A stretch of DNA of 64,000 bases from Methylotenera sp. GTDB taxonomy: Bacteria; Pseudomonadota; Gammaproteobacteria; Burkholderiales; Methylophilaceae. The position numbers were made by a program, and so were the translations under genes. Where the stretch lies: NCBI GenBank assembly GCA_020622105.1, contig JAHRYP010000005.1, positions 33,113 through 97,112 of the forward strand, read 5' to 3'. Of the stretch, positions 1 to 64,000 are shown piece after piece (position 1 is the stretch's first letter; each line of letters begins with the position of its first letter). The notes beneath the pieces were generated by a model. It ran no database searches. It saw nothing but the letters and a program-made list of their open reading frames with translations, and was not told the DNA's origin.

Positions 1-2
1 TG

Positions 3-176
3 GCAGCCATGACGCTGAACCTGCTGCTTGCAGCATTGATGGGTGTTATGATTCCGCTGGTGATGAACAAGGTCGGTCGTGACCCCGCTGTAGGTTCTAG
101 TGTGCTTATTACAGCGGTAACCGATAGTGGCGGCTTTTTTATCTTTTTGGGCTTGGCTACAATATTCTTGTTATAG
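3..176 (+). CDS. mgtE: MgtE-type magnesium transporter, C-terminal fragment (5' truncated by window edge)
   Basis: Manual translation AAMTLNLLLAALMGVMIPLVMNKVGRDPAVGSSVLITAVTDSGGFFIFLGLATIFLL*, typical of the MgtE C-terminal membrane domain. Confidence 0.8.
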   Translation, partial: AAMTLNLLLAALMGVMIPLVMNKVGRDPAVGSSVLITAVTDSGGFFIFLGLATIFLL

Positions 177-222
177 GTATAAGTCTTTACTCTGATTTGT
201 TGTTCTTCGAATTAATATCAAT

Positions 223-1545
223 ATGAATCAAGATAGCATACACCACATTTTGCAGGAGATTCTGACAGATATAACAACGCCGGCTGGCTTATGGCAGTTG
301 GCTGTTGTCATTGCTGCCTGCTGCGGGGCTTGGGCAATTAATGGCCTTTTACGTGCCCGCGTAATGCGTTACGCACCTGAACACTGGAAGCTTGGTATCG
401 GCGGCATCAATCGTGTTTTATTTCCACTGTCTACGTTGCTGTTTGTGCTCATAGGCAAATTAATCCTAGCTTACTGGCAACATACCAGTTTTCTGCTACT
501 CGCCAGTAAACTGTTGCTGGCAATGGCAGCGATCCGTCTGGTGGTTTATGCGCTGCGTTACATCATCGAACCAGGAGGTATGCTTAAAACGCTGGAGAAC
601 ACCATTGCTGGCTCTATCTGGGCACTATTGGCATTGCACTTGAGCGGCATTCTGCCTGAGATATTAAGTGCGCTGGAAGCCATTGAATTCAAGATCGGTA
701 AAAACCCGGTTAACTTATTGCTCGCCCTGCAAGGTGTATTGACGATCCTGATCACAATTTTCATTGCGTTATGGTGTAGCCGTATCTTTGAAAATAGACT
801 GTTACGTGTAAGCAACATTAATATGAATCTACGCGTTGTGCTGGCTAAGCTGTTGCGCGTGATGTTGTTGTTTATTGCCATACTGATTGCGCTGTCTGCA
901 GTTGGGCTTGATATCACGATGTTGTCTGTATTTGGCGGAGCACTAGGTGTAGGTCTGGGTTTTGGTTTGCAGCGTATTGCCAGCAATTATGTGAGTGGAT
1001 TTATTATTCTGCTGGATAAATCTATGCAGATAGGCGATGTCGTTACAATTGACATTCACTATGGTGTGGTGAGCGACTTGCGTACACGATATTTGGTATT
1101 GCGCAAGCTCGATGGCACTGAAGTGATTATCCCGAATGAAACGATGATTACTAACCCAGTCATCAATCATTCGTTTACTGACCATAAGGCCAGGGTGCAA
1201 ATGCCTATTCAGGTTAGTTATGACAGTGAACTGGAGCTTGCTATGCAGTTGATGCGGGAGGCCGCAGAGCGACATCCACGAGTGCTGGTTGAACCTGCCC
1301 CAACTGTGCAGATTAGGGGCTTTGGTGAAAGTGGAATTGATCTAATGCTGATTGTTTGGATTCCAGATCCTGAAGAAGGGTCAGCTGCTCTACAGTCTGA
1401 AATTTATCTGGAAGTTTGGCAGGCATTCAAACAAAACAAGATTTCTATTCCATTCCCACAACGGGAAGTACGCATTTTAAATTTAAATACCGAGCATTTA
1501 AATACTGAGCAAATGAATGCCGAGCCTAGCTTGAATAAGATTTAA
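223..1545 (+). CDS. MscS-family mechanosensitive ion channel
   Basis: 440 aa; FGGALGVGLGFGLQRIASNYVSGFIILLDKSMQIGDVV is the MscS pore/beta-domain signature. Confidence 0.9.
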   Translation: MNQDSIHHILQEILTDITTPAGLWQLAVVIAACCGAWAINGLLRARVMRYAPEHWKLGIGGINRVLFPLSTLLFVLIGKLILAYWQHTSFLLLASKLLLAMAAIRLVVYALRYIIEPGGMLKTLENTIAGSIWALLALHLSGILPEILSALEAIEFKIGKNPVNLLLALQGVLTILITIFIALWCSRIFENRLLRVSNINMNLRVVLAKLLRVMLLFIAILIALSAVGLDITMLSVFGGALGVGLGFGLQRIASNYVSGFIILLDKSMQIGDVVTIDIHYGVVSDLRTRYLVLRKLDGTEVIIPNETMITNPVINHSFTDHKARVQMPIQVSYDSELELAMQLMREAAERHPRVLVEPAPTVQIRGFGESGIDLMLIVWIPDPEEGSAALQSEIYLEVWQAFKQNKISIPFPQREVRILNLNTEHLNTEQMNAEPSLNKI

Positions 1546-1570
1546 ATTCTGTCTATTAGCTATAGATAAT

Positions 1571-1600
1571 AAAAAAGCCCACTGAAAAGCGGGCTTTTTT
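1571..1600. terminator. Bidirectional rho-independent terminator
   Basis: AAAAAAGCCC-actgaaaagc-GGGCTTTTTT between convergent mscS-like gene and rpmG. Confidence 0.8.
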
Positions 1601-1617
1601 ATTAGTGAAATAATTGA

Positions 1618-1773
1618 TTATTTCAATTTTGTTTCTTTGTACATTACGTGTTTACGTGCAACTGGATCAAATTTCTTGATCTCGAATTTGCCTGGCATAG
1701 TACGTTTGTTTTTAGTAGTGGTATAGAAATGACCTGTACCAGCACTTGATTCCAGTTTGATTTTTTCGCGCAT
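1618..1773 (-). CDS. rpmG: 50S ribosomal protein L33
   Basis: Manual translation [51 protein letters not shown] (51 aa, below the ORF-track cut-off). Confidence 0.95.
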
Positions 1774-1810
1774 TTTACTTTCCTTTATTGGCTAAATTTA
1801 AGTTAGCAGC

Positions 1811-2047
1811 TTAAATCTTTTGGCCAGCAGCACGCATATCAGCCAAAACAGCATCAATACCGTTTTTGTCGATTGTACGTAAAGCGGCGTTAGTAATACG
1901 CATGCTTACCCAGCGGTTTTCGGTTTCAACCCAAAATTTGCGGTTTTGCAAATTAGGTAAAAAACGACGTTTTGTTTTGTTTTGTGCGTGAGAAACATTG
2001 TTACCCACCATCGGCTTTTTGCCTGTTACCTGACATACACGTGCCAT
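1811..2047 (-). CDS. rpmB: 50S ribosomal protein L28 (internal start MARVCQVTG preferred)
   Basis: [39 protein letters not shown]; adjacent to rpmG. Confidence 0.95.
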
Positions 2048-2148
2048 GGTTATCTCCAAGAACTCTATTTTTGAGAAAGAGCGGCATTATAGACCATAAA
2101 CTTAACTTTGTTCAAGCTAAATATGTGATTATTAATACAAGTTGTTTA

Positions 2149-2601
2149 TTAATGTTTGCCTGTGCTGCCAAAGCCGCCTTCACCGCGTTCAGAAGTATCA
2201 AAATCGTCCACTACATGGAACTCTGCCTGCATGACCGGCACGATTACTAACTGGGCTATGCGCTCCATTGGATTCAGCTCAAACGCTGTATTACCGCGAT
2301 TCCAGCAGGATACCATAAGCTGACCCTGGTAATCCGAATCAATCAACCCCACCAGATTGCCGAGCACAATGCCGTGCTTGTGACCCAGACCGGAGCGCGG
2401 CAGAATAAGTGCTGCATAATAAGTGTTATCAATATGAATTGCCATGCCGGTAGGAATGAGTGTTGTCTCACCGGGTTGTAATGTGATTGCTTCATCAATA
2501 CAGGCGCGTAAATCGAGCCCTGCTGAGCCAGGTGTAGCGTAAGCCGGGAATTGACTGCGTAGGCGGTCATCTAGGATTTTTAGGTCGATGAGGATGGACA
2601 T
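2149..2601 (-). CDS. dut: dUTP diphosphatase
   Basis: 150 aa; dUTPase motifs [36 protein letters not shown]. Confidence 0.95.
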
Positions 2602-2656
2602 GGTTGTTTGTGAGCTAATTGAATAGAAAGCGTATTAAACACTAAATATGGATAAT

Positions 2657-2685
2657 AAAAAAGCCGCCTGATTAATCAGGCGGCC
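2657..2685 (-). terminator. Rho-independent terminator of the TonB-dependent receptor gene
   Basis: GCCGCCTGATTAATCAGGCGGC hairpin followed (minus strand) by TTTTTT. Confidence 0.85.
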
Positions 2686-2706
2686 ATAAACTGAAAGCGA
2701 TAGAAC

Positions 2707-4872
2707 TTAGAACTTATATTGAGCGCTTAAGCCAAGCAGGTAGTTTCTGCCTGCTGCTGGTTCAAAGAATCTTAGATTGCTATCATTGATGCGAACAGAG
2801 CCTATGTATTCCTTATCAAACATATTTTCTACGCGCACATATTCACTGAAGCGCCAATTGGTTAAGTTTTGCTCAAAGCCTGCACGTAAATTAAATATCG
2901 TATAAGAATGTGCGGAATCAGTGTTGATGTCATTGACATAAACTTTACTGTTATGTCGCGCTTCTAATGCAGTCTTGAATCCGAGTGGGTTATGTTTCCA
3001 TGCGACTTCACCATAAATTTGGCTACTGTAAGTGCCGGGGATTCTGTTTCCGGATTCGATCGTGGTGGGGGTACCGGAAGACGGTGTATAAGTGAAGTCT
3101 GAATCAAACTTAGCATCTAACAATGAATAAGAGAAATAAGTCGAAATGTTGTTGCTGTATTGAGAGTCAATGGATAGCTCGGCACCCTTACGTTTAGTCT
3201 TGTTGGCATTACCAAACACGCTTCTGTTGGCAGCATTGGTTTCTTTAGTCACAATTTCATCATCTGTATCTATTTTGAATACATTAAAATTAATTTGATG
3301 ATTGTCTGCAACAATAGCTTTCAGACCCAGTTCGTAGTTAGTACTTTCACTTGGTTTAAGCGCTAAATTCGGCGCACCATTGTTAACTGAGTTGTATGCG
3401 GCTTCAATAAAAGTTGGTGTTTCAAATCCTTTACCGTAATTTGCGTAAAGATTGAGAGTCGGCGTAACTTTCCATATAGCACCAATAACTGGTGTGGTCT
3501 TTTGGTACTCTACAGAACCACTGTTATTGCCGTTATTTGCCGAACCCGCTAAGAAATTATCATTGACCTCGAGTTTGACTTTCGTATGTCTGGCACCAGC
3601 GTGGATATCGAAGTCATCTCTTAACGATATTTTGCCTTGAATATACTGGTCAAAGTTTGTAGAAATGTTATCTTCATCCCGATTCAGTGCAAAGTTGCCA
3701 TTTCCGGCAATAAGCGGTCGTTTAACACCACCATCGGCGTTGATATCTAGTCTTTTATCATCCATCTTGCCATATGTTAAACCTACTGAAAGGTTGTATG
3801 GCAAGCTGAAAACGTTGCCATTGTTGTCCCACCTTAAGTCTGTTCCCCAGAAATCTCGATCTATTGAACTTGCCCTACCCGCTGTTGTGGTGGCGCTGGT
3901 AGAAAGATATTGCAGGTTTTTGCGATTGCCAACATAGGTCATCAAGTTAATTTTATTATTTGCATTGAACGCGTGCTCAATATTAAAGCCTACCTGCGTA
4001 TGGTCCCGACTGACTCTTGTTTTTGCTCTGTAAGCGCTATTGGGTGCTGCTTTAGGGTCATTGAAAGCAGAAGGGTCGTTGGCTGTCGCGACTCTTGGTA
4101 GGCCTAGTGGATCTTCTGCATCTTGTTCAAACCAATTTACGAGTGCGTTCACTTTTGTATCGTCGCTGATATTGATTTTGAATTTTGCAGTGGCTTGCTG
4201 TTTGCTGCCTGCACTGTTATCACGGTAACCATTTGTTTCGAAATTAGACACGTTTAGTAAATATTCAATATTTTCTGATGTGCCGGTGGCATTTATGATT
4301 TGACGTTTGGTGTCGTAGCTGCCAAACATCACAGTTGCGCCTACTTCTGGAGTTTTCGGAGCATCTTCTGTAAACATTTGAATGACACCACCTGAAGAGT
4401 TTCCATAAAGCGCTGAGAAAGGGCCGCGCATGACTTCGATGGATTTGATTGCAGCCAAATCTACAACGCCTGGCTGGCCTTGGCCATCTGGCATCGTGAG
4501 TGGAATGCCATCTACATATACTCGGATACCGCGCACACCAAAGCTGGAACGTGAGCCAAACCCTCTGCTGGAGATTTGTGGGTCCTGTGACTGGTTAGTG
4601 CGGTTTTGTGCTGTGATGCCTGGTACGCGAATCAAGCTTTCCGAAAGCGTCATTTGCAGCTGGCCATCTTGTATGTCTTTTTTCTCTACAACGTCAATCG
4701 CAACTGGTAGATCAAAGCTATTTTGCTCAACGCGAGTGGCAGTAACAACTACCGGTGAGGTGACGATTTTCTCTGAAGATGCTTCATCAGCAAGCGCTTG
4801 GAAGTGAGTGCCTAGAGTACTTAAAACAGCGAGCGATATTATTTTTCTTTTGGATAGGCTGGGGTATGACAT
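2707..4872 (-). CDS. TonB-dependent outer-membrane receptor
   Basis: 721 aa; signal peptide, TonB-box-like region VVTATR, plug domain, C-terminal beta-barrel ending in YKF. Confidence 0.9.
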   Translation of the reverse strand: MSYPSLSKRKIISLAVLSTLGTHFQALADEASSEKIVTSPVVVTATRVEQNSFDLPVAIDVVEKKDIQDGQLQMTLSESLIRVPGITAQNRTNQSQDPQISSRGFGSRSSFGVRGIRVYVDGIPLTMPDGQGQPGVVDLAAIKSIEVMRGPFSALYGNSSGGVIQMFTEDAPKTPEVGATVMFGSYDTKRQIINATGTSENIEYLLNVSNFETNGYRDNSAGSKQQATAKFKINISDDTKVNALVNWFEQDAEDPLGLPRVATANDPSAFNDPKAAPNSAYRAKTRVSRDHTQVGFNIEHAFNANNKINLMTYVGNRKNLQYLSTSATTTAGRASSIDRDFWGTDLRWDNNGNVFSLPYNLSVGLTYGKMDDKRLDINADGGVKRPLIAGNGNFALNRDEDNISTNFDQYIQGKISLRDDFDIHAGARHTKVKLEVNDNFLAGSANNGNNSGSVEYQKTTPVIGAIWKVTPTLNLYANYGKGFETPTFIEAAYNSVNNGAPNLALKPSESTNYELGLKAIVADNHQINFNVFKIDTDDEIVTKETNAANRSVFGNANKTKRKGAELSIDSQYSNNISTYFSYSLLDAKFDSDFTYTPSSGTPTTIESGNRIPGTYSSQIYGEVAWKHNPLGFKTALEARHNSKVYVNDINTDSAHSYTIFNLRAGFEQNLTNWRFSEYVRVENMFDKEYIGSVRINDSNLRFFEPAAGRNYLLGLSAQYKF

Positions 4873-5069
4873 AAAAATAACCTTGAATAATGAATGTGTT
4901 GATAGATATATGAATTTATTTTAAGCGATTGCCAAGAATTGACCATCAAGATTTCCATGATTTTAATATGGGTATATTCTGAGCACTAATTTCAGAGTTG
5001 TTGGGTAATGATCTATATCTCAGCGGTGATTTTTAATTAGAGGGATGAATGTGTTGTGTAATACCTAAA

Positions 5070-6245
5070 CTAAATCATGCCAGCGATATGTTGTAGCAGC
5101 AATTCAGCAACTGATTGCTTAGGTAGTCTAGGAAGGGTGTGTGTGCCCTTGTCATCAAGTAAGGTCACACTGTTTTCATCCTGCCCCATACTGTCGCGCA
5201 TCAGGTTCGCAACAATCAAAGGTAGCTTTTTTGATTTGCGCTTTGCTTCTGCGTATTCCAGCAGGTTCTCAGTTTCAGCTGCAAAGCCTACACAAAATGG
5301 TGGGTTAGGCAGGCTGGCGACTTCAGCTAGTATATCTTTATTCGGCTTGAGTTCTATTGTAAGTGACGACTTACTTTTTTTGATTTTCTGTGAGCTGGTT
5401 TCTACTGGTGAATAGTCTGCTACTGCAGCTACGCTGATGAAAATGTCTTGTGCGGCGATGTTCTGCATCACACTGAAGTACATCAAATCAGCACTTGTGG
5501 CTGAAATCAACTTTACGCCAAGTGGTGGTTTTAATGTGCTGGCACCGCTGACCAGCGTCACATCCGCGCCCATTTCAAAAGCTGCCTGCGCAATGGCGTA
5601 ACCCATTTTTCCGGAGCTTAAATTAGTGATGGCACGCACAGGATCTATCATCTCCAGTGTGGCACCTGCGGTAACCAGCATTTTTTTTCCTGCGAGAACT
5701 TTGGGCTGAAAATGCGCCTGAATCAGATTAAATAAATCTTCAGGTTCCAGCATGCGGCCTAAACCAATCTCACCGCAGGCTTGTTCACCGCTATCAGGGC
5801 CTAGCATGGTAATGCCATCTGTATTTAGCTGTGCAATGTTGCGCTGTGTTGCTGGATTGTCCCACATCTGTTTGTTCATCGCGGGGGCTACCAACAATGG
5901 GCAGTCACGCGCCAGGCATAAGGTGGAAAGCAAATCATCGGCACGGCCATGCACCAGTTTTGCAATGAAGTCGGCACTGGCAGGTGCAATTACAATTGCA
6001 TCAGCAGCGCGGCTTAACTCAATATGCGGCATACCGTTGGCAATAGAGGCATCCCACATGCCCTTGAATACAGGTTTGCCTGATAATGCCTGCATCGTCA
6101 CAGGTGTGATGAATTGGCAGGCGGCTTCGGTCATTGCAACTTGAACATCGATGTTGGCTTTAACCAGTAGACGCACCAGTTCTGCTGCTTTATAAGCAGC
6201 TATACCGCCTGTAATGCCAAGCACAATGGATTTGTTTTTTTGCAT
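5070..6245 (-). CDS. coaBC: Bifunctional phosphopantothenoylcysteine decarboxylase / phosphopantothenate-cysteine ligase
   Basis: 391 aa; VLGITGGIAAYKAAEL...PAMNKQMW...VTAGAT.E.IDPVR.I.N.SSGKMG. Confidence 0.95.
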   Translation of the reverse strand: MQKNKSIVLGITGGIAAYKAAELVRLLVKANIDVQVAMTEAACQFITPVTMQALSGKPVFKGMWDASIANGMPHIELSRAADAIVIAPASADFIAKLVHGRADDLLSTLCLARDCPLLVAPAMNKQMWDNPATQRNIAQLNTDGITMLGPDSGEQACGEIGLGRMLEPEDLFNLIQAHFQPKVLAGKKMLVTAGATLEMIDPVRAITNLSSGKMGYAIAQAAFEMGADVTLVSGASTLKPPLGVKLISATSADLMYFSVMQNIAAQDIFISVAAVADYSPVETSSQKIKKSKSSLTIELKPNKDILAEVASLPNPPFCVGFAAETENLLEYAEAKRKSKKLPLIVANLMRDSMGQDENSVTLLDDKGTHTLPRLPKQSVAELLLQHIAGMI

Positions 6246-6323
6246 ATTCGCAATGATTTATGTAATGCTTCCATTTTAACCCAGATTTCCTGCTGTGAAA
6301 CACCTCTGAAAGATTGATGGATT

Positions 6324-7091
6324 ATGTGGCGTAAGTTAAGAATTGTCATTCTGCTATTAATATTGGCAACAGTAGTACAGCAGCTCTGGCTGGATAAAGT
6401 GGATCTGGACTGGAAGCGGAATTTTTATGTAGCAGTGTATCCTGTGAATGTGGATGGCAGCGCGAAGGTGAGTGCATACTTGCGTACGCTGAATACTGAG
6501 GATTTTGAGCCTGTTGCGGAATATTTCGCGGAAGAAGCGGCGCCGTATAAACTGGGATTGCGTCGACCAATTGAGCTGCAGCTTGGAGCACTAGTGGATG
6601 AGTTGCCACCTGCACCGCCTGCTAATGGCGAAGGCATTTTGAGTACGATTATCTGGAGTTTGAAGTTCAGGATTTTTGCCTGGACAAATAGCCCTGAAGT
6701 GAGCGTAAAGCCTGACATCCGTATGTATCTGCTTTATCACGACCCTGCCGCTCAAGCTGAATTAAGCCATTCAACCGCATTAAGTAAGGGGCGAATCGGA
6801 CGTGTGAATTTATTTGGTGACAGTGAGTATCATCAGCAAAATATGGTGATACTTGCGCATGAACTTTTACATACGCTTAATGCGACTGATAAATATGATT
6901 TAAGTACAACGTTGCCGGTGTATCCAGATGGATATGCTGAACCTGGAAAAATGCCGCTTTACCCACAGGATTTTGCAGAGTTAATGGGTGGCCGCATCCC
7001 GCAAACTGAAACCAGTGCAGAGATTCCCAAGAGTTTAAAGCACACGTTGATTGGCGATATAACCGCGCGCGAGATCGGCTGGTTAAGATGA
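6324..7091 (+). CDS. Putative membrane-anchored zinc metalloprotease, function unknown
   Basis: 255 aa; N-terminal hydrophobic segment and HExxH motif (VILAHELLHTLNATDKYD). Confidence 0.6.
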   Translation: MWRKLRIVILLLILATVVQQLWLDKVDLDWKRNFYVAVYPVNVDGSAKVSAYLRTLNTEDFEPVAEYFAEEAAPYKLGLRRPIELQLGALVDELPPAPPANGEGILSTIIWSLKFRIFAWTNSPEVSVKPDIRMYLLYHDPAAQAELSHSTALSKGRIGRVNLFGDSEYHQQNMVILAHELLHTLNATDKYDLSTTLPVYPDGYAEPGKMPLYPQDFAELMGGRIPQTETSAEIPKSLKHTLIGDITAREIGWLR

Positions 7092-7124
7092 TTGAATTAT
7101 TTTTGTATATGCTAAGGCGTTAAA

Positions 7125-7799
7125 ATGGCAATTACCGATTGGCCAGCGAGTGAGCGGCCACGTGAGAAATTGATTGAGCAGGGCGCATCAGTATTGTCTG
7201 ATGCCGAATTGCTCGCTATCTTTTTACGTGTAGGCGTAGTGGGGAAAAGTGCGGTCGATCTTGCCCGAGATCTGTTGAGCCGGTTTGGTAGCCTTAACGG
7301 GATTTTTGCCGCTACAGAACATGAACTGAGTCAGGTACACGGTATCGGTAGCAGTAAATATGTGCAACTGCAGGCTATTTTTGAAATGAGCCAACGCGCA
7401 CTTAATGAGCAATTGCAGCAGCGCGATGTGTTTGAATCGCCCCAGCAAGTGCGGGATTATCTGGTATTGAAGCTTGGTGGGCTTGCGCGCGAAGTATTTG
7501 TGGTGATGTTTCTGGACGCACAGAACAGGTTGAATGCCACTGAGGAAATGTTTAGTGGTACGCTTACACAAACAAGCGTTTATCCGCGTGAGGTGGTGAA
7601 GCGCGCCATGCACCATAATGCTGCCGGTGTTATTTTTGCGCACAATCATCCATCCGGAGTTGCAAAACAGAGTTCCGCTGATGAGTTGTTAACCGGGCAA
7701 CTCAAACAGGCGCTGGCTTTAGTGGATGTGCGCGTGCTAGATCATTTTATTGTTGCAGGTAATCAGACTTTGTCTTTTGCTGAGCGTGGCTTGTTATGA
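7125..7799 (+). CDS. radC: RadC family JAB-domain protein
   Basis: 224 aa; HNHPSG motif, PREVVKRA, N-terminal helix-hairpin-helix region. Confidence 0.93.
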
Positions 7800-7830
7800 G
7801 TTGTGTTGAATTCGCGAATAGGAAATATGC

Positions 7831-9093
7831 ATGATTATTGATAGTGCACACTGGTTAAATCTGGCAGTCGCTTTAGGTATCGGTTTGTTGATTGGCTCAG
7901 AACGGGAGCGCAGGAAAGCGGCTGCCGGTGAGCGTAGAAAAGATGGTGCTGGTAGCAGTACGGTAGCCGGGGTAAGAACATTCACCATTGCCTCATTGCT
8001 GGGTGCCGTGAGCACAGCAATTGACCCTTGGCTGCTCATGGTAGCTATTATTTGTGTCACGGTGTTTGTAACGGCCGCTACCTTTGTCAGTAACGATGAT
8101 AATCCTAGCCTGACTACAGAAGTCAGTTTGATTTTTACCGTAATTTTGGGCGGTCTGGCAATGAGCGAAGCCGGTTTAGCTGCGAGTCTGGCAGTTGCCG
8201 TCGCAATCTTGCTTGCCGCCAAAGAACCGATTCACTGGTTTGTACGCGGTGCAATTACCAAAGATGAAATGAATGATTTTTTCATCCTGGCAGCAGCCAC
8301 GCTGATTGTTTTGCCGGTTGTACCGAATGAGCTAGTGGGACCATTTGATGCAATTAACCCGCGTAACTTGTGGTTAGTTGTTATTTTGGTCATGTTCATT
8401 GGTGCGCTCAGTCACCTTGCATTACGATTGTTTGGCAGTAAAACCGGCTTGCCAGTCGTTGGCCTGGTGTCAGGATTTATATCCAGTATTGCCACTGTCG
8501 GTGCCATGGGAACACGTGCGCGTAAAACGCCTGAACTAATGGGCGCTGCAGTTGCCGGTGCTACGCTTTCATGCTTATCTACGATTTTGCAATTGAGTTT
8601 GCTACTTGCGGCAATTCATCCTCCAACCTTATATGCACTGGCTGTACCTCTGGTTTTTGGCGGAGTTACCATTTCAATTTATGGACTAGTGGTGACACTC
8701 AGTTCTTTTCACCAGAACGGCACTGAAATTACCAATCCTGGCCGATCTTTCAGTGTAAAAACAGCATTTATGCTGGCGGTAGTTATTGCACTAGCATTGC
8801 TGGTGTCAGCGGCACTTAAAACCTGGTTCGGGCAGGCAGGTTTGATTTTGGCATCAGGTGTGGCAGGCCTTGCTGACGCACATGCAGCTACCATCTCAGT
8901 TGCATCGCTTGCCCTTGGCGGTAAGATTGCTATCGCGGAAGCTGTTGTGCCTATATTGGTAGCATTTACAGTCAATGCTGCTTCTAAAGTGGTTGCGGCT
9001 ATTATTACCGGCGGCCGTGAATTTGCGCGCCAAGTGTCTTTGGGCATCATCATTCAGGTTACCTCGATCTGGATTGCATGGTGGTTGTTTTAG
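7831..9093 (+). CDS. MgtC/DUF4010-type membrane protein
   Basis: 420 aa; GLLIGSERERRK... multi-TM protein typical of MgtC/DUF4010 fusions. Confidence 0.8.
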   Translation: MIIDSAHWLNLAVALGIGLLIGSERERRKAAAGERRKDGAGSSTVAGVRTFTIASLLGAVSTAIDPWLLMVAIICVTVFVTAATFVSNDDNPSLTTEVSLIFTVILGGLAMSEAGLAASLAVAVAILLAAKEPIHWFVRGAITKDEMNDFFILAAATLIVLPVVPNELVGPFDAINPRNLWLVVILVMFIGALSHLALRLFGSKTGLPVVGLVSGFISSIATVGAMGTRARKTPELMGAAVAGATLSCLSTILQLSLLLAAIHPPTLYALAVPLVFGGVTISIYGLVVTLSSFHQNGTEITNPGRSFSVKTAFMLAVVIALALLVSAALKTWFGQAGLILASGVAGLADAHAATISVASLALGGKIAIAEAVVPILVAFTVNAASKVVAAIITGGREFARQVSLGIIIQVTSIWIAWWLF

Positions 9094-9135
9094 ATACTGA
9101 TTAAATTTTTGCTTAACTTTTACCTTAAATAAATC

Positions 9136-11208
9136 ATGATGAATAAAAACCTAAAAATAATCGCGTGGTTGGCAGTTGCCTTGTTGGGCGCATTTGCACT
9201 GGCCGGCATTGCCCTTAATCGTGGCGAGAGCATCAACGCATTGTGGATCATTACGGCAGCTGTATGTGTCTATGCGCTTGGTTACCGTTTTTATTCAGCG
9301 TGGATTGCAGCCAAGGTGCTGGTGATAGATGAGACCAGAGCGACGCCGGCCGAGCGCCTGGATAACGGACGTGATTTTATTCCAACGAATAAATGGATTG
9401 TATTCGGGCATCACTTTGCGGCGATTGCCGGGCCTGGCCCCTTGATTGGCCCAACGCTGGCTGCGCAATTCGGTTATTTGCCAGGCACGCTGTGGATTCT
9501 GATTGGTGCGGTACTTGGTGGTGCCGTGCAGGATATGGTGATCCTGTTTTTCTCTACACGTCGAAATGGCCGTAGTTTGGGGCAGATGGCGCGTGATGAG
9601 ATCGGTGCGGTGGGTGGTACGGCAGCGTTGATCGGTACATTTCTGATTATGATTATCCTGATCGCTGTACTGGGTCTGGTTGTAGTGAATGCGATGAAGC
9701 ACAGCCCTTGGGCAACTTCTACAGTAGCTGCAACGATTCCTATCGCGATGATTGTTGGTATTTATATGCGTAATATCCGGCCCGGACGCGTACTGGAAGC
9801 CTCAATCATTGGTGTGGTACTCCTGCTGCTTTCAGTATGGGGCGGTGGCTGGATCAATAATCATGAAAGCTTACGTCCGTTGTTTGATCATGATGGCCTG
9901 CCATTAGCCTTTGCGATTATTGTTTACGGATTTGCGGCAGCAGTGCTGCCGGTATGGTTGCTACTGGCACCCCGTGATTACCTATCTACCTTTATGAAGT
10001 TAGGTACGATATTGCTGCTGGCAATTGCGATCGTGATTCTGCGCCCAGAGATACACATGCCGGCAGTGACGCAATTTGTTGATGGTACCGGTCCTATCTT
10101 TGGCGGCAAGCTATTCCCTTTTGTGTTTATTACCATTGCCTGCGGCGCTATTTCCGGTTTTCATGCCTTGATTGCATCCGGGACCACGCCAAAACTACTC
10201 ATGAATGAACGCGATATTCGCATGATAGGTTACGGTGGTATGTTGCTGGAGAGTTTTGTTGCGATCATGGCTATGATCGCCGCTACCGTGCTGGAGCCGG
10301 GTATCTTCTTTGCGATTAACAGCCCGGCGGGTGTGGTCGGCAAAGAGGCCGTGGATGCAATCGCAAAAATCAACAGCTGGGGCTTTGCCGTGACTGTGGA
10401 GCAGATGGAGCAGCTTGCCAAAGACATGGGTGAAACCACGCTGTTTGCGAGAACTGGCGGTGCACCTAGTTTAGCAGTAGGGATGGCCAGCATATTCGGC
10501 AGTGCGTTTGGTAAGCACTTACTGGCACTGTGGTATCACTTTGCCATTATGTTTGAGGCGATTTTTATACTGACAACACTAGATGCAGGCACCCGTGTCG
10601 GGCGTTTTATGTTGCAGGATATGCTGGGTAACTTTAATAAAAAACTCGGTGAAACTTCTTACATGCCGTCCGTGATTTTTACCAGTAGTGTTGTGGTGGC
10701 AGGCTGGGGTTACTTTTTATATATCGGGGTCATTGATCCCAACGGTGGTGTAAATATTTTATGGCCGTTGTTCGGTATTGCGAACCAAATGCTGGCTGCG
10801 ATTGCCTTATGTGTAGCAACAGGCATTCTGGTTAAATCTGGAAAACTGAAGTACGCTTGGGTAACAGGCTTGCCATTGTTATGGCTGGTGGTTGTGACGA
10901 CTACGGCTGCTTATGAAAAGATTTTCAGTTCGGATATTCGTGTGGGCTTTCTTGCTGCTGCAAATGACATGTCAGCCAAGCTTTACAGTGGTGCGCTACC
11001 GCCGGAAAAAGCTGCAGTGGCGCCGCAATTGATTTTTAATCAGCACCTTGATGCGTATTTAACCATGTTTTTTGTAGTGGTGCTGTGGGTGGTAATTGTT
11101 GATATGCTGCGTTTGTGTGTACGTTACTTAAGCGGCAAGCAGGTATTGAAGTTATCCGAAGTGCCGCATGAGCCGAGTCGGTTGGTTGAGGATTGGGTAA
11201 GAGACTAA
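9136..11208 (+). CDS. cstA: Carbon starvation protein A (CstA family) transporter
   Basis: 690 aa; ALGYRFYSAWI, GHHFAAIAGPGPLIGP. Confidence 0.93.
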   Translation: MMNKNLKIIAWLAVALLGAFALAGIALNRGESINALWIITAAVCVYALGYRFYSAWIAAKVLVIDETRATPAERLDNGRDFIPTNKWIVFGHHFAAIAGPGPLIGPTLAAQFGYLPGTLWILIGAVLGGAVQDMVILFFSTRRNGRSLGQMARDEIGAVGGTAALIGTFLIMIILIAVLGLVVVNAMKHSPWATSTVAATIPIAMIVGIYMRNIRPGRVLEASIIGVVLLLLSVWGGGWINNHESLRPLFDHDGLPLAFAIIVYGFAAAVLPVWLLLAPRDYLSTFMKLGTILLLAIAIVILRPEIHMPAVTQFVDGTGPIFGGKLFPFVFITIACGAISGFHALIASGTTPKLLMNERDIRMIGYGGMLLESFVAIMAMIAATVLEPGIFFAINSPAGVVGKEAVDAIAKINSWGFAVTVEQMEQLAKDMGETTLFARTGGAPSLAVGMASIFGSAFGKHLLALWYHFAIMFEAIFILTTLDAGTRVGRFMLQDMLGNFNKKLGETSYMPSVIFTSSVVVAGWGYFLYIGVIDPNGGVNILWPLFGIANQMLAAIALCVATGILVKSGKLKYAWVTGLPLLWLVVVTTTAAYEKIFSSDIRVGFLAAANDMSAKLYSGALPPEKAAVAPQLIFNQHLDAYLTMFFVVVLWVVIVDMLRLCVRYLSGKQVLKLSEVPHEPSRLVEDWVRD

Positions 11209-11399
11209 TGTTAAAAAAACTAAAACATGTGTGGCATATCATCCGTCGCTTGGCGGGTGATGATGCATACGAACAGTACCTGAAACACCATGCTGAATTT
11301 CACGCTGCTACGGTAGATGCGCCCCCTGCGCTATCGCGTAAGGAGTTCTTTAAGCTATGGCAGGATAATAAATGGAAAGGTGTGAAACGTTGTTGTTAA
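11193..11399 (+). CDS. YbdD/YjiX family protein (CstA partner), overlaps the cstA 3' end
   Basis: 68 aa; Y(E)QYLKHH...SRKEFFK.WQDNKW.G..RCC. Confidence 0.85.
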   Translation: MGKRLMLKKLKHVWHIIRRLAGDDAYEQYLKHHAEFHAATVDAPPALSRKEFFKLWQDNKWKGVKRCC

Positions 11400-11653
11400 A
11401 GCAGGCGCTGACTGATGCAGAAATTTCCCGCGTCATTGAGATGGCGTGGGAAGACCGTACGCCATTTGAAGCAATAGCGGTGCAGTTTGGCTTGAATCAG
11501 GATGGGGTCATTAAGTTGATGCGTTCTCACCTGAAACAAAGTTCTTTTAAATTGTGGCGTGAACGTACTAACGGGCAAAAGACCAAGCACTTGATGTTAA
11601 GACACGCTGCGGTGACCAGGCATAAGGCTAATCACCGCGTTAAGCAATTCTGA
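11372..11653 (+). CDS. TIGR03643/DUF2805-type small protein
   Basis: 93 aa; ISRVIEMAWEDRTPFEAIAVQFGL...KLMRSHLKQSSFKLWRER. Confidence 0.7.
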   Translation: MERCETLLLKQALTDAEISRVIEMAWEDRTPFEAIAVQFGLNQDGVIKLMRSHLKQSSFKLWRERTNGQKTKHLMLRHAAVTRHKANHRVKQF

Positions 11654-11664
11654 CTTTGCTTGCT

Positions 11665-12450
11665 TTAGCGTGAGTTTATTTTTTGGCTGACAATAAACAT
11701 TACAACACCGATGATCACCATCGGTAAACTTAACCATTGACCCATGCTCAAGCCCATAGACAATAGACCTAGATAGTCGTCCGGTTCGCGCGTATATTCC
11801 GCGACAAACCTGAAGCTGCCATAGCCAATCAGGAATAATGCGGAGATAGCGCCGGTTGCGCGCGGTTTTGCTGAGTAGATCCATAGAATCAGAAACAGTA
11901 GAATACCTTCAAGTGCAAATTCATAAAGTTGTGACGGATGGCGCAGCAGATTATCTACGCGAGGGAATATCATGCCGAAGTCAGCGTTGGTGACTCTGCC
12001 CCATAATTCACCGTTAATGAAGTTACCCATACGGCCAGCGCCTAAGCCGATTGGCACCAAGGGTGCCACAAAATCCATGATCTTTAGCCAGTTTAAGTGG
12101 TATTTTCTGCCAAAAAACCACATAGCTCCCAGTACGCCCAGAAATCCGCCATGGAAGCTCATGCCACCTTGCCATACCGCGAAAATTTCTGCTGGATGTT
12201 CAATAAAGTAATCTAGCTGGTAGAACAGTACATAGCCCAGACGACCGCCGATAATCACGCCAAGTGCGCCAAAGAATAAAGCGTCATCTAGCATGGGCAC
12301 AGTCCAGCGATGCCAGCTACGATGCTTGATCTGCCATTTACCTAAAGCCAGAAAAGATAAAAAACCGATCAGGTACATCAAGCCGTACCAATGGATACCA
12401 AAAGAACCTAAATGGATGGCAACGGGATCAAACTGTGGGTGAACAAACAT
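11665..12450 (-). CDS. lgt: Prolipoprotein diacylglyceryl transferase
   Basis: 261 aa; [33 protein letters not shown]. Confidence 0.95.
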
Positions 12451-12544
12451 GAGGGTTAACTTCTAGTGAATAGGTTGTGATTTTACCTAAAATTTCCGTA
12501 AAGACTAAATTTAGTACTTAATATAATTTGTAATGGCAGCTTTA

Positions 12545-13273
12545 TTAAATGCGGGGTAGCGCGTTGCGCTCCAATTCAACCAGATGCGGCAGTAGTTCAG
12601 AGTTTTTCTGCACATGAAAAATAAAACGCGGCACATCATGCGTGGTAGTCTGCGCCATGAAAGGTTCGCCCCAAAAGCTCAGTAATGCTTCGGTATCTCC
12701 ACTTGACTGATTATCGGCAAGAATAAAAGAAACGGTTTTGCTTAAATCTCGCCAGCGCGGCGCCCGGACTTTTTCGCTGCCATTGCAAGCCGCAATCTTG
12801 GGTTGTATCTCTTGCTGCCAGAGTTCTCGCTGGCTTTCATCCAGTACAAACTGTATGGATTTTACAAGCGGGTTTTCCACTGCTGGTCGTAACAATGCGT
12901 CAAACAGCGGCTGCGGTTTGTACATAGACATGCATAGGTTGTACCAGAGGGTGTCGCCGCTCATTTGCCTGACAAACTGTTCATTGGCTGAGCGCAAGTG
13001 GCGGGGGCCAACCAAAACAACATCCGGAGCTTTTAAAGTGGATTGAATATTATTGATGGCCTGTAAAGCATGCTGCACTTGTTCGGCAGTAATTTCATTA
13101 TTTCTTGTGTGGCGCATGAAATTAATCAGCAGCAAAGCAATCAAGGCTAAAACAATCGGCAGAATGACGTGTTCGTCAACGATGTGGAGCAGATGCAGAA
13201 TCAGGGCAATTACAGCAGCAATAATTCCGGCGATGGCATCCCATTCAAAGCTTATGATTTTTTTTAATGTCAT
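12545..13273 (-). CDS. Hypothetical membrane protein with a large soluble C-terminal domain
   Basis: 242 aa; two N-terminal TM helices, no motif recognised with certainty. Confidence 0.55.
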   Translation of the reverse strand: MTLKKIISFEWDAIAGIIAAVIALILHLLHIVDEHVILPIVLALIALLLINFMRHTRNNEITAEQVQHALQAINNIQSTLKAPDVVLVGPRHLRSANEQFVRQMSGDTLWYNLCMSMYKPQPLFDALLRPAVENPLVKSIQFVLDESQRELWQQEIQPKIAACNGSEKVRAPRWRDLSKTVSFILADNQSSGDTEALLSFWGEPFMAQTTTHDVPRFIFHVQKNSELLPHLVELERNALPRI

Positions 13274-13503
13274 TTCAGGGTCTCACTTTGACGAATTAAT
13301 GACTTGCAGAATTAATGGTCAAATTAAGCTGAGTCACTTAGGGTGATAAGTTGGCTTAATATTGCCAACGCAAGCTTAGGCTTAATAACACGTGTTTGTC
13401 TATAATTTTGTTGGGTTTGTAACTGTGAAATTAGCGTAGAAAACCATACAGAATTTATTCTACGGTATACAGGGAGGTGTTATTGAACTTGGTGCTTTTA
13501 TTT

Positions 13504-13887
13504 TCAACCCATGAGCTTGGCAAATAGACGGCAGAAGAAATTGACATTGCTACCGCCTCTTCTGCTGATTGGTCTTTTGATTGGGTAGGTGAAAAAGTAA
13601 TTGCGGATAGCGAAAACAATGCAAATTGAGCCAAGTGCTATACCTGCCAACTGGATCCAATAAATGCGCCTCATGAACAATGTTTCAGCAATAGGGCGAA
13701 CTGAGCCGTGCTGCAGTGTGCTGAGCTCATGGTTAAGCCAGGCCGGAACCACCCAATAAAAAATCATAAACAGTAAAGAACCAAGTAGAATATAAGCTCG
13801 CCAAGTAAACATATTCGTGATATGCAGGCTCTCAGATGACGCTGCATCTGGTATTTTTCGATTTTTGTGATCACGACTTTGGGGCAT
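13504..13887 (-). CDS. Hypothetical membrane protein
   Basis: 127 aa; two predicted TM segments. Confidence 0.45.
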   Translation of the reverse strand: MPQSRDHKNRKIPDAASSESLHITNMFTWRAYILLGSLLFMIFYWVVPAWLNHELSTLQHGSVRPIAETLFMRRIYWIQLAGIALGSICIVFAIRNYFFTYPIKRPISRRGGSNVNFFCRLFAKLMG

Positions 13888-14216
13888 AAATTCCTTTTAA
13901 AGCGATATACAGAGCTTGGATTGAGCTTAAATGCTGTTATGCGTCTTGTTCGCGGTATTTTGTTGTGGCAATCACTGACAATTAACCATGTAAATAGTAC
14001 GGGATAATTTGTGTGAGATCATCACCAGACTTGGTGATAACAAGCTTTAATTTATCGTGATTGTTAATTTAAACCGACATGCGAGTGGTATATTTTCTGC
14101 TAAATATCTGGTTTGTGTTAAATCACATATCTTTCATCATATTTCTTTGGCTAGTTCACGTTACTAGTCTAAAATTACACTTTTATTTAATCTTCAAATA
14201 ATTACGGATTTTTATC

Positions 14217-16067
14217 ATGCCAGTTTATCGTTCACGCACTACTACTCATGGTCGCAATATGGCGGGTGCACGCGCATTGTGGCGTGCTACCGGCATGAAA
14301 GATGGCGACTTCGACAAACCTATCATTGCAATTGCCAACTCGTTTACGCAATTTGTACCTGGCCACGTTCATCTTAAAGATATGGGTCAATTGGTTGCAC
14401 GCGAGATTGAAAAAGCGGGTGGCGTAGCAAAAGAGTTCAACACCATTGCGGTGGATGACGGTATTGCTATGGGTCACAGCGGCATGCTCTATAGCCTGCC
14501 TAGCCGTGATTTGATTGCAGACAGCGTAGAGTACATGGTCAACGCACACTGTGCAGATGCCTTGGTATGTATTTCAAACTGCGACAAAATTACCCCAGGT
14601 ATGCTGATGGCGGCATTGCGCTTGAATATCCCAGTGGTATTTGTTTCCGGCGGCCCGATGGAAGCGGGTAAAGTAAGTTGGGGTGGTAATACACATAAAC
14701 TGGATTTGGTAGATGCGATGGTTGCTGCTGCCGATGATAAAGTGAGTGATGCCGAGTCTGATGCGATTGAGCGTTCAGCCTGCCCAACCTGCGGTTCGTG
14801 TTCAGGTATGTTTACTGCCAACTCTATGAACTGCTTAACTGAGGCATTAGGTCTTAGCTTGCCGGGTAACGGCTCTACTCTAGCTACGCACTCTGCACGT
14901 AAGGAGCTATTCCTGAAAGCGGGTCGTTTGATTGTTGAGCTGGCCAAGCGTCATTACGAGCAGGATGATTACAGCGTGTTGCCACGCAGCATTGCTAATA
15001 TTAAAGCTTTTGAGAATGCGATGAGCCTGGATGTGGCAATGGGTGGTTCAACCAATACCGTATTACATTTACTGGCTGCAGCCCATGAAGCCGGCGTTGA
15101 TTTTACAATGAGTGATATTGACCAGATTTCGCGCAAAGTCCCGTGTGTAAGCAAAGTAGCGCCAGCTACTGCTAAATACCATATGGAAGATGTACACCGT
15201 GCCGGTGGCGTGATGGCAATTCTGGGTGAGTTGGATCGTGCAGGTGTGATTCATCGCGATACGCCAACCGTGCATACTGCAACATTAGGCGACGCCCTGG
15301 ATCAATGGGACATTAAAGTTACCGACAATGAAGATGTGAAGAAATTCTATCGAGCAGCACCAGGCGGCATTTCAACTACCATTGCTTTCAGCCAAAGCAT
15401 GCTATACCCGACACTGGATGATGATCGCGCTGAGGGCTGTATTCGTGATAAAGCACACGCTTACTCACTGGATGGTGGCTTGGCCGTGCTTTACGGCAAC
15501 ATTGCGCAAGATGGCTGTATCGTTAAAACTGCCGGTGTGGATGACAGCATCCTGAAATTTACCGGTCGTGCACGTATTTTTGAAAGTCAGGATAGTGCGG
15601 TTGAAGCAATTCTGGCCGATAAAATTGTAGCGGGTGATGTAGTGGTGATTCGTTACGAAGGTCCGCGCGGCGGCCCAGGCATGCAGGAAATGTTATATCC
15701 GACTTCATACCTGAAATCTAAAGGTCTAGGCGCAGCCTGTGCGCTACTCACAGATGGCCGCTTCTCAGGCGGTACATCAGGCCTGAGTATTGGCCATGCT
15801 TCTCCTGAAGCGGCCGAAGGTGGCGCTATAGGCTTGGTACAGGAAAACGATACGATTGAAATTGACATTCCTAATCGCACCATTCATTTAGCAGTGACTG
15901 ATGAAGAGCTGTCACACCGTCGATTAAAAATGGAAGAAAAAGGCAAAGCCGCATGGAAGCCGGTTGACCGTGAGCGCGTGGTTTCACCAGCCTTGCGCGC
16001 TTATGCTGCAATGAGTACCAGTGCAGCGCGTGGCGCAGTGCGCGATGTCTCTCAAATCGAGAAGTAA
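14217..16067 (+). CDS. ilvD: Dihydroxy-acid dehydratase
   Basis: 616 aa; [55 protein letters not shown]. Confidence 0.97.
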
Positions 16068-16137
16068 AACTAGCAACACTAATTGGCCGCTTGGCGGCGG
16101 CCAATTAAATTTAGAGTTAAGTTCAGAGTAAATTTAA

Positions 16138-17061
16138 ATGACGCAAACCAGTGCAGTAAAAAAAATTAACCCAGTTGCAGAAGCCGAGCACCATCACGTA
16201 CGTTTCATTCGCGATGAGAGCGGTTTGGATTACATCGAAATCGATAATGAATTTTCAACTGCAAAAATTGCATTGCAGGGCGCCCATGTCATGGCATGGC
16301 AGCCAAAATCACAGCAGCATCCGGTATTATGGCTGTCAAGTAATGCGCGCTATGTGCCAGGCCGTTCTATCCGCGGCGGCATACCAATCTGCTGGCCATG
16401 GTTTGGCGCACATCCGACAGATAGCACACTGTGCCCACATGGCTTTGCACGCGTGATGCCATGGCAGGTGGTTGATGCTGAAACGCTTAATAACGGGGCA
16501 ACCCGCATAGAGTTGCAAATGCTGGAGCCAGCCGAATCAAAACGGCAGCTTTCATATCCGCACCTGCTGACCATTACAATTACGGTAGGTGAGACTTTAA
16601 GGCTTGATCTTGCGACAACCAATAAAGCGGATCATCCGTTTATGGTAGGCGAGGCGTTACATACATATTTTCAGGTAAGTGACGTGGCTTCTGTTCAAAT
16701 TAAAGGTTTGGAAGATACACTCTACGCTGACAAGGTGTTCAATTATGAGCGTCGTGTAGAGACCAATGATGTGCGGTTTCACGGAGAGTTCGATCGCGTT
16801 TATCTAAACACTAATGCCGACTGCATGATTCATGATGCTGGCTTAAACCGTCAAATTCGTATTTCAAAATCCGGTAGCCAGTCAACAGTGATCTGGAATC
16901 CATGGGGAGAAAAAGCGAATCAAATGGTGGATATGGGTAAGCCGGATGAATGGCGTGAGATGATTTGCGTGGAAACAGCAAATGCACTGGAAAATTCGGT
17001 AGTGATTAGTCCAGGCAGAACACATACAATGTCGGTTGAGTATCGTGTGGAGACGCTTTAA
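16138..17061 (+). CDS. D-hexose-6-phosphate mutarotase (aldose-1-epimerase-like, YeaD family)
   Basis: 307 aa; GGIPICWPWFG, HGFAR..PW, IWNPW.EKA..M.D. Confidence 0.9.
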   Translation: MTQTSAVKKINPVAEAEHHHVRFIRDESGLDYIEIDNEFSTAKIALQGAHVMAWQPKSQQHPVLWLSSNARYVPGRSIRGGIPICWPWFGAHPTDSTLCPHGFARVMPWQVVDAETLNNGATRIELQMLEPAESKRQLSYPHLLTITITVGETLRLDLATTNKADHPFMVGEALHTYFQVSDVASVQIKGLEDTLYADKVFNYERRVETNDVRFHGEFDRVYLNTNADCMIHDAGLNRQIRISKSGSQSTVIWNPWGEKANQMVDMGKPDEWREMICVETANALENSVVISPGRTHTMSVEYRVETL

Positions 17062-17326
17062 ATTCATCGATTATGTTTTTTAGCGTTCGTACACAACACT
17101 TTAGTTTTTTTAATGTCAGAAATACGTGGATAATGTCAACGCCCGTAACTGTTGGTGCGTTAGATATCCACAAAGTGTTATAGAGTTACCGGGTTAGCCT
17201 GATCAAATTGATTGAATTTAAGCGTAGTTATTTGATTTAGCTCACTTGTTAAAATTTTAATAATGGGTATTATTAAAGCGTTGTAAATTAAATAATTATT
17301 ATTAGGCGTTAATTTAAGGAGATAGC

Positions 17327-17653
17327 ATGAAAGCTTTATTACTAACAATCGCTGCTGCTGGTTCTATGTTTGTTGCAGCACAAGCTAACGCGGTGGATGC
17401 AGCGGCGGCACAAGCATTGGCACAAAAAAGCGGCTGTTTAGCTTGCCACAGTATCGACAAAAAAGTGTTAGGCCCATCTTACAAAGATGTTGCTGCTAAA
17501 TACAAAGGCGATAAAACTGCAGAAGCTAAAATGATTGAAAAAGTTAAAAAAGGTGGTAGCGGTGTTTGGGGTCCTATGCCTATGCCGGCTAATAGCCCAC
17601 AAGTTAAAGATGCAGACATCAAAACTATCGTTGCTTGGATTTTAGCAATGTAA
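17327..17653 (+). CDS. Monohaem c-type cytochrome (c551/c552-like)
   Basis: 108 aa; signal peptide, CLACH haem motif, distal MPMPAN..V.DAD. Confidence 0.92.
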   Translation: MKALLLTIAAAGSMFVAAQANAVDAAAAQALAQKSGCLACHSIDKKVLGPSYKDVAAKYKGDKTAEAKMIEKVKKGGSGVWGPMPMPANSPQVKDADIKTIVAWILAM

Positions 17654-17670
17654 TTGAGTTTGGATTTAAT

Positions 17671-17700
17671 AAAAAGCCAGCTTAATCGCTGGCTTTTTTT
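17671..17700 (+). terminator. Rho-independent terminator after the cytochrome c gene
   Basis: AAAAAGCCAGC-ttaat-CGCTGGCTTTTTTT. Confidence 0.85.
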
Positions 17701-17722
17701 ATAACTGCCAGAGTTGGAAAAT

Positions 17723-19075
17723 TTATTTTACTAGCCCGAACAAATATAAAAACACAGCAATAATTGCAATTGGTGAAATGTAGTTGTTTGTGATGCGCCA
17801 AAGTTTAAATCCACGATTATCCAGATTCAATTCATCTTGTACGTGATCCCTCTTCATAAAATAGCCGGCAAAAAGTGCCATAAGTAGACCGCCAAGAGGC
17901 AGTAGTATTGTTGAAGTAAGTTTATCCAGCGTTTCAAAAATATTGAGCCCGAAGACGATTTTGACGTGTTGCCAATCGTTGAATGAAAGCACGACAGTAA
18001 TGCCTAGCAACCATACTGCCAAACCAAGCGCTACTGCCGAAACTTTGCGCGAAATTTTTGTATTTTCTACAATCCAGGCAACAGTCGGCTCAACCAGAGA
18101 TATTGCCGATGTCCATGCTGCAAATGCAACCAACATAAAAAATAGTGTAGCAATTAAGCTGCCCCATGGCATATTGCCAAAAGCGATAGGCAGCGTTTGA
18201 AAGATTAAGCCAGGGCCAGCATTCGGTGCTAGATTGTTGGCAAACACCAATGCATAAATTGCCAACCCCACCAGCAGGCCGAGCATGGTATCTGCCAGCG
18301 CAATATATATGGTGGTACGTGCTATGGAAACATGTCGTTGCAGGTATGAGCCATAGACCATCACAGAACCCATGCCCAGACTGAGCGAGAAGAACGCATG
18401 ACCGAGTGCCGATAATACAGCGACAGGTGTAATCTTCGAAAAATCCAGACTGAACATAAAGTGATATGCTGCTTGCATATCGCCCACAGACATACTGTAG
18501 CCGAGCAGGATAAGCAGAATAAAAAACAGTGCGGGGATAAGAATGTTATTCGCTTTTTCCAGCCCTGAATTCACACCGCGCGCTACCACGCCCATGGTGA
18601 GACACATAAAAACAGTATGCCAGAACAGCAGGGTCAAAGGTGATGCCAGCAGGTCATTAAAATTAGCGGTAGATTCTGCCGCCTTAATATCTACAAAAGA
18701 ACCTTTTATGGCTTCGGTAATGAAGTACAGCACCCAGCCACCAATCACGCTGTAAAAACTCAGGATCAGCAGACCGGTCAACATGCCCATGCCCCCCAGC
18801 AGTTTCCAGTAAGGTGAAGCCTTAGCTTCAATAGCCAAAGCTTCTATGCCGTTAAATGGATTTTTCTGGGCGCGTCTGCCGAGCAAGATCTCCGTCATCA
18901 TCAATGGGATGCCTACAATCAATATGCAAGCAATGAATACCAGCACAAAGGCACTGCCACCATTGACGCCTATCATATAGGGTAATTTCCATATATTACC
19001 CAGGCCGATGGCGGAACCCGCAGTAGCAAGCATAAAGGTCCAGCGGTTGCGCCAAGTGCTGCGATGATGCGTCAT
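17723..19075 (-). CDS. Sodium-dependent transporter, NSS/SNF family
   Basis: 450 aa; WRNRWTFMLATAGSAIGLGNIWKLPYM signature. Confidence 0.92.
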   Translation of the reverse strand: MTHHRSTWRNRWTFMLATAGSAIGLGNIWKLPYMIGVNGGSAFVLVFIACILIVGIPLMMTEILLGRRAQKNPFNGIEALAIEAKASPYWKLLGGMGMLTGLLILSFYSVIGGWVLYFITEAIKGSFVDIKAAESTANFNDLLASPLTLLFWHTVFMCLTMGVVARGVNSGLEKANNILIPALFFILLILLGYSMSVGDMQAAYHFMFSLDFSKITPVAVLSALGHAFFSLSLGMGSVMVYGSYLQRHVSIARTTIYIALADTMLGLLVGLAIYALVFANNLAPNAGPGLIFQTLPIAFGNMPWGSLIATLFFMLVAFAAWTSAISLVEPTVAWIVENTKISRKVSAVALGLAVWLLGITVVLSFNDWQHVKIVFGLNIFETLDKLTSTILLPLGGLLMALFAGYFMKRDHVQDELNLDNRGFKLWRITNNYISPIAIIAVFLYLFGLVK

Positions 19076-19118
19076 GAAGGCCTCTTGGATTTATTCCTGA
19101 ATCATGATTTTCGAAATA

Positions 19119-20450
19119 CTATTTTTTAATTTCAGAAAAATAGCGTTCGGTTTCGGATTTTACGACCTTGGCTAGCAATAATAAACCAATGAGATTCGGG
19201 ATCGCCATCAAGCCGTTTGCCAGATCAGAGAAGTTCCATACAAACTCAAGGCTAGTAGTTGCACCTACAATCACAGCCGCGGTAAATAGTACGCGGTAGG
19301 CTGCGATCGCACGCGGGCCGAACAGGTATTCAATCGCTTTCTCACCGTAATAGTTCCAGCCAATAAGGGTAGAGTAGGCGAATAAAGCTGTGGCGATTGC
19401 AACAATAATTCTGCCGGTTTCGCCTAAAGTTTCTGCAATGCTGGCACTGGTGAGCTCGCTCGCATTAACGCCTTGTGTCCAGGAGTTGGCAGTAAGGATA
19501 ATAAGTGCGGTCATGGTGCAGACAACAAGCGTATCAATAAAGGTTTGTGTCATGCTCACCAAAGCCTGTTTTACCGGATCATTGGTGCGGGCCGCAGCTG
19601 CGGCTATCGGTGCAGAGCCTAAGCCCGATTCGTTCGAAAACACACCGCGCGCAATACCATAACGCATTGCTGCGGCAATCGTTGCACCGACGAAACCGCC
19701 GGTAGCAGCAATTGGATTAAATGCATGGTAAAAAATAAGGGAGAAAGCGTGTGGAATTTTTTCTACGTTCATTGCCAGTACCACCAATGCACAAGCCACA
19801 TAGCCCACAATCATGAACGGTACCAGCAACGAGGTAAATCTGCCGATAGAACGGATGCCACCCAAAATCACCAAACCGGTGAGTATCATGAGTACCCAGC
19901 CCGTCGTGATTGGCGCGATATGAAATGTGCTTTCAAATATTTTGGCCGTGGCGTTAGCTTGCGTCATGTTGCCGATGCCAAATGCCGCACATGCGGTAAA
20001 TATTGCAAACAATGTTCCCAGCCACGGCAATCCTGCACCGTTGGCGAGGTAATACATGGGTCCGCCACGCATGCCGTGCGGGCCTTTTTCACGATACTTG
20101 ACCGCGAGCACTGCCTCGGCATATTTGGTCGCCATGCCGACCAAACCCGTCATCCACATCCAGAATACTGCGCCTGGGCCACCTAGTGTAATGGCGGTTG
20201 CAACGCCAACGATATTACCAATACCAACAGTTGCGGCTAGCGCAGTCATGAGGGCGGCAAAATGACTGATATCGCCTTCGTGGTGATGGTCTTTATGGAA
20301 TATGAGTTTGAAAGCTAATGGCAGCGCTCTGAACTGCATGCCTTTTAGTAAAACCGTCAGATAGAGACCGGTGCCGAGCAGTAGGGTTAGCATTGGTGGC
20401 CCCCATACCCAAGCTGATAAAGTAGCGACGATGGATTCAATAGTTTGCAT
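19119..20450 (-). CDS. Amino-acid carrier protein, alanine:sodium symporter (AGCS) family
   Basis: 443 aa; GPGAVFWMWMTGLVGMATKYAE, NESGLGSAPIAAAAA. Confidence 0.92.
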   Translation of the reverse strand: MQTIESIVATLSAWVWGPPMLTLLLGTGLYLTVLLKGMQFRALPLAFKLIFHKDHHHEGDISHFAALMTALAATVGIGNIVGVATAITLGGPGAVFWMWMTGLVGMATKYAEAVLAVKYREKGPHGMRGGPMYYLANGAGLPWLGTLFAIFTACAAFGIGNMTQANATAKIFESTFHIAPITTGWVLMILTGLVILGGIRSIGRFTSLLVPFMIVGYVACALVVLAMNVEKIPHAFSLIFYHAFNPIAATGGFVGATIAAAMRYGIARGVFSNESGLGSAPIAAAAARTNDPVKQALVSMTQTFIDTLVVCTMTALIILTANSWTQGVNASELTSASIAETLGETGRIIVAIATALFAYSTLIGWNYYGEKAIEYLFGPRAIAAYRVLFTAAVIVGATTSLEFVWNFSDLANGLMAIPNLIGLLLLAKVVKSETERYFSEIKK

Positions 20451-20539
20451 ATGGCACCGGCAATTAAAGTTATTTTCTATAGATTATAGTCATAACTTCC
20501 TATTCGTGGATTTTTTTAATCCAGGAGTTGAAAAGTACC

Positions 20540-21844
20540 CTAGGAGTTAAATAACTCAGTCAGCACAGCAGTCATAGACTGATGATCAGCTACTCCCGCG
20601 CTTTCGCGGATGCTATGCATCGCCCACATCGGCGAACCAACATCTACACTTGGCACGCCTAAATTGGATGCGACGATAGGCCCAATGGTGCTGCCGCATC
20701 CTAAATCTGTGCGGTGTGCATATTGCTGATAAGGCACTCCGGCACGTTCGCACAGCGTGATGAAGCGTGCTGCGGTATCTGCATTGGTTGAATAGCGCTG
20801 GTTGGCATTGGTTTTAATTACCGGGCCTTTGTTCACGAGAACGTGGTGACAGGGTTCGTAGGCGCCCGGATAGTTAGGGTGATAAGCATGTGCCATGTCA
20901 GCACTGATAAAGAAGCTTTGTGCCAGTGCGCGCAGTCTATCTTCTTCTTTAAAGCCGATACTTAGTGCTATGCGGTTGATTACATCAGCTAAAAAGCTGC
21001 CACTAGCACCGGTAGCACTTTCACTGCCTACTTCTTCGTGGTCAAACAAGGCGCAGACGCCAGTCGAGCTTGGGTCTTCAGCGGCTAATAATGCAGTAAT
21101 TGCAGCATGGCACGAGGCCAGATTATCCAGCTGGCTATCGGCGATGAACTCCTGTTCAGCACCCCAGAATGATCCTTTTTGAGTATCGAACACATTCAAC
21201 TCAAAAGTTAATATATCCGCCGAATCTACGTTGAGTGACTGTGCGATATAAGTCAGAAACTGCTGATCGGCAGCGACACCATCTATACTTTCTGCAAACA
21301 GCAGCGGTAACTCGGTCTGTTTATTGAGCACCAAACCCTTGTCATTCACCTCACGGTTCATATGAATAGCGAGGTTAGGCAGGCGCATCAGTGCGTTATC
21401 GAACTTGAGCAGCCTTGTTTCATGGCTATTGCCTGCGCGCAAAGTCACGCGTCCGGCGATGCTTAAGTCGCGGTCGGTAAATGTCGCTAAAATAGGCCCG
21501 CCGTAGACTTCAACGCCGATGCGTATTAAGCCATCGCTGCCAAATGCAGCCTGCGGTTTAAGGCGTAAACCAGGCGAGTCTGTATGTGCGCCGACGATGC
21601 GGAAACCACTCTCTACAAGTGGCTGGGAGCCAACGTTAAAAGCAATGATGGATGCACCACCACGCACTACAAAATAACGCTTCCCCGTGGCTAACTGCCA
21701 GCTTTGCGATTCTTCTAGGTGCGTAAATCCTTGTTTAAGCAGCCTTTGTTCTACACTGTGAACCGCATGCCAGGGACTGGGACTGACATCAATAAAATCC
21801 AGCAGGTCTTGCGCCAAGGCGCGGGATTGGTCTGAAATTTTCAT
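20540..21844 (-). CDS. M18 family aminopeptidase
   Basis: 434 aa; DFIDVSPSPWHAV, VGAHTDSPGLRLKP, DHEEVGS, DVGSPMWAMHSIRE. Confidence 0.94.
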   Translation of the reverse strand: MKISDQSRALAQDLLDFIDVSPSPWHAVHSVEQRLLKQGFTHLEESQSWQLATGKRYFVVRGGASIIAFNVGSQPLVESGFRIVGAHTDSPGLRLKPQAAFGSDGLIRIGVEVYGGPILATFTDRDLSIAGRVTLRAGNSHETRLLKFDNALMRLPNLAIHMNREVNDKGLVLNKQTELPLLFAESIDGVAADQQFLTYIAQSLNVDSADILTFELNVFDTQKGSFWGAEQEFIADSQLDNLASCHAAITALLAAEDPSSTGVCALFDHEEVGSESATGASGSFLADVINRIALSIGFKEEDRLRALAQSFFISADMAHAYHPNYPGAYEPCHHVLVNKGPVIKTNANQRYSTNADTAARFITLCERAGVPYQQYAHRTDLGCGSTIGPIVASNLGVPSVDVGSPMWAMHSIRESAGVADHQSMTAVLTELFNS

Positions 21845-21871
21845 GATGTATATTATTCCACAGCAACTACT

Positions 21872-22786
21872 TTAAGGATTAAGGGATAACCAGTCTTTTT
21901 CAATCAGGAAGTCTGTATAGAGCTTTGCTTCAGGGCTTCCGGCTTCCGGTTTCCAGTCATAGCGCCATTTTACGATTGGTGGCATGGAAAGCAGAATCGA
22001 TTCGGTGCGGCCGTTGGATTGCAGGCCAAAAATAGTACCGCGGTCATAAATCAGATTGAACTCAACATAGCGTCCACGGCGGTATGCCTGAAAGTCGCGT
22101 TCACGTTCGCTGTATGGCGTGTCTTTACGGCGCTGTACAATTGGCAGGTAAGCTTGCAGGAATGCATCGCCCACTGCGCGGTGGAAGGCAAACGTTTTTT
22201 CGAACCCCAGTTCATTGAAGTCATCATAGAAAATACCGCCGATACCGCGTGGCTCCTGGCGATGTTTCAAGAAGAAATACTCGTCACATTCTTTTTTGAA
22301 TTCAGGGTAGTAGCTGCTACCAAAGGTATCGATGGCGGTTTTAATAGTGCGATGAAAATGCTCAGCATCTTCTTCAAAGCCATAGTAGGGCGTCAAATCC
22401 ATGCCGCCGCCAAACCACCAGATATCCTGCTCTGCGGCATTTTGTGCTTTTGCAACAAAGAAGCGCACATTCATGTGTACAGTAGGAATATATGGATTAC
22501 GCGGGTGGAATACCAGCGAGACACCCATGGCCTCCCACGGGCGTCCTGCTGCCTCAGGATGCGCTACACTGGCTGCGGGTGGTAATTTAGTACCAAGTAC
22601 ATGAGAAAAGCCGATGCCTGCGCGTTCAAATACATTACCGTCTTCTAGCATGCAGGAATTGCCACCACCACCTTCAGGGCGCTGCCAGCTATCCTGCAGA
22701 AAGTTTTTACCGTCAACCAGTTCGATCGCTTCTACGATTCTGGTTTGCAGGTTTTGCAGGTAGCTTAAAACGGCTTGTGTATCCAT
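21872..22786 (-). CDS. hemF: Oxygen-dependent coproporphyrinogen III oxidase
   Basis: 304 aa; [32 protein letters not shown]. Confidence 0.97.
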
Positions 22787-22881
22787 TAATATTTTCTTTC
22801 TAGTTTACTTGAGCAGTCTGCATTCGCAAATGAGAGTGACATTACCCGTATTTTCATTATTATAGTTACGCTAGAATAACA

Positions 22882-22943
22882 CTGGATTGCTGCGCCTTTC
22901 AGACTCGCAATGACGTCATCGCGAGCGAAGCGTGGCGATACAG
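22882..22943. repeat. Intergenic imperfect inverted repeat of the widespread GTCATTGCGAGCGAAGC type
   Basis: CTGGATTGCTGCGCCTTTCAGACTCGCAATGACGTCATCGCGAGCGAAGCGTGGCGATACAG; arms complementary around GACGTC. Confidence 0.65.
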
Positions 22944-23038
22944 TTTTGCAGAGTTTGTTATTAATTAAACATACCGAATCAATAATTGCAGTGTCTGCAT
23001 CGGGTGTTGATTTGTTCTCATTTGCAAGTCTGAACAGC

Positions 23039-24310
23039 TTATCCTTTGATTGCGCGGTAGCCGATGTCGTTACGATACTGTGCGCCATCAAATTTGATGT
23101 CCTCCAGAATCTTATAGGCTTGCTGCTGTGCAAATTTTACGGTTTCACCCAGTGCAGTCACACATAGCACACGACCGCCGCTGGTGAGTACTTTGTCGTC
23201 TTTTAACGTCGTACCGGCATGAAATACATGCGCGTCAACCAAGTTTTTAGGCAACCCGGTGATCGCATCACCTAATCTCGGTGTGTCCGGGTAATTAGCA
23301 GAAGCCATGACTACGCCTAGTGCAGTGCGTCTATCCCACTCGGCTTCAACCTGATCCAACGTGCCATTAATAGCGTGATCGGCCAGTGCTACTAAGTCAC
23401 TTTTCAAACGCAGCATGATAGGCTGTGTTTCCGGGTCACCCATGCGGCAGTTGAATTCCAGAGTTTTGACATCACCGTTCGGCGAAATCATGAGCCCTGC
23501 ATAGAGGAATCCAGTATAGGGAATGCCATCTTTTGCCATGCCTTCAACCGTAGGCCTGATAATTTCACGCATAGCTTTGGCGTGAATTTCAGGAGTCACA
23601 ACCGGAGCTGGGGAATATGCGCCCATGCCGCCGGTATTAGGACCGAGGTCTTTGTCCAGCAGGCGTTTGTGATCCTGGCTGGTGGCAAGCGGCAATATAT
23701 TTTTGCCATCTACCATCACAATGAAGCTGGCTTCTTCACCTTGCAGAAACTCTTCAATTACGACACGTGCGCCAGCTGCCCCCAGTTTGTTGTCTGCCAG
23801 CATGGCGTCAATTGCGGTATGCGCTTCGTCTTCATCCATAGCAACCACTACGCCTTTGCCAGCTGCCAAGCCATCGGCTTTAATTACGATAGGTGCGCCT
23901 TGCTCTGTTACATAATCATGCGCTAGTTGCGCATCGGTAAACGTAGCGTAAGCAGCGGTAGGGATGTTGTGCCTTACCATGAAGGCTTTGGCGAAATCTT
24001 TTGAAGATTCCAGTTGCGCTGCGACTTTGGTCGGGCCAAAAATCTTCAGGCCGGCAGCGCGAAAAGCATCCACCACACCTTGAGAGAGTGGTGCTTCCGG
24101 GCCAACGATAGTGAGATAGATATCACCGTCATCCTGCACAAATTTCACCAAGTCGGGTACTGATGATATTGGCACATTCATCATGTCTGGGTCTAGTGCG
24201 GTGCCTGCATTGCCGGGCGCGACATAAACACGGCTGACAGCTTTGTTCTGAGCGACTTTCCATGCCAGCGCGTGTTCGCGACCACCACCACCAATCACCA
24301 ATATTTTCAT
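23039..24310 (-). CDS. purD: Phosphoribosylamine-glycine ligase (start at MKILVIGGGGREHAL preferred)
   Basis: Motifs GGGGREHALAWK, GPEAPLSQGVVDAFR, KADGLAAGKGVVVA, NCRMGDPETQ. Confidence 0.96.
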   Translation of the reverse strand: MKILVIGGGGREHALAWKVAQNKAVSRVYVAPGNAGTALDPDMMNVPISSVPDLVKFVQDDGDIYLTIVGPEAPLSQGVVDAFRAAGLKIFGPTKVAAQLESSKDFAKAFMVRHNIPTAAYATFTDAQLAHDYVTEQGAPIVIKADGLAAGKGVVVAMDEDEAHTAIDAMLADNKLGAAGARVVIEEFLQGEEASFIVMVDGKNILPLATSQDHKRLLDKDLGPNTGGMGAYSPAPVVTPEIHAKAMREIIRPTVEGMAKDGIPYTGFLYAGLMISPNGDVKTLEFNCRMGDPETQPIMLRLKSDLVALADHAINGTLDQVEAEWDRRTALGVVMASANYPDTPRLGDAITGLPKNLVDAHVFHAGTTLKDDKVLTSGGRVLCVTALGETVKFAQQQAYKILEDIKFDGAQYRNDIGYRAIKG

Positions 24311-24355
24311 GTTTTCAACCTTTAGAAACGTTCTCAATGAGCTAGACACTATCAA

Positions 24356-24384
24356 TTTTGTCATTCCCGTCGGGAATGACAAAA
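24356..24384. repeat. Perfect 14-bp-arm palindrome between purH and purD
   Basis: TTTTGTCATTCCCG-T-CGGGAATGACAAAA. Confidence 0.75.
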
Positions 24385-24392
24385 ACTATAAA

Positions 24393-25979
24393 CTAATGTC
24401 TGAAATGACGAATGCCGGTCAGTACCATGACTAAGCCATGTTCATCCGCAGCTGCAATTACTTCTTCATCACGCATGCTACCGCCCGGATGGATCACGCA
24501 TGCTGCACCGGCTTCTGCCAGTACATCGATACCGTCACGGAACGGGAAAAAGGCATCAGAAGCCACGACTGAGTCTTTAAGTGTCAACCCGGCGTTCTGT
24601 GCTTTAATTGCTGCAATACGTGTACTGTCGACACGGCTCATCTGGCCTGCGCCTACGCCTAAAGTCATGCTGTTGCCACAGAACACAATCGCATTGGATT
24701 TCACATATTTAGCAACGCGCCAAGCAAACAGCATGTCTTCCATCTGTTGGGGTGTCGGCTGTTTTTTGGTCACTACTTTTAAATCAGCAACATTGATTTC
24801 ATGATTGTCTGCTGTCTGAATCAGGATACCTGAACCTACGCGTTTAATGTCCTGCGCATTGCGGCCTTGCTCCCAAGAGGTATTACCGCCTTGCGGCAAC
24901 GCAATTTTAAGTACGCGTACATTGGCTTTTGCACTGAAAATCGCCAATGCGTCTTCTGTGTAATCCGGTGCAATCAATACTTCCACAAATTGTTTGCTAA
25001 CGGCCTCTGCGGCTGCTTTATCTACAATCGTGTTGAAGGCGATAATGCCGCCGAAAGCTGAAGTTGGGTCGGTCTGGAATGCTTTACTATAGGCTTCAAC
25101 TGCATCTTTGCCCATGGCTACACCGCATGGGTTGGCGTGTTTTACAATCACGCAAGCGGTCGTTTCAAAACTCTTTACGGCTTCCCATGCTGCATCAGAG
25201 TCAGCGATGTTGTTATAGCTGAGTTCTTTACCCTGCAATTGCTGTGCAGTTACCAGTGAGCCAGGTGCCGGGTTAAGGTCACGGTAAAATGCAGCGCTCT
25301 GGTGCGGGTTTTCGCCGTAGCGCAAATCCTGCAGTTTTACAAAACGGCTATTTACCTGTGCCGGATATGGGTTACGTGTGCCGTCGTTATTAAAACTCGA
25401 CAGGTAGTCACTGATAGCGCCATCGTAGTTGCTAATACGGTTGAATGCAGCGACTGACAATGCGAATTTTGTCGCCTGAGATGTCGCACCGCCGGTGCTT
25501 TGCATCTCGCGCAGTACGTCTGCGTATTGGCTGGCATCAGTCAGCACGGCAACATCTTTCCAGTTTTTAGCTGCGGAGCGCACCATGGCTGGGCCGCCGA
25601 TGTCTATGTTTTCAATTGCGTCTTCCAGTGTACAGTTTGGGTTTGCAACCGTCGCTTCAAACGGATACAGATTGACGACAACCATATCAATGTTCGGAAT
25701 GCCTTGCGCTTGCATGGCAGTAACATGCTCGGGTAAATCACGACGACCTAAAATGCCGCCATGCACTTTTGGATGCAGCGTTTTTACACGACCGTCCAGC
25801 ATTTCAGGAAAACCTGTGTAGTCGCTGACTTCGATGACCGGGATGTTGTTGTCGCGGAATAATTTAGCGGTACCGCCGGTAGATAACAGTTCAACGCCAA
25901 GTGCGCTTAAGCTTTTAGCAAAATCAATAATACCGGTTTTATCAGAAACGCTGATCAGCGCACGTTTAATAGTTGCCAT
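24393..25979 (-). CDS. purH: Bifunctional AICAR formyltransferase / IMP cyclohydrolase
   Basis: 528 aa; [46 protein letters not shown]. Confidence 0.97.
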
Positions 25980-26019
25980 GTGAAAACTCTAAAAGAAATA
26001 AATGGTTGTGGAAGGTTGA

Positions 26020-26256
26020 TTAATCAATATTGTATTGCTGAAGTTTTTTGCGTAGCGTGTTGCGGTTGATATCCAGAATTTCAGCAGCCTTGCTTTGGTT
26101 GCCGCCGACTTTATGCATGACGTATTGCAATAATGGTTTTTCTACACAGCCCAGCACCATGTCGTATACGGCATGCGGTGGCTCACCATCCAGATGGGTG
26201 AAGTAGTCATCGAGTGACTCTCTAACGGCTTGGCTTAATTTACAATCTGCTGACAT
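26020..26256 (-). CDS. fis: Fis family DNA-binding protein
   Basis: 78 aa; GGNQSKAAEILDINRNTLRKKLQQYNID; conserved dusB-fis-purH order. Confidence 0.93.
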   Translation of the reverse strand: MSADCKLSQAVRESLDDYFTHLDGEPPHAVYDMVLGCVEKPLLQYVMHKVGGNQSKAAEILDINRNTLRKKLQQYNID

Positions 26257-26265
26257 AGTCTGAAC

Positions 26266-27309
26266 TTAGGCTGCTAGTGCTTCTGACGCATTGCCTGCAT
26301 CTTCAGCGTCGTTATTTTCGATATAGACCAAACGATCATTTTTAGCCTTAAGTTCGGCGAAAAAGTCGTTAATGGCCTGCAATTGCAAGTCAATTGTTTG
26401 CAATGTGTTCATACTGTGGCGAAATTGTGCGGATCCAGCCAGACCCTTGGTGTACCAGGAGATATGCTTGCGCGCCATGCGCATGCCGGTCAGGTCACCA
26501 TAAAAATCATATAAGTCGTGCAGATGTTCCAGCATCACCGTGTGAATTTCATCTACTGTCGGTGCTAATAAATGCGTGCCGGTGCTCAGGTAATGCTCAA
26601 TCTCGCGGAATATCCATGGACGTCCCTGCGCAGCGCGACCGATCATGACGGCATCAGCGCCGGTGTAGTCCAGTACGAATTTAGCTTTTTCCGGCGTGGT
26701 AATATCGCCGTTCGCAATCAACGGGATGCGGATTGCCTGTTTAACCGCTGCAATCGTGTCGTATTCTGCATCACCCATGTAGGCACAGGCACGGGTGCGG
26801 CCGTGCATGGCAAGCGCTTGTATGCCAAGGTCTTCAGCCATTTTGGCAATCGCAATCGCATTTCGGTTGTTTTTATCCCAGCCAGTACGGATTTTTAGTG
26901 TTACCGGCACATCTACCGCACCAACAACCGCTCTTAAAATCTGCGCTACCAGTGGCTCGTCCTTGAGCAAGGCCGAGCCGGCCATCACGTTACATAATTT
27001 TTTGGCCGGACAGCCCATGTGGATATCGATAATCTGTGCACCATTATCAACATTGTGTTTTGCGGCTTCCGCCATCATTTTTGGGTCAGCACCGGCAATC
27101 TGTACGGAAATCGGGTCAACCTCACCTTCATGGTTGGCACGACGTTTTGTTTTCTCGCTGCCATAAAGCAATGAATTCGAGGTCACCATTTCAGACACGG
27201 CTAATCCTGCGCCCATCTTTTTGCAAAGTTGACGGAAAGGCCTGTCGGTCACGCCCGCCATGGGTGCGACTACCAGATTGTTCTTCAAGATGTGGTTACC
27301 GATTTGCAC
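26266..27309 (-). CDS. dusB: tRNA-dihydrouridine synthase B
   Basis: 347 aa; VAPMAGVTDRPFRQLC, NMGCPAKK-type HMGCPAKKLCN, KIRTGWD, IGRAAQGRPWIF. Confidence 0.95.
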   Translation of the reverse strand: MQIGNHILKNNLVVAPMAGVTDRPFRQLCKKMGAGLAVSEMVTSNSLLYGSEKTKRRANHEGEVDPISVQIAGADPKMMAEAAKHNVDNGAQIIDIHMGCPAKKLCNVMAGSALLKDEPLVAQILRAVVGAVDVPVTLKIRTGWDKNNRNAIAIAKMAEDLGIQALAMHGRTRACAYMGDAEYDTIAAVKQAIRIPLIANGDITTPEKAKFVLDYTGADAVMIGRAAQGRPWIFREIEHYLSTGTHLLAPTVDEIHTVMLEHLHDLYDFYGDLTGMRMARKHISWYTKGLAGSAQFRHSMNTLQTIDLQLQAINDFFAELKAKNDRLVYIENNDAEDAGNASEALAA

Positions 27310-27385
27310 TAGCTGATTTTCTCAAACGCGAAAGCTGCCTATTTTATACGCAATCTTGCTTTGAGAAAACCAAAAAATTCATTAT

Positions 27386-27778
27386 GGCACTTCTATAAAT
27401 ACATTCTTTGGGCGCATGACTGCGTTGCGGCTATATATCTAATGGACTCGCAACCTCGCTGTATATTGCATACTTTGGTTTCGGCCGCTACGCTTAACCT
27501 GCTTGCGCAGGTTAGCCTACACCGCAACACTGCGTTAGTTGTCTCGGCTCCTGCGTTCCGTGCGCCTTTGGCGTATGAGCCAGTATTTGGCTTCCCCAAT
27601 TGATTAAGCCGCTTAAGCGGCAAGTCAAGTGTGAAATAATGCGCTAAAGCGCATATATTCTAAGGACATGCCCTTTCACGCCAAGCTACCTGCTTTAGCA
27701 GGTCAGCTTGGTGGGGACGCCCTTTTACGGGTGTATGGGTAATGCTGCATCCCAAACTATGTATTTATAGAAGTACAC
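27386..27778. mobile_element. MITE-like element, copy A
   Basis: 16-bp perfect TIRs ACTTCTATAAATACAT (27389-27404) / ATGTATTTATAGAAGT (27759-27774); ATTAT at both flanks; internal short hairpins; no credible coding capacity. Confidence 0.7.
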
Positions 27779-27822
27779 ATTATTTATGGCATACAATTCA
27801 GGGTTATCGGTTATTTAGTTGA

Positions 27823-29094
27823 ATGAATATGCAAAAAGCTTCTACCAGTCATATTGCGTTTGCCAGCTTTATTGGGACTGCCATTGAATTCTACGATTTT
27901 TATATCTATGCAATGGCGGCAGCTTTGGTGATTGGTCAGGTGTTTTTCCCCGCCAGTGATCCGGCAACTCAGTCGCTGAATGCATTTTTAACATTCGGCA
28001 TTGCCTTTATTGCCAGACCGGTCGGGGCGATTGTGTTCGGACATTTTGGGGATAAAGTCGGGCGCAAGACAACGCTGGCGGCTTCGCTATTGCTGATGGG
28101 GATTTCAACCCTGCTGATCGGCCTGCTGCCGGGTTACGAGGTATTGGGGATATGGGCACCCATTATCTTGTGCGTACTGCGTTTTGGTCAGGGCCTAGGT
28201 CTGGGCGGTGAGTGGGGCGGTGCTGCGCTGTTAGCGACAGAGCACGCGCCTGAAGGTAAGCGTGCATGGTTCGGCATGTTTCCGCAATTAGGGCCATCGG
28301 TCGGGTTTCTGCTGGCAACTTTAAGCTATCTGGCTTTGTCGCTTTGGTTAAGCGACGCACAATTCAAAGCTTGGGGCTGGCGACTACCCTTTATTGCCAG
28401 CGCCTTATTGGTAGGTGTTGGTTTGTACGTGCGCTTCAAGCTAGCAGAAACGCCTGCTTTTACGATAGCACTGGCTGAAAATAAAACACACGAGGTGCCG
28501 ATCAAGCCCTTATTGAAAACACATTTACGGCCTGTTTTACTCGGTGCGCTGGCAATGGTGGTGTGTTACAACCTGTTTTACACTGCCACAGTATTTTGCC
28601 TGAGCTATGGCACGACCAAGCTTGGCATTGAACGCGCAGATTTTTTAGGCATGCTATGTATTGCGAGTCTATTTATGACGATTGCCACGCCGATCTCTGC
28701 AAAACTGAGCGATCATTTTGGCCGCAGGCCGGTATTGCTGGTAAGTGGTGCATTTGCGATCCTTGCTGGATTTACGCTTAGCCCGCTGCTTGCAAGCGGT
28801 TCAGTGGTGCAGGTGACGATGTTTTTATCTTTAGCGCTATTTCTGATGGGGGCAACATTTGCACCGATGGGTGCGTATCTGCCTGAGCAGTTTCCGGTGG
28901 CGGTACGTTATACCGGTGCTGGATTGGCCTATCAGCTAGGTGGGATATTAGGCGCATCATTTGCACCTTATATTTCACAATTGTTAGTGACGGCGGGTGG
29001 TTTGACGTGGGTGGGTGCTTACGTTTCGATTGCCGCCACCGTGAGTTTTTTAGCAGTGCTTGCTTTAGGCGAATCTAGAAACACCAAGATTTAA
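27823..29094 (+). CDS. MFS transporter, metabolite:H+ symporter (MHS/ProP-ShiA-like)
   Basis: 423 aa; ASFIGTAIEFYDFYIYAMAAAL, FGHFGDKVGRK, RFGQGLGLGGEWGGA. Confidence 0.93.
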   Translation: MNMQKASTSHIAFASFIGTAIEFYDFYIYAMAAALVIGQVFFPASDPATQSLNAFLTFGIAFIARPVGAIVFGHFGDKVGRKTTLAASLLLMGISTLLIGLLPGYEVLGIWAPIILCVLRFGQGLGLGGEWGGAALLATEHAPEGKRAWFGMFPQLGPSVGFLLATLSYLALSLWLSDAQFKAWGWRLPFIASALLVGVGLYVRFKLAETPAFTIALAENKTHEVPIKPLLKTHLRPVLLGALAMVVCYNLFYTATVFCLSYGTTKLGIERADFLGMLCIASLFMTIATPISAKLSDHFGRRPVLLVSGAFAILAGFTLSPLLASGSVVQVTMFLSLALFLMGATFAPMGAYLPEQFPVAVRYTGAGLAYQLGGILGASFAPYISQLLVTAGGLTWVGAYVSIAATVSFLAVLALGESRNTKI

Positions 29095-29609
29095 TCTAGT
29101 TTAGTTTGTAGCTTAACGCCTTCGGCTAGGCCTTTCAGTGAGCCGCTGATTTTTATAGGAGCATCCGCTCCCTCGCCTCTGAAATTGATATGCAATTTTT
29201 GACCATTTTGTAAAGCTTGCATAAAGCTAGTGTCTACTGGGTAAGTTGCAACGCAACCTAATTGGAAGCAGGTTTTTAATGTGAATTGATATGTTTTACC
29301 TTGGTCTATTGAAAAATTCACTCCTGAAGGTAAGTGAATTCCCAGAGGTAGTAATGCTGTTAAATTGACTGCTTTTGTTTTTTCATTGCGACCTAAAGTA
29401 AATTTTACTAAGCGCTTATTCTGACTTTTTGACATGATGGTCTGGCTGAGTGAGCAAGCAGTTTTGTTTTCTGCAAGCGCTCTGCATTCATATATCCAGT
29501 CGCCAAAAACATCTCCAACTTTAGCCTCAGCATGAGTGGTTTGTGGAATGATGAGTGATAGGGTGGTAAAGCTTACAAATAAGGCTTGGAAGAATTTTTT
29601 GTGTTTCAT
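29091..29609 (-). CDS. Invasion-associated locus B (IalB)-like periplasmic protein
   Basis: 172 aa; signal peptide, FGDWIYEC, ACSLSQTI, PLGIHLPSGV. Confidence 0.75.
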   Translation of the reverse strand: MKHKKFFQALFVSFTTLSLIIPQTTHAEAKVGDVFGDWIYECRALAENKTACSLSQTIMSKSQNKRLVKFTLGRNEKTKAVNLTALLPLGIHLPSGVNFSIDQGKTYQFTLKTCFQLGCVATYPVDTSFMQALQNGQKLHINFRGEGADAPIKISGSLKGLAEGVKLQTKLD

Positions 29610-29627
29610 AATCGCTCTTAGTTAAAG

Positions 29628-30452
29628 TTAATTCGTTGTATTGGTTTTAACGGTTTTGAGGTTGGCAAACGTGTCGTTGATGATGATTTGTAATTCGTTT
29701 TTTATGTTAGTAAGTTCTGCAATGACGAATTCAATATTGCCATCTAAGCATGCCTGAAAAATTTTCTGTATACGATGGTCATAATTTTCTGGGTGTTTGG
29801 CTAGCTTTGAGATGAGTTCGTTCGCACCTTTTTCTAAAACTGGATAGGTTTTGTTCGCTGCAAATATCACGATGCCCGCATAAAAAAAGAATGCGGAGCA
29901 AAGTGCAATCAACGGCTGGAAGTCTCTTGTTTTTTTAATTTTACTTGCATGAATCAAGGTGATTGATGCTTGTGTCATAAAGATGTTGATTAAAGAGTTC
30001 ATAAGTAATAAAGGAAAAGGTTCTGCCAGTTTCTTTAAGTTGCCTATGGATTGATTTTTTTCTGCGCACAGCTCTAAATTCGTGATATGGCTTATTTGGC
30101 ATGTGCTTAAGTCACCATGAGGAAATAGCTGCCTCATTGACCAGTGAAATTTCCCAGCCTTTGCAAGGTTGATTTCGTTTTCTACCAAAAATAAATCTTT
30201 TTGGAAGATATCAATTTTGTTCCCATTCAACTGAAGCCTTACAAAGCCAGCTTCGTCTTTTATACTGCCTTCTTCTGCAAAAGGTTTAATGGTATCTACT
30301 ATCAATTTGGGGGCGATTGGTTCGCCACCATTGCGAAATAGAACAAAATCATAATCTGAATTTGCATCAGCGATACCAAGTCCCCTGGAGCCACCTAGCC
30401 CTAGTGCTGTGACACGGTTAATGCCAAATAATGCATTTTTAAATTCCTGCAT
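29628..30452 (-). CDS. Nucleotidyltransferase-fold protein with helical C-terminal domain
   Basis: 274 aa; LGLGGSRGLGIADANSDYDFVLF = GGS...SDxD NTase motif. Confidence 0.7.
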   Translation of the reverse strand: MQEFKNALFGINRVTALGLGGSRGLGIADANSDYDFVLFRNGGEPIAPKLIVDTIKPFAEEGSIKDEAGFVRLQLNGNKIDIFQKDLFLVENEINLAKAGKFHWSMRQLFPHGDLSTCQISHITNLELCAEKNQSIGNLKKLAEPFPLLLMNSLINIFMTQASITLIHASKIKKTRDFQPLIALCSAFFFYAGIVIFAANKTYPVLEKGANELISKLAKHPENYDHRIQKIFQACLDGNIEFVIAELTNIKNELQIIINDTFANLKTVKTNTTN

Positions 30453-30516
30453 GAATTTGATCCTAATAATTTTTGTATTGGTTACAGGCTGCGATGGCCG
30501 AAATTCTGATTAATTC

Positions 30517-31381
30517 TTAATTGGTTTGCCAGTAGTTAAAACGATTCCCGAATAAATCTAGGCGACGTTCAATTTCTTCAATTTGTTCTTTAGTTAAGAT
30601 TTCTTTATGCCTTCCGATTCTATGTGTCGAAAGTGGCTGAGTATAAGCATCAGACCAGAAAGCGCCACTAAAGGGGTCTTTTTCTCTTTCAGATTTATTA
30701 AAGTTTGGAGCTGCGGCATGTTCAGCTGAAAATTCAACCGCAAGGTTTGTATCATATCTTGCGCCTGTGAGTTTGCTGATGCGCTGCAATTCTTGATTGG
30801 GGTCATTCATGAAGTCTTCGTATTTTACGAATATGAGGTTGTTTCTGAAGTGATCAATATTTTTTAGTACGTTTACATAGTAAGCAATGTAATTGTCACA
30901 GTGATTCTTGATGTCTATAAGTTCGGTTTGCGGGCTGATGATTTTATTTTGCTTGTGCCGATCAGCGACTTCCATTACTGAAGCAATGACATCTCTAGGG
31001 TCGCGCACAATCACTACAAATTTAAAATTCAGAAATTGTTGCGATAACTCATGAAAGTAATAAGTAAGCTCAGGGTGTTTGAGGATTAGTATTTCTGGAT
31101 CATTGTACTTTACTGATACCAGAGATAAGTATTGTCGAATATTTAGCCATATTAACTCTCTGAAATTTCGTACGTTACCAAATTGATCAGCATGACGAAT
31201 TTCGTAGCGGGTAAGATTCAACTATAAAGTCGATAATGTCGGATAAAAACCAACTCTCCGAAATATATGGATTGCTATTTTCGGCAGAACAAAGAGCCCG
31301 GTGAATGACTGTTGTGCCACTTCGCATGGCTCCGCCGATTAGTAAAACATTTGATTGGTAATTCGGGTTTAAGCGTTCCAT
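30517..31381 (-). pseudogene. Sulfotransferase-family protein, reading frame split (frameshift near 31190-31225)
   Basis: ORF 31187..31381 carries the 5'-PAPS-binding-like loop (GGAMRSGTTVIHRAL); ORF 30517..31221 carries the 3'-phosphate-binding-like motif (FVVIVRDPRDVIASV); adjacent overlapping frames, same strand. Confidence 0.65.
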
Positions 31382-31674
31382 TTAGTATTTTTAATTGAAA
31401 TTTAATAATAGCGCACTCTATCATGCTTAATTAAGCATTTACAGATGAACCTGCTTGATTGTTGACAGCAATTTGTAGTGTTTATCATTTTTATTGGCAA
31501 TAGATATGCACAATAACTTGAAGATTTATGTTGTTATTAAGCGACATATTTTGTCTAAATTTAAGGAGTGATCAATTAGTTTTAAAATTCACACTGGCTG
31601 GTTAGTGAAGTCTGCTAAAATTATTGTGGGATTAGTTGTAATAATTAATAAAAATCGTTTCAGGGGATAATAAT

Positions 31675-34600
31675 ATGAATAAAAGCTACCGTGTGATATG
31701 GAGCTCGGTTCGAAACTGCTTTGTTGTGACGGATGAAAGATCTAAGGCTAAAGGGAAGCCATCTTCGACTAAAAAAGCAATAGCTGCCGCATTAGCCGGT
31801 ATTTTTTTTGCACCGGCCCTTGCTTCTGCAGTGCCTATCTGTTCGGGGTTGAATCCTGTCACAGGCGCTTTGACCACGACTCAATGTTATTCAGTTGATG
31901 AAGATATCACTATTAATAATGGCGCTTCTGTTACGGTTGATGGAAACCCCGCTGTAGTAGTTTATCTGCCTGATTACACTAAATCTTTGGTTAATAATGG
32001 TACTTTAAAAGCTACTGGTTCTGTAGCGGAAGCTGTAGCTGGCGATGAGGTCGGTAGCAGTGGTGTGTTCGCATACTCAAGTTCTGTTTATAACTCAGGT
32101 CTTTTTCTTGATGGCACTTTAAGTGGGTCTTTGACCAATAGTTCAACGGGTGTTATCAATTCTGCGATTGATGTTTCTGCAATATCAACGGCTACAGATA
32201 CAAATTATGCACATGCATATTCAGGGTTTTATGGACAATCTTATACTGCTGGCGTTTTAACCGGCGAAATTGATGGCCAAATTCGAAACTCTGGAAAAAT
32301 CGGCGCAACTGCGCTTTCTAATACAGCTGCAACTGCTACAGTATCCAGTATAAGTTTTGGTGCCGACGATCACGCGTATGCATTTGCCTATTCAGATGAC
32401 ATTACCGCTGTTGGCGTAGCAGTGAATGGCGACTTGAACGGTTCCTTCATTAACGGTACTACTGGGGTTATAAGTGCTCAGGCAAGCGAAACGGCTTCGG
32501 CAATGGGCGCTATTAATAATAGCGGTACAAGTTCGGGTGATGCATATACAGCATCTGTGTCGAATGCATACTCTGTGGCTTATGGTGTGACTGTTGACGG
32601 CGCTATGGGCGCTGGCAGTTCGTTCATAAATCAAGGAGTTATCAATGCGTCTGCATTAGCGTCTACGTCAGCTTCATCTTCAGTGCCTTTAGCGTATGAC
32701 TACGCTTATGCTTATGCCGGTACCAGGGCTTATGCGTCTGCATATGGTATTGTTACTAACACGCTTGGTGCAGGTGCATTAGTTCAGAATACAGGTACGA
32801 TTAATGTAGCTGCCAATGCAACTGCGAGTGCTATTGCAAGCTCTGAAGGATATATTGCCAATTTAACGCAGTATAATTATAACGACGCTTATTACTATAA
32901 TTCGGTTGTTGGACATAATGTATTTGCGGCACAATCGGATGCTGCTGAAGCTATGGCACGTGGTTACGCTAATGCTTACGGTGTCTTGTTGAATGGCGGC
33001 ATTAATGGTGGTGCTTTTATTAACGATGGCACCGTTGCTGTTACTACAAACTCACAAAATACGGCTACCGCAACTGGCTATAGTGATGATGTGCTAGCTT
33101 ATACTTATGGTGGTAGTAGTGCCATCGCATTGGGTTTAGGTAGCTATTATGATGGTATTTCGACTTCGTTAACCGGCGCTGTTACTAATAACGGATCGCT
33201 TAACGCAACCAGCAATATCACTTCTGCTGCTACAGTAACATCAACAGCTGCTTATGATAATGCCTATGCGTTCGCAGAGGCGAATAGCGGCGGCTCGGCA
33301 GATGCTACGGGTATTTATTTATCCGCATACATGGGAGCCGACTCTCGCTTAATCAACAATGGAACCATTAACGCTACTGCGAATATGAATTCAAGTCACG
33401 GTGTGTCAAACGCAACTGTAACCGGAGAATACTCATATGCGTATGCTTATGCGGGCGCCAGAGGTTGGTCTGAATCTTTAGGTATTCGTGTGCGTGGTTT
33501 GAATGATGGCGCTTCAATTATTAACAATGGCATTATTCATTCTGTTGCTAATACAACTGTGAGCGCATTGGCAACTGCAAACGCATCTCTTTTGAGTGAA
33601 GCTTATGCTTATTCTGAGACCCGTGCCTATGCAAATGCATACGGTATTGTGGTTTCATATGCGGGTATGGGGCCTGGTGCATCGGTAATCAATAATGGTG
33701 ACATTACCGCTATTGCTACTGTTAATACAACAGCAACTTCGACTGCGACGGGTGATGCAGCAACTGCAGATGCTTATGCTTACGCATATGCGTATGCTAC
33801 TGGTATGCATAGCCAGAGAGGGTTGGAAACAGGGGCTTCTTTTGTAAATAATGGCACAATTACCGCAGTGGCAAACGCAAATGCTACAGCTACTGCAGCG
33901 AATGCTACAGATGCTATGATGTATGCCAGAGCGTATGGTATGAACTTGAGAGGGGTGGAAGTAGCTGCTGACTCATTCATTACTAATACAGGCACTATCA
34001 CTGCAACTGCAATCGGTAATGATACCTTGGCGGTAGGTATTAACGTTAGTACACAATTGAATGGTACTTTGAACAACTCAGGCAGTATTTCTGCTTTTAC
34101 CAGCGATGATCCATCGCATGCCTATTCAATTCGCGCTGTTTCAGGATCAGGTACCATAAACAATCTGGAAAGTGCTTTAATGCAAGGTCAAGTCTATGCC
34201 GGCGGTGTGGTCAGCTTGAATAACGCAGGTGACATTGTTACTGGTATGCAGCAAAGCTATGTCGGTGGAAATTACACGCAAGCTACAAGCGGTATTTTGA
34301 GCATTGGTGCACTAGATACTTCTAATTACGGTGGCTTGTATGCAAATGGCAGTGCTACCTTAGATCCAGACACTAAAATACGCGTTGCTGGCGGGGCTGG
34401 TAATACATTGGCTGTAGGAGATGTGCTTACTAACGTGATTTACTCTTCAGGTGCGTTTACAATGACAACGGCATCTGTACAAGATAATTTGCTAGGCTTG
34501 AATTTCACAGCATCTAATAATGGTAGCGGTTTAGATCTTACAGCCGCTGCAACAGGTTTAACTACAGTTAGTGCTGCAGTGGCAGGTGCAGGTCTTTCTT

Positions 34601-35679
34601 CTGCGGCTGGTGTTGGCGGTGCGTTAGATGGATTGTTAGTGAATCCGGATGCTCAATCACCAGCAGTTGCTAATTTCTTGTATGCTTTAGGTAGTTTAGG
34701 TACGGGTCAGGAAGTTACTAATAAAGTTGCAGAGTTGCTGCCACTCATGAGCGGTAGTGTGAATCACGCTACTTTAGATACCATGCGTATGGTTAACCTT
34801 GCTGTAAACCAACGCCTGGATGCGAATGCTGGTGTTTCAACCGGTGACTTGGCCTTTAGTGATAAACACTTTTGGCTGAAGCCATTCGGCAGCTGGGCTA
34901 ATCAAGATAAACGTAGTGGCACTGCAGGCTATGACTCAGACTCTTACGGCTTGGTATTCGGTGCAGATGGACAGATCACTGATGCGAACACTGTAGGTCT
35001 TGCAATCGCATATGCACGTACAGATATGGATTCTGATATGACGAACCAGAGCGCTGACATTAAGAGCTATCAGGGTGCATTCTACGGTAGCTATAAATTC
35101 AGTGACGTAACCAGCTTAAGTTATCAAGTAGATCTTGGTTATCATGATAACTCAGGTAGACGTGCTATTACTGGTATTGGCTTAGCCAAGTCAGATTACG
35201 ACAGCTGGAGTGCACATGCAGGTGTAAGCTTGGCACATACTTTTGCCTTGAATGAAGTGACAACATTTACGCCATCAGTACGTGCAGATTACAGCCGAAT
35301 TCGTTCAGAAAGCTATAATGAAAAAGGTGCGGGTGCATTAAGTCTCAACGTAGGTAGCGAAACTACAGATGAACTGATTCTGGGTGCAGATGGTAAATTG
35401 GCTCGTAGTCTCTCAGATAAAGCAACTGCATTTGCGAATCTGGGAGTTGGCTATGATGTGATCAACGAAAGAACAAGCATGACTTCATCATTTGCCGGTA
35501 TTCCTGGAGCTACGTTTGCAACTAGAGGCATAGATCCTAGCCCTTGGTTAATGCGCGGTGGTTTGGGTGTTGTTGGTCAAGCAACCGAAACATTGGAGCT
35601 AAGCTTGCGTTATGACTTTGAGGTACGTAACGATTTTGATAATCAGACTGCATCTGTAAAAGCACGCTGGGCATTCTAA
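31675..35679 (+). CDS. Large autotransporter (type Va) with Tyr/Ala-rich repeat passenger
   Basis: 1334 aa; extended signal peptide (MNKSYRVIWSSVRNCFVVTDE), repeated INNGTI and AYAYA..AYGI units, C-terminal autotransporter beta-barrel ending in WAF. Confidence 0.9.
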   Translation: MNKSYRVIWSSVRNCFVVTDERSKAKGKPSSTKKAIAAALAGIFFAPALASAVPICSGLNPVTGALTTTQCYSVDEDITINNGASVTVDGNPAVVVYLPDYTKSLVNNGTLKATGSVAEAVAGDEVGSSGVFAYSSSVYNSGLFLDGTLSGSLTNSSTGVINSAIDVSAISTATDTNYAHAYSGFYGQSYTAGVLTGEIDGQIRNSGKIGATALSNTAATATVSSISFGADDHAYAFAYSDDITAVGVAVNGDLNGSFINGTTGVISAQASETASAMGAINNSGTSSGDAYTASVSNAYSVAYGVTVDGAMGAGSSFINQGVINASALASTSASSSVPLAYDYAYAYAGTRAYASAYGIVTNTLGAGALVQNTGTINVAANATASAIASSEGYIANLTQYNYNDAYYYNSVVGHNVFAAQSDAAEAMARGYANAYGVLLNGGINGGAFINDGTVAVTTNSQNTATATGYSDDVLAYTYGGSSAIALGLGSYYDGISTSLTGAVTNNGSLNATSNITSAATVTSTAAYDNAYAFAEANSGGSADATGIYLSAYMGADSRLINNGTINATANMNSSHGVSNATVTGEYSYAYAYAGARGWSESLGIRVRGLNDGASIINNGIIHSVANTTVSALATANASLLSEAYAYSETRAYANAYGIVVSYAGMGPGASVINNGDITAIATVNTTATSTATGDAATADAYAYAYAYATGMHSQRGLETGASFVNNGTITAVANANATATAANATDAMMYARAYGMNLRGVEVAADSFITNTGTITATAIGNDTLAVGINVSTQLNGTLNNSGSISAFTSDDPSHAYSIRAVSGSGTINNLESALMQGQVYAGGVVSLNNAGDIVTGMQQSYVGGNYTQATSGILSIGALDTSNYGGLYANGSATLDPDTKIRVAGGAGNTLAVGDVLTNVIYSSGAFTMTTASVQDNLLGLNFTASNNGSGLDLTAAATGLTTVSAAVAGAGLSSAAGVGGALDGLLVNPDAQSPAVANFLYALGSLGTGQEVTNKVAELLPLMSGSVNHATLDTMRMVNLAVNQRLDANAGVSTGDLAFSDKHFWLKPFGSWANQDKRSGTAGYDSDSYGLVFGADGQITDANTVGLAIAYARTDMDSDMTNQSADIKSYQGAFYGSYKFSDVTSLSYQVDLGYHDNSGRRAITGIGLAKSDYDSWSAHAGVSLAHTFALNEVTTFTPSVRADYSRIRSESYNEKGAGALSLNVGSETTDELILGADGKLARSLSDKATAFANLGVGYDVINERTSMTSSFAGIPGATFATRGIDPSPWLMRGGLGVVGQATETLELSLRYDFEVRNDFDNQTASVKARWAF

Positions 35680-35701
35680 TCTAATCAATACGCGTTAAAA
35701 T

Positions 35702-35732
35702 AAAGCCACGGTCATGGTACCGTGGCTTTTTT
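35702..35732 (+). terminator. Rho-independent terminator after the autotransporter gene
   Basis: AAAGCCACGG-tcatggta-CCGTGGCTTTTTTT. Confidence 0.85.
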
Positions 35733-35754
35733 TATATTATTCAGCAGGTGAAGT

Positions 35755-36600
35755 TTGTTTAAGAAAATTAATATATTTTTGCTTGTTTTGCTATTGATGG
35801 CAGGTTGCGTTTCTATTCCAAGCCATACAGCGCGCAATGAACATGCACGTAAGTTAGCGATTGATCGTGGCTGGGTATCAAGTTTAATTAATACTGATAA
35901 TTTTTTACTGCAGGCTTATGTTCCTGCGAAATTACAATCTGCAAAAGAATTAACAATTTATATAGAGGGAGACGGCTTGGCTTGGATTAACAGATCTACC
36001 CCTTCATTTAATCCTACTCCTGCAAATCCGCTAGCTTTGAAGTTAGCCCTGCAGGACGATAAGCCAGCCGCGTATCTGGCACGGCCATGTCAGTATGTAA
36101 GTTTTGATCAATCACCAAATTGCAGTCAAAAATACTGGGGTAGCTATCGTTTTGCACCAGAAGTAATTCATGCAACTAGCCAGGCAATTGATCAGATAAA
36201 ATTAAAGTTTGGTGCTGAATCATTAATATTAATAGGATATTCCGGTGGCGGCGCCGTGGCGGCATTGGCAGCAGCTCAGCGTATGGATGTCAGTTATCTA
36301 ATAACGATTGCTGGTAATCTGGATCATCAGGCATGGACAAATAAACAACAGTTAAGGCCACTGCAAAATTCACTAAACCCAGCAGACTATGCAGATAAAC
36401 TACAAAATATTAAACAAACACATTTTGTGGGTGGTAAAGATGGTATTACTGGTGAATTTGTAGCAAGAGCATACTCCAAAAGGTTTGTCAGTGATTTATC
36501 AAACTCAATAGTCGTAATGCCAGATTTTGATCACGTATGCTGTTGGCAAATGTATTGGCCAGATTTGAAGAACTCTAAAGTAATTAATGATGAAAAATAA
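35755..36600 (+). CDS. Putative lipoprotein with alpha/beta-hydrolase fold (TTG start)
   Basis: 281 aa; lipobox LLMAGC, nucleophile elbow GYSGGG. Confidence 0.75.
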   Translation: MFKKINIFLLVLLLMAGCVSIPSHTARNEHARKLAIDRGWVSSLINTDNFLLQAYVPAKLQSAKELTIYIEGDGLAWINRSTPSFNPTPANPLALKLALQDDKPAAYLARPCQYVSFDQSPNCSQKYWGSYRFAPEVIHATSQAIDQIKLKFGAESLILIGYSGGGAVAALAAAQRMDVSYLITIAGNLDHQAWTNKQQLRPLQNSLNPADYADKLQNIKQTHFVGGKDGITGEFVARAYSKRFVSDLSNSIVVMPDFDHVCCWQMYWPDLKNSKVINDEK

Positions 36601-37186
36601 AAATATTCTCTGGCAGCAAACCTTGGTAAATAAATCTGAGCGTAATCTGCGCTCTAGTCATAATAGTGTACTGCTCTGGCTTACGGGGTTTTCCGGGGCA
36701 GGAAAATCAACATTGGCACATGCCATTGAACGCCGTTTATACGAGCGTAATTGTGCTACTTTTGTGCTGGACGGTGATAACGTAAGACATGGACTATGTT
36801 CTGACCTTGGTTTTAGCCAGCAGGATCGAGAAGAAAATATTCGTCGAGTTGGCGAGATGGCGAAGTTATTTGTTGAAGCTGGCGTGATCACCATTACAGC
36901 ATTTATTTCGCCTTATATAGCTGATCGCGAAAGAGTTAGATCAATATTGCCTGTGGGCGAGTTTATTGAGATTTATTGCCGTTGCCCACTTGAAGTATGT
37001 GAAGAAAGAGATGTAAAAGGGTTATATGAAAAAGCGAGAAAAGGCCTTATCGCTGATTTTACTGGTATTTCTTCACCCTATGAGCCACCTGTAAATCCCG
37101 AGATCACAGTTGATACAGGCACTGATGATTTGGATAAGTGTGTGGGGAAGGTGTTGGAGTATTTGCTGCAGCATCAGATAATTTGA
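36587..37186 (+). CDS. cysC: Adenylylsulfate (APS) kinase
   Basis: 199 aa; LTGFSGAGKSTLA, DGDNVRHGL, FISPY, EVCEERDVKGLYEKAR. Confidence 0.95.
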   Translation: MMKNKNILWQQTLVNKSERNLRSSHNSVLLWLTGFSGAGKSTLAHAIERRLYERNCATFVLDGDNVRHGLCSDLGFSQQDREENIRRVGEMAKLFVEAGVITITAFISPYIADRERVRSILPVGEFIEIYCRCPLEVCEERDVKGLYEKARKGLIADFTGISSPYEPPVNPEITVDTGTDDLDKCVGKVLEYLLQHQII

Positions 37187-37207
37187 TGCATATTCACTTT
37201 GCAGGCT

Positions 37208-37474
37208 TTATGTGCCAGAAGCGGGCGAAGTAAGCTGTTCCAGCTTGCTTAGCCACACTATTGCATGGGTAGAGTGATCCCCACACATTTCATAGCTTGG
37301 CATTAAAGACATACATACGTCAGGTCGTCCAGGCATGCCGAAAATTTTACATTGATTATCTGTAGATAATTGTATGCATCTCTCGCCAGCCTTTTTACCA
37401 TCAGGCATACCTGGGATCGGTGAGGAAATGGATGGTGCTATACAGCAAGCCCCGCAGTTCTGACGGCAATCCAT
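37208..37474 (-). CDS. YkgJ-type zinc/iron-chelating cysteine-cluster protein
   Basis: 88 aa; [35 protein letters not shown]. Confidence 0.85.
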
Positions 37475-37511
37475 GATATTAATTTTTTAGATAGTTAGAA
37501 ATTTAAATCAT

Positions 37512-38273
37512 TTATACATTTAGCCAGGGAAAGCCAAGTGCATTAACGGATTGCTTAATTTCATCCAGAGCGGTTTTTGCAAGTTCTGCAGTACCTTTTA
37601 CACCTACTTCAGTCGTGCGGCGATTGTCCAGTTTTGGCAGGCTGAATAGTTTCAAGTCCGGATACTTGGCAACGATATGGCGCATCAAATCAATGAGCTG
37701 GCTCTCGCCGGCATCCATGACCAGAATGGAGACTTCTGTGTAGTCCTGCTGATGAAATAAATGCTGATAATGCGTATCCAGCACCCATTCCACCATCGGG
37801 TGCGCCATCTGCGGGAAGCCCGGCACGAAGTAATGCTGGTTGATTGAAAATCCGGCTACGCGATTCACCGGGTTAGGGATCAGCTCCGCACCCAATGGAA
37901 AGTCTGCCATCAGTACGCGTTTCGGGTAAGCACTTTCACCATATTGCGCTTCAATCTCAGCAACCGCTCCCGGATGGCGTGCGATTGGCAATCCAGCTGC
38001 GTCTGCCGCACACTGACGCGTAAAGTCATCCGGTGTGGCGCCGATACCGCCAAAGCTGAATACGATATCCCCGCGCTGCATGCTAGCGCGCAACAGACTC
38101 GTGATCTGCTCCGGAATATCGCCGAGGTAATGCGCCCAGGCTAATTGTAAACCACGTGATTTAAGCGCCTGAATGACAAAGTTCAGATGTGCATCCTGCC
38201 GTTTGCCGGAGAGGATTTCGTCGCCGATGATGTAAATGCCGATAGATGAGTTTGGTTTTTGCATGATATTCAC
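37512..38273 (-). CDS. Molybdopterin-binding / CinA N-terminal-like protein
   Basis: 253 aa; IGIYIIGDEILSGKRQDAH, FSFGGIGATPDDFT, VPGFPQMAHPM. Confidence 0.88.
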   Translation of the reverse strand: MNIMQKPNSSIGIYIIGDEILSGKRQDAHLNFVIQALKSRGLQLAWAHYLGDIPEQITSLLRASMQRGDIVFSFGGIGATPDDFTRQCAADAAGLPIARHPGAVAEIEAQYGESAYPKRVLMADFPLGAELIPNPVNRVAGFSINQHYFVPGFPQMAHPMVEWVLDTHYQHLFHQQDYTEVSILVMDAGESQLIDLMRHIVAKYPDLKLFSLPKLDNRRTTEVGVKGTAELAKTALDEIKQSVNALGFPWLNV

Positions 38274-38299
38274 AGAGTGTGCTCGGTCTAATTAGTTCG

Positions 38300-41092
38300 C
38301 TAGTGCGCACTTTCCCAGTTGTTGCCGACTCCGACTTCCGCCAGCAACGGTACATCGAGTTTAGCCACATGCTGCATCAGTTCCGGCAGTCTTTGTTTTA
38401 CTAATTCCAGTTCGCTTTTGGGGACTTCCAGCACCAGTTCATCGTGTACCTGCATGATAAGTTTGGATTGCAGCTTCTCGCTTTTAAGCCATTTGTCCAC
38501 GGCAATCATCGCGAGTTTAATCAGGTCTGCTGCAGTGCCTTGCATCGGCGCGTTAATCGCCGCGCGTTCAGCGCCAGCTCTTCTCATACCGTTCGGGCTA
38601 TTGATTTCCGGCACCCATAACCTACGGCCAAAGTAGGTTTCAACATAGCCCTGCTGCTTGGCGATCTCGCGTGTGTTCTGCATGTATTCACGCACGCCGG
38701 GGTAGCGTGCAAAGTAGCGCTCAATATAGCTTTGTGCTGCGCTACGTTCGATGTTGAGATTTTGCGCCAAGCCAAACGCACTCATGCCGTAGATTAGGCC
38801 AAAGTTAATCACTTTGGCATAGCGACGCTGCTCGTTGTCTACATTTTCGCGTTCAACACCAAAAATCTCGGCTGCGGTAGCGCGGTGAATGTCCTCGTTA
38901 TTGGCAAATGCATCCAGCATGCCTTTATCTTGTGAAAGATGCGCCATGATGCGCAGCTCGATCTGCGAATAGTCAGCAGAAACAATCACGCTGCCTTTGG
39001 GGGCAATAAACGCTTCGCGGATGCGACGACCTTCTGCCGAGCGCACCGGGATATTTTGCAGGTTAGGGTCAGAACTGGCTAGGCGGCCAGTAATCGCCAC
39101 CGCCTGATTGTAGCTGGTATGCACGCGACCCGTGGCGGGGTTGATCATTCGTGGCAGCTTGTCTGTGTAAGTGGATTTCAGTTTGGCTAGACCGCGATAC
39201 TCCAGCAGCACTTTAGGCAACGGGTAATCCAGCGCCAGTTCCTGCAATACGTCTTCATCGGTAGAGGGTGTACCGCTTGGTGTTTTTTTAAGCGGTTTGA
39301 TACCAAGTTTGCCAAACAGAATTTCCTGCAGCTGGTTAGGTGAGCCCAGATTAAATGGCTGACCGGCCAATTCATAAGCCTGATTCTCCAGCGCGACCAG
39401 TTTCATGCCGATCTCATTACTTTGCGCATTGAGCATGCTGGCATCTATGAGCACGCCATTGCGCTCAATTGTGAATAAAATATCTGAAACCGGTATTTCA
39501 ATCTGGCTGTAGATATATTCAAGTTTGGCATCTGCCGCGATTTGCGGGTACATGGCCTGATGCAGTTGCAAAGTAATGTCGGCATCTTCAGCGGCATACT
39601 CAGCTGCCACTTCTACCGTAACCTGATTAAAGCTGACTTGTTTAGCACCTTTGCCAGCTACTTCTTCAAACGTAATAGTGCTAATACCAAGGTGGCGCTC
39701 ACTTAACGCATCCATGCCATGCGATTTATGTGATTCAAATACGTAGGATTGCAGCAGGGTATCGTGCGCGATGCCGTTTAATTGAATACCATGGTTTGCC
39801 AGCACGTGCTGGTCGTATTTTAGGTTCTGACCTACTTTTTTGATCGCTGGATTTTCCAGAATCGGTTTGACTTTGGCGAGTGTTTCATTGAAATTCAGCT
39901 GCTGCGGCGCATCAAAGTAGTCGTGCATTAATGGCAGATAGGCCGCACTGCCAGCTTTTACGCTAAATGACATGCCGACGAGTTTTGCCAGCATCGGGTC
40001 AAGTGAAGTGGTTTCAGTATCAAAGCACACCAGATCAGCGGAGTTAAGTTTTGCCAGCCAGCTATCCAGTTGTGCCTCGCTTAAAATTGTTTCGTAGTTG
40101 CGCGATCTGTTTGCAACATAGCTGTCGGTTATAGACTCATCGCTAGCGAACATATCCGCGGTTTGGTGTTGTTTTGGTTCTGGTGCTTTAGCCGCAGTAC
40201 TCGACCTGCCATCCGGCATGTGTTCCAGCTCACGCTTCCACGATTTGAAATCAAAGTGGTCGAACAATTCAGCCAGCTTGGCCTTGTCCGGTAATTGCGG
40301 TGCAAGGTCAGACAGGTTTTCCTGAATGCCAACGTCGCAGCGAATCGTAATCAGCTCACGTGCGGTCGGTAGCCAGGGCAGGGCTTTGCGCAGGTTTTCA
40401 CCGACTACACCGGTAATTTGGTCAGCATTGGCAATAATATTGTCGAGTGAGCCATATTGCTTGAGCCATTTCACAGCGGTTTTCGGCCCAACCTTTTCTA
40501 CGCCCGGCACGTTGTCTGAGGTATCACCGATCAATATCAGGTAATCCACAATCAGGCTTGGCGGAATGCCGAATTTTTCTTCTACGCCGGCAATGTCGAG
40601 TTTTTCGTCACCCTTTCTGAAGGCGTTGGGCATGGTGTTGACGATGGTGATGTGTTCATTCACCAGTTGTGCGATATCTTTATCGCCAGTGGAGATGATT
40701 ACGCGCATGCCTTCGCGTTCGGCCTGCTTTGCCAGTGCGCCGATTACGTCGTCAGCTTCTACGCCTTCTTCGATAATCAGCGGCCAGCCCATCGCTTTGA
40801 TGGCTTCATGCAAAGGCGTCACCTGGCTGCGCAGATCGTCCGGCATCGAAGCGCGGTTTGCCTTGTATTCGGGATAAATATCATCACGGAAGGTTTTGCC
40901 TTTGGCATCAAAGATGCAGGCACTGTAATCTGCCGGATAATCCTTATGTAAACGTCGCAGCATGTTAAGCACACCCTGAATCGCGCCGGTAGGTTCATTC
41001 AGGTGATTTCTTAAATCAGGCATGGCGTGAAAGGCGCGGTATAGATAGGATGAGCCATCTACTAATAACAATGTTTTCATGTGTAAATCCAA
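38300..41092 (-). CDS. polA: DNA polymerase I
   Basis: 930 aa; LLLVDGSSYLYRAFHA, SADYSQIELRIMAHLS, MQVHDELVLEVP; 5'-exo, 3'-exo and polymerase domains. Confidence 0.97.
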   Translation of the reverse strand: MDLHMKTLLLVDGSSYLYRAFHAMPDLRNHLNEPTGAIQGVLNMLRRLHKDYPADYSACIFDAKGKTFRDDIYPEYKANRASMPDDLRSQVTPLHEAIKAMGWPLIIEEGVEADDVIGALAKQAEREGMRVIISTGDKDIAQLVNEHITIVNTMPNAFRKGDEKLDIAGVEEKFGIPPSLIVDYLILIGDTSDNVPGVEKVGPKTAVKWLKQYGSLDNIIANADQITGVVGENLRKALPWLPTARELITIRCDVGIQENLSDLAPQLPDKAKLAELFDHFDFKSWKRELEHMPDGRSSTAAKAPEPKQHQTADMFASDESITDSYVANRSRNYETILSEAQLDSWLAKLNSADLVCFDTETTSLDPMLAKLVGMSFSVKAGSAAYLPLMHDYFDAPQQLNFNETLAKVKPILENPAIKKVGQNLKYDQHVLANHGIQLNGIAHDTLLQSYVFESHKSHGMDALSERHLGISTITFEEVAGKGAKQVSFNQVTVEVAAEYAAEDADITLQLHQAMYPQIAADAKLEYIYSQIEIPVSDILFTIERNGVLIDASMLNAQSNEIGMKLVALENQAYELAGQPFNLGSPNQLQEILFGKLGIKPLKKTPSGTPSTDEDVLQELALDYPLPKVLLEYRGLAKLKSTYTDKLPRMINPATGRVHTSYNQAVAITGRLASSDPNLQNIPVRSAEGRRIREAFIAPKGSVIVSADYSQIELRIMAHLSQDKGMLDAFANNEDIHRATAAEIFGVERENVDNEQRRYAKVINFGLIYGMSAFGLAQNLNIERSAAQSYIERYFARYPGVREYMQNTREIAKQQGYVETYFGRRLWVPEINSPNGMRRAGAERAAINAPMQGTAADLIKLAMIAVDKWLKSEKLQSKLIMQVHDELVLEVPKSELELVKQRLPELMQHVAKLDVPLLAEVGVGNNWESAH

Positions 41093-41231
41093 AATTTTCG
41101 CGCTGGTGCCGGCAGTCTTAAATGCAAGCTGGGCCGGGTTTTAGCAAATAGTTGCAATTTGTTGTTGCTAACAGTTTTTTAATTGCTAACATAATAAAAC
41201 ATCTGGGCGTTATAGATGGAGATTTTGTAAA

Positions 41232-41489
41232 GGAAGCACTGATTAATTGAGTGAGCGGGATGAGGTATTACCCGTACACCCGTAAAAGGGCGTCCCCACC
41301 AAGCTGACCTGCTAAAGCAGGAAGCTTGGCGTGAAAGGGCATGTCCGTAGAATATATGCGCTGAACTGCATTATTCATACGCCAAGGCGCACGGAACGTA
41401 GAAACCGAGATAGTATGTGTTATATAGCGAGGTTGCGAATGCCGTGCAGCGCAGCAATTCGTGCGCGTAGCTATTTAATCAGTGTTTAC
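41232..41489. mobile_element. MITE-like element, copy B
   Basis: Imperfect TIRs GGAAGCACTGATTAA / TTAATCAGTGTTTAC; flanking TAAA direct repeat (41228-41231, 41490-41493); core shared with copy A (inverted) and copy C. Confidence 0.7.
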
Positions 41490-41514
41490 TAAATCCTATT
41501 GAAGGTTATTTATT

Positions 41515-42243
41515 ATGTCAGTTGATAAAAAAATCCCAGCCAGTGCAATGTCTGATGTAAGGGATATTCAGCAGAGCGGCCATGCATCATGGCAGGCATT
41601 TGAAATTATGGCAGAGTTCGTCAGTGCTACCGAGCGTTTAAAAGAAATCACGCCAGCAGTGTCCATTTTTGGCGGCGCACGTATCAAGCCAGGAACCCCA
41701 TATTACGAACTTACTGAAAAAATTGCGCGTATGTTGTCTGATGCCGGATTCAGCGTGATATCCGGTGGCGGCCCGGGTATCATGGAAGCCGCGAATAAAG
41801 GTGCCTTTGCCGGATATTCGCCTAGTGTTGGCCTCAATATTGAATTGCCGCATGAACAGAACAGCAATCCATATCAAGATGTGAGCCAGAACTTTAAGCA
41901 CTTTTTTATGCGTAAGGTCATGTTTGTAAAAAACGCCAGTGCCTATGTGGTACTGCCTGGCGGCTTTGGTACGCTGGATGAGCTCATGGAATGTATCACA
42001 CTGGTACAGACAGGCAAAACATTGAAAATGCCGATTATTCTGGTATGTGAGCCATTCTGGCGTGGTTTGGTAGACTGGATTAAAACAACGCTGGTCGATG
42101 AGGCGATGATTTCACCGGAAGATCTGGATCTTATACAGATTATCGACGAGCCGGAATTGGTTGTTGCGGCAATATTTAAACATTATGAAACCAGAGGCTT
42201 TAAACTCTCTGCGGAAGAAGAGCGTATTCAGCTTTATTTATAA
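41515..42243 (+). CDS. LOG-family (TIGR00730, Rossmann-fold) protein
   Basis: 242 aa; SVFGGARI, SGGGPGIMEAANKGA, LPGGFGTLDELME. Confidence 0.93.
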   Translation: MSVDKKIPASAMSDVRDIQQSGHASWQAFEIMAEFVSATERLKEITPAVSIFGGARIKPGTPYYELTEKIARMLSDAGFSVISGGGPGIMEAANKGAFAGYSPSVGLNIELPHEQNSNPYQDVSQNFKHFFMRKVMFVKNASAYVVLPGGFGTLDELMECITLVQTGKTLKMPIILVCEPFWRGLVDWIKTTLVDEAMISPEDLDLIQIIDEPELVVAAIFKHYETRGFKLSAEEERIQLYL

Positions 42244-42289
42244 AGAAAAGCGTTATATAGCTTTATATTTGATAGAATATTCAGTGATA

Positions 42290-42356
42290 GGCACTTTTGT
42301 AAACACACATTTTGGGCAGCGCTACTGCATTCAAACTCTGCATTTATAAAAGTGCC
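42290..42356. mobile_element. Miniature element, copy E (TIRs related to copy A)
   Basis: GGCACTTTTGTAAACACA...TGCATTTATAAAAGTGCC; 67 bp. Confidence 0.55.
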
Positions 42357-42394
42357 ATAATAAAAAGTCTCACTTAAGGATAGGTGTTCAGCGT

Positions 42395-42745
42395 ATGTTT
42401 AAAAATCATAAAGCAATAGGTGCATTATTATTGGGGCTGATGCTCATGCCTTTGTTTGCGCAAGGTGCAGAAGCGCCTAAAGATTTGCAGCCGCTTGAAG
42501 AAATTCCGCCGCCTGCCTTGAGTACAGAAGCTGATCCTGATGAACCGGAAGTCACTATTGTTAAAAAAAGCAATGGAGAGACGGTGGAGGAGTACCGCAT
42601 GAACGGCGAGCTCTATATGATGAAAGTGACACCATCAAATGGCGTGCCTTATTACTTGTATAAAGAGGATCAGGAAGGTGGCTGGACAAACTCTGGACCT
42701 AACCCGCCTTTGGCTATTCCTAAGTGGACTATTTTCAGGTTCTAG
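42395..42745 (+). CDS. DUF2782-like periplasmic protein
   Basis: 116 aa; signal peptide; PEVTIVKKSNGETVEEYRMNGELYMMKVTPSNGVPYYL. Confidence 0.8.
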   Translation: MFKNHKAIGALLLGLMLMPLFAQGAEAPKDLQPLEEIPPPALSTEADPDEPEVTIVKKSNGETVEEYRMNGELYMMKVTPSNGVPYYLYKEDQEGGWTNSGPNPPLAIPKWTIFRF

Positions 42746-42773
42746 CAATCATGCGCTAAATTGCAGATCAAAT

Positions 42774-42799
42774 TTAAAGAGGGCTAGCGCCCTCTTTAA
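42774..42799 (+). terminator. Rho-independent terminator-like hairpin
   Basis: TTAAAGAGGGC-TA-GCGCCCTCTTTAA. Confidence 0.65.
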
Positions 42800-42853
42800 T
42801 TATTTAATAGCAGTTGGCTTTCACTCTTAAATTCTTATTTAAAAATTTCATTT

Positions 42854-43804
42854 ATGTCTGTTTTTACCTCAGTTAGTGTTCAAGAATTACAAGCCTGGCT
42901 TCAAGGTTATTCAATCGGTGAGGTTATTGAGCTCAAAGGTATTTCATCAGGCATTACCAATACCAATTATTTTGTTACCACTACACAGAATAAATATGTG
43001 CTCACCCTGTTTGAGCACAATACAATGGACGAGCTGCCATACTTTATTGATTTGATGAGTCATCTTGCAACCCACGGAGTGCCGTGCCCGCAGCCAATCA
43101 CCAATGATTCCGGTATCAGCCTGCATATGCTGAACGGCAAGCCTGCTGTACTCATCAGCTGCCTGAATGGGCATGATATCAAAGTGCCTGAAGCTAAGCA
43201 TTGTGCCGAAGTTGGTGCTGTATTGGCAAAAATGCATATTGCTGGTCAATCATTCGAAGAGCGAGTGACAAATAAGGCAGGTAAGCCGCATCGCAATCCG
43301 CGTGATGCCAATTGGCGTGTAAAAGTAGCCGAACAGGTCATGTCGCATCTTGCAGTAGAAGATCAGCAGTTATTAAAAGACACTCTGGCATTTCAATCCG
43401 CACTGAATATTTCAGAACTGCCTAAAGGTATTATTCATGCCGACCTGTTCCGCGATAATGTACTATTTGATGGCGATAAAGTTGGCGGCCTCATTGATTT
43501 TTATTACGCATGTAATGATTTATTTGTCTATGATCTGGCCATTGCGGTAAATGACTGGTGCGTGCAGGCGGATGGTGCGCTGGATCATGCAAGACTGAAT
43601 GCGATGCTGAATGCTTATCAGGAAATTCGCCCGCTTACACAGGCAGAACAGGCGGCATGGAACAGTATACTGCGTATTGCGGCGTTACGTTTCTGGCTGT
43701 CTCGCCTGTATGACAAAATTTACCCGCAAGATGGTGAACTAACGCACGCAAAAGATCCTGATCACTTTAAAAATATATTGAAACTGCGAATCGACCAGCG
43801 CTAA
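42854..43804 (+). CDS. thrB: Homoserine kinase (ThrB2-type, APH fold)
   Basis: 316 aa; GISSGITNTNYFV, GIIHADLFRDNVLF, IDFYYAC. Confidence 0.93.
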   Translation: MSVFTSVSVQELQAWLQGYSIGEVIELKGISSGITNTNYFVTTTQNKYVLTLFEHNTMDELPYFIDLMSHLATHGVPCPQPITNDSGISLHMLNGKPAVLISCLNGHDIKVPEAKHCAEVGAVLAKMHIAGQSFEERVTNKAGKPHRNPRDANWRVKVAEQVMSHLAVEDQQLLKDTLAFQSALNISELPKGIIHADLFRDNVLFDGDKVGGLIDFYYACNDLFVYDLAIAVNDWCVQADGALDHARLNAMLNAYQEIRPLTQAEQAAWNSILRIAALRFWLSRLYDKIYPQDGELTHAKDPDHFKNILKLRIDQR

Positions 43805-43845
43805 TTGCTGGTGTAAGAATCGGCTGATCACGAAAGATAAATATC

Positions 43846-44598
43846 ATGGCAGAAAACCTGGAAATTCAACCATTGACAATTAAGCAGGTGCCGGTCGGCA
43901 ATGCTTGGGTTTGGATTGTGAGTGGATTTAATTTATTCAAAGCAAATCCTGCAATGTGGATTATCTTGCTGGTGATTTATCTGGCAATTATGATTCCAAT
44001 TTCTATGCTGCCGGTGATCGGCTCCGTGGTGAGTACATTATTAGCGCCGGTATTCGCGGCGGGTATGATGTGGGGATGTCAGGCGTTGATAAAAAATCAG
44101 GATCTGGAAATTAATCACTTGTTCGAAGGTTTTAAGCGTAATACCTCGCAGTTGATTTCCATTGGCGGTATTTATATGGTGAGCTTGCTATTTGTTGCGG
44201 TGATTGTCGTGTTGGCCTTGGATAAAGACACGGCTGAGCTGCTGGTGCAAGGTAAGGATTTGAGTCCAGAGCAGGCAGATGCGATGCTGATGCCTATCAT
44301 GATCGCATTGTTGTTGATTATGCCGGTTTTGATGGCGTACTGGTTTGCACCGGTGCTGGCAGGCTTGCATAATTTAAGTGCAGTAGAGGCCATGAAGTTG
44401 AGTTTTTCTGCCTGCCTGAAAAATATGCTGCCATTTTTGCTCTATGGGCTTATTTTTATGGTGTTGCTGATTGTTGCGATTATTCCGTTTGGCTTAGGCT
44501 TGCTAGTGGTGGCGCCTATGATGATGACTAGCTTGTATAGTAGTTATGCGGATGTGTTTGGGATTGAGCAGGCTGTTCCGACGTCTCCTGATCTTTAA
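43846..44598 (+). CDS. BPSS1780-type membrane protein
   Basis: 250 aa; multi-TM, WVWIVSGFNLFKANPAMWI. Confidence 0.75.
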   Translation: MAENLEIQPLTIKQVPVGNAWVWIVSGFNLFKANPAMWIILLVIYLAIMIPISMLPVIGSVVSTLLAPVFAAGMMWGCQALIKNQDLEINHLFEGFKRNTSQLISIGGIYMVSLLFVAVIVVLALDKDTAELLVQGKDLSPEQADAMLMPIMIALLLIMPVLMAYWFAPVLAGLHNLSAVEAMKLSFSACLKNMLPFLLYGLIFMVLLIVAIIPFGLGLLVVAPMMMTSLYSSYADVFGIEQAVPTSPDL

Positions 44599-44653
44599 TT
44601 CAGATGATGAGTTTTGAGTAGATTAAACTTCGTCGGTCTCGCCCGACTTGCGA

Positions 44654-44832
44654 GATACTTTTTCTTGCTTAGCTAAGAAAAAGTATCCAAAAAGAAGGCT
44701 ACCCCCTGCCACTTATTCCCTGACTTGTTTGCCTGAATGGGCGGTAATCGGAAACTCCTGCTTACAGCAGTCAAACAGCCGATTACCGAAAACTCCCATT
44801 CAGTCTGCTCAAATCAGGCGTGGCAGCAGGGG
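44654..44832. repeat. Large cruciform-forming intergenic element
   Basis: 13-bp perfect stem GATACTTTTTCTT/AAGAAAAAGTATC plus nested stem CCCCTGCCAC..CTGAATGGG..CGGTAATCGG / CCGATTACCG..CCCATTCAG..GTGGCAGCAGGGG. Confidence 0.75.
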
Positions 44833-44916
44833 ATTGGAATCCAGCTGGGTGCGAAATCATTTGAATTTATCTGTGAGTATCCGCGTTTATCTGCGGCTAG
44901 AAACTAAATATTAAAA

Positions 44917-47160
44917 TCAAATCGGTGTCAGTTTGGCGAATTCCATTGCCAGCCATTTCAGGCCTTCACGCCCAAAATTCACTTGTACGCGCATGTCGTT
45001 GGCATTGCCTTCGTAGCTCACTACAACGCCGTTGCCGAATTTGCTATGTGCAACCTGTTGCCCGATTTTCCACGGCATAGCATTTTTCTGGTTGCTACTC
45101 TGCTGTTTGCTCATCATGGCAGGCAGTTCGCTGTAATCGCGGTTGCTGCCGGATTTTGCAACAGGTTTGCTGTTTAAGTGCTTGAGGAGCTCGTCCGGAA
45201 TTTCATCCAGAAAGCGTGACGGGATGCCGTAACGCACTTGCCCGTGTAGCATGCGGCTTTGCGCGTGACTGATATACAGGCGCTGTCTGGCACGCGTTAC
45301 CGCTACATACATCAGGCGGCGCTCTTCTTCCAGGCCATTGGCCTCAAAGGTGCTTTGCTCATGCGGGAATAAACCTTCTTCCACTCCGCTGAGAAATACG
45401 GCTTTGAATTCCAGCCCTTTGGATGCATGCACCGTCATCAGTTGCAGGGCTTCACGGCCAACATCGGCTTGATGCTCGCCTGCTTCCAAGCTGGCATGGC
45501 TTAAGAACTGCGTCAGTAAGTCCTGCTCGGTTTCCCCGTCTACATTGTTATGGTTGCCGAAATCCTGTTTAGTAAAAGCAACCGCTGCCGTAACCAGTTC
45601 ATTCAAGTTGGCAATGCGGTCTTCACCTTCTTTTTCATTCTCGTAGTGCGCTTTCAGGCCGGATAGCGTGGTTGCTAATTCAGCCAGTTCTGCCAGCGTG
45701 ATGCCATAGGCTTCATCCACCATCTGCCGGATCAGGGCAACAAATCCTTCAACGCCTTTAGCGCCGGGTTTACCATTGCCTACCTTATTGATTGCAGCCT
45801 GCCACAAGCTGCAGTTTTCGGCGCGGGCGGATTCCTGTAGTTGTTCCAGACCGCGGGCACCAATGCCGCGTGCCGGGAAGTTAATCACGCGTAACAGTGC
45901 AGTATCGTCATTGGCATTGGCAATCAGACGCATGTAAGCAAGTGCGTGCTTGATTTCAGCACGTTCGAAAAAGCGTAAGCCGCCATATACGCGATAAGGT
46001 AAGTTGGCTGAGAAAAATGCGTGCTCCAGAATGCGTGACTGAGCATTGGACCGGTAGAGCAGGGCGATTTCGCCAAGCTCGGTGCCTTCTGCATGTAGCA
46101 TCTTGATTTCATCGACGATGAACTGTGCTTCGTCATTATCGTTATAAGCCTGATAGACGCGTATCGGCTCACCGGCGCCGGCCGATGTCCACAGGTTTTT
46201 GCCCAGACGGTTTTTATTGTGCGAAATAATCGCATTAGCAGCATTCAGAATATTGCTGTGTGAACGGTAGTTTTCTTCCAGTTTCACCACGTGCTGGATA
46301 TGGAAGTCACTTTCAAAATCACGCATATTACCTACGCGTGCACCACGGAAGCCGTAGATGGATTGATCGTCATCACCTACTGCAAACATGCAATTATCTT
46401 TGCCCGCGAGCAGTTTTAGCCACAGATATTGCAGGCGGTTAGTATCCTGAAATTCATCCACCAAAATGTATTTGAAACGGTTTTGGTAGTGTTGGCGGAT
46501 ATTACTATCGCGCTCCAATAATTCATAGCAACGCAATAACAGTTCAGCAAAATCAGCCACACCGTCACGCTGGCATTGCTTGTCGTATTCTTCAAAGATT
46601 TCTCGCAGCTTTTGGGTGTGCGGGTCATAGGCATCTACTGCATGCGCACGCAGGCCTTCATCTTTGCAGCCGTTGATGAAATTCTGCACCTGTTTCGGCG
46701 GGAATTTCTCATCATCCACATTCAGTAGTTTCATTAAACGTTTAATGACAGAGAGCTGGTCTGCAATATCTAAAATCTGGAAACTTGGTGGCAAACCAGC
46801 TTCGCGGTGGTGCGCGCGTAACAGGCGATTACATAGTCCGTGGAATGTACCAACCCACATGCCGCGCGTGTTGATTGGCAGCGATGCCGTAATGCGGGTG
46901 AGCATTTCTTTTGCGGCTTTGTTGGTAAAAGTAACCGCGAGCAGGCCAGTCGGTGAAACCTGTCCGGTTTGAATCAGCCAGGCGATACGCGCAGTCAATA
47001 CACGTGTTTTGCCACTGCCTGCACCTGCCAAAATCAGTGCAGATTGCTGCGGGAGCGTGACTGCTTCGAGCTGTTTATTATTGAGTCCGGCGAGGAGCGG
47101 GTCTTGAGTTGTGCTATGTGGATTTTGGCTATTCATAGCCGACATTCTAACATGACTCAC
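44917..47160 (-). CDS. uvrD: UvrD/PcrA-type ATP-dependent DNA helicase
   Basis: 747 aa; LILAGAGSGKTRVLTARIAWLI, VDEFQDTN, GDDDQSIYGFRGA, MTVHASKGLEF. Confidence 0.93.
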   Translation of the reverse strand: MSHVRMSAMNSQNPHSTTQDPLLAGLNNKQLEAVTLPQQSALILAGAGSGKTRVLTARIAWLIQTGQVSPTGLLAVTFTNKAAKEMLTRITASLPINTRGMWVGTFHGLCNRLLRAHHREAGLPPSFQILDIADQLSVIKRLMKLLNVDDEKFPPKQVQNFINGCKDEGLRAHAVDAYDPHTQKLREIFEEYDKQCQRDGVADFAELLLRCYELLERDSNIRQHYQNRFKYILVDEFQDTNRLQYLWLKLLAGKDNCMFAVGDDDQSIYGFRGARVGNMRDFESDFHIQHVVKLEENYRSHSNILNAANAIISHNKNRLGKNLWTSAGAGEPIRVYQAYNDNDEAQFIVDEIKMLHAEGTELGEIALLYRSNAQSRILEHAFFSANLPYRVYGGLRFFERAEIKHALAYMRLIANANDDTALLRVINFPARGIGARGLEQLQESARAENCSLWQAAINKVGNGKPGAKGVEGFVALIRQMVDEAYGITLAELAELATTLSGLKAHYENEKEGEDRIANLNELVTAAVAFTKQDFGNHNNVDGETEQDLLTQFLSHASLEAGEHQADVGREALQLMTVHASKGLEFKAVFLSGVEEGLFPHEQSTFEANGLEEERRLMYVAVTRARQRLYISHAQSRMLHGQVRYGIPSRFLDEIPDELLKHLNSKPVAKSGSNRDYSELPAMMSKQQSSNQKNAMPWKIGQQVAHSKFGNGVVVSYEGNANDMRVQVNFGREGLKWLAMEFAKLTPI

Positions 47161-47299
47161 TAAGCCTGATTTTGCTGTAGCTTACACAATGAAATTGTAC
47201 TGAAACAAAGCAATAAAACGTTTGAATGATTGTTGCTTTTAAAGGGCGGCGGGTTATTTTGTAATAAATTGTAAAAAATCAGAACTAAACAATATATTG

Positions 47300-47419
47300 G
47301 CTAGTCGTATTACCAGATAACGAAAGTTATCTTTCCGCTTCTTTCCTCCCTGAGCGGAAGCCTTAGACGATGAGGCGTTTTCGACCCCGATTTCTTCCCC
47401 TTAATCGGGGTCTTTTTTT
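47300..47419 (+). ncRNA. Candidate trans-acting sRNA with anti-Shine-Dalgarno loop
   Basis: Hairpins GATAAC-gaaa-GTTATC, TTCCGCT-tctttcctccctg-AGCGGAA, GCCT..AGGC, then terminator GACCCCGATT-n10-AATCGGGGTC-TTTTTTT; no ORF on the + strand. Confidence 0.7.
47383..47419 (+). terminator. Rho-independent terminator of the candidate sRNA
   Basis: GACCCCGATTtcttccccttAATCGGGGTCTTTTTTT. Confidence 0.9.
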
Positions 47420-47552
47420 GCCTGCTTTTTTGCAAGGTCTTGAACTGAACGTAAGTATAAACGCAATTTGTGAAATTTGTAAACAATTTGTAATTTAAAT
47501 GTAATTGTTATTATAAGTATTTGAAGTCATTACATTTAGGTGTAATTTAGTA

Positions 47553-48356
47553 GTGATGAATAATAGTAGACTCCCCACTTTCTTCATCTCTCATGGCGGC
47601 GGTCCTTGGCCTTATATTGAAGACATGCGTCAGCGTTTTGCAGTTACCGCAGCGGAGTTGGCGAAGCTACCTGCTACATTGCCAGCAAAACCCAAAGCGA
47701 TTTTAATGATCACCGGGCATTGGGAAGCGCCGCAATTTACTGTGTCAACTTCAGAACATCCGTCGATGGAATACGATTACTATGGTTTTCCTGAGCATAC
47801 TTATCACTTGCAATATCCAGCGCCCGGCAATCCTGAACTCGCAAAAAGAGTACGTGATTTACTGAGCTCATCTGGCATTAAATGTGCAGAAGACCCTGAG
47901 CGCGGATTAGATCATGGCGTTTTTGTGCCTATGATGCTGATGTACCCAGATGCGGATATTCCAGTTGTGCTGCTATCAATGAAGTCCAGCTATGACCCAT
48001 TGGAGCATATCAAGCTGGGTGAAGCGCTGGCGCCATTACGTGATGAAGGCATATTGATTATTGGCAGCGGTTTAACTTATCACAACATGCGTGGTTTTGG
48101 CCGACCGGCGTCTCTAGAGCCATCTGTGCAATTTGAGCAGTATTTGTTTGAGGCGATATCTAACAATGATCCGCAGCAGCGTAATCAAGCATTGGTCAAT
48201 TGGGAACAAGCACCCTTTGCCCGCTTGGTACATCCAAGAGAGGATCATCTGATTCCGCTCATGGTGTTGGCGGGAGCGGCCGGAGAGGATATCGGCCAGC
48301 GTATTTTTACCGACACGGTGTTTGACGTGGTGATGGCTTCATACCGATTTGGCTAA
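47553..48356 (+). CDS. LigB/YgiD-type aromatic-ring-opening dioxygenase
   Basis: 267 aa; FISHGGGP, ITGHWEAPQFTVST, RGLDHGVFVPMMLMYPDAD. Confidence 0.92.
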   Translation: MMNNSRLPTFFISHGGGPWPYIEDMRQRFAVTAAELAKLPATLPAKPKAILMITGHWEAPQFTVSTSEHPSMEYDYYGFPEHTYHLQYPAPGNPELAKRVRDLLSSSGIKCAEDPERGLDHGVFVPMMLMYPDADIPVVLLSMKSSYDPLEHIKLGEALAPLRDEGILIIGSGLTYHNMRGFGRPASLEPSVQFEQYLFEAISNNDPQQRNQALVNWEQAPFARLVHPREDHLIPLMVLAGAAGEDIGQRIFTDTVFDVVMASYRFG

Positions 48357-49111
48357 CTTTTAAGAAAATTGCCTACCCTCTCTATAAATGCTTGCGGTTG
48401 TTCTGCGTGTACCCAGTGGCCTGTGGGTAAACTGGAAAATTGGGCGTTTATAAAATTGGTTATGATATGTTCAATGTCTGCATCCTGAACATAATCACTA
48501 TGTTCGCCGCGGATAAACAGGCAAGGTTTTTCATAGTGTGCATTTTCACAAACGGCCTGTTGCAGGCCAGGGTAATTGGTTTTGAGTGCGGCCAGGTTGA
48601 TGCGCCACGCTAAGCTGTTATCTGATTTAATTAAATTCATGAGCAAAAATTGGCGCACCATCGCTTGCGGGATGCTGTTGCTCAATATTTTGTCTACCTC
48701 ATGGCGGCTTTGCAATGTGGTAAGGTCAATGGCCATCATCGCATCAATTAAATGGGTGTGTGCATCAGCATAAGCGCGCATCGCCATGTCGACCACAATT
48801 AATTTTTCGACCCGATCCGGATGGTGTGCAGCAAACTGCATCGCCACTTTTCCGCCCAACGAATGCCCCAGTAGATGAATGCGTTCCAAGCTGAGCGTAT
48901 CGCACAACTCAAGCAGGTCATCTGCCATATTGGCATAGGTTTGTGATGCACTATGGGGTGAGCTGCCATGGTTGCGTAAATCCACACATATCACTTGGTA
49001 GTGTTGCGAAGAATGTTTGGCAACCGTGCCCCAATTATTGCTAGCGCCAAATAAACCATGAAGCAGAATGAGTGGCTGACCTTGGCCTAGCGTTTGGTAA
49101 TGAAGTTGCAT
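48353..49111 (-). CDS. Alpha/beta-fold hydrolase (YbfF-like esterase)
   Basis: 252 aa; LILLHGLFGASNNW, DLRNHGSSPHS, LLGHSLGGKVAM. Confidence 0.88.
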   Translation of the reverse strand: MQLHYQTLGQGQPLILLHGLFGASNNWGTVAKHSSQHYQVICVDLRNHGSSPHSASQTYANMADDLLELCDTLSLERIHLLGHSLGGKVAMQFAAHHPDRVEKLIVVDMAMRAYADAHTHLIDAMMAIDLTTLQSRHEVDKILSNSIPQAMVRQFLLMNLIKSDNSLAWRINLAALKTNYPGLQQAVCENAHYEKPCLFIRGEHSDYVQDADIEHIITNFINAQFSSLPTGHWVHAEQPQAFIERVGNFLKS

Positions 49112-49208
49112 GGGGGAGTTGTTGTAAACGATACTAATAGGATATTGGTGTTGGGGATGTTGGTGTTACAAGGCAGGGGGCTTGTTTGCCCCCTGTAAGT
49201 TCTAGCGT

Positions 49209-49835
49209 TTACTCAATTGCCAATAATTCAACGTCAAATATCAGTGTTGCATCTGGACCAATGACAGGGCCGCTGCCGGTTGCGCCGTAGGCTAAATTTG
49301 ATGGAATAGTTAACTCAAATTTACTGCCCACTTGCATTAACTGCAAGCCTTCAATCCAACCCGCAATCACACCCGTCACCGGGAAAACGATAGGTTCGCC
49401 GCGGTCATAAGAACTGTCAAATACCGTACCATCAATCAATGTGCCTCTGTAATGCACTTTTACGCGATCACTTTTGCCTGGTTTTGCACCATCACCGGCG
49501 ATCAATGATTTATATTGCAGGCCGCTATCAGTAGTGATTACACCTTCTTTTTTACCGTTTTCTGCTAGATAAGCTGCGCCTTCAGCTCTGTTTTTTGCAG
49601 ACTGTTCGGCTTGTACCGCCATTTGTTTTTCTTGACTCTCTTTTTGTACTTGTTCAACCGTGCTTCTTTTTTCAGCATCAGTTAAGCGTGATGGGTTTCC
49701 CGCCATTACATCGCTAACTGCTAGTGCGACGGCAGCAGGATCAAGCTCCAGTGCGTCATTTTTAAGTTGATGCGCCATGTTTTCACCAACAATGTAACTT
49801 AAACGTTGGGTTAATGTATCTAATGCAATTGTCAT
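49209..49835 (-). CDS. FKBP-type peptidyl-prolyl isomerase with N-terminal dimerisation domain (start MTIALDTLTQ preferred)
   Basis: KVHYRGTLIDGTVFDSSYDRGEP, GVIAGWIEGLQLM, GSKFELTIPSNLAYG. Confidence 0.92.
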   Translation of the reverse strand: MTIALDTLTQRLSYIVGENMAHQLKNDALELDPAAVALAVSDVMAGNPSRLTDAEKRSTVEQVQKESQEKQMAVQAEQSAKNRAEGAAYLAENGKKEGVITTDSGLQYKSLIAGDGAKPGKSDRVKVHYRGTLIDGTVFDSSYDRGEPIVFPVTGVIAGWIEGLQLMQVGSKFELTIPSNLAYGATGSGPVIGPDATLIFDVELLAIE

Positions 49836-49913
49836 TATTTTCTTTCGTAATTTGAGGGAGATGTCAGGGGTGCGAATAGCACAAAACATAATTATGACGG
49901 AGAAGTGTATAGA

Positions 49914-49946
49914 AAACAAAACCCGCCGTAGCGGGTTTTGTTTTTA
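49914..49946 (-). terminator. Terminator hairpin downstream of groEL
   Basis: AAAACAAAACCCGC-cgta-GCGGGTTTTGTTTTT. Confidence 0.75.
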
Positions 49947-49962
49947 CAGTGCTGCTTAGAGC

Positions 49963-50087
49963 ATTTCAGCTTCAATGCGATGGTGAGGCTAGGCGGTGAG
50001 TCATCTGCGACGCAGACAGTACGTTAAGTACGGCAAGGAGCAGATGACGAAACCAACAACGCATCACCGATGCAGTGAAGAATGAAA
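49963..50087. repeat. ~120-bp nested imperfect palindrome abutting the groEL stop codon
   Basis: Outer arms ATTTCAgCTTCAaTGCGATGGTGA / GCATCACCGATGCAGTGAAGAATGAAAT; inner arms GTCATCTG/CAGATGAC; apical AGTACGTTAAGTAC. Confidence 0.7.
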
Positions 50088-51743
<1,656 letters not shown>

Positions 51744-51773
51744 CTACGAAAAATGTTCTTTGGAAGCTTTTAA

Positions 51774-52064
51774 TTACGCTTCAACAATTGCCATGATGTC
51801 TTCTTCACGCATCACCAAAACTTCTTCACCGTCTACTTTAACGGTTTGGCCTGCGTATTTGCCGAATAACACTTTGTCGCCAACTTTAACGTCCAGCGCA
51901 ATAGCTTTGCCGCTATCATCTTTTTTACCGTTACCAACAGCGATAACAACACCTTGGTCAGGTTTTTCAGTAGCAGAATCCGGAATCACGATGCCAGATG
52001 CGGTTGTACGTTCTTCTTCTGAGCGTTTAACAATCACGCGGTCATGTAATGGACGAACTTTCAT
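51774..52064 (-). CDS. groS: Co-chaperonin GroES
   Basis: 96 aa; [31 protein letters not shown]. Confidence 0.99.
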
Positions 52065-52133
52065 TAGATTTCTCCTTGAGTTATGCTTAAAATTGGTATT
52101 ACTTAAATTTAGTATTCTTTCTGGTGCGTGATT

Positions 52134-52160
52134 TTAGCACTCACACACTTCGATTGCTAA
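52134..52160. promoter_or_regulatory. CIRCE operator (HrcA-binding) upstream of groES-groEL
   Basis: TTAGCACTC-N9-GATTGCTAA; one mismatch from TTAGCACTC-N9-GAGTGCTAA. Confidence 0.88.
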
Positions 52161-52221
52161 TGTTGCGACCAATTTTGTTTTTTCAAGTGCTATTTATAAA
52201 AAAATTTACAGGAATTTCCTT

Positions 52222-52803
52222 TTGACCGATCAAACCATCGCTGCATCACAAAAACCGGAAGTCACCATTCAGCAGCTTAACCTTGGCTACAACGTCCAGC
52301 AGGATAGACTGTTGCTACGCGTTGGCCTCAGTGACGATACCGAGCTGGTGTTATGGATTACCAATCGTATTGCCAGACAATTATGGCAGTTGCTGAACGG
52401 TGAAACTTACTTGCCTACGGCTGACTCTATTCAGTCTGAAGCTTCACCTGCCAATGCAGTAGCGCAATTTGAACAAGAAGCACAGGCAGTTGAAAATCTG
52501 AAAAAGATGGATTTTGCAACCAAGTATCAGCCGCGCAAGGATATGCTGAATGATGGTGCATTGCTGGCAACCCAGCTAAAGCTTTCCGGCGACAGTATCA
52601 AGCATCTGGATGTGATCTGCCTGGAAGGCGTTACTGTCGGCATGAATCTACCGCAGCCGCTTATTTTGGCGCTGTGCAATATGCTGCAGCTTTCAGTGAG
52701 GGAGTCGGGTTGGAATATTGGTGCCAAAGTCATGCCGCAGCCACAGATCAATACAGAAGAGTCGGCTGATAGCACCACAGAAAAAAATAAGGTACTGCAT
52801 TAA
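52222..52803 (+). CDS. Conserved-looking hypothetical protein (TTG start)
   Basis: 193 aa; overlaps the following start codon; no motif recognised. Confidence 0.6.
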   Translation: MTDQTIAASQKPEVTIQQLNLGYNVQQDRLLLRVGLSDDTELVLWITNRIARQLWQLLNGETYLPTADSIQSEASPANAVAQFEQEAQAVENLKKMDFATKYQPRKDMLNDGALLATQLKLSGDSIKHLDVICLEGVTVGMNLPQPLILALCNMLQLSVRESGWNIGAKVMPQPQINTEESADSTTEKNKVLH

Positions 52804-53861
52804 TGGAATATAGCAAACTTGGCAACACTGATTTAGAAGTATCTAAAATCTGCTTGGGTACCATGACGTATGGCGACCAGAATACAGAAGCAGAAGCGCA
52901 TGAGCAGCTGGATTATGCCCTGGCGCAAGGCATTAATTTTATAGATACCGCTGAAATGTACCCGGTGCCGCCTAAAGCCGAAACTTATACGCGTACCGAA
53001 ACCATGGTGGGTAACTGGCTTAAAAAGCAGCAGCGCGACAAGATTATATTAGGCGGAAAAGTAGCAGGGCCGCGGCGCGGCATGGATTGGATACGCGGCG
53101 GGCCGCCTTCGCTGGACCGTGCCAATATTCGTGCGGCGATTGAAGCTTCACTCAAGCGGCTGCAAACGGATTACATTGATGTCTACCAGCTGCACTGGCC
53201 GGAACGCAATGTGCCGATGTTCGGGCAATACCAGTTTGACCCGACGCAGGAGTTGGATGCAGATGACAAACAAAGACAGTGGGTGAGCATTCATAATCAG
53301 CTAGAGACATTGTCCGAGCTGGTGCAAGAGGGCAAAGTACGTGCGATCGGCTTATCCAACGAGCAGCCGTGGGGCTTGATGGAGTTTCTGCGTATCGCCA
53401 AAGAATATAATCTGCCAAGAGTAGCGACGGTGCAGAACTGCTATAACCTGATCAATCGCGGTATGGAATTTGGCATGGCTGAAGTGCTGCATCGCGAGAA
53501 TGTGAGCCTGCTTGCGTATTCCCCGCTGGCATTCGGACATTTAACCGCAAAATATATTGATAATCCGGAAGCTAAAGGCCGTGTCACCATGTTTTTAGGT
53601 TATGCGCAGCGGTATAAAAAACCGGGGGTTTTTCCTGCAAGTGCTGCTTATGCCAAGCTTGCAAGGGCGTATGGCCTGACACCAACGCAGCTCGCATTGG
53701 GCTTTGTTTATCATCGCTGGTTTGTAAAAAGCACCATCATCGGCGCTACGACTATGGCGCAGCTTAAAGAAAATATTGATGCCTGGCAGACAAAGCTGGC
53801 ACCAGAAATACTGGCAGAAATTGAACAACTGCATCTGACAATGATGAACCCGGCACCTTAG
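52803..53861 (+). CDS. NADP(H)-dependent aldo-keto reductase (Tas-like)
   Basis: 352 aa; MEYSKLGNTDLEVSKICLGTMTYGDQNTEAEAHEQLDYA. Confidence 0.93.
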   Translation: MEYSKLGNTDLEVSKICLGTMTYGDQNTEAEAHEQLDYALAQGINFIDTAEMYPVPPKAETYTRTETMVGNWLKKQQRDKIILGGKVAGPRRGMDWIRGGPPSLDRANIRAAIEASLKRLQTDYIDVYQLHWPERNVPMFGQYQFDPTQELDADDKQRQWVSIHNQLETLSELVQEGKVRAIGLSNEQPWGLMEFLRIAKEYNLPRVATVQNCYNLINRGMEFGMAEVLHRENVSLLAYSPLAFGHLTAKYIDNPEAKGRVTMFLGYAQRYKKPGVFPASAAYAKLARAYGLTPTQLALGFVYHRWFVKSTIIGATTMAQLKENIDAWQTKLAPEILAEIEQLHLTMMNPAP

Positions 53862-53869
53862 TGTCAGTA

Positions 53870-54499
53870 TTAAGGTTTTTGTTTGCTGCCGGATAAACTT
53901 GCGCCAATAATGATGCAAGCCAACCCGATTGCCAGTCCGGACAATATGATACTGGCCATGTGCTCACGCACGAATGGAATCTCGCCGAAGAAATAGCCTG
54001 CGAGCATCAGTGACGCGATCCAGAAACTGGTACCGATGTTGGCGGCAATAAAATATTGGCCGAACGGCATTCTGCTGACCCCTGCCAGAAAAGGCGCAAA
54101 GGTGCGTACAACCGCGATAAATGGTGATATTAGTAAAGTCGTTTTGCCGTGTTTCTTATAAAAAATACGGGTACGTTCCAGCGCTTTCCTGTTTATCCAT
54201 CGGTACCGGTGTGAATCTAAACTTTCACCAACCATAGCGCCGATTCTGTAGCTGATCAGATTGCCGCATAACGCCGCGATCATGAGTGTTGCCATCATGA
54301 CCGGCAGTTCAAGTGCACCTAGTTTGCAGAATGAGCCGGTGATAAATATGAGCGGATCTCCGGGCAGAAAAAATAATGGCAGCAAGCCAATTTCACACAC
54401 AATGATGATGAATAAAATGGCGTATATGAGATTGCCGTGGGCGGCAATCACACTGCCAAGCTGCGTGTCGAGACTGGTGAAGAAATGCAGAATATCCAT
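53870..54499 (-). CDS. DedA family membrane protein
   Basis: 209 aa; FFLPGDPLIFITG, FAPFLAGVSRMPFGQY. Confidence 0.92.
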   Translation of the reverse strand: MDILHFFTSLDTQLGSVIAAHGNLIYAILFIIIVCEIGLLPLFFLPGDPLIFITGSFCKLGALELPVMMATLMIAALCGNLISYRIGAMVGESLDSHRYRWINRKALERTRIFYKKHGKTTLLISPFIAVVRTFAPFLAGVSRMPFGQYFIAANIGTSFWIASLMLAGYFFGEIPFVREHMASIILSGLAIGLACIIIGASLSGSKQKP

Positions 54500-54525
54500 T
54501 AAGCGCAGCCTCTTTTATTAAAACT

Positions 54526-56442
54526 TTATGGCCGCTTTGTGTGGAAATGCAGCGGCTGCGGTTGCGCCAGTTGCAACACCGGCTTGCGTATCTTGCCCAT
54601 TACATGCATTTCACAGGGTTTGCAGTCAAATTTTAGCGTGAAGCGGTCGTTGCCATTGATGAGTGTCATTGGCTCTGCGGTCACCGTACCTTGTACGCCG
54701 ATGACACCTTTTGCTTCTTTTGGGCACAAGCCATGGCTAAAGCGCAGGCAGTGCTTGGTAATCATAAGCGGTACTTCGTCCAGCTCTTTATTCGCTTCGT
54801 ATGCCGCTGCAATCAGCTTGACACCATGCTTCTGGTAAAAAGTGCGTGCCTTTTTGTTGTAAACGTTGGCGAGGTAAGTCAGCGTGTCTTCCGGGTAGAG
54901 TGCCGGTGGTTCAGTTGCGGCACGGCGCACGGGACGTTCGTAACCCATTACACGCGTTTCTGTCAGTTGCACCATAGCATCCCGGCGCAGGTTATTAATG
55001 ACTGAAGCCGGGATAAACCAGGGCTGGCTAATCTGCAATGTGATAGTTCTGGCAGTAAAATCAGTGCTACCAAGTTTGTTCAGATTTTCACGCAGGTTGC
55101 TTTCAGCTTTTTCCACATTCTGTGCGGCCTGTTTTTCAGTTTCACATATAGCCGTGGCGCTAAAATGGTCGTCATCGGTAACCGTCAGTGCAAAGCCATC
55201 AGCGGTTTCGTAAAATGTGATGTCTACCGGTATTTTGCGCTGGGCGGAGTCTTTTTCCAGCAGACGCATAAAAGCATGGTCGCGGTTTCTGAATACGGTC
55301 ATGCCGCGGCGCATGTCTTCGGGCATCTCATTTGGGTACAGGCGCTTGCCTTCTACCGTATTCACGCGCAGGCCAACCAGTTCTTTGTGCACATCAAAGA
55401 AGCACACGCCATCACCGTTATGCAGCTCGATATTGGTTTCCACTTCAAAGTAATCTGTGCCGACTTTGCTCACTTTGCCCAGCTCTTCGCCAGAAAATTT
55501 AGGCGTATCAAATGCACCGATATCTGCCTGACGACCATTAGCAAAGTAGTCTGTGGCACTGCGGTTAAAGGTTTTTTCCGGTTGTGGCGTGAAAGTGTAA
55601 GTGCAATTGCCGGATGACGATTTTACATACTCCGGCATGTCTTCCAGAATTTCATCCAGTAATAGACGATAGTGTGCAGTGGCATTTTTTACATAGGACA
55701 AATCTTTATAGCGGCCTTCAATTTTGAAGGAACTTACGCCGGCTTCAATCAGCGCGCGCAGGTTGGCACTCTGGTCATTGTCTTTCATAGACAGGAAATG
55801 CTTGTCTTTGCCGATGATGCGGCCTTTCTGGTCTTCGAGCGTAAATGGCAGGCGGCATTCCTGTGAGCATTCGCCGCGGTTGGCGCTACGTCCGGTGTGA
55901 GCATGGCTGATGTAACACTGCCCACTGAAGGCCACGCACAATGCGCCATGAATGAAGTACTCAAGGTTGCAGCTGGTCGCATCGGCAATCTTTTTAACCG
56001 TGTTCAAATCCAGTTCACGTGCTAGTACCAGCTGTGAGAATCCGACCTGATCCAGAAATGCAGCTTTTTCAACCGTGCGAATGTCGGTTTGTGTGCTGGC
56101 GTGCAATTGGATTGGCGGTAAATCCAGTTCCAGCAGCCCCATATCCTGAATAATCAGTGCATCGGTACCAATGTCATAGAGCTGATACACCAGTTCGCGC
56201 GCATCTTCCAGTTCGTTATCATGAAAAATGGTATTGAGCGCTACAAAGACTTCTGCACGATAGCGATGTGCATGTTTTACCAGACGCTCAATATCCGCCA
56301 CTGTGTTGGGTGCTTTTGCACGTGCGCCGAACGCCGGGCCGCCGATATACACAGCATCTGCACCGTGATTGATGGCTTCGATGCCAAAATCAGCATTTTT
56401 TGCGGGTGCGAGGAGTTCAAGGTGACGGCGAGTTTTTTGCAT
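54526..56442 (-). CDS. U32 family peptidase-like protein, RlhA/YdcP-type (long form)
   Basis: 638 aa; ELLAPAKN.D.G.EAINHGADAVYIGGPAFGAR, FIHGALCVAFSGQCYIS, NRGECSQECRLP. Confidence 0.88.
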   Translation of the reverse strand: MQKTRRHLELLAPAKNADFGIEAINHGADAVYIGGPAFGARAKAPNTVADIERLVKHAHRYRAEVFVALNTIFHDNELEDARELVYQLYDIGTDALIIQDMGLLELDLPPIQLHASTQTDIRTVEKAAFLDQVGFSQLVLARELDLNTVKKIADATSCNLEYFIHGALCVAFSGQCYISHAHTGRSANRGECSQECRLPFTLEDQKGRIIGKDKHFLSMKDNDQSANLRALIEAGVSSFKIEGRYKDLSYVKNATAHYRLLLDEILEDMPEYVKSSSGNCTYTFTPQPEKTFNRSATDYFANGRQADIGAFDTPKFSGEELGKVSKVGTDYFEVETNIELHNGDGVCFFDVHKELVGLRVNTVEGKRLYPNEMPEDMRRGMTVFRNRDHAFMRLLEKDSAQRKIPVDITFYETADGFALTVTDDDHFSATAICETEKQAAQNVEKAESNLRENLNKLGSTDFTARTITLQISQPWFIPASVINNLRRDAMVQLTETRVMGYERPVRRAATEPPALYPEDTLTYLANVYNKKARTFYQKHGVKLIAAAYEANKELDEVPLMITKHCLRFSHGLCPKEAKGVIGVQGTVTAEPMTLINGNDRFTLKFDCKPCEMHVMGKIRKPVLQLAQPQPLHFHTKRP

Positions 56443-56526
56443 GAGGATCTAGCGCAGAAATATCGTGAGATTGAATTTTAGACTAAACAAGGGCTTATGA
56501 CGATATTTGATTTAATGAGTAGTTAG

Positions 56527-56671
56527 GGAAACATGGATTTAAGTTGCCGAGCGAGATAAAGTGCATGGCGCACGGAACGCAGAAACCGAGATAGTATGCC
56601 GTATACAGCGAGGTTACGAGTACCGCGCAACGCAGCAATTTGCTCGCGTAGGTACTTAATTCCGTGTTTAC
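56527..56671. mobile_element. MITE-like element, copy C
   Basis: Imperfect TIRs GGAAACATGGATTTAAGT / ACTTAATTCCGTGTTTAC; core shared with copy B (GGCGCACGGAACGCAGAAACCGAGATAGTATG...AGCGAGGTTACGAGT). Confidence 0.65.
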
Positions 56672-56695
56672 TTAAAAACATCGTACAATTCAGCC

Positions 56696-58000
56696 ATGAA
56701 TAATCAAGACCTTTTAAGCCGCAGTCTGCAGTCAGTCTGGCATCCATGCACGCAGATGAAGCAGCATGAAGTTTATCCATTAATCCCGATTCAGCGCGGT
56801 GAAGGGGTCTGGCTTTATGATGCGGATGGCAAAAAATACCTGGATGCTGTGAGTTCTTGGTGGGTAAATCTGTTCGGGCACAATAATCCGCGTATAAAAG
56901 ATGCTATAAAACATCAGCTGGATACATTAGAGCATGTAATGCTGGCTGGCTTTACGCATGAACCAGTGGTGGCCTTATCGGAACAGCTGGCAAAGCTTAC
57001 TGGTTTGGGGCATGCATTTTATGGCTCGGATGGCGCAAGCGCCACCGAGATCGCGCTCAAAATGAGTTTTCATTACTGGCGCAATATTGGCAAAACCGGA
57101 AAAACCAGATTTATCAGTTTGCAGAACAGCTACCACGGCGAGACCATGGGTTCACTGGGGGTGACCGATGTGGCGATTTTTAAAGATACTTATGCACCTT
57201 TATTGATACAGTCAGCGCAGGTGCCAAGCCCTGACTTCAGGCTGGCACAGGCGGGTGAAAGTGCAGAGGATTTTGCACTGCGCTCTGCCGCACAGCTTGA
57301 GATGTATCTTGCAGAACATCATGCCGAACTGGCCGCATTCATCATCGAGCCATTGGTGCAGTGCGCGGCTGGCATGGGCATGTATCACCCTGTATATTTA
57401 AGCAAAGTACGCGAGATATGTACGAAATATGAAGTGCATCTGATTGCAGACGAAATTGCGGTGGGCTTTGGCCGCACCGGTACTATGTTTGCGTGTGAGC
57501 AGGGGAATATTAAGCCTGATTTTATCTGCTTATCTAAAGGCATTACCGGCGGCTATCTACCGTTATCAGCAGTGCTCACTACCGATGAAATTTATCAGGC
57601 GTTTTATCATGACTCTACTGTGAGGGGCTTTTTGCATAGCCATAGCTACACCGGTAACCCGCTGGCATGCAGTGCTGCAGTGGCTACATTGGCGATATTT
57701 GCAGCGGATGATGTGGTAGAGAAAAACAAAGCGAAATCAGCCGCTATTGTAGAGAAAATGCAAGTACTTACTGACTTGCCAATCCAGCATCTTCGACATC
57801 AAGGCATGATATTCGCATTTGATGTACTGACGCAGAATGCGCGGTTCTCAAGGCAGAGTTACCAGGCTGGTGTTGAGCAGGGGTTGTTGTTGCGACCTAT
57901 AGGTAACACCGTATATTTTATGCCACCATATACTATAACCGAACCTGAAATTGACTTTATGATCAGCGCTACGCAGCGTGTGGTGAAAGCAGCATTATGA
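56696..58000 (+). CDS. bioA: Adenosylmethionine-8-amino-7-oxononanoate aminotransferase
   Basis: 434 aa; VWHPCTQMKQHE, DGKKYLDAVSSWWVNLFGH, GFGRTGTMFA, LSKGITGGYLPL. Confidence 0.95.
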   Translation: MNNQDLLSRSLQSVWHPCTQMKQHEVYPLIPIQRGEGVWLYDADGKKYLDAVSSWWVNLFGHNNPRIKDAIKHQLDTLEHVMLAGFTHEPVVALSEQLAKLTGLGHAFYGSDGASATEIALKMSFHYWRNIGKTGKTRFISLQNSYHGETMGSLGVTDVAIFKDTYAPLLIQSAQVPSPDFRLAQAGESAEDFALRSAAQLEMYLAEHHAELAAFIIEPLVQCAAGMGMYHPVYLSKVREICTKYEVHLIADEIAVGFGRTGTMFACEQGNIKPDFICLSKGITGGYLPLSAVLTTDEIYQAFYHDSTVRGFLHSHSYTGNPLACSAAVATLAIFAADDVVEKNKAKSAAIVEKMQVLTDLPIQHLRHQGMIFAFDVLTQNARFSRQSYQAGVEQGLLLRPIGNTVYFMPPYTITEPEIDFMISATQRVVKAAL

Positions 58001-59397
58001 TGCGCCTGATGGGGTTTTTAATTACCTTGTTAGTAAGCTTTAGTGCACAGGCGGAATTGCCGGTGAGTGTTGCAGAGGCATTGAAAAAAGCCGGTATACC
58101 GCAGCAGAATGTGGCAGTGTATGTTCGCGCTGTTGAAAGTGATAGCCCGATTCTGAGCCAGAATGCAGAGCGCGCTATGAATCCGGCATCGGTAATGAAG
58201 ATGGTGACTACCAACGCCGCACTCGATTTGCTTACGCCGGCCTACCGCTGGAAAACCGAGATTTATCGTGATGGTAATCTGGCTAACTGGCAGTTGCAGG
58301 GTAATTTGATTATCAAAGGCTATGGTGACCCCAGCTTTAAGGCACAGGATTTCTGGCGGCTCCTTATCAGTCTACGGCAGGCCGGTGTTAAAAAGATCAG
58401 TGGCGATCTGATTATAGATAAAACTTACTTTGCTGCCGCTGCAACCGGCGAGAGTTTTGATAGTGAAAAATGGCGCGCTTACAATGCGCTCCCAAGCGCT
58501 TTTCTTGTGAATGGCCGTAATACAAGTTTCAAATTCAGCGCCGCAGATGATGCTGTGAATATCACGCAGGAGTTTGAATTGCCGGAAGTGGTGATTGTGA
58601 ATAAGTTAAAACGGACAACTGGCACCTGCGGCGACTGGCGCAGCCGCATGACTTATGATGTGCAGTCAGCTGAAGATAAAGCGGTGGTCACATTCAGCGG
58701 CAGTTATGGCACAGATTGTGGTGAGCGCTTTTTGGAACTGAGTTTGTTTGAGGACGAGAAATACGCGTTTTTTACATTCAGAAAACTGTGGCGTGAACTG
58801 GGTGGCGAATTCAATGGCACAATAAAACTTCAGGAAACGCCGCCGACTGCAGTGAAAGTGCTGGAGCAATCATCGGAACCATTGGGCAGCATTGTGCGCG
58901 ATATCAATAAATGGAGTAACAACGTGATGGCGCGTCAGTTATTACTGACGATAGCCGCTGAAAAAGTGGGTGGGCCTGCAACGGAAGCCAAAGGTATCAG
59001 TGCTACTCAGGCATGGCTAGCTGCCAAAGGGCTTAAATCCAGTGAACTGGTCATTGAAAACGGTTCAGGTTTATCACGGGTCGAAAGAATCAGCGCTGAA
59101 CTTCTGGGTCAATTGCTGGTAAGTGCATATAACAGCCCGGTGATGCCGGAAATGATGGCTTCACTACCTATACTCTCGGTAGATGGGACCATTCAGCAGC
59201 GTATGAAAGACAGTCTATCCAATGGCCGGGCACATTTAAAAACAGGCTCCATTAATGGTGTTAGCGCGATTGCAGGTTATGTACTGGATGCCAACAGTCA
59301 CCGTCATGTATTGGTGATGCTCGTAAATCATGCCAGAGCGGGCGCCAGTAAAGCCGCGCAGGACGCCTTGATTGAATGGGTGCATCAGCAGCCTTAG
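57997..59397 (+). CDS. dacB: D-alanyl-D-alanine carboxypeptidase / endopeptidase (PBP4, S13)
   Basis: 466 aa; MNPASVMKMVTTNAAL, KWSNNVMARQL, HLKTGSINGVSAIAGY. Confidence 0.94.
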   Translation: MMRLMGFLITLLVSFSAQAELPVSVAEALKKAGIPQQNVAVYVRAVESDSPILSQNAERAMNPASVMKMVTTNAALDLLTPAYRWKTEIYRDGNLANWQLQGNLIIKGYGDPSFKAQDFWRLLISLRQAGVKKISGDLIIDKTYFAAAATGESFDSEKWRAYNALPSAFLVNGRNTSFKFSAADDAVNITQEFELPEVVIVNKLKRTTGTCGDWRSRMTYDVQSAEDKAVVTFSGSYGTDCGERFLELSLFEDEKYAFFTFRKLWRELGGEFNGTIKLQETPPTAVKVLEQSSEPLGSIVRDINKWSNNVMARQLLLTIAAEKVGGPATEAKGISATQAWLAAKGLKSSELVIENGSGLSRVERISAELLGQLLVSAYNSPVMPEMMASLPILSVDGTIQQRMKDSLSNGRAHLKTGSINGVSAIAGYVLDANSHRHVLVMLVNHARAGASKAAQDALIEWVHQQP

Positions 59398-59404
59398 AAA
59401 AACT

Positions 59405-59545
59405 TAACTTTCAGGCGCATTAATGCGTTGTGACTATATTCAAATGGACTCGCAACCTCGTTGTATAACGCATGCTTTAGTTTAGGCCGCTACGCTTGAC
59501 CTATTCGCGCAGGTGCTTGGTAGGAGGCGCTTTAAGGGGATGCCA
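59405..59545. mobile_element. Degenerate MITE-like copy D
   Basis: GGCGCATTAATGCGTTGTGAC...ATGGACTCGCAACCTCGTTGTATA...GGCCGCTACGCTTGACC matches the left half of copy A. Confidence 0.5.
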
Positions 59546-59654
59546 GTGTTTTGTATTCTGAAAAATAAGATTTCAAAGTATATGACGTGTCATTAGCCTG
59601 TGTTTTTACAGTATGATTACGTCTTACTTTTAAATGGTATATTTAGGGTTAAAC

Positions 59655-60128
59655 ATGAAATTATTCAATACATTATTAGCAGGTCTTTGTTTGTTGGGTT
59701 TAGGCGCATGTCAGGCTGAATCAGATCCCGCGAACGCAGAAAACACCACGGCAAAGGAAACAGTAAAAATGGCTGAAAACATTACAGAATTACAGAAAAT
59801 TGACACGCAGGTAGGCACCGGCCGCGAAGCGGAACCTGGTTTTAACGTCACCGTACATTACACTGGCTGGCTATATGATCCAGCAGCTAAAGATGGTAAA
59901 GGCAAAAAGTTTGATAGCAGTCTGGATCGCGGTCAGCCATTCAATTTCTTCTTGGGCGGCGGCCAGGTTATTCAGGGGTGGGATGAAGGCTTCGCCGGTA
60001 TGAAAATTGGCGGCAAACGTACATTGATCATTCCATCAGAAATGGGTTACGGAGCGCGCGGTGCAGGTGGTGCGATTCCTCCTAATGCTAACCTGATTTT
60101 TGATGTTGAGCTGTTAGCAGTTAAATAA
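59655..60128 (+). CDS. FKBP-type peptidyl-prolyl isomerase, predicted lipoprotein
   Basis: Lipobox LLGLGAC; VTVHYTGWLYD, KKFDSSLDRGQPF, GVIQGWDEG-like VIQGWDEGFAGM. Confidence 0.93.
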   Translation: MKLFNTLLAGLCLLGLGACQAESDPANAENTTAKETVKMAENITELQKIDTQVGTGREAEPGFNVTVHYTGWLYDPAAKDGKGKKFDSSLDRGQPFNFFLGGGQVIQGWDEGFAGMKIGGKRTLIIPSEMGYGARGAGGAIPPNANLIFDVELLAVK

Positions 60129-60132
60129 AAAC

Positions 60133-60253
60133 GTAGCTTTGATTATCACGCGGGGATGTCATGCGGCGTTGCTCGCAAAAATAAGGCCTTCCATACCATT
60201 TGTATGCTACGGCCTTATTTTTTGCTGACGCCTTGCCTGATAACAAAATCTAC
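60133..60253. repeat. ~120-bp nested imperfect palindrome abutting the FKBP gene 3' end
   Basis: Outer GTAGcTTTgaTTATCAcGC / GCcTGATAAcaAAAtCTAC; inner GCAAAAATAAGGCC/GGCCTTATTTTTTGC; apical CATACcatttGTATG. Confidence 0.75.
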
Positions 60254-60274
60254 ATTTTTTAGGAGTTTATAATT

Positions 60275-60703
60275 ATGCACGTTAGAGTTAAATGGATTGA
60301 TGGTGTTAGTTTTGTCGGAGAATCTGAAACCGGCCATGCAGTAGTGATGGATGGCGCACCTGAGAACGGTGGTCGTAATATCGGCATGCGTCCGATGGAA
60401 ATGTTGTTAATAGGCATGGGCGGCTGTACCTCATTTGATGTAGTGGCCATACTTAAAAAAGCACGTCAGCCTATCGTGGATTGCGTGGCTGAAATTGAAG
60501 CCGAGCGTGCTGATGAAATACCAAAAGTATTCACCAAGATTCATGTGCACTTTGTCGTGACAGGCGATAATTTGAATCCAGCTCAGGTAGAGCGCGCGGT
60601 TAAGTTGTCTGCTGAGAAATATTGCTCAGCTTCGATTATGTTGAGTAAGAGCGTAGAAATTACGCATGATTTTGAAATAAAACCACTGACTTTTGAAGCT
60701 TAA
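60275..60703 (+). CDS. OsmC family protein (YhfA-like)
   Basis: 142 aa; RPMEMLLIGMGGCTSFDVVAILKKARQ, KYCSASIMLSKS. Confidence 0.92.
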   Translation: MHVRVKWIDGVSFVGESETGHAVVMDGAPENGGRNIGMRPMEMLLIGMGGCTSFDVVAILKKARQPIVDCVAEIEAERADEIPKVFTKIHVHFVVTGDNLNPAQVERAVKLSAEKYCSASIMLSKSVEITHDFEIKPLTFEA

Positions 60704-60788
60704 GTAGCCTCGATATCACGCTCAAACTAGCTGTAAATCAAGGTCGATTTCACTGGTTTGAGGTGAGTTTTTGCTAATTTCCTACAAA

Positions 60789-61112
60789 TTACGCATCAGA
60801 CTCAATGACTTTTACGGCCAATGGCTGTTCATCTTCCAGTATGTTTAATAAACGGTCTACGTTAGGGTGTTTGCCCGGACAGTTCTCGGCGTCTTCGGTA
60901 TGTTCTGCATAAAGGCTTAACCCTTCTACGGCTGCATCCATGGAAATTTCCCCATACATACGTGCCAAGTGGTTATAGACTTTTAATGAACCCAGGCTGC
61001 CGGGTTTATTTTCAATTACACCTGCGGAACTGCCATCCTGGTTGTAAAGCTCAATGCGCTGTACATGGGAAGCGTCGTCGAGTGTAAGTAAAACGTCGCT
61101 AAATTTTTGCAT
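60789..61112 (-). CDS. DUF2322-like protein
   Basis: 107 aa; VENKPGS-like IENKPGSLGSLKVYNHLA, A.EGL.LYAEHTEDA...PGKHPNIDRL-like. Confidence 0.75.
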   Translation of the reverse strand: MQKFSDVLLTLDDASHVQRIELYNQDGSSAGVIENKPGSLGSLKVYNHLARMYGEISMDAAVEGLSLYAEHTEDAENCPGKHPNVDRLLNILEDEQPLAVKVIESDA

Positions 61113-61175
61113 TCGAGAAATACCTCTTTAGTTATTTAGGCGTATTTAAGTATGCGCCTTAGTCATATGAATTTA

Positions 61176-61808
61176 TTAAAAATGGTAAGTAGAAGCTGTC
61201 ATGAATTTAGACATTTGCTTCATGCAAAACTTAACCGGTGCAGGCAATTGTGCAGCACCATGCAGTTTTGCATCATTGGCATGTTTGGCTTCATCTACGC
61301 GCATTTGTTCCACAATTTTGCGAGATTTTTCATCAGCTTCAGGCAGTTGAGTAAGGTGGCTGCTTAAGTGCTCGCCTACCTGATGCTCGGTTTCTTCCAG
61401 AAATCCCAGACTCCATTTGTCACCAAGTGCCCCGGCAGCTGCGCCGATAGCAAAAGAGCCGGCATAAAATAATGGATTCAATATGCTGGTGCGTCCGCCC
61501 AGTTGCTGTATACGTGTTTCACACCATGCAAGATGTTCTGTTTCTTCGCGGGCAGCCTGCTGCATGGTCTTGCTGGTTGCTGCATTGCGCGCCGTAATCG
61601 CTTGACCGCTGTATAAGGCCTGCGCACAGACTTCGCCGGTATGATTGATACGCATCAGTGCACTGGCATGTTTTTTTTCTGCATCTGTTAATTTGACATC
61701 AGCCACATCCTCATCCGGATGTGCGCGCTGACTATGTGGTTTAGCAAGCAGGGTGCGCAAGCCAGTATCGAACTCACTTATTAACTTGTCTACAATTGAA
61801 TGTCTCAT
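61176..61808 (-). CDS. coq7: 2-polyprenyl-3-methyl-6-methoxy-1,4-benzoquinone monooxygenase (Coq7)
   Basis: 210 aa; [32 protein letters not shown]. Confidence 0.95.
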
Positions 61809-61902
61809 GTTTGTATTCTACGCCTAAATTTTACCGGCGAATCCCATCTGTCCGGCAGTATTTTTGTCTGTGGCAATATCGCTTGCAACAGTGGTTTCAG
61901 TT

Positions 61903-62046
61903 TTAGCTGTTGTCTGTGTCACCGCTTCCATGTGATGAGTCTGTTTCAGAGCCGGTTTTTCTATAGTTTGGGCAGTGTGGCAGGCATAAGCCGCATGCTG
62001 CACAGAGGTCTACTTTAACAACCAGTAGCTTTGCAGATTTGCTCAT
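61903..62046 (-). CDS. 47-aa mini-ORF with 4Fe-4S ferredoxin motif (gene remnant or microprotein)
   Basis: [47 protein letters not shown]; CxxCxxCxxxCP motif. Confidence 0.5.
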
Positions 62047-62104
62047 GACTTAATTATAAACGTTTTCAATTGGGCGCTTAATCAAAAGTAATGGTTCATA
62101 GATA

Positions 62105-62136
62105 TAAAAAAACCGCCTCAGCTTCAAGGCGGTTTA
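62105..62136 (-). terminator. Rho-independent terminator of the ctp gene
   Basis: AAAAAAACCGCCT-cagcttca-AGGCGGTTTAATTA (read on minus: hairpin then TTTTTTT). Confidence 0.8.
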
Positions 62137-62154
62137 ATTAAGCTGTAACAAATC

Positions 62155-63596
62155 TTAATTGGTTTTTGCAGCTTCAACTTTCGCTGGTGGCTCAGATTTT
62201 ACTGGTAAGCCTTTCAGCAAATTCATCGCCTGCGTGAATTGAATGTCATCTTTGCTCGCTGGCTCGATTGGTGCCGGTGGCTCAGCATATTTCTTCTCGT
62301 TGATTTTTTCTTTAGCAGATTCCTTGGCAGCATTAGTTGCAGCAGGTTTTGCTGGAGCAGCAGTCTTTTCATCTTTTGGATTCGATAAATGACGTGTCAA
62401 ATCAGCTTCATGGATAATTCCGGACTGGTCGGTACCATCTTCAACGATGTAATCCGGCACAATGCCTTTGGCCTGAATTGAACGGCCTTTAGGTGTGAAA
62501 TAGCGGGCCGTCGTCAGCTTGATCGCTGCACCGTTATTCATAGGCATAATGGTTTGCACAGAGCCTTTACCAAAACTTTGTGTTCCAATCACGGTTGCAC
62601 GTTTGTGGTCCTGCAATGCGCCTGCGACGATCTCAGAAGCCGATGCTGAACCACTGTTGATCAGAACAGCCATTGGTACTGTTTTCAGGTCAGCCGGCAA
62701 ATCGCGGATAAAGTCATTAGCAGCACCGCCACGCGCATAGTTCTCTGGAATTGCAGTCAGCTGCATTTTGGAATCTGGCGCACGACCTTCTGTATAAACC
62801 ACTAACTCACCTTTAGGCAGGAATGCGGCAGAAACGCCGACAGCGCCGTTGAGCAAACCACCCGGATCGTTACGTAAATCCAGAACAAAGCCTTTGAATG
62901 GACCTTTATTTTCGGCATGCAGCGTTTTGATGGCTTTTGCCAGGTCTTCAACGGTGCGTTCCTGAAATTGCGTGATTCTTACATAAGCATAGCCAGGTTC
63001 AGGCATTTTGTATTTCACGCTCTTGTTTTTAATCACATCGCGAGTCAGCGTGAACAATAACGGTTTAGTCTCGTTTTTACGCACTACGGTTAAAACGATC
63101 TGTGTGCCTGGCTTGCCGCGCATACGTTTTACCGCATCGTTCAAGTTCATGCCTTTTACCGGAGTTTCATCTAGTTTTATGATGAGGTCGCCGCTTTTTA
63201 AGCCTGCTGCATAAGCCGGTGAGTCTTCAATCGGAGAAACAACTTTAACCAGGCGTCTTCATACCGACTTCAATGCCTAGTCCACCAATCGCCTTGGTCG
63301 CAGTTTGCATATCTTTGAATGCATCCGGGTCAAGGTAGGTAGAGGCGGGTGAGTCCGGTCAGCATGCCGCTGATCGCTTCTGAAATCAGCTTTTTGTCTT
63401 CAACAGTTTCAACATAGTCGCTTTTGATTTTTCCGAATACTTCAGCAAATGCACGCAGATCATCCAGCGGCAGCTGAGGCTTTACCATTTTCTCTGCGAC
63501 TGCAGAATAGGTCAGGCTCAACATAAGGCCCAGCACAAGGCCTGAGCCCACAAGCCCTATTTTGTTAAAACGGTGATGTTTATTTTGTACTTGCAT
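62155..63596 (-). pseudogene. S41 C-terminal processing peptidase (CtpA-like), frame broken at about 63245 and 63350
   Basis: 62155..63150 has PDZ/S41 catalytic part (LRNDPGGLL, GSASASEIVAGAL, GKGSVQT); 63330..63596 encodes the N-terminus; middle frame reads DPDAFKDMQTATKAIGGLGIEVGM. Confidence 0.8.
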
Positions 63597-63764
63597 GTAT
63601 TATTGTTCCCAACAAATGAAGCTGTATTCAGTCTGAAAGTGAGTTAATTAAACGTTTTGCGCCTAACAGATTCTAAGAGTTTCAAATATATGATTAGTTT
63701 CAGGATAGATTGAATATATTATTCGAGTAATGCATATTAAACTATATCAGTCAGGACATACAAA

Positions 63765-64000
63765 TTGAGTAAAAATATCGTTGAAATCACTTATTGTACC
63801 CAATGTCGCTGGTTGCTGCGTGCAGCTTGGCTGGCTCAAGAGTTATTAACAACATTCGAGCAGGATTTATACAGTGTTGCTTTAAAGCCCGGTACCGGCG
63901 GTATATTTGAAATTACACTCAATGGTGCGCTTATTTTTTCTCGTAAAGCAGCCGGGCGCTTTCCGGAAGCTAAAGAAGTTAAGCAGTTAATACGTGATTG
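63765..64000 (+). CDS. SelT/SelW/SelH-type (Rdx) thioredoxin-like protein, 3' truncated by window edge (TTG start)
   Basis: MSKNIVEITYCTQCRWLLRAAWLAQELLTTFEQDLYSVALKPGTGGIFEITLNGALIFSRKAAGRFPEAKEVKQLIRD. Confidence 0.85.
   Translation, partial: MSKNIVEITYCTQCRWLLRAAWLAQELLTTFEQDLYSVALKPGTGGIFEITLNGALIFSRKAAGRFPEAKEVKQLIRD

Follow-up and report, generated by a model that had tools for sequence, protein, structure and literature searches.

Background

MicA and RybB of enterobacteria are sigma-E-dependent, Hfq-assisted repressor RNAs, and Spot 42 (spf), which lies in the polA-engB (yihA) neighbourhood in E. coli, is controlled by CRP. ErsA of Pseudomonas aeruginosa is likewise encoded in the polA-engB gap (PMC8575079); it is assisted by Hfq, depends on sigma-22 (AlgU), a sigma-E homologue, and represses algC and the porin OprD (PMC8395346, PMC7565897). 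This three-hairpin sRNA is 132 nt long and uses its U-rich, unstructured domain II for pairing.

Two kinds of described RNA from Betaproteobacteria are relevant to the locus reported here. The first is Rfam family RF02837 (anti-hemB), represented by Burkholderia RNA 7 and, in B. cenocepacia, by ncS04, a 105-nt RNA that was detected by Northern blotting, had its 3' end confirmed by RACE, is located between BCAL0264 and BCAL0265 and co-purified with Hfq (PMC4603805, PMC5688073). The level of ncS04 showed no significant change in seven conditions (PMC5688073). The second comprises RF02278 (ncS03/05/27/62, bdhR1) and Bordetella S17, RNAs of two hairpins and about 60 nt that occur in several copies per genome and carry C/U-rich loops complementary to ribosome binding sites. 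Our literature search, which covered papers readable without a subscription, returned no mention of RF02837, no function for the anti-hemB family, and nothing relevant on a sigma-E-dependent sRNA in this group.

Family membership and extent of the sRNA gene

The DNA analysed, referred to as the window, is a 64,000-nucleotide stretch of a Methylotenera sp. draft genome. The Rfam scan recommended in the first-pass annotation was run over the whole window and produced a single match, RF02837, at 47332-47419 on the forward strand (52.6 bits, E 2e-9, against a curated gathering score of 49.5 bits). The match spans the complete model (positions 1-81 of 81), includes the CCUCCCUGAGCGG hairpin, the second hairpin and the GC-rich terminator of the family, and is the sole full copy above the cut-off in the 2.5-Mb draft genome. 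The features of the locus are as follows.

44917-47160, minus strand: uvrD (PF00580/PF13361), the divergent neighbour, constant in the window's bacterial family
47282-47287, plus strand: putative -35 element GAACTA of sigma-E (RpoE/ECF) type, the motif being conserved in homologues
47305-47309, plus strand: putative -10 element TCGTA, spacer 17, the motif likewise conserved in homologues
47315-47419, plus strand: sRNA gene, anti-hemB family, predicted transcript of about 105 nt (RF02837 match and fold)
47315-47332, plus strand: 5' hairpin P1, AGATAAC-GAAA-GTTATCT (order-wide conservation; not in the Rfam model)
47333-47359, plus strand: hairpin P2 with seed loop CUUUCCUCCCU, loop at 47341-47351 (fold and loop conservation)
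47360-47376, plus strand: hairpin P3, GCCUUA...UGAGGC (fold and covariation)
47383-47412, plus strand: terminator stem P4 with conserved loop UCUUCCCCUU at 47393-47402 (fold and covariation)
47413-47419, plus strand: U7 tail (T7 in DNA) of the intrinsic terminator, likely an Hfq site (sequence; Hfq co-purification of the B. cenocepacia homologue)
47553-48356, plus strand: LigB-type dioxygenase gene, downstream (PF02900), present in 6 of the fetched loci

It is almost certain that 47315-47419 is a real sRNA gene of the RF02837 family. The proposal of an sRNA gene with its own terminator, made before any database had been searched, is borne out by the family match, the homologues and the covariation described below, and the RNA, first presented as unannotated, turns out to belong to a catalogued family. 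Its extent, initially drawn as 47300-47419 with a transcript of about 115-120 nt, should be shortened: judging from the promoter and the 5' hairpin, the 5' end most likely lies near 47315, since the position of GAACTA-N17-TCGTA implies a start there and therefore an RNA of about 105 nt.

The window RNA resembles Burkholderia RNA 7/ncS04 in its full-length match to the model, its loop CCUCCCUGAG, its predicted length of 105 nt and its terminator. It differs from the Burkholderia members in adjoining uvrD instead of lying between hemB and engB, in having the stem UUCCGC where they have CCCCGC, in a sigma-E-type promoter that is absent in Burkholderia ambifaria, and in a 5' hairpin that falls outside the Rfam model.

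Conserved fold and covariation

The segment 47315-47419 folds into exactly four stem-loops with a minimum free energy of -41.1 kcal/mol, compared with a mean of -24 for dinucleotide shuffles (z = -4.72). The four stems described in the first reading of the sequence are thus all present, reproduced by the fold and supported across the order. Covariation was assessed in an alignment (A2) of 41 sequences from across the order, almost none of them from the window's own family, in which the predicted structure pairs 95.5% of cells. The compensatory changes on which the original proposal had been made to depend are abundant: both sides have changed in 20 of the 28 pairs, compared with a shuffled mean of 8.1 and a value as high in 0 of 500 shuffles, and the number of cells changed on both sides is 80, against 18.7 for shuffles and 5-16 for structures slid along the alignment. 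When the partner is shifted by one to three columns, the signal collapses. Row L103 of the alignment is misregistered, an error that should reduce the paired fraction and not inflate it.

The support resides in P1 (both sides changed in 6/6 aligned pairs; 95.8% of cells paired), P3 (5/7 pairs) and P4 (9/10). The P2 stem is paired in 98.5% of cells order-wide and shows no both-side changes because it is nearly invariant across the order; its variation falls mainly between the window's family and the rest. In another alignment (A1), P1 scored only 50%, which we attribute to misalignment of long and short versions, and A2 was used instead. When a hairpin of at least five pairs was sought directly in the adjoining upstream sequence, 88 of 89 loci had one, as against about 50 in shuffled windows, its 3' end lying mostly exactly 9 nt before CCTCCC. 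The 5' hairpin is conserved across the order, yet it is omitted from the Rfam RF02837 model.

The loops CCUCCCUGAG and UCCCCU are near-invariant across the order, CCTCCCT being invariant in 46 homologues from the window's family and the terminator loop keeping UCCCCU in homologues. Variable but compensated stems together with fixed loops should be the pattern expected of a base-pairing sRNA.

A probable sigma-E-type promoter

A few bases before the 5' hairpin, the homologues carry GGAACTT or GAACTAA followed after 15-18 nt by TCNNA, an element that we take, from what is known of ECF promoters, to be of the sigma-E type. A fixed rule, GAAC[TC][TA]-N15-18-TCNNA, framed after the loci had been inspected, matched 61 of 66 loci in the window's family (mean of 0.32 in dinucleotide shuffles). 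Across the order, the same rule matched 61 of 88 loci from 30 of 38 families (shuffle mean 0.41), a frequency that is biased because the loci sampled from the order were those with the better match scores. The shuffles never yielded more than 3 loci with the motif, and the promoter usually lies at a near-constant distance from the sRNA core. In the window itself, some positions of the -35 and -10 elements (AGAACTAA, TCGTA) do not agree with the sigma-E consensus. On this comparison, a sigma-E-type promoter very probably precedes the sRNA. The sigma-70 promoter originally read here, TTGTAA-N16-AATATA, can be read in the letters, but sites of this kind are about as frequent there as in shuffled sequence (2, against an expected 1.4).

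The genome has an rpoE gene, the product of which scores 315 bits with TIGR02939, followed in an operon by rseA and rseB. Upstream of this rpoE lies GGAACTA-N17-TCATT, and GGAACTA/T-N17-TC precedes rpoE in most genomes of the genus. The strict sigma-E motif is absent from the homologues of Burkholderia ambifaria and the Comamonadaceae; in Paraburkholderia, Caballeronia, Pandoraea and Oxalobacteraceae, a GAAACTT-like variant can be recognized by eye in its place. Since the motif is lacking in the former groups and ncS04 is expressed at a flat level, sigma-E control is not universal in the RNA family, although it looks ancestral. The pattern seen over about 150 related loci points to an ancestral promoter under the control of RpoE, the sigma factor of envelope stress.

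A genuine RF02837 base-pairing sRNA could also be driven in this strain by housekeeping sigma-70, outside any envelope-stress response. Such drive seems to be the case in Burkholderia sensu stricto and the Comamonadaceae, and both the lack of the sigma-E motif at the B. ambifaria and Comamonadaceae loci and the unchanging expression of ncS04 across the tested conditions (PMC5688073) would agree with it; however, the window and 61 of the 66 family loci keep the sigma-E-type motif with its spacing, and the sigma-70 site first proposed is at chance level, so that we consider this alternative unlikely.

As a genome-wide regulon finder, GGAACTT-N15-17-TCNNA was uninformative (6 matches against 16 for the control) and was dropped. 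A second rpoE-like gene lies about 13 kb beyond the window end (C52:110483-111036, minus strand); its match to TIGR02939 is split into two pieces that overlap (184 and 47 bits), it contains one in-frame stop, and it looks interrupted or mis-assembled. Another genome of the same genus (G051) has a second rpoE copy that appears intact (224 bits).

Loops, candidate targets and the anti-Shine-Dalgarno question

The first-pass annotation drew attention to two exposed C/U-rich loops complementary to Shine-Dalgarno sequences. The loops stand, being near-invariant, but a general anti-Shine-Dalgarno role does not: in this genome, GGGAGG precedes ATG 12 times, compared with 14 for the reversed-pattern control, which is no excess. 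The perfect complement of the loop, AGGGAGG, followed by N3-10 and ATG, was found 6 times against 2 in the control, and GGAGGAA before ATG 7 times against 4. Overall, a simple genome search for loop-complementary ribosome sites gave no clear excess over the control, the counts covering perfect complements at ribosome sites ahead of ATG starts. The simplest reading of the sequence comparison is that the RNA would be a selective regulator, anti-Shine-Dalgarno in a narrow sense only, and the case cautions against equating a C/U-rich loop with a general anti-Shine-Dalgarno toxin.

It has to be considered whether the RNA is nevertheless a toxic sRNA like those of RF02278 (ncS27/bdhR1, S17), that is, a constitutive or nutrient-regulated, broadly acting anti-Shine-Dalgarno RNA that blocks many ribosome binding sites and slows growth. 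Exposed C/U-rich loops forming two seed regions are found in the double-hairpin RNAs (PMC5688073, PMC11722255), and both kinds of RNA are present in Betaproteobacteria. Set against these likenesses are an architecture of four hairpins in about 105 nt instead of two in about 60 nt, a different promoter, a single copy per genome and the lack of enrichment of loop-complementary Shine-Dalgarno sites. The link to a toxic sRNA family of Betaproteobacteria, raised when the sequence was first read, also fails at the level of the model, as RF02278 has no match at the locus at E<=1. We therefore regard a toxic RNA of this kind as decidedly unlikely, and the selective regulator as the preferred reading.

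The only clear genes among the loop-complementary sites were rplD and murC. The ribosome site of rplD (C52:18242-18261, L321) reads CAGGGAGG, which is complementary to the sRNA loop over 8 nt, and the same sequence recurs before rplD in five genomes of the genus (L321, L302, L306, L314, L317). This site may be a target or a coincidence, and its conservation may be unrelated to the sRNA. As a candidate target of the second loop, rpoE was dropped because its true start is uncertain. Elsewhere, on contig C3 (L004, about 1500-1555), a weak RF02278 match of 29 bits coincides with a CU-rich stretch and a terminator hairpin just after a porin-like ORF ending in ...MRAQMDF, and represents a possible 3'UTR-derived RNA.

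Genomic neighbourhood

Essentially every locus of the window's family has the sRNA and uvrD in divergent orientation, and the downstream dioxygenase gene is common to the closest species only. At other betaproteobacterial loci, the sRNA has the divergent hemB (ALAD) on one side and engB, then a cytochrome c gene, on the other, a placement that probably explains the name anti-hemB. The window copy adjoins neither hemB nor engB, its locus being that of uvrD; position is not part of the Rfam model. In three gammaproteobacterial relatives (L282, L283, L295), polA is located just upstream, and one of them (L282) also has engB and a cytochrome c gene downstream.

A cis-acting or divergent-gene element, such as a regulator or terminator shared by uvrD or hemB, with the family name denoting an antisense to hemB, would fit the constant divergence from uvrD in the window's family and the common divergence from hemB elsewhere, but it is scarcely credible given that the neighbour varies by clade (uvrD, hemB, polA) while the loops are invariant, that most loci examined show no overlap with the hemB reading frame, and that Northern blotting confirms the homologue in B. 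cenocepacia as a separate RNA of 105 nt (PMC5688073).

Proposed mode of action

Taken as a whole, the RNA is likely to be an RpoE-induced, Hfq-assisted repressor that acts by base pairing. Envelope stress would release RpoE from RseA/RseB, and the RNA polymerase-RpoE holoenzyme would start transcription at about 47315. The transcript would fold into four hairpins, the last being the U-tailed intrinsic terminator, and, aided by Hfq, would pair via CCUCCCU in P2 and UCCCCU in the terminator with a limited number of mRNAs, at purine-rich stretches on or close to the translation start, and lower their translation. Action would be in trans, and, if MicA, RybB and ErsA are a guide, envelope functions would be among the targets. 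For this strain we infer RpoE dependence, use of Hfq, repression by base pairing and the targets.

The likeness to MicA and RybB lies in this proposed logic, no relation in sequence or locus having been seen. ErsA resembles the proposed model in being driven by an RpoE homologue and in using Hfq. A catalogue entry and a confirmed Burkholderia transcript already existed for the RNA; what the promoter comparison adds is a testable function, that of an RpoE-induced envelope-stress sRNA. Present in about 70% of the sampled genomes of the order, the RNA is a possible betaproteobacterial counterpart to MicA, RybB and ErsA.

Distribution and possible origin

RF02837 was detected in 87 of 120 sampled genomes of the window's family (22 of 24 genera) and in 142 of 200 sampled genomes of the order (80 of 109 genera). 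Near-identical loci occur in a Methylophilales isolate and in Methylovorus mays. In the class sample, 71 of 274 genomes reached E<=1e-6, most of them with scores under the curated cut-off. No other Rfam RNA was found at the sRNA position in the class loci tested, and these matches are therefore considered distant relatives of RF02837, not members of another catalogued family. The E. coli control genome had no match above the RF02837 cut-off and none at E<=1e-6. Within the window's family, the sRNA is missing or weak (23-25 bits) in two genera (g13, g15) with genomes of about 1.2-1.4 Mb, which may represent loss with genome reduction or streamlining.

The gammaproteobacterial relatives share the polA-engB locus with ErsA, and the same neighbourhood with Spot 42; the window copy, next to uvrD, is not at that locus. 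Because ErsA occupies the polA-engB site and depends on sigma-22, its position and regulation agree with those of the RF02837 relatives, and from these two properties we infer that ErsA and RF02837 may be homologous. We tentatively suggest, with somewhat less than even confidence, that Beta- and Gammaproteobacteria have in RF02837 an ancient core sRNA, that its transcription at polA/hemB-engB was ancestrally by RpoE/AlgU, and that ErsA is one of its descendants, now divergent. If this is true, RF02837 would be the envelope-stress sRNA of Betaproteobacteria, with a 5' hairpin that had gone unrecognised; sigma-E control would have been lost secondarily in Burkholderia and Comamonadaceae; and in the window's family the gene would have relocated next to uvrD and disappeared from the smallest genomes.

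Several loci show additional elements. One gammaproteobacterial locus carries a c-di-GMP-I riboswitch (L291:2037-2121, minus strand, 77.9 bits) about 450 nt from the sRNA homologue. Tandem pairs of RF02837-like RNAs, spaced by about 200 nt, are seen at further gammaproteobacterial loci (L284, L287, L297) in some genomes (G594, G483, G440), and one genome (G504) has three in a row. G066 and other genomes of genus g19 contain several extra low-scoring RF02837-like matches each (22-27 bits), which may be paralogous CU-loop RNAs.
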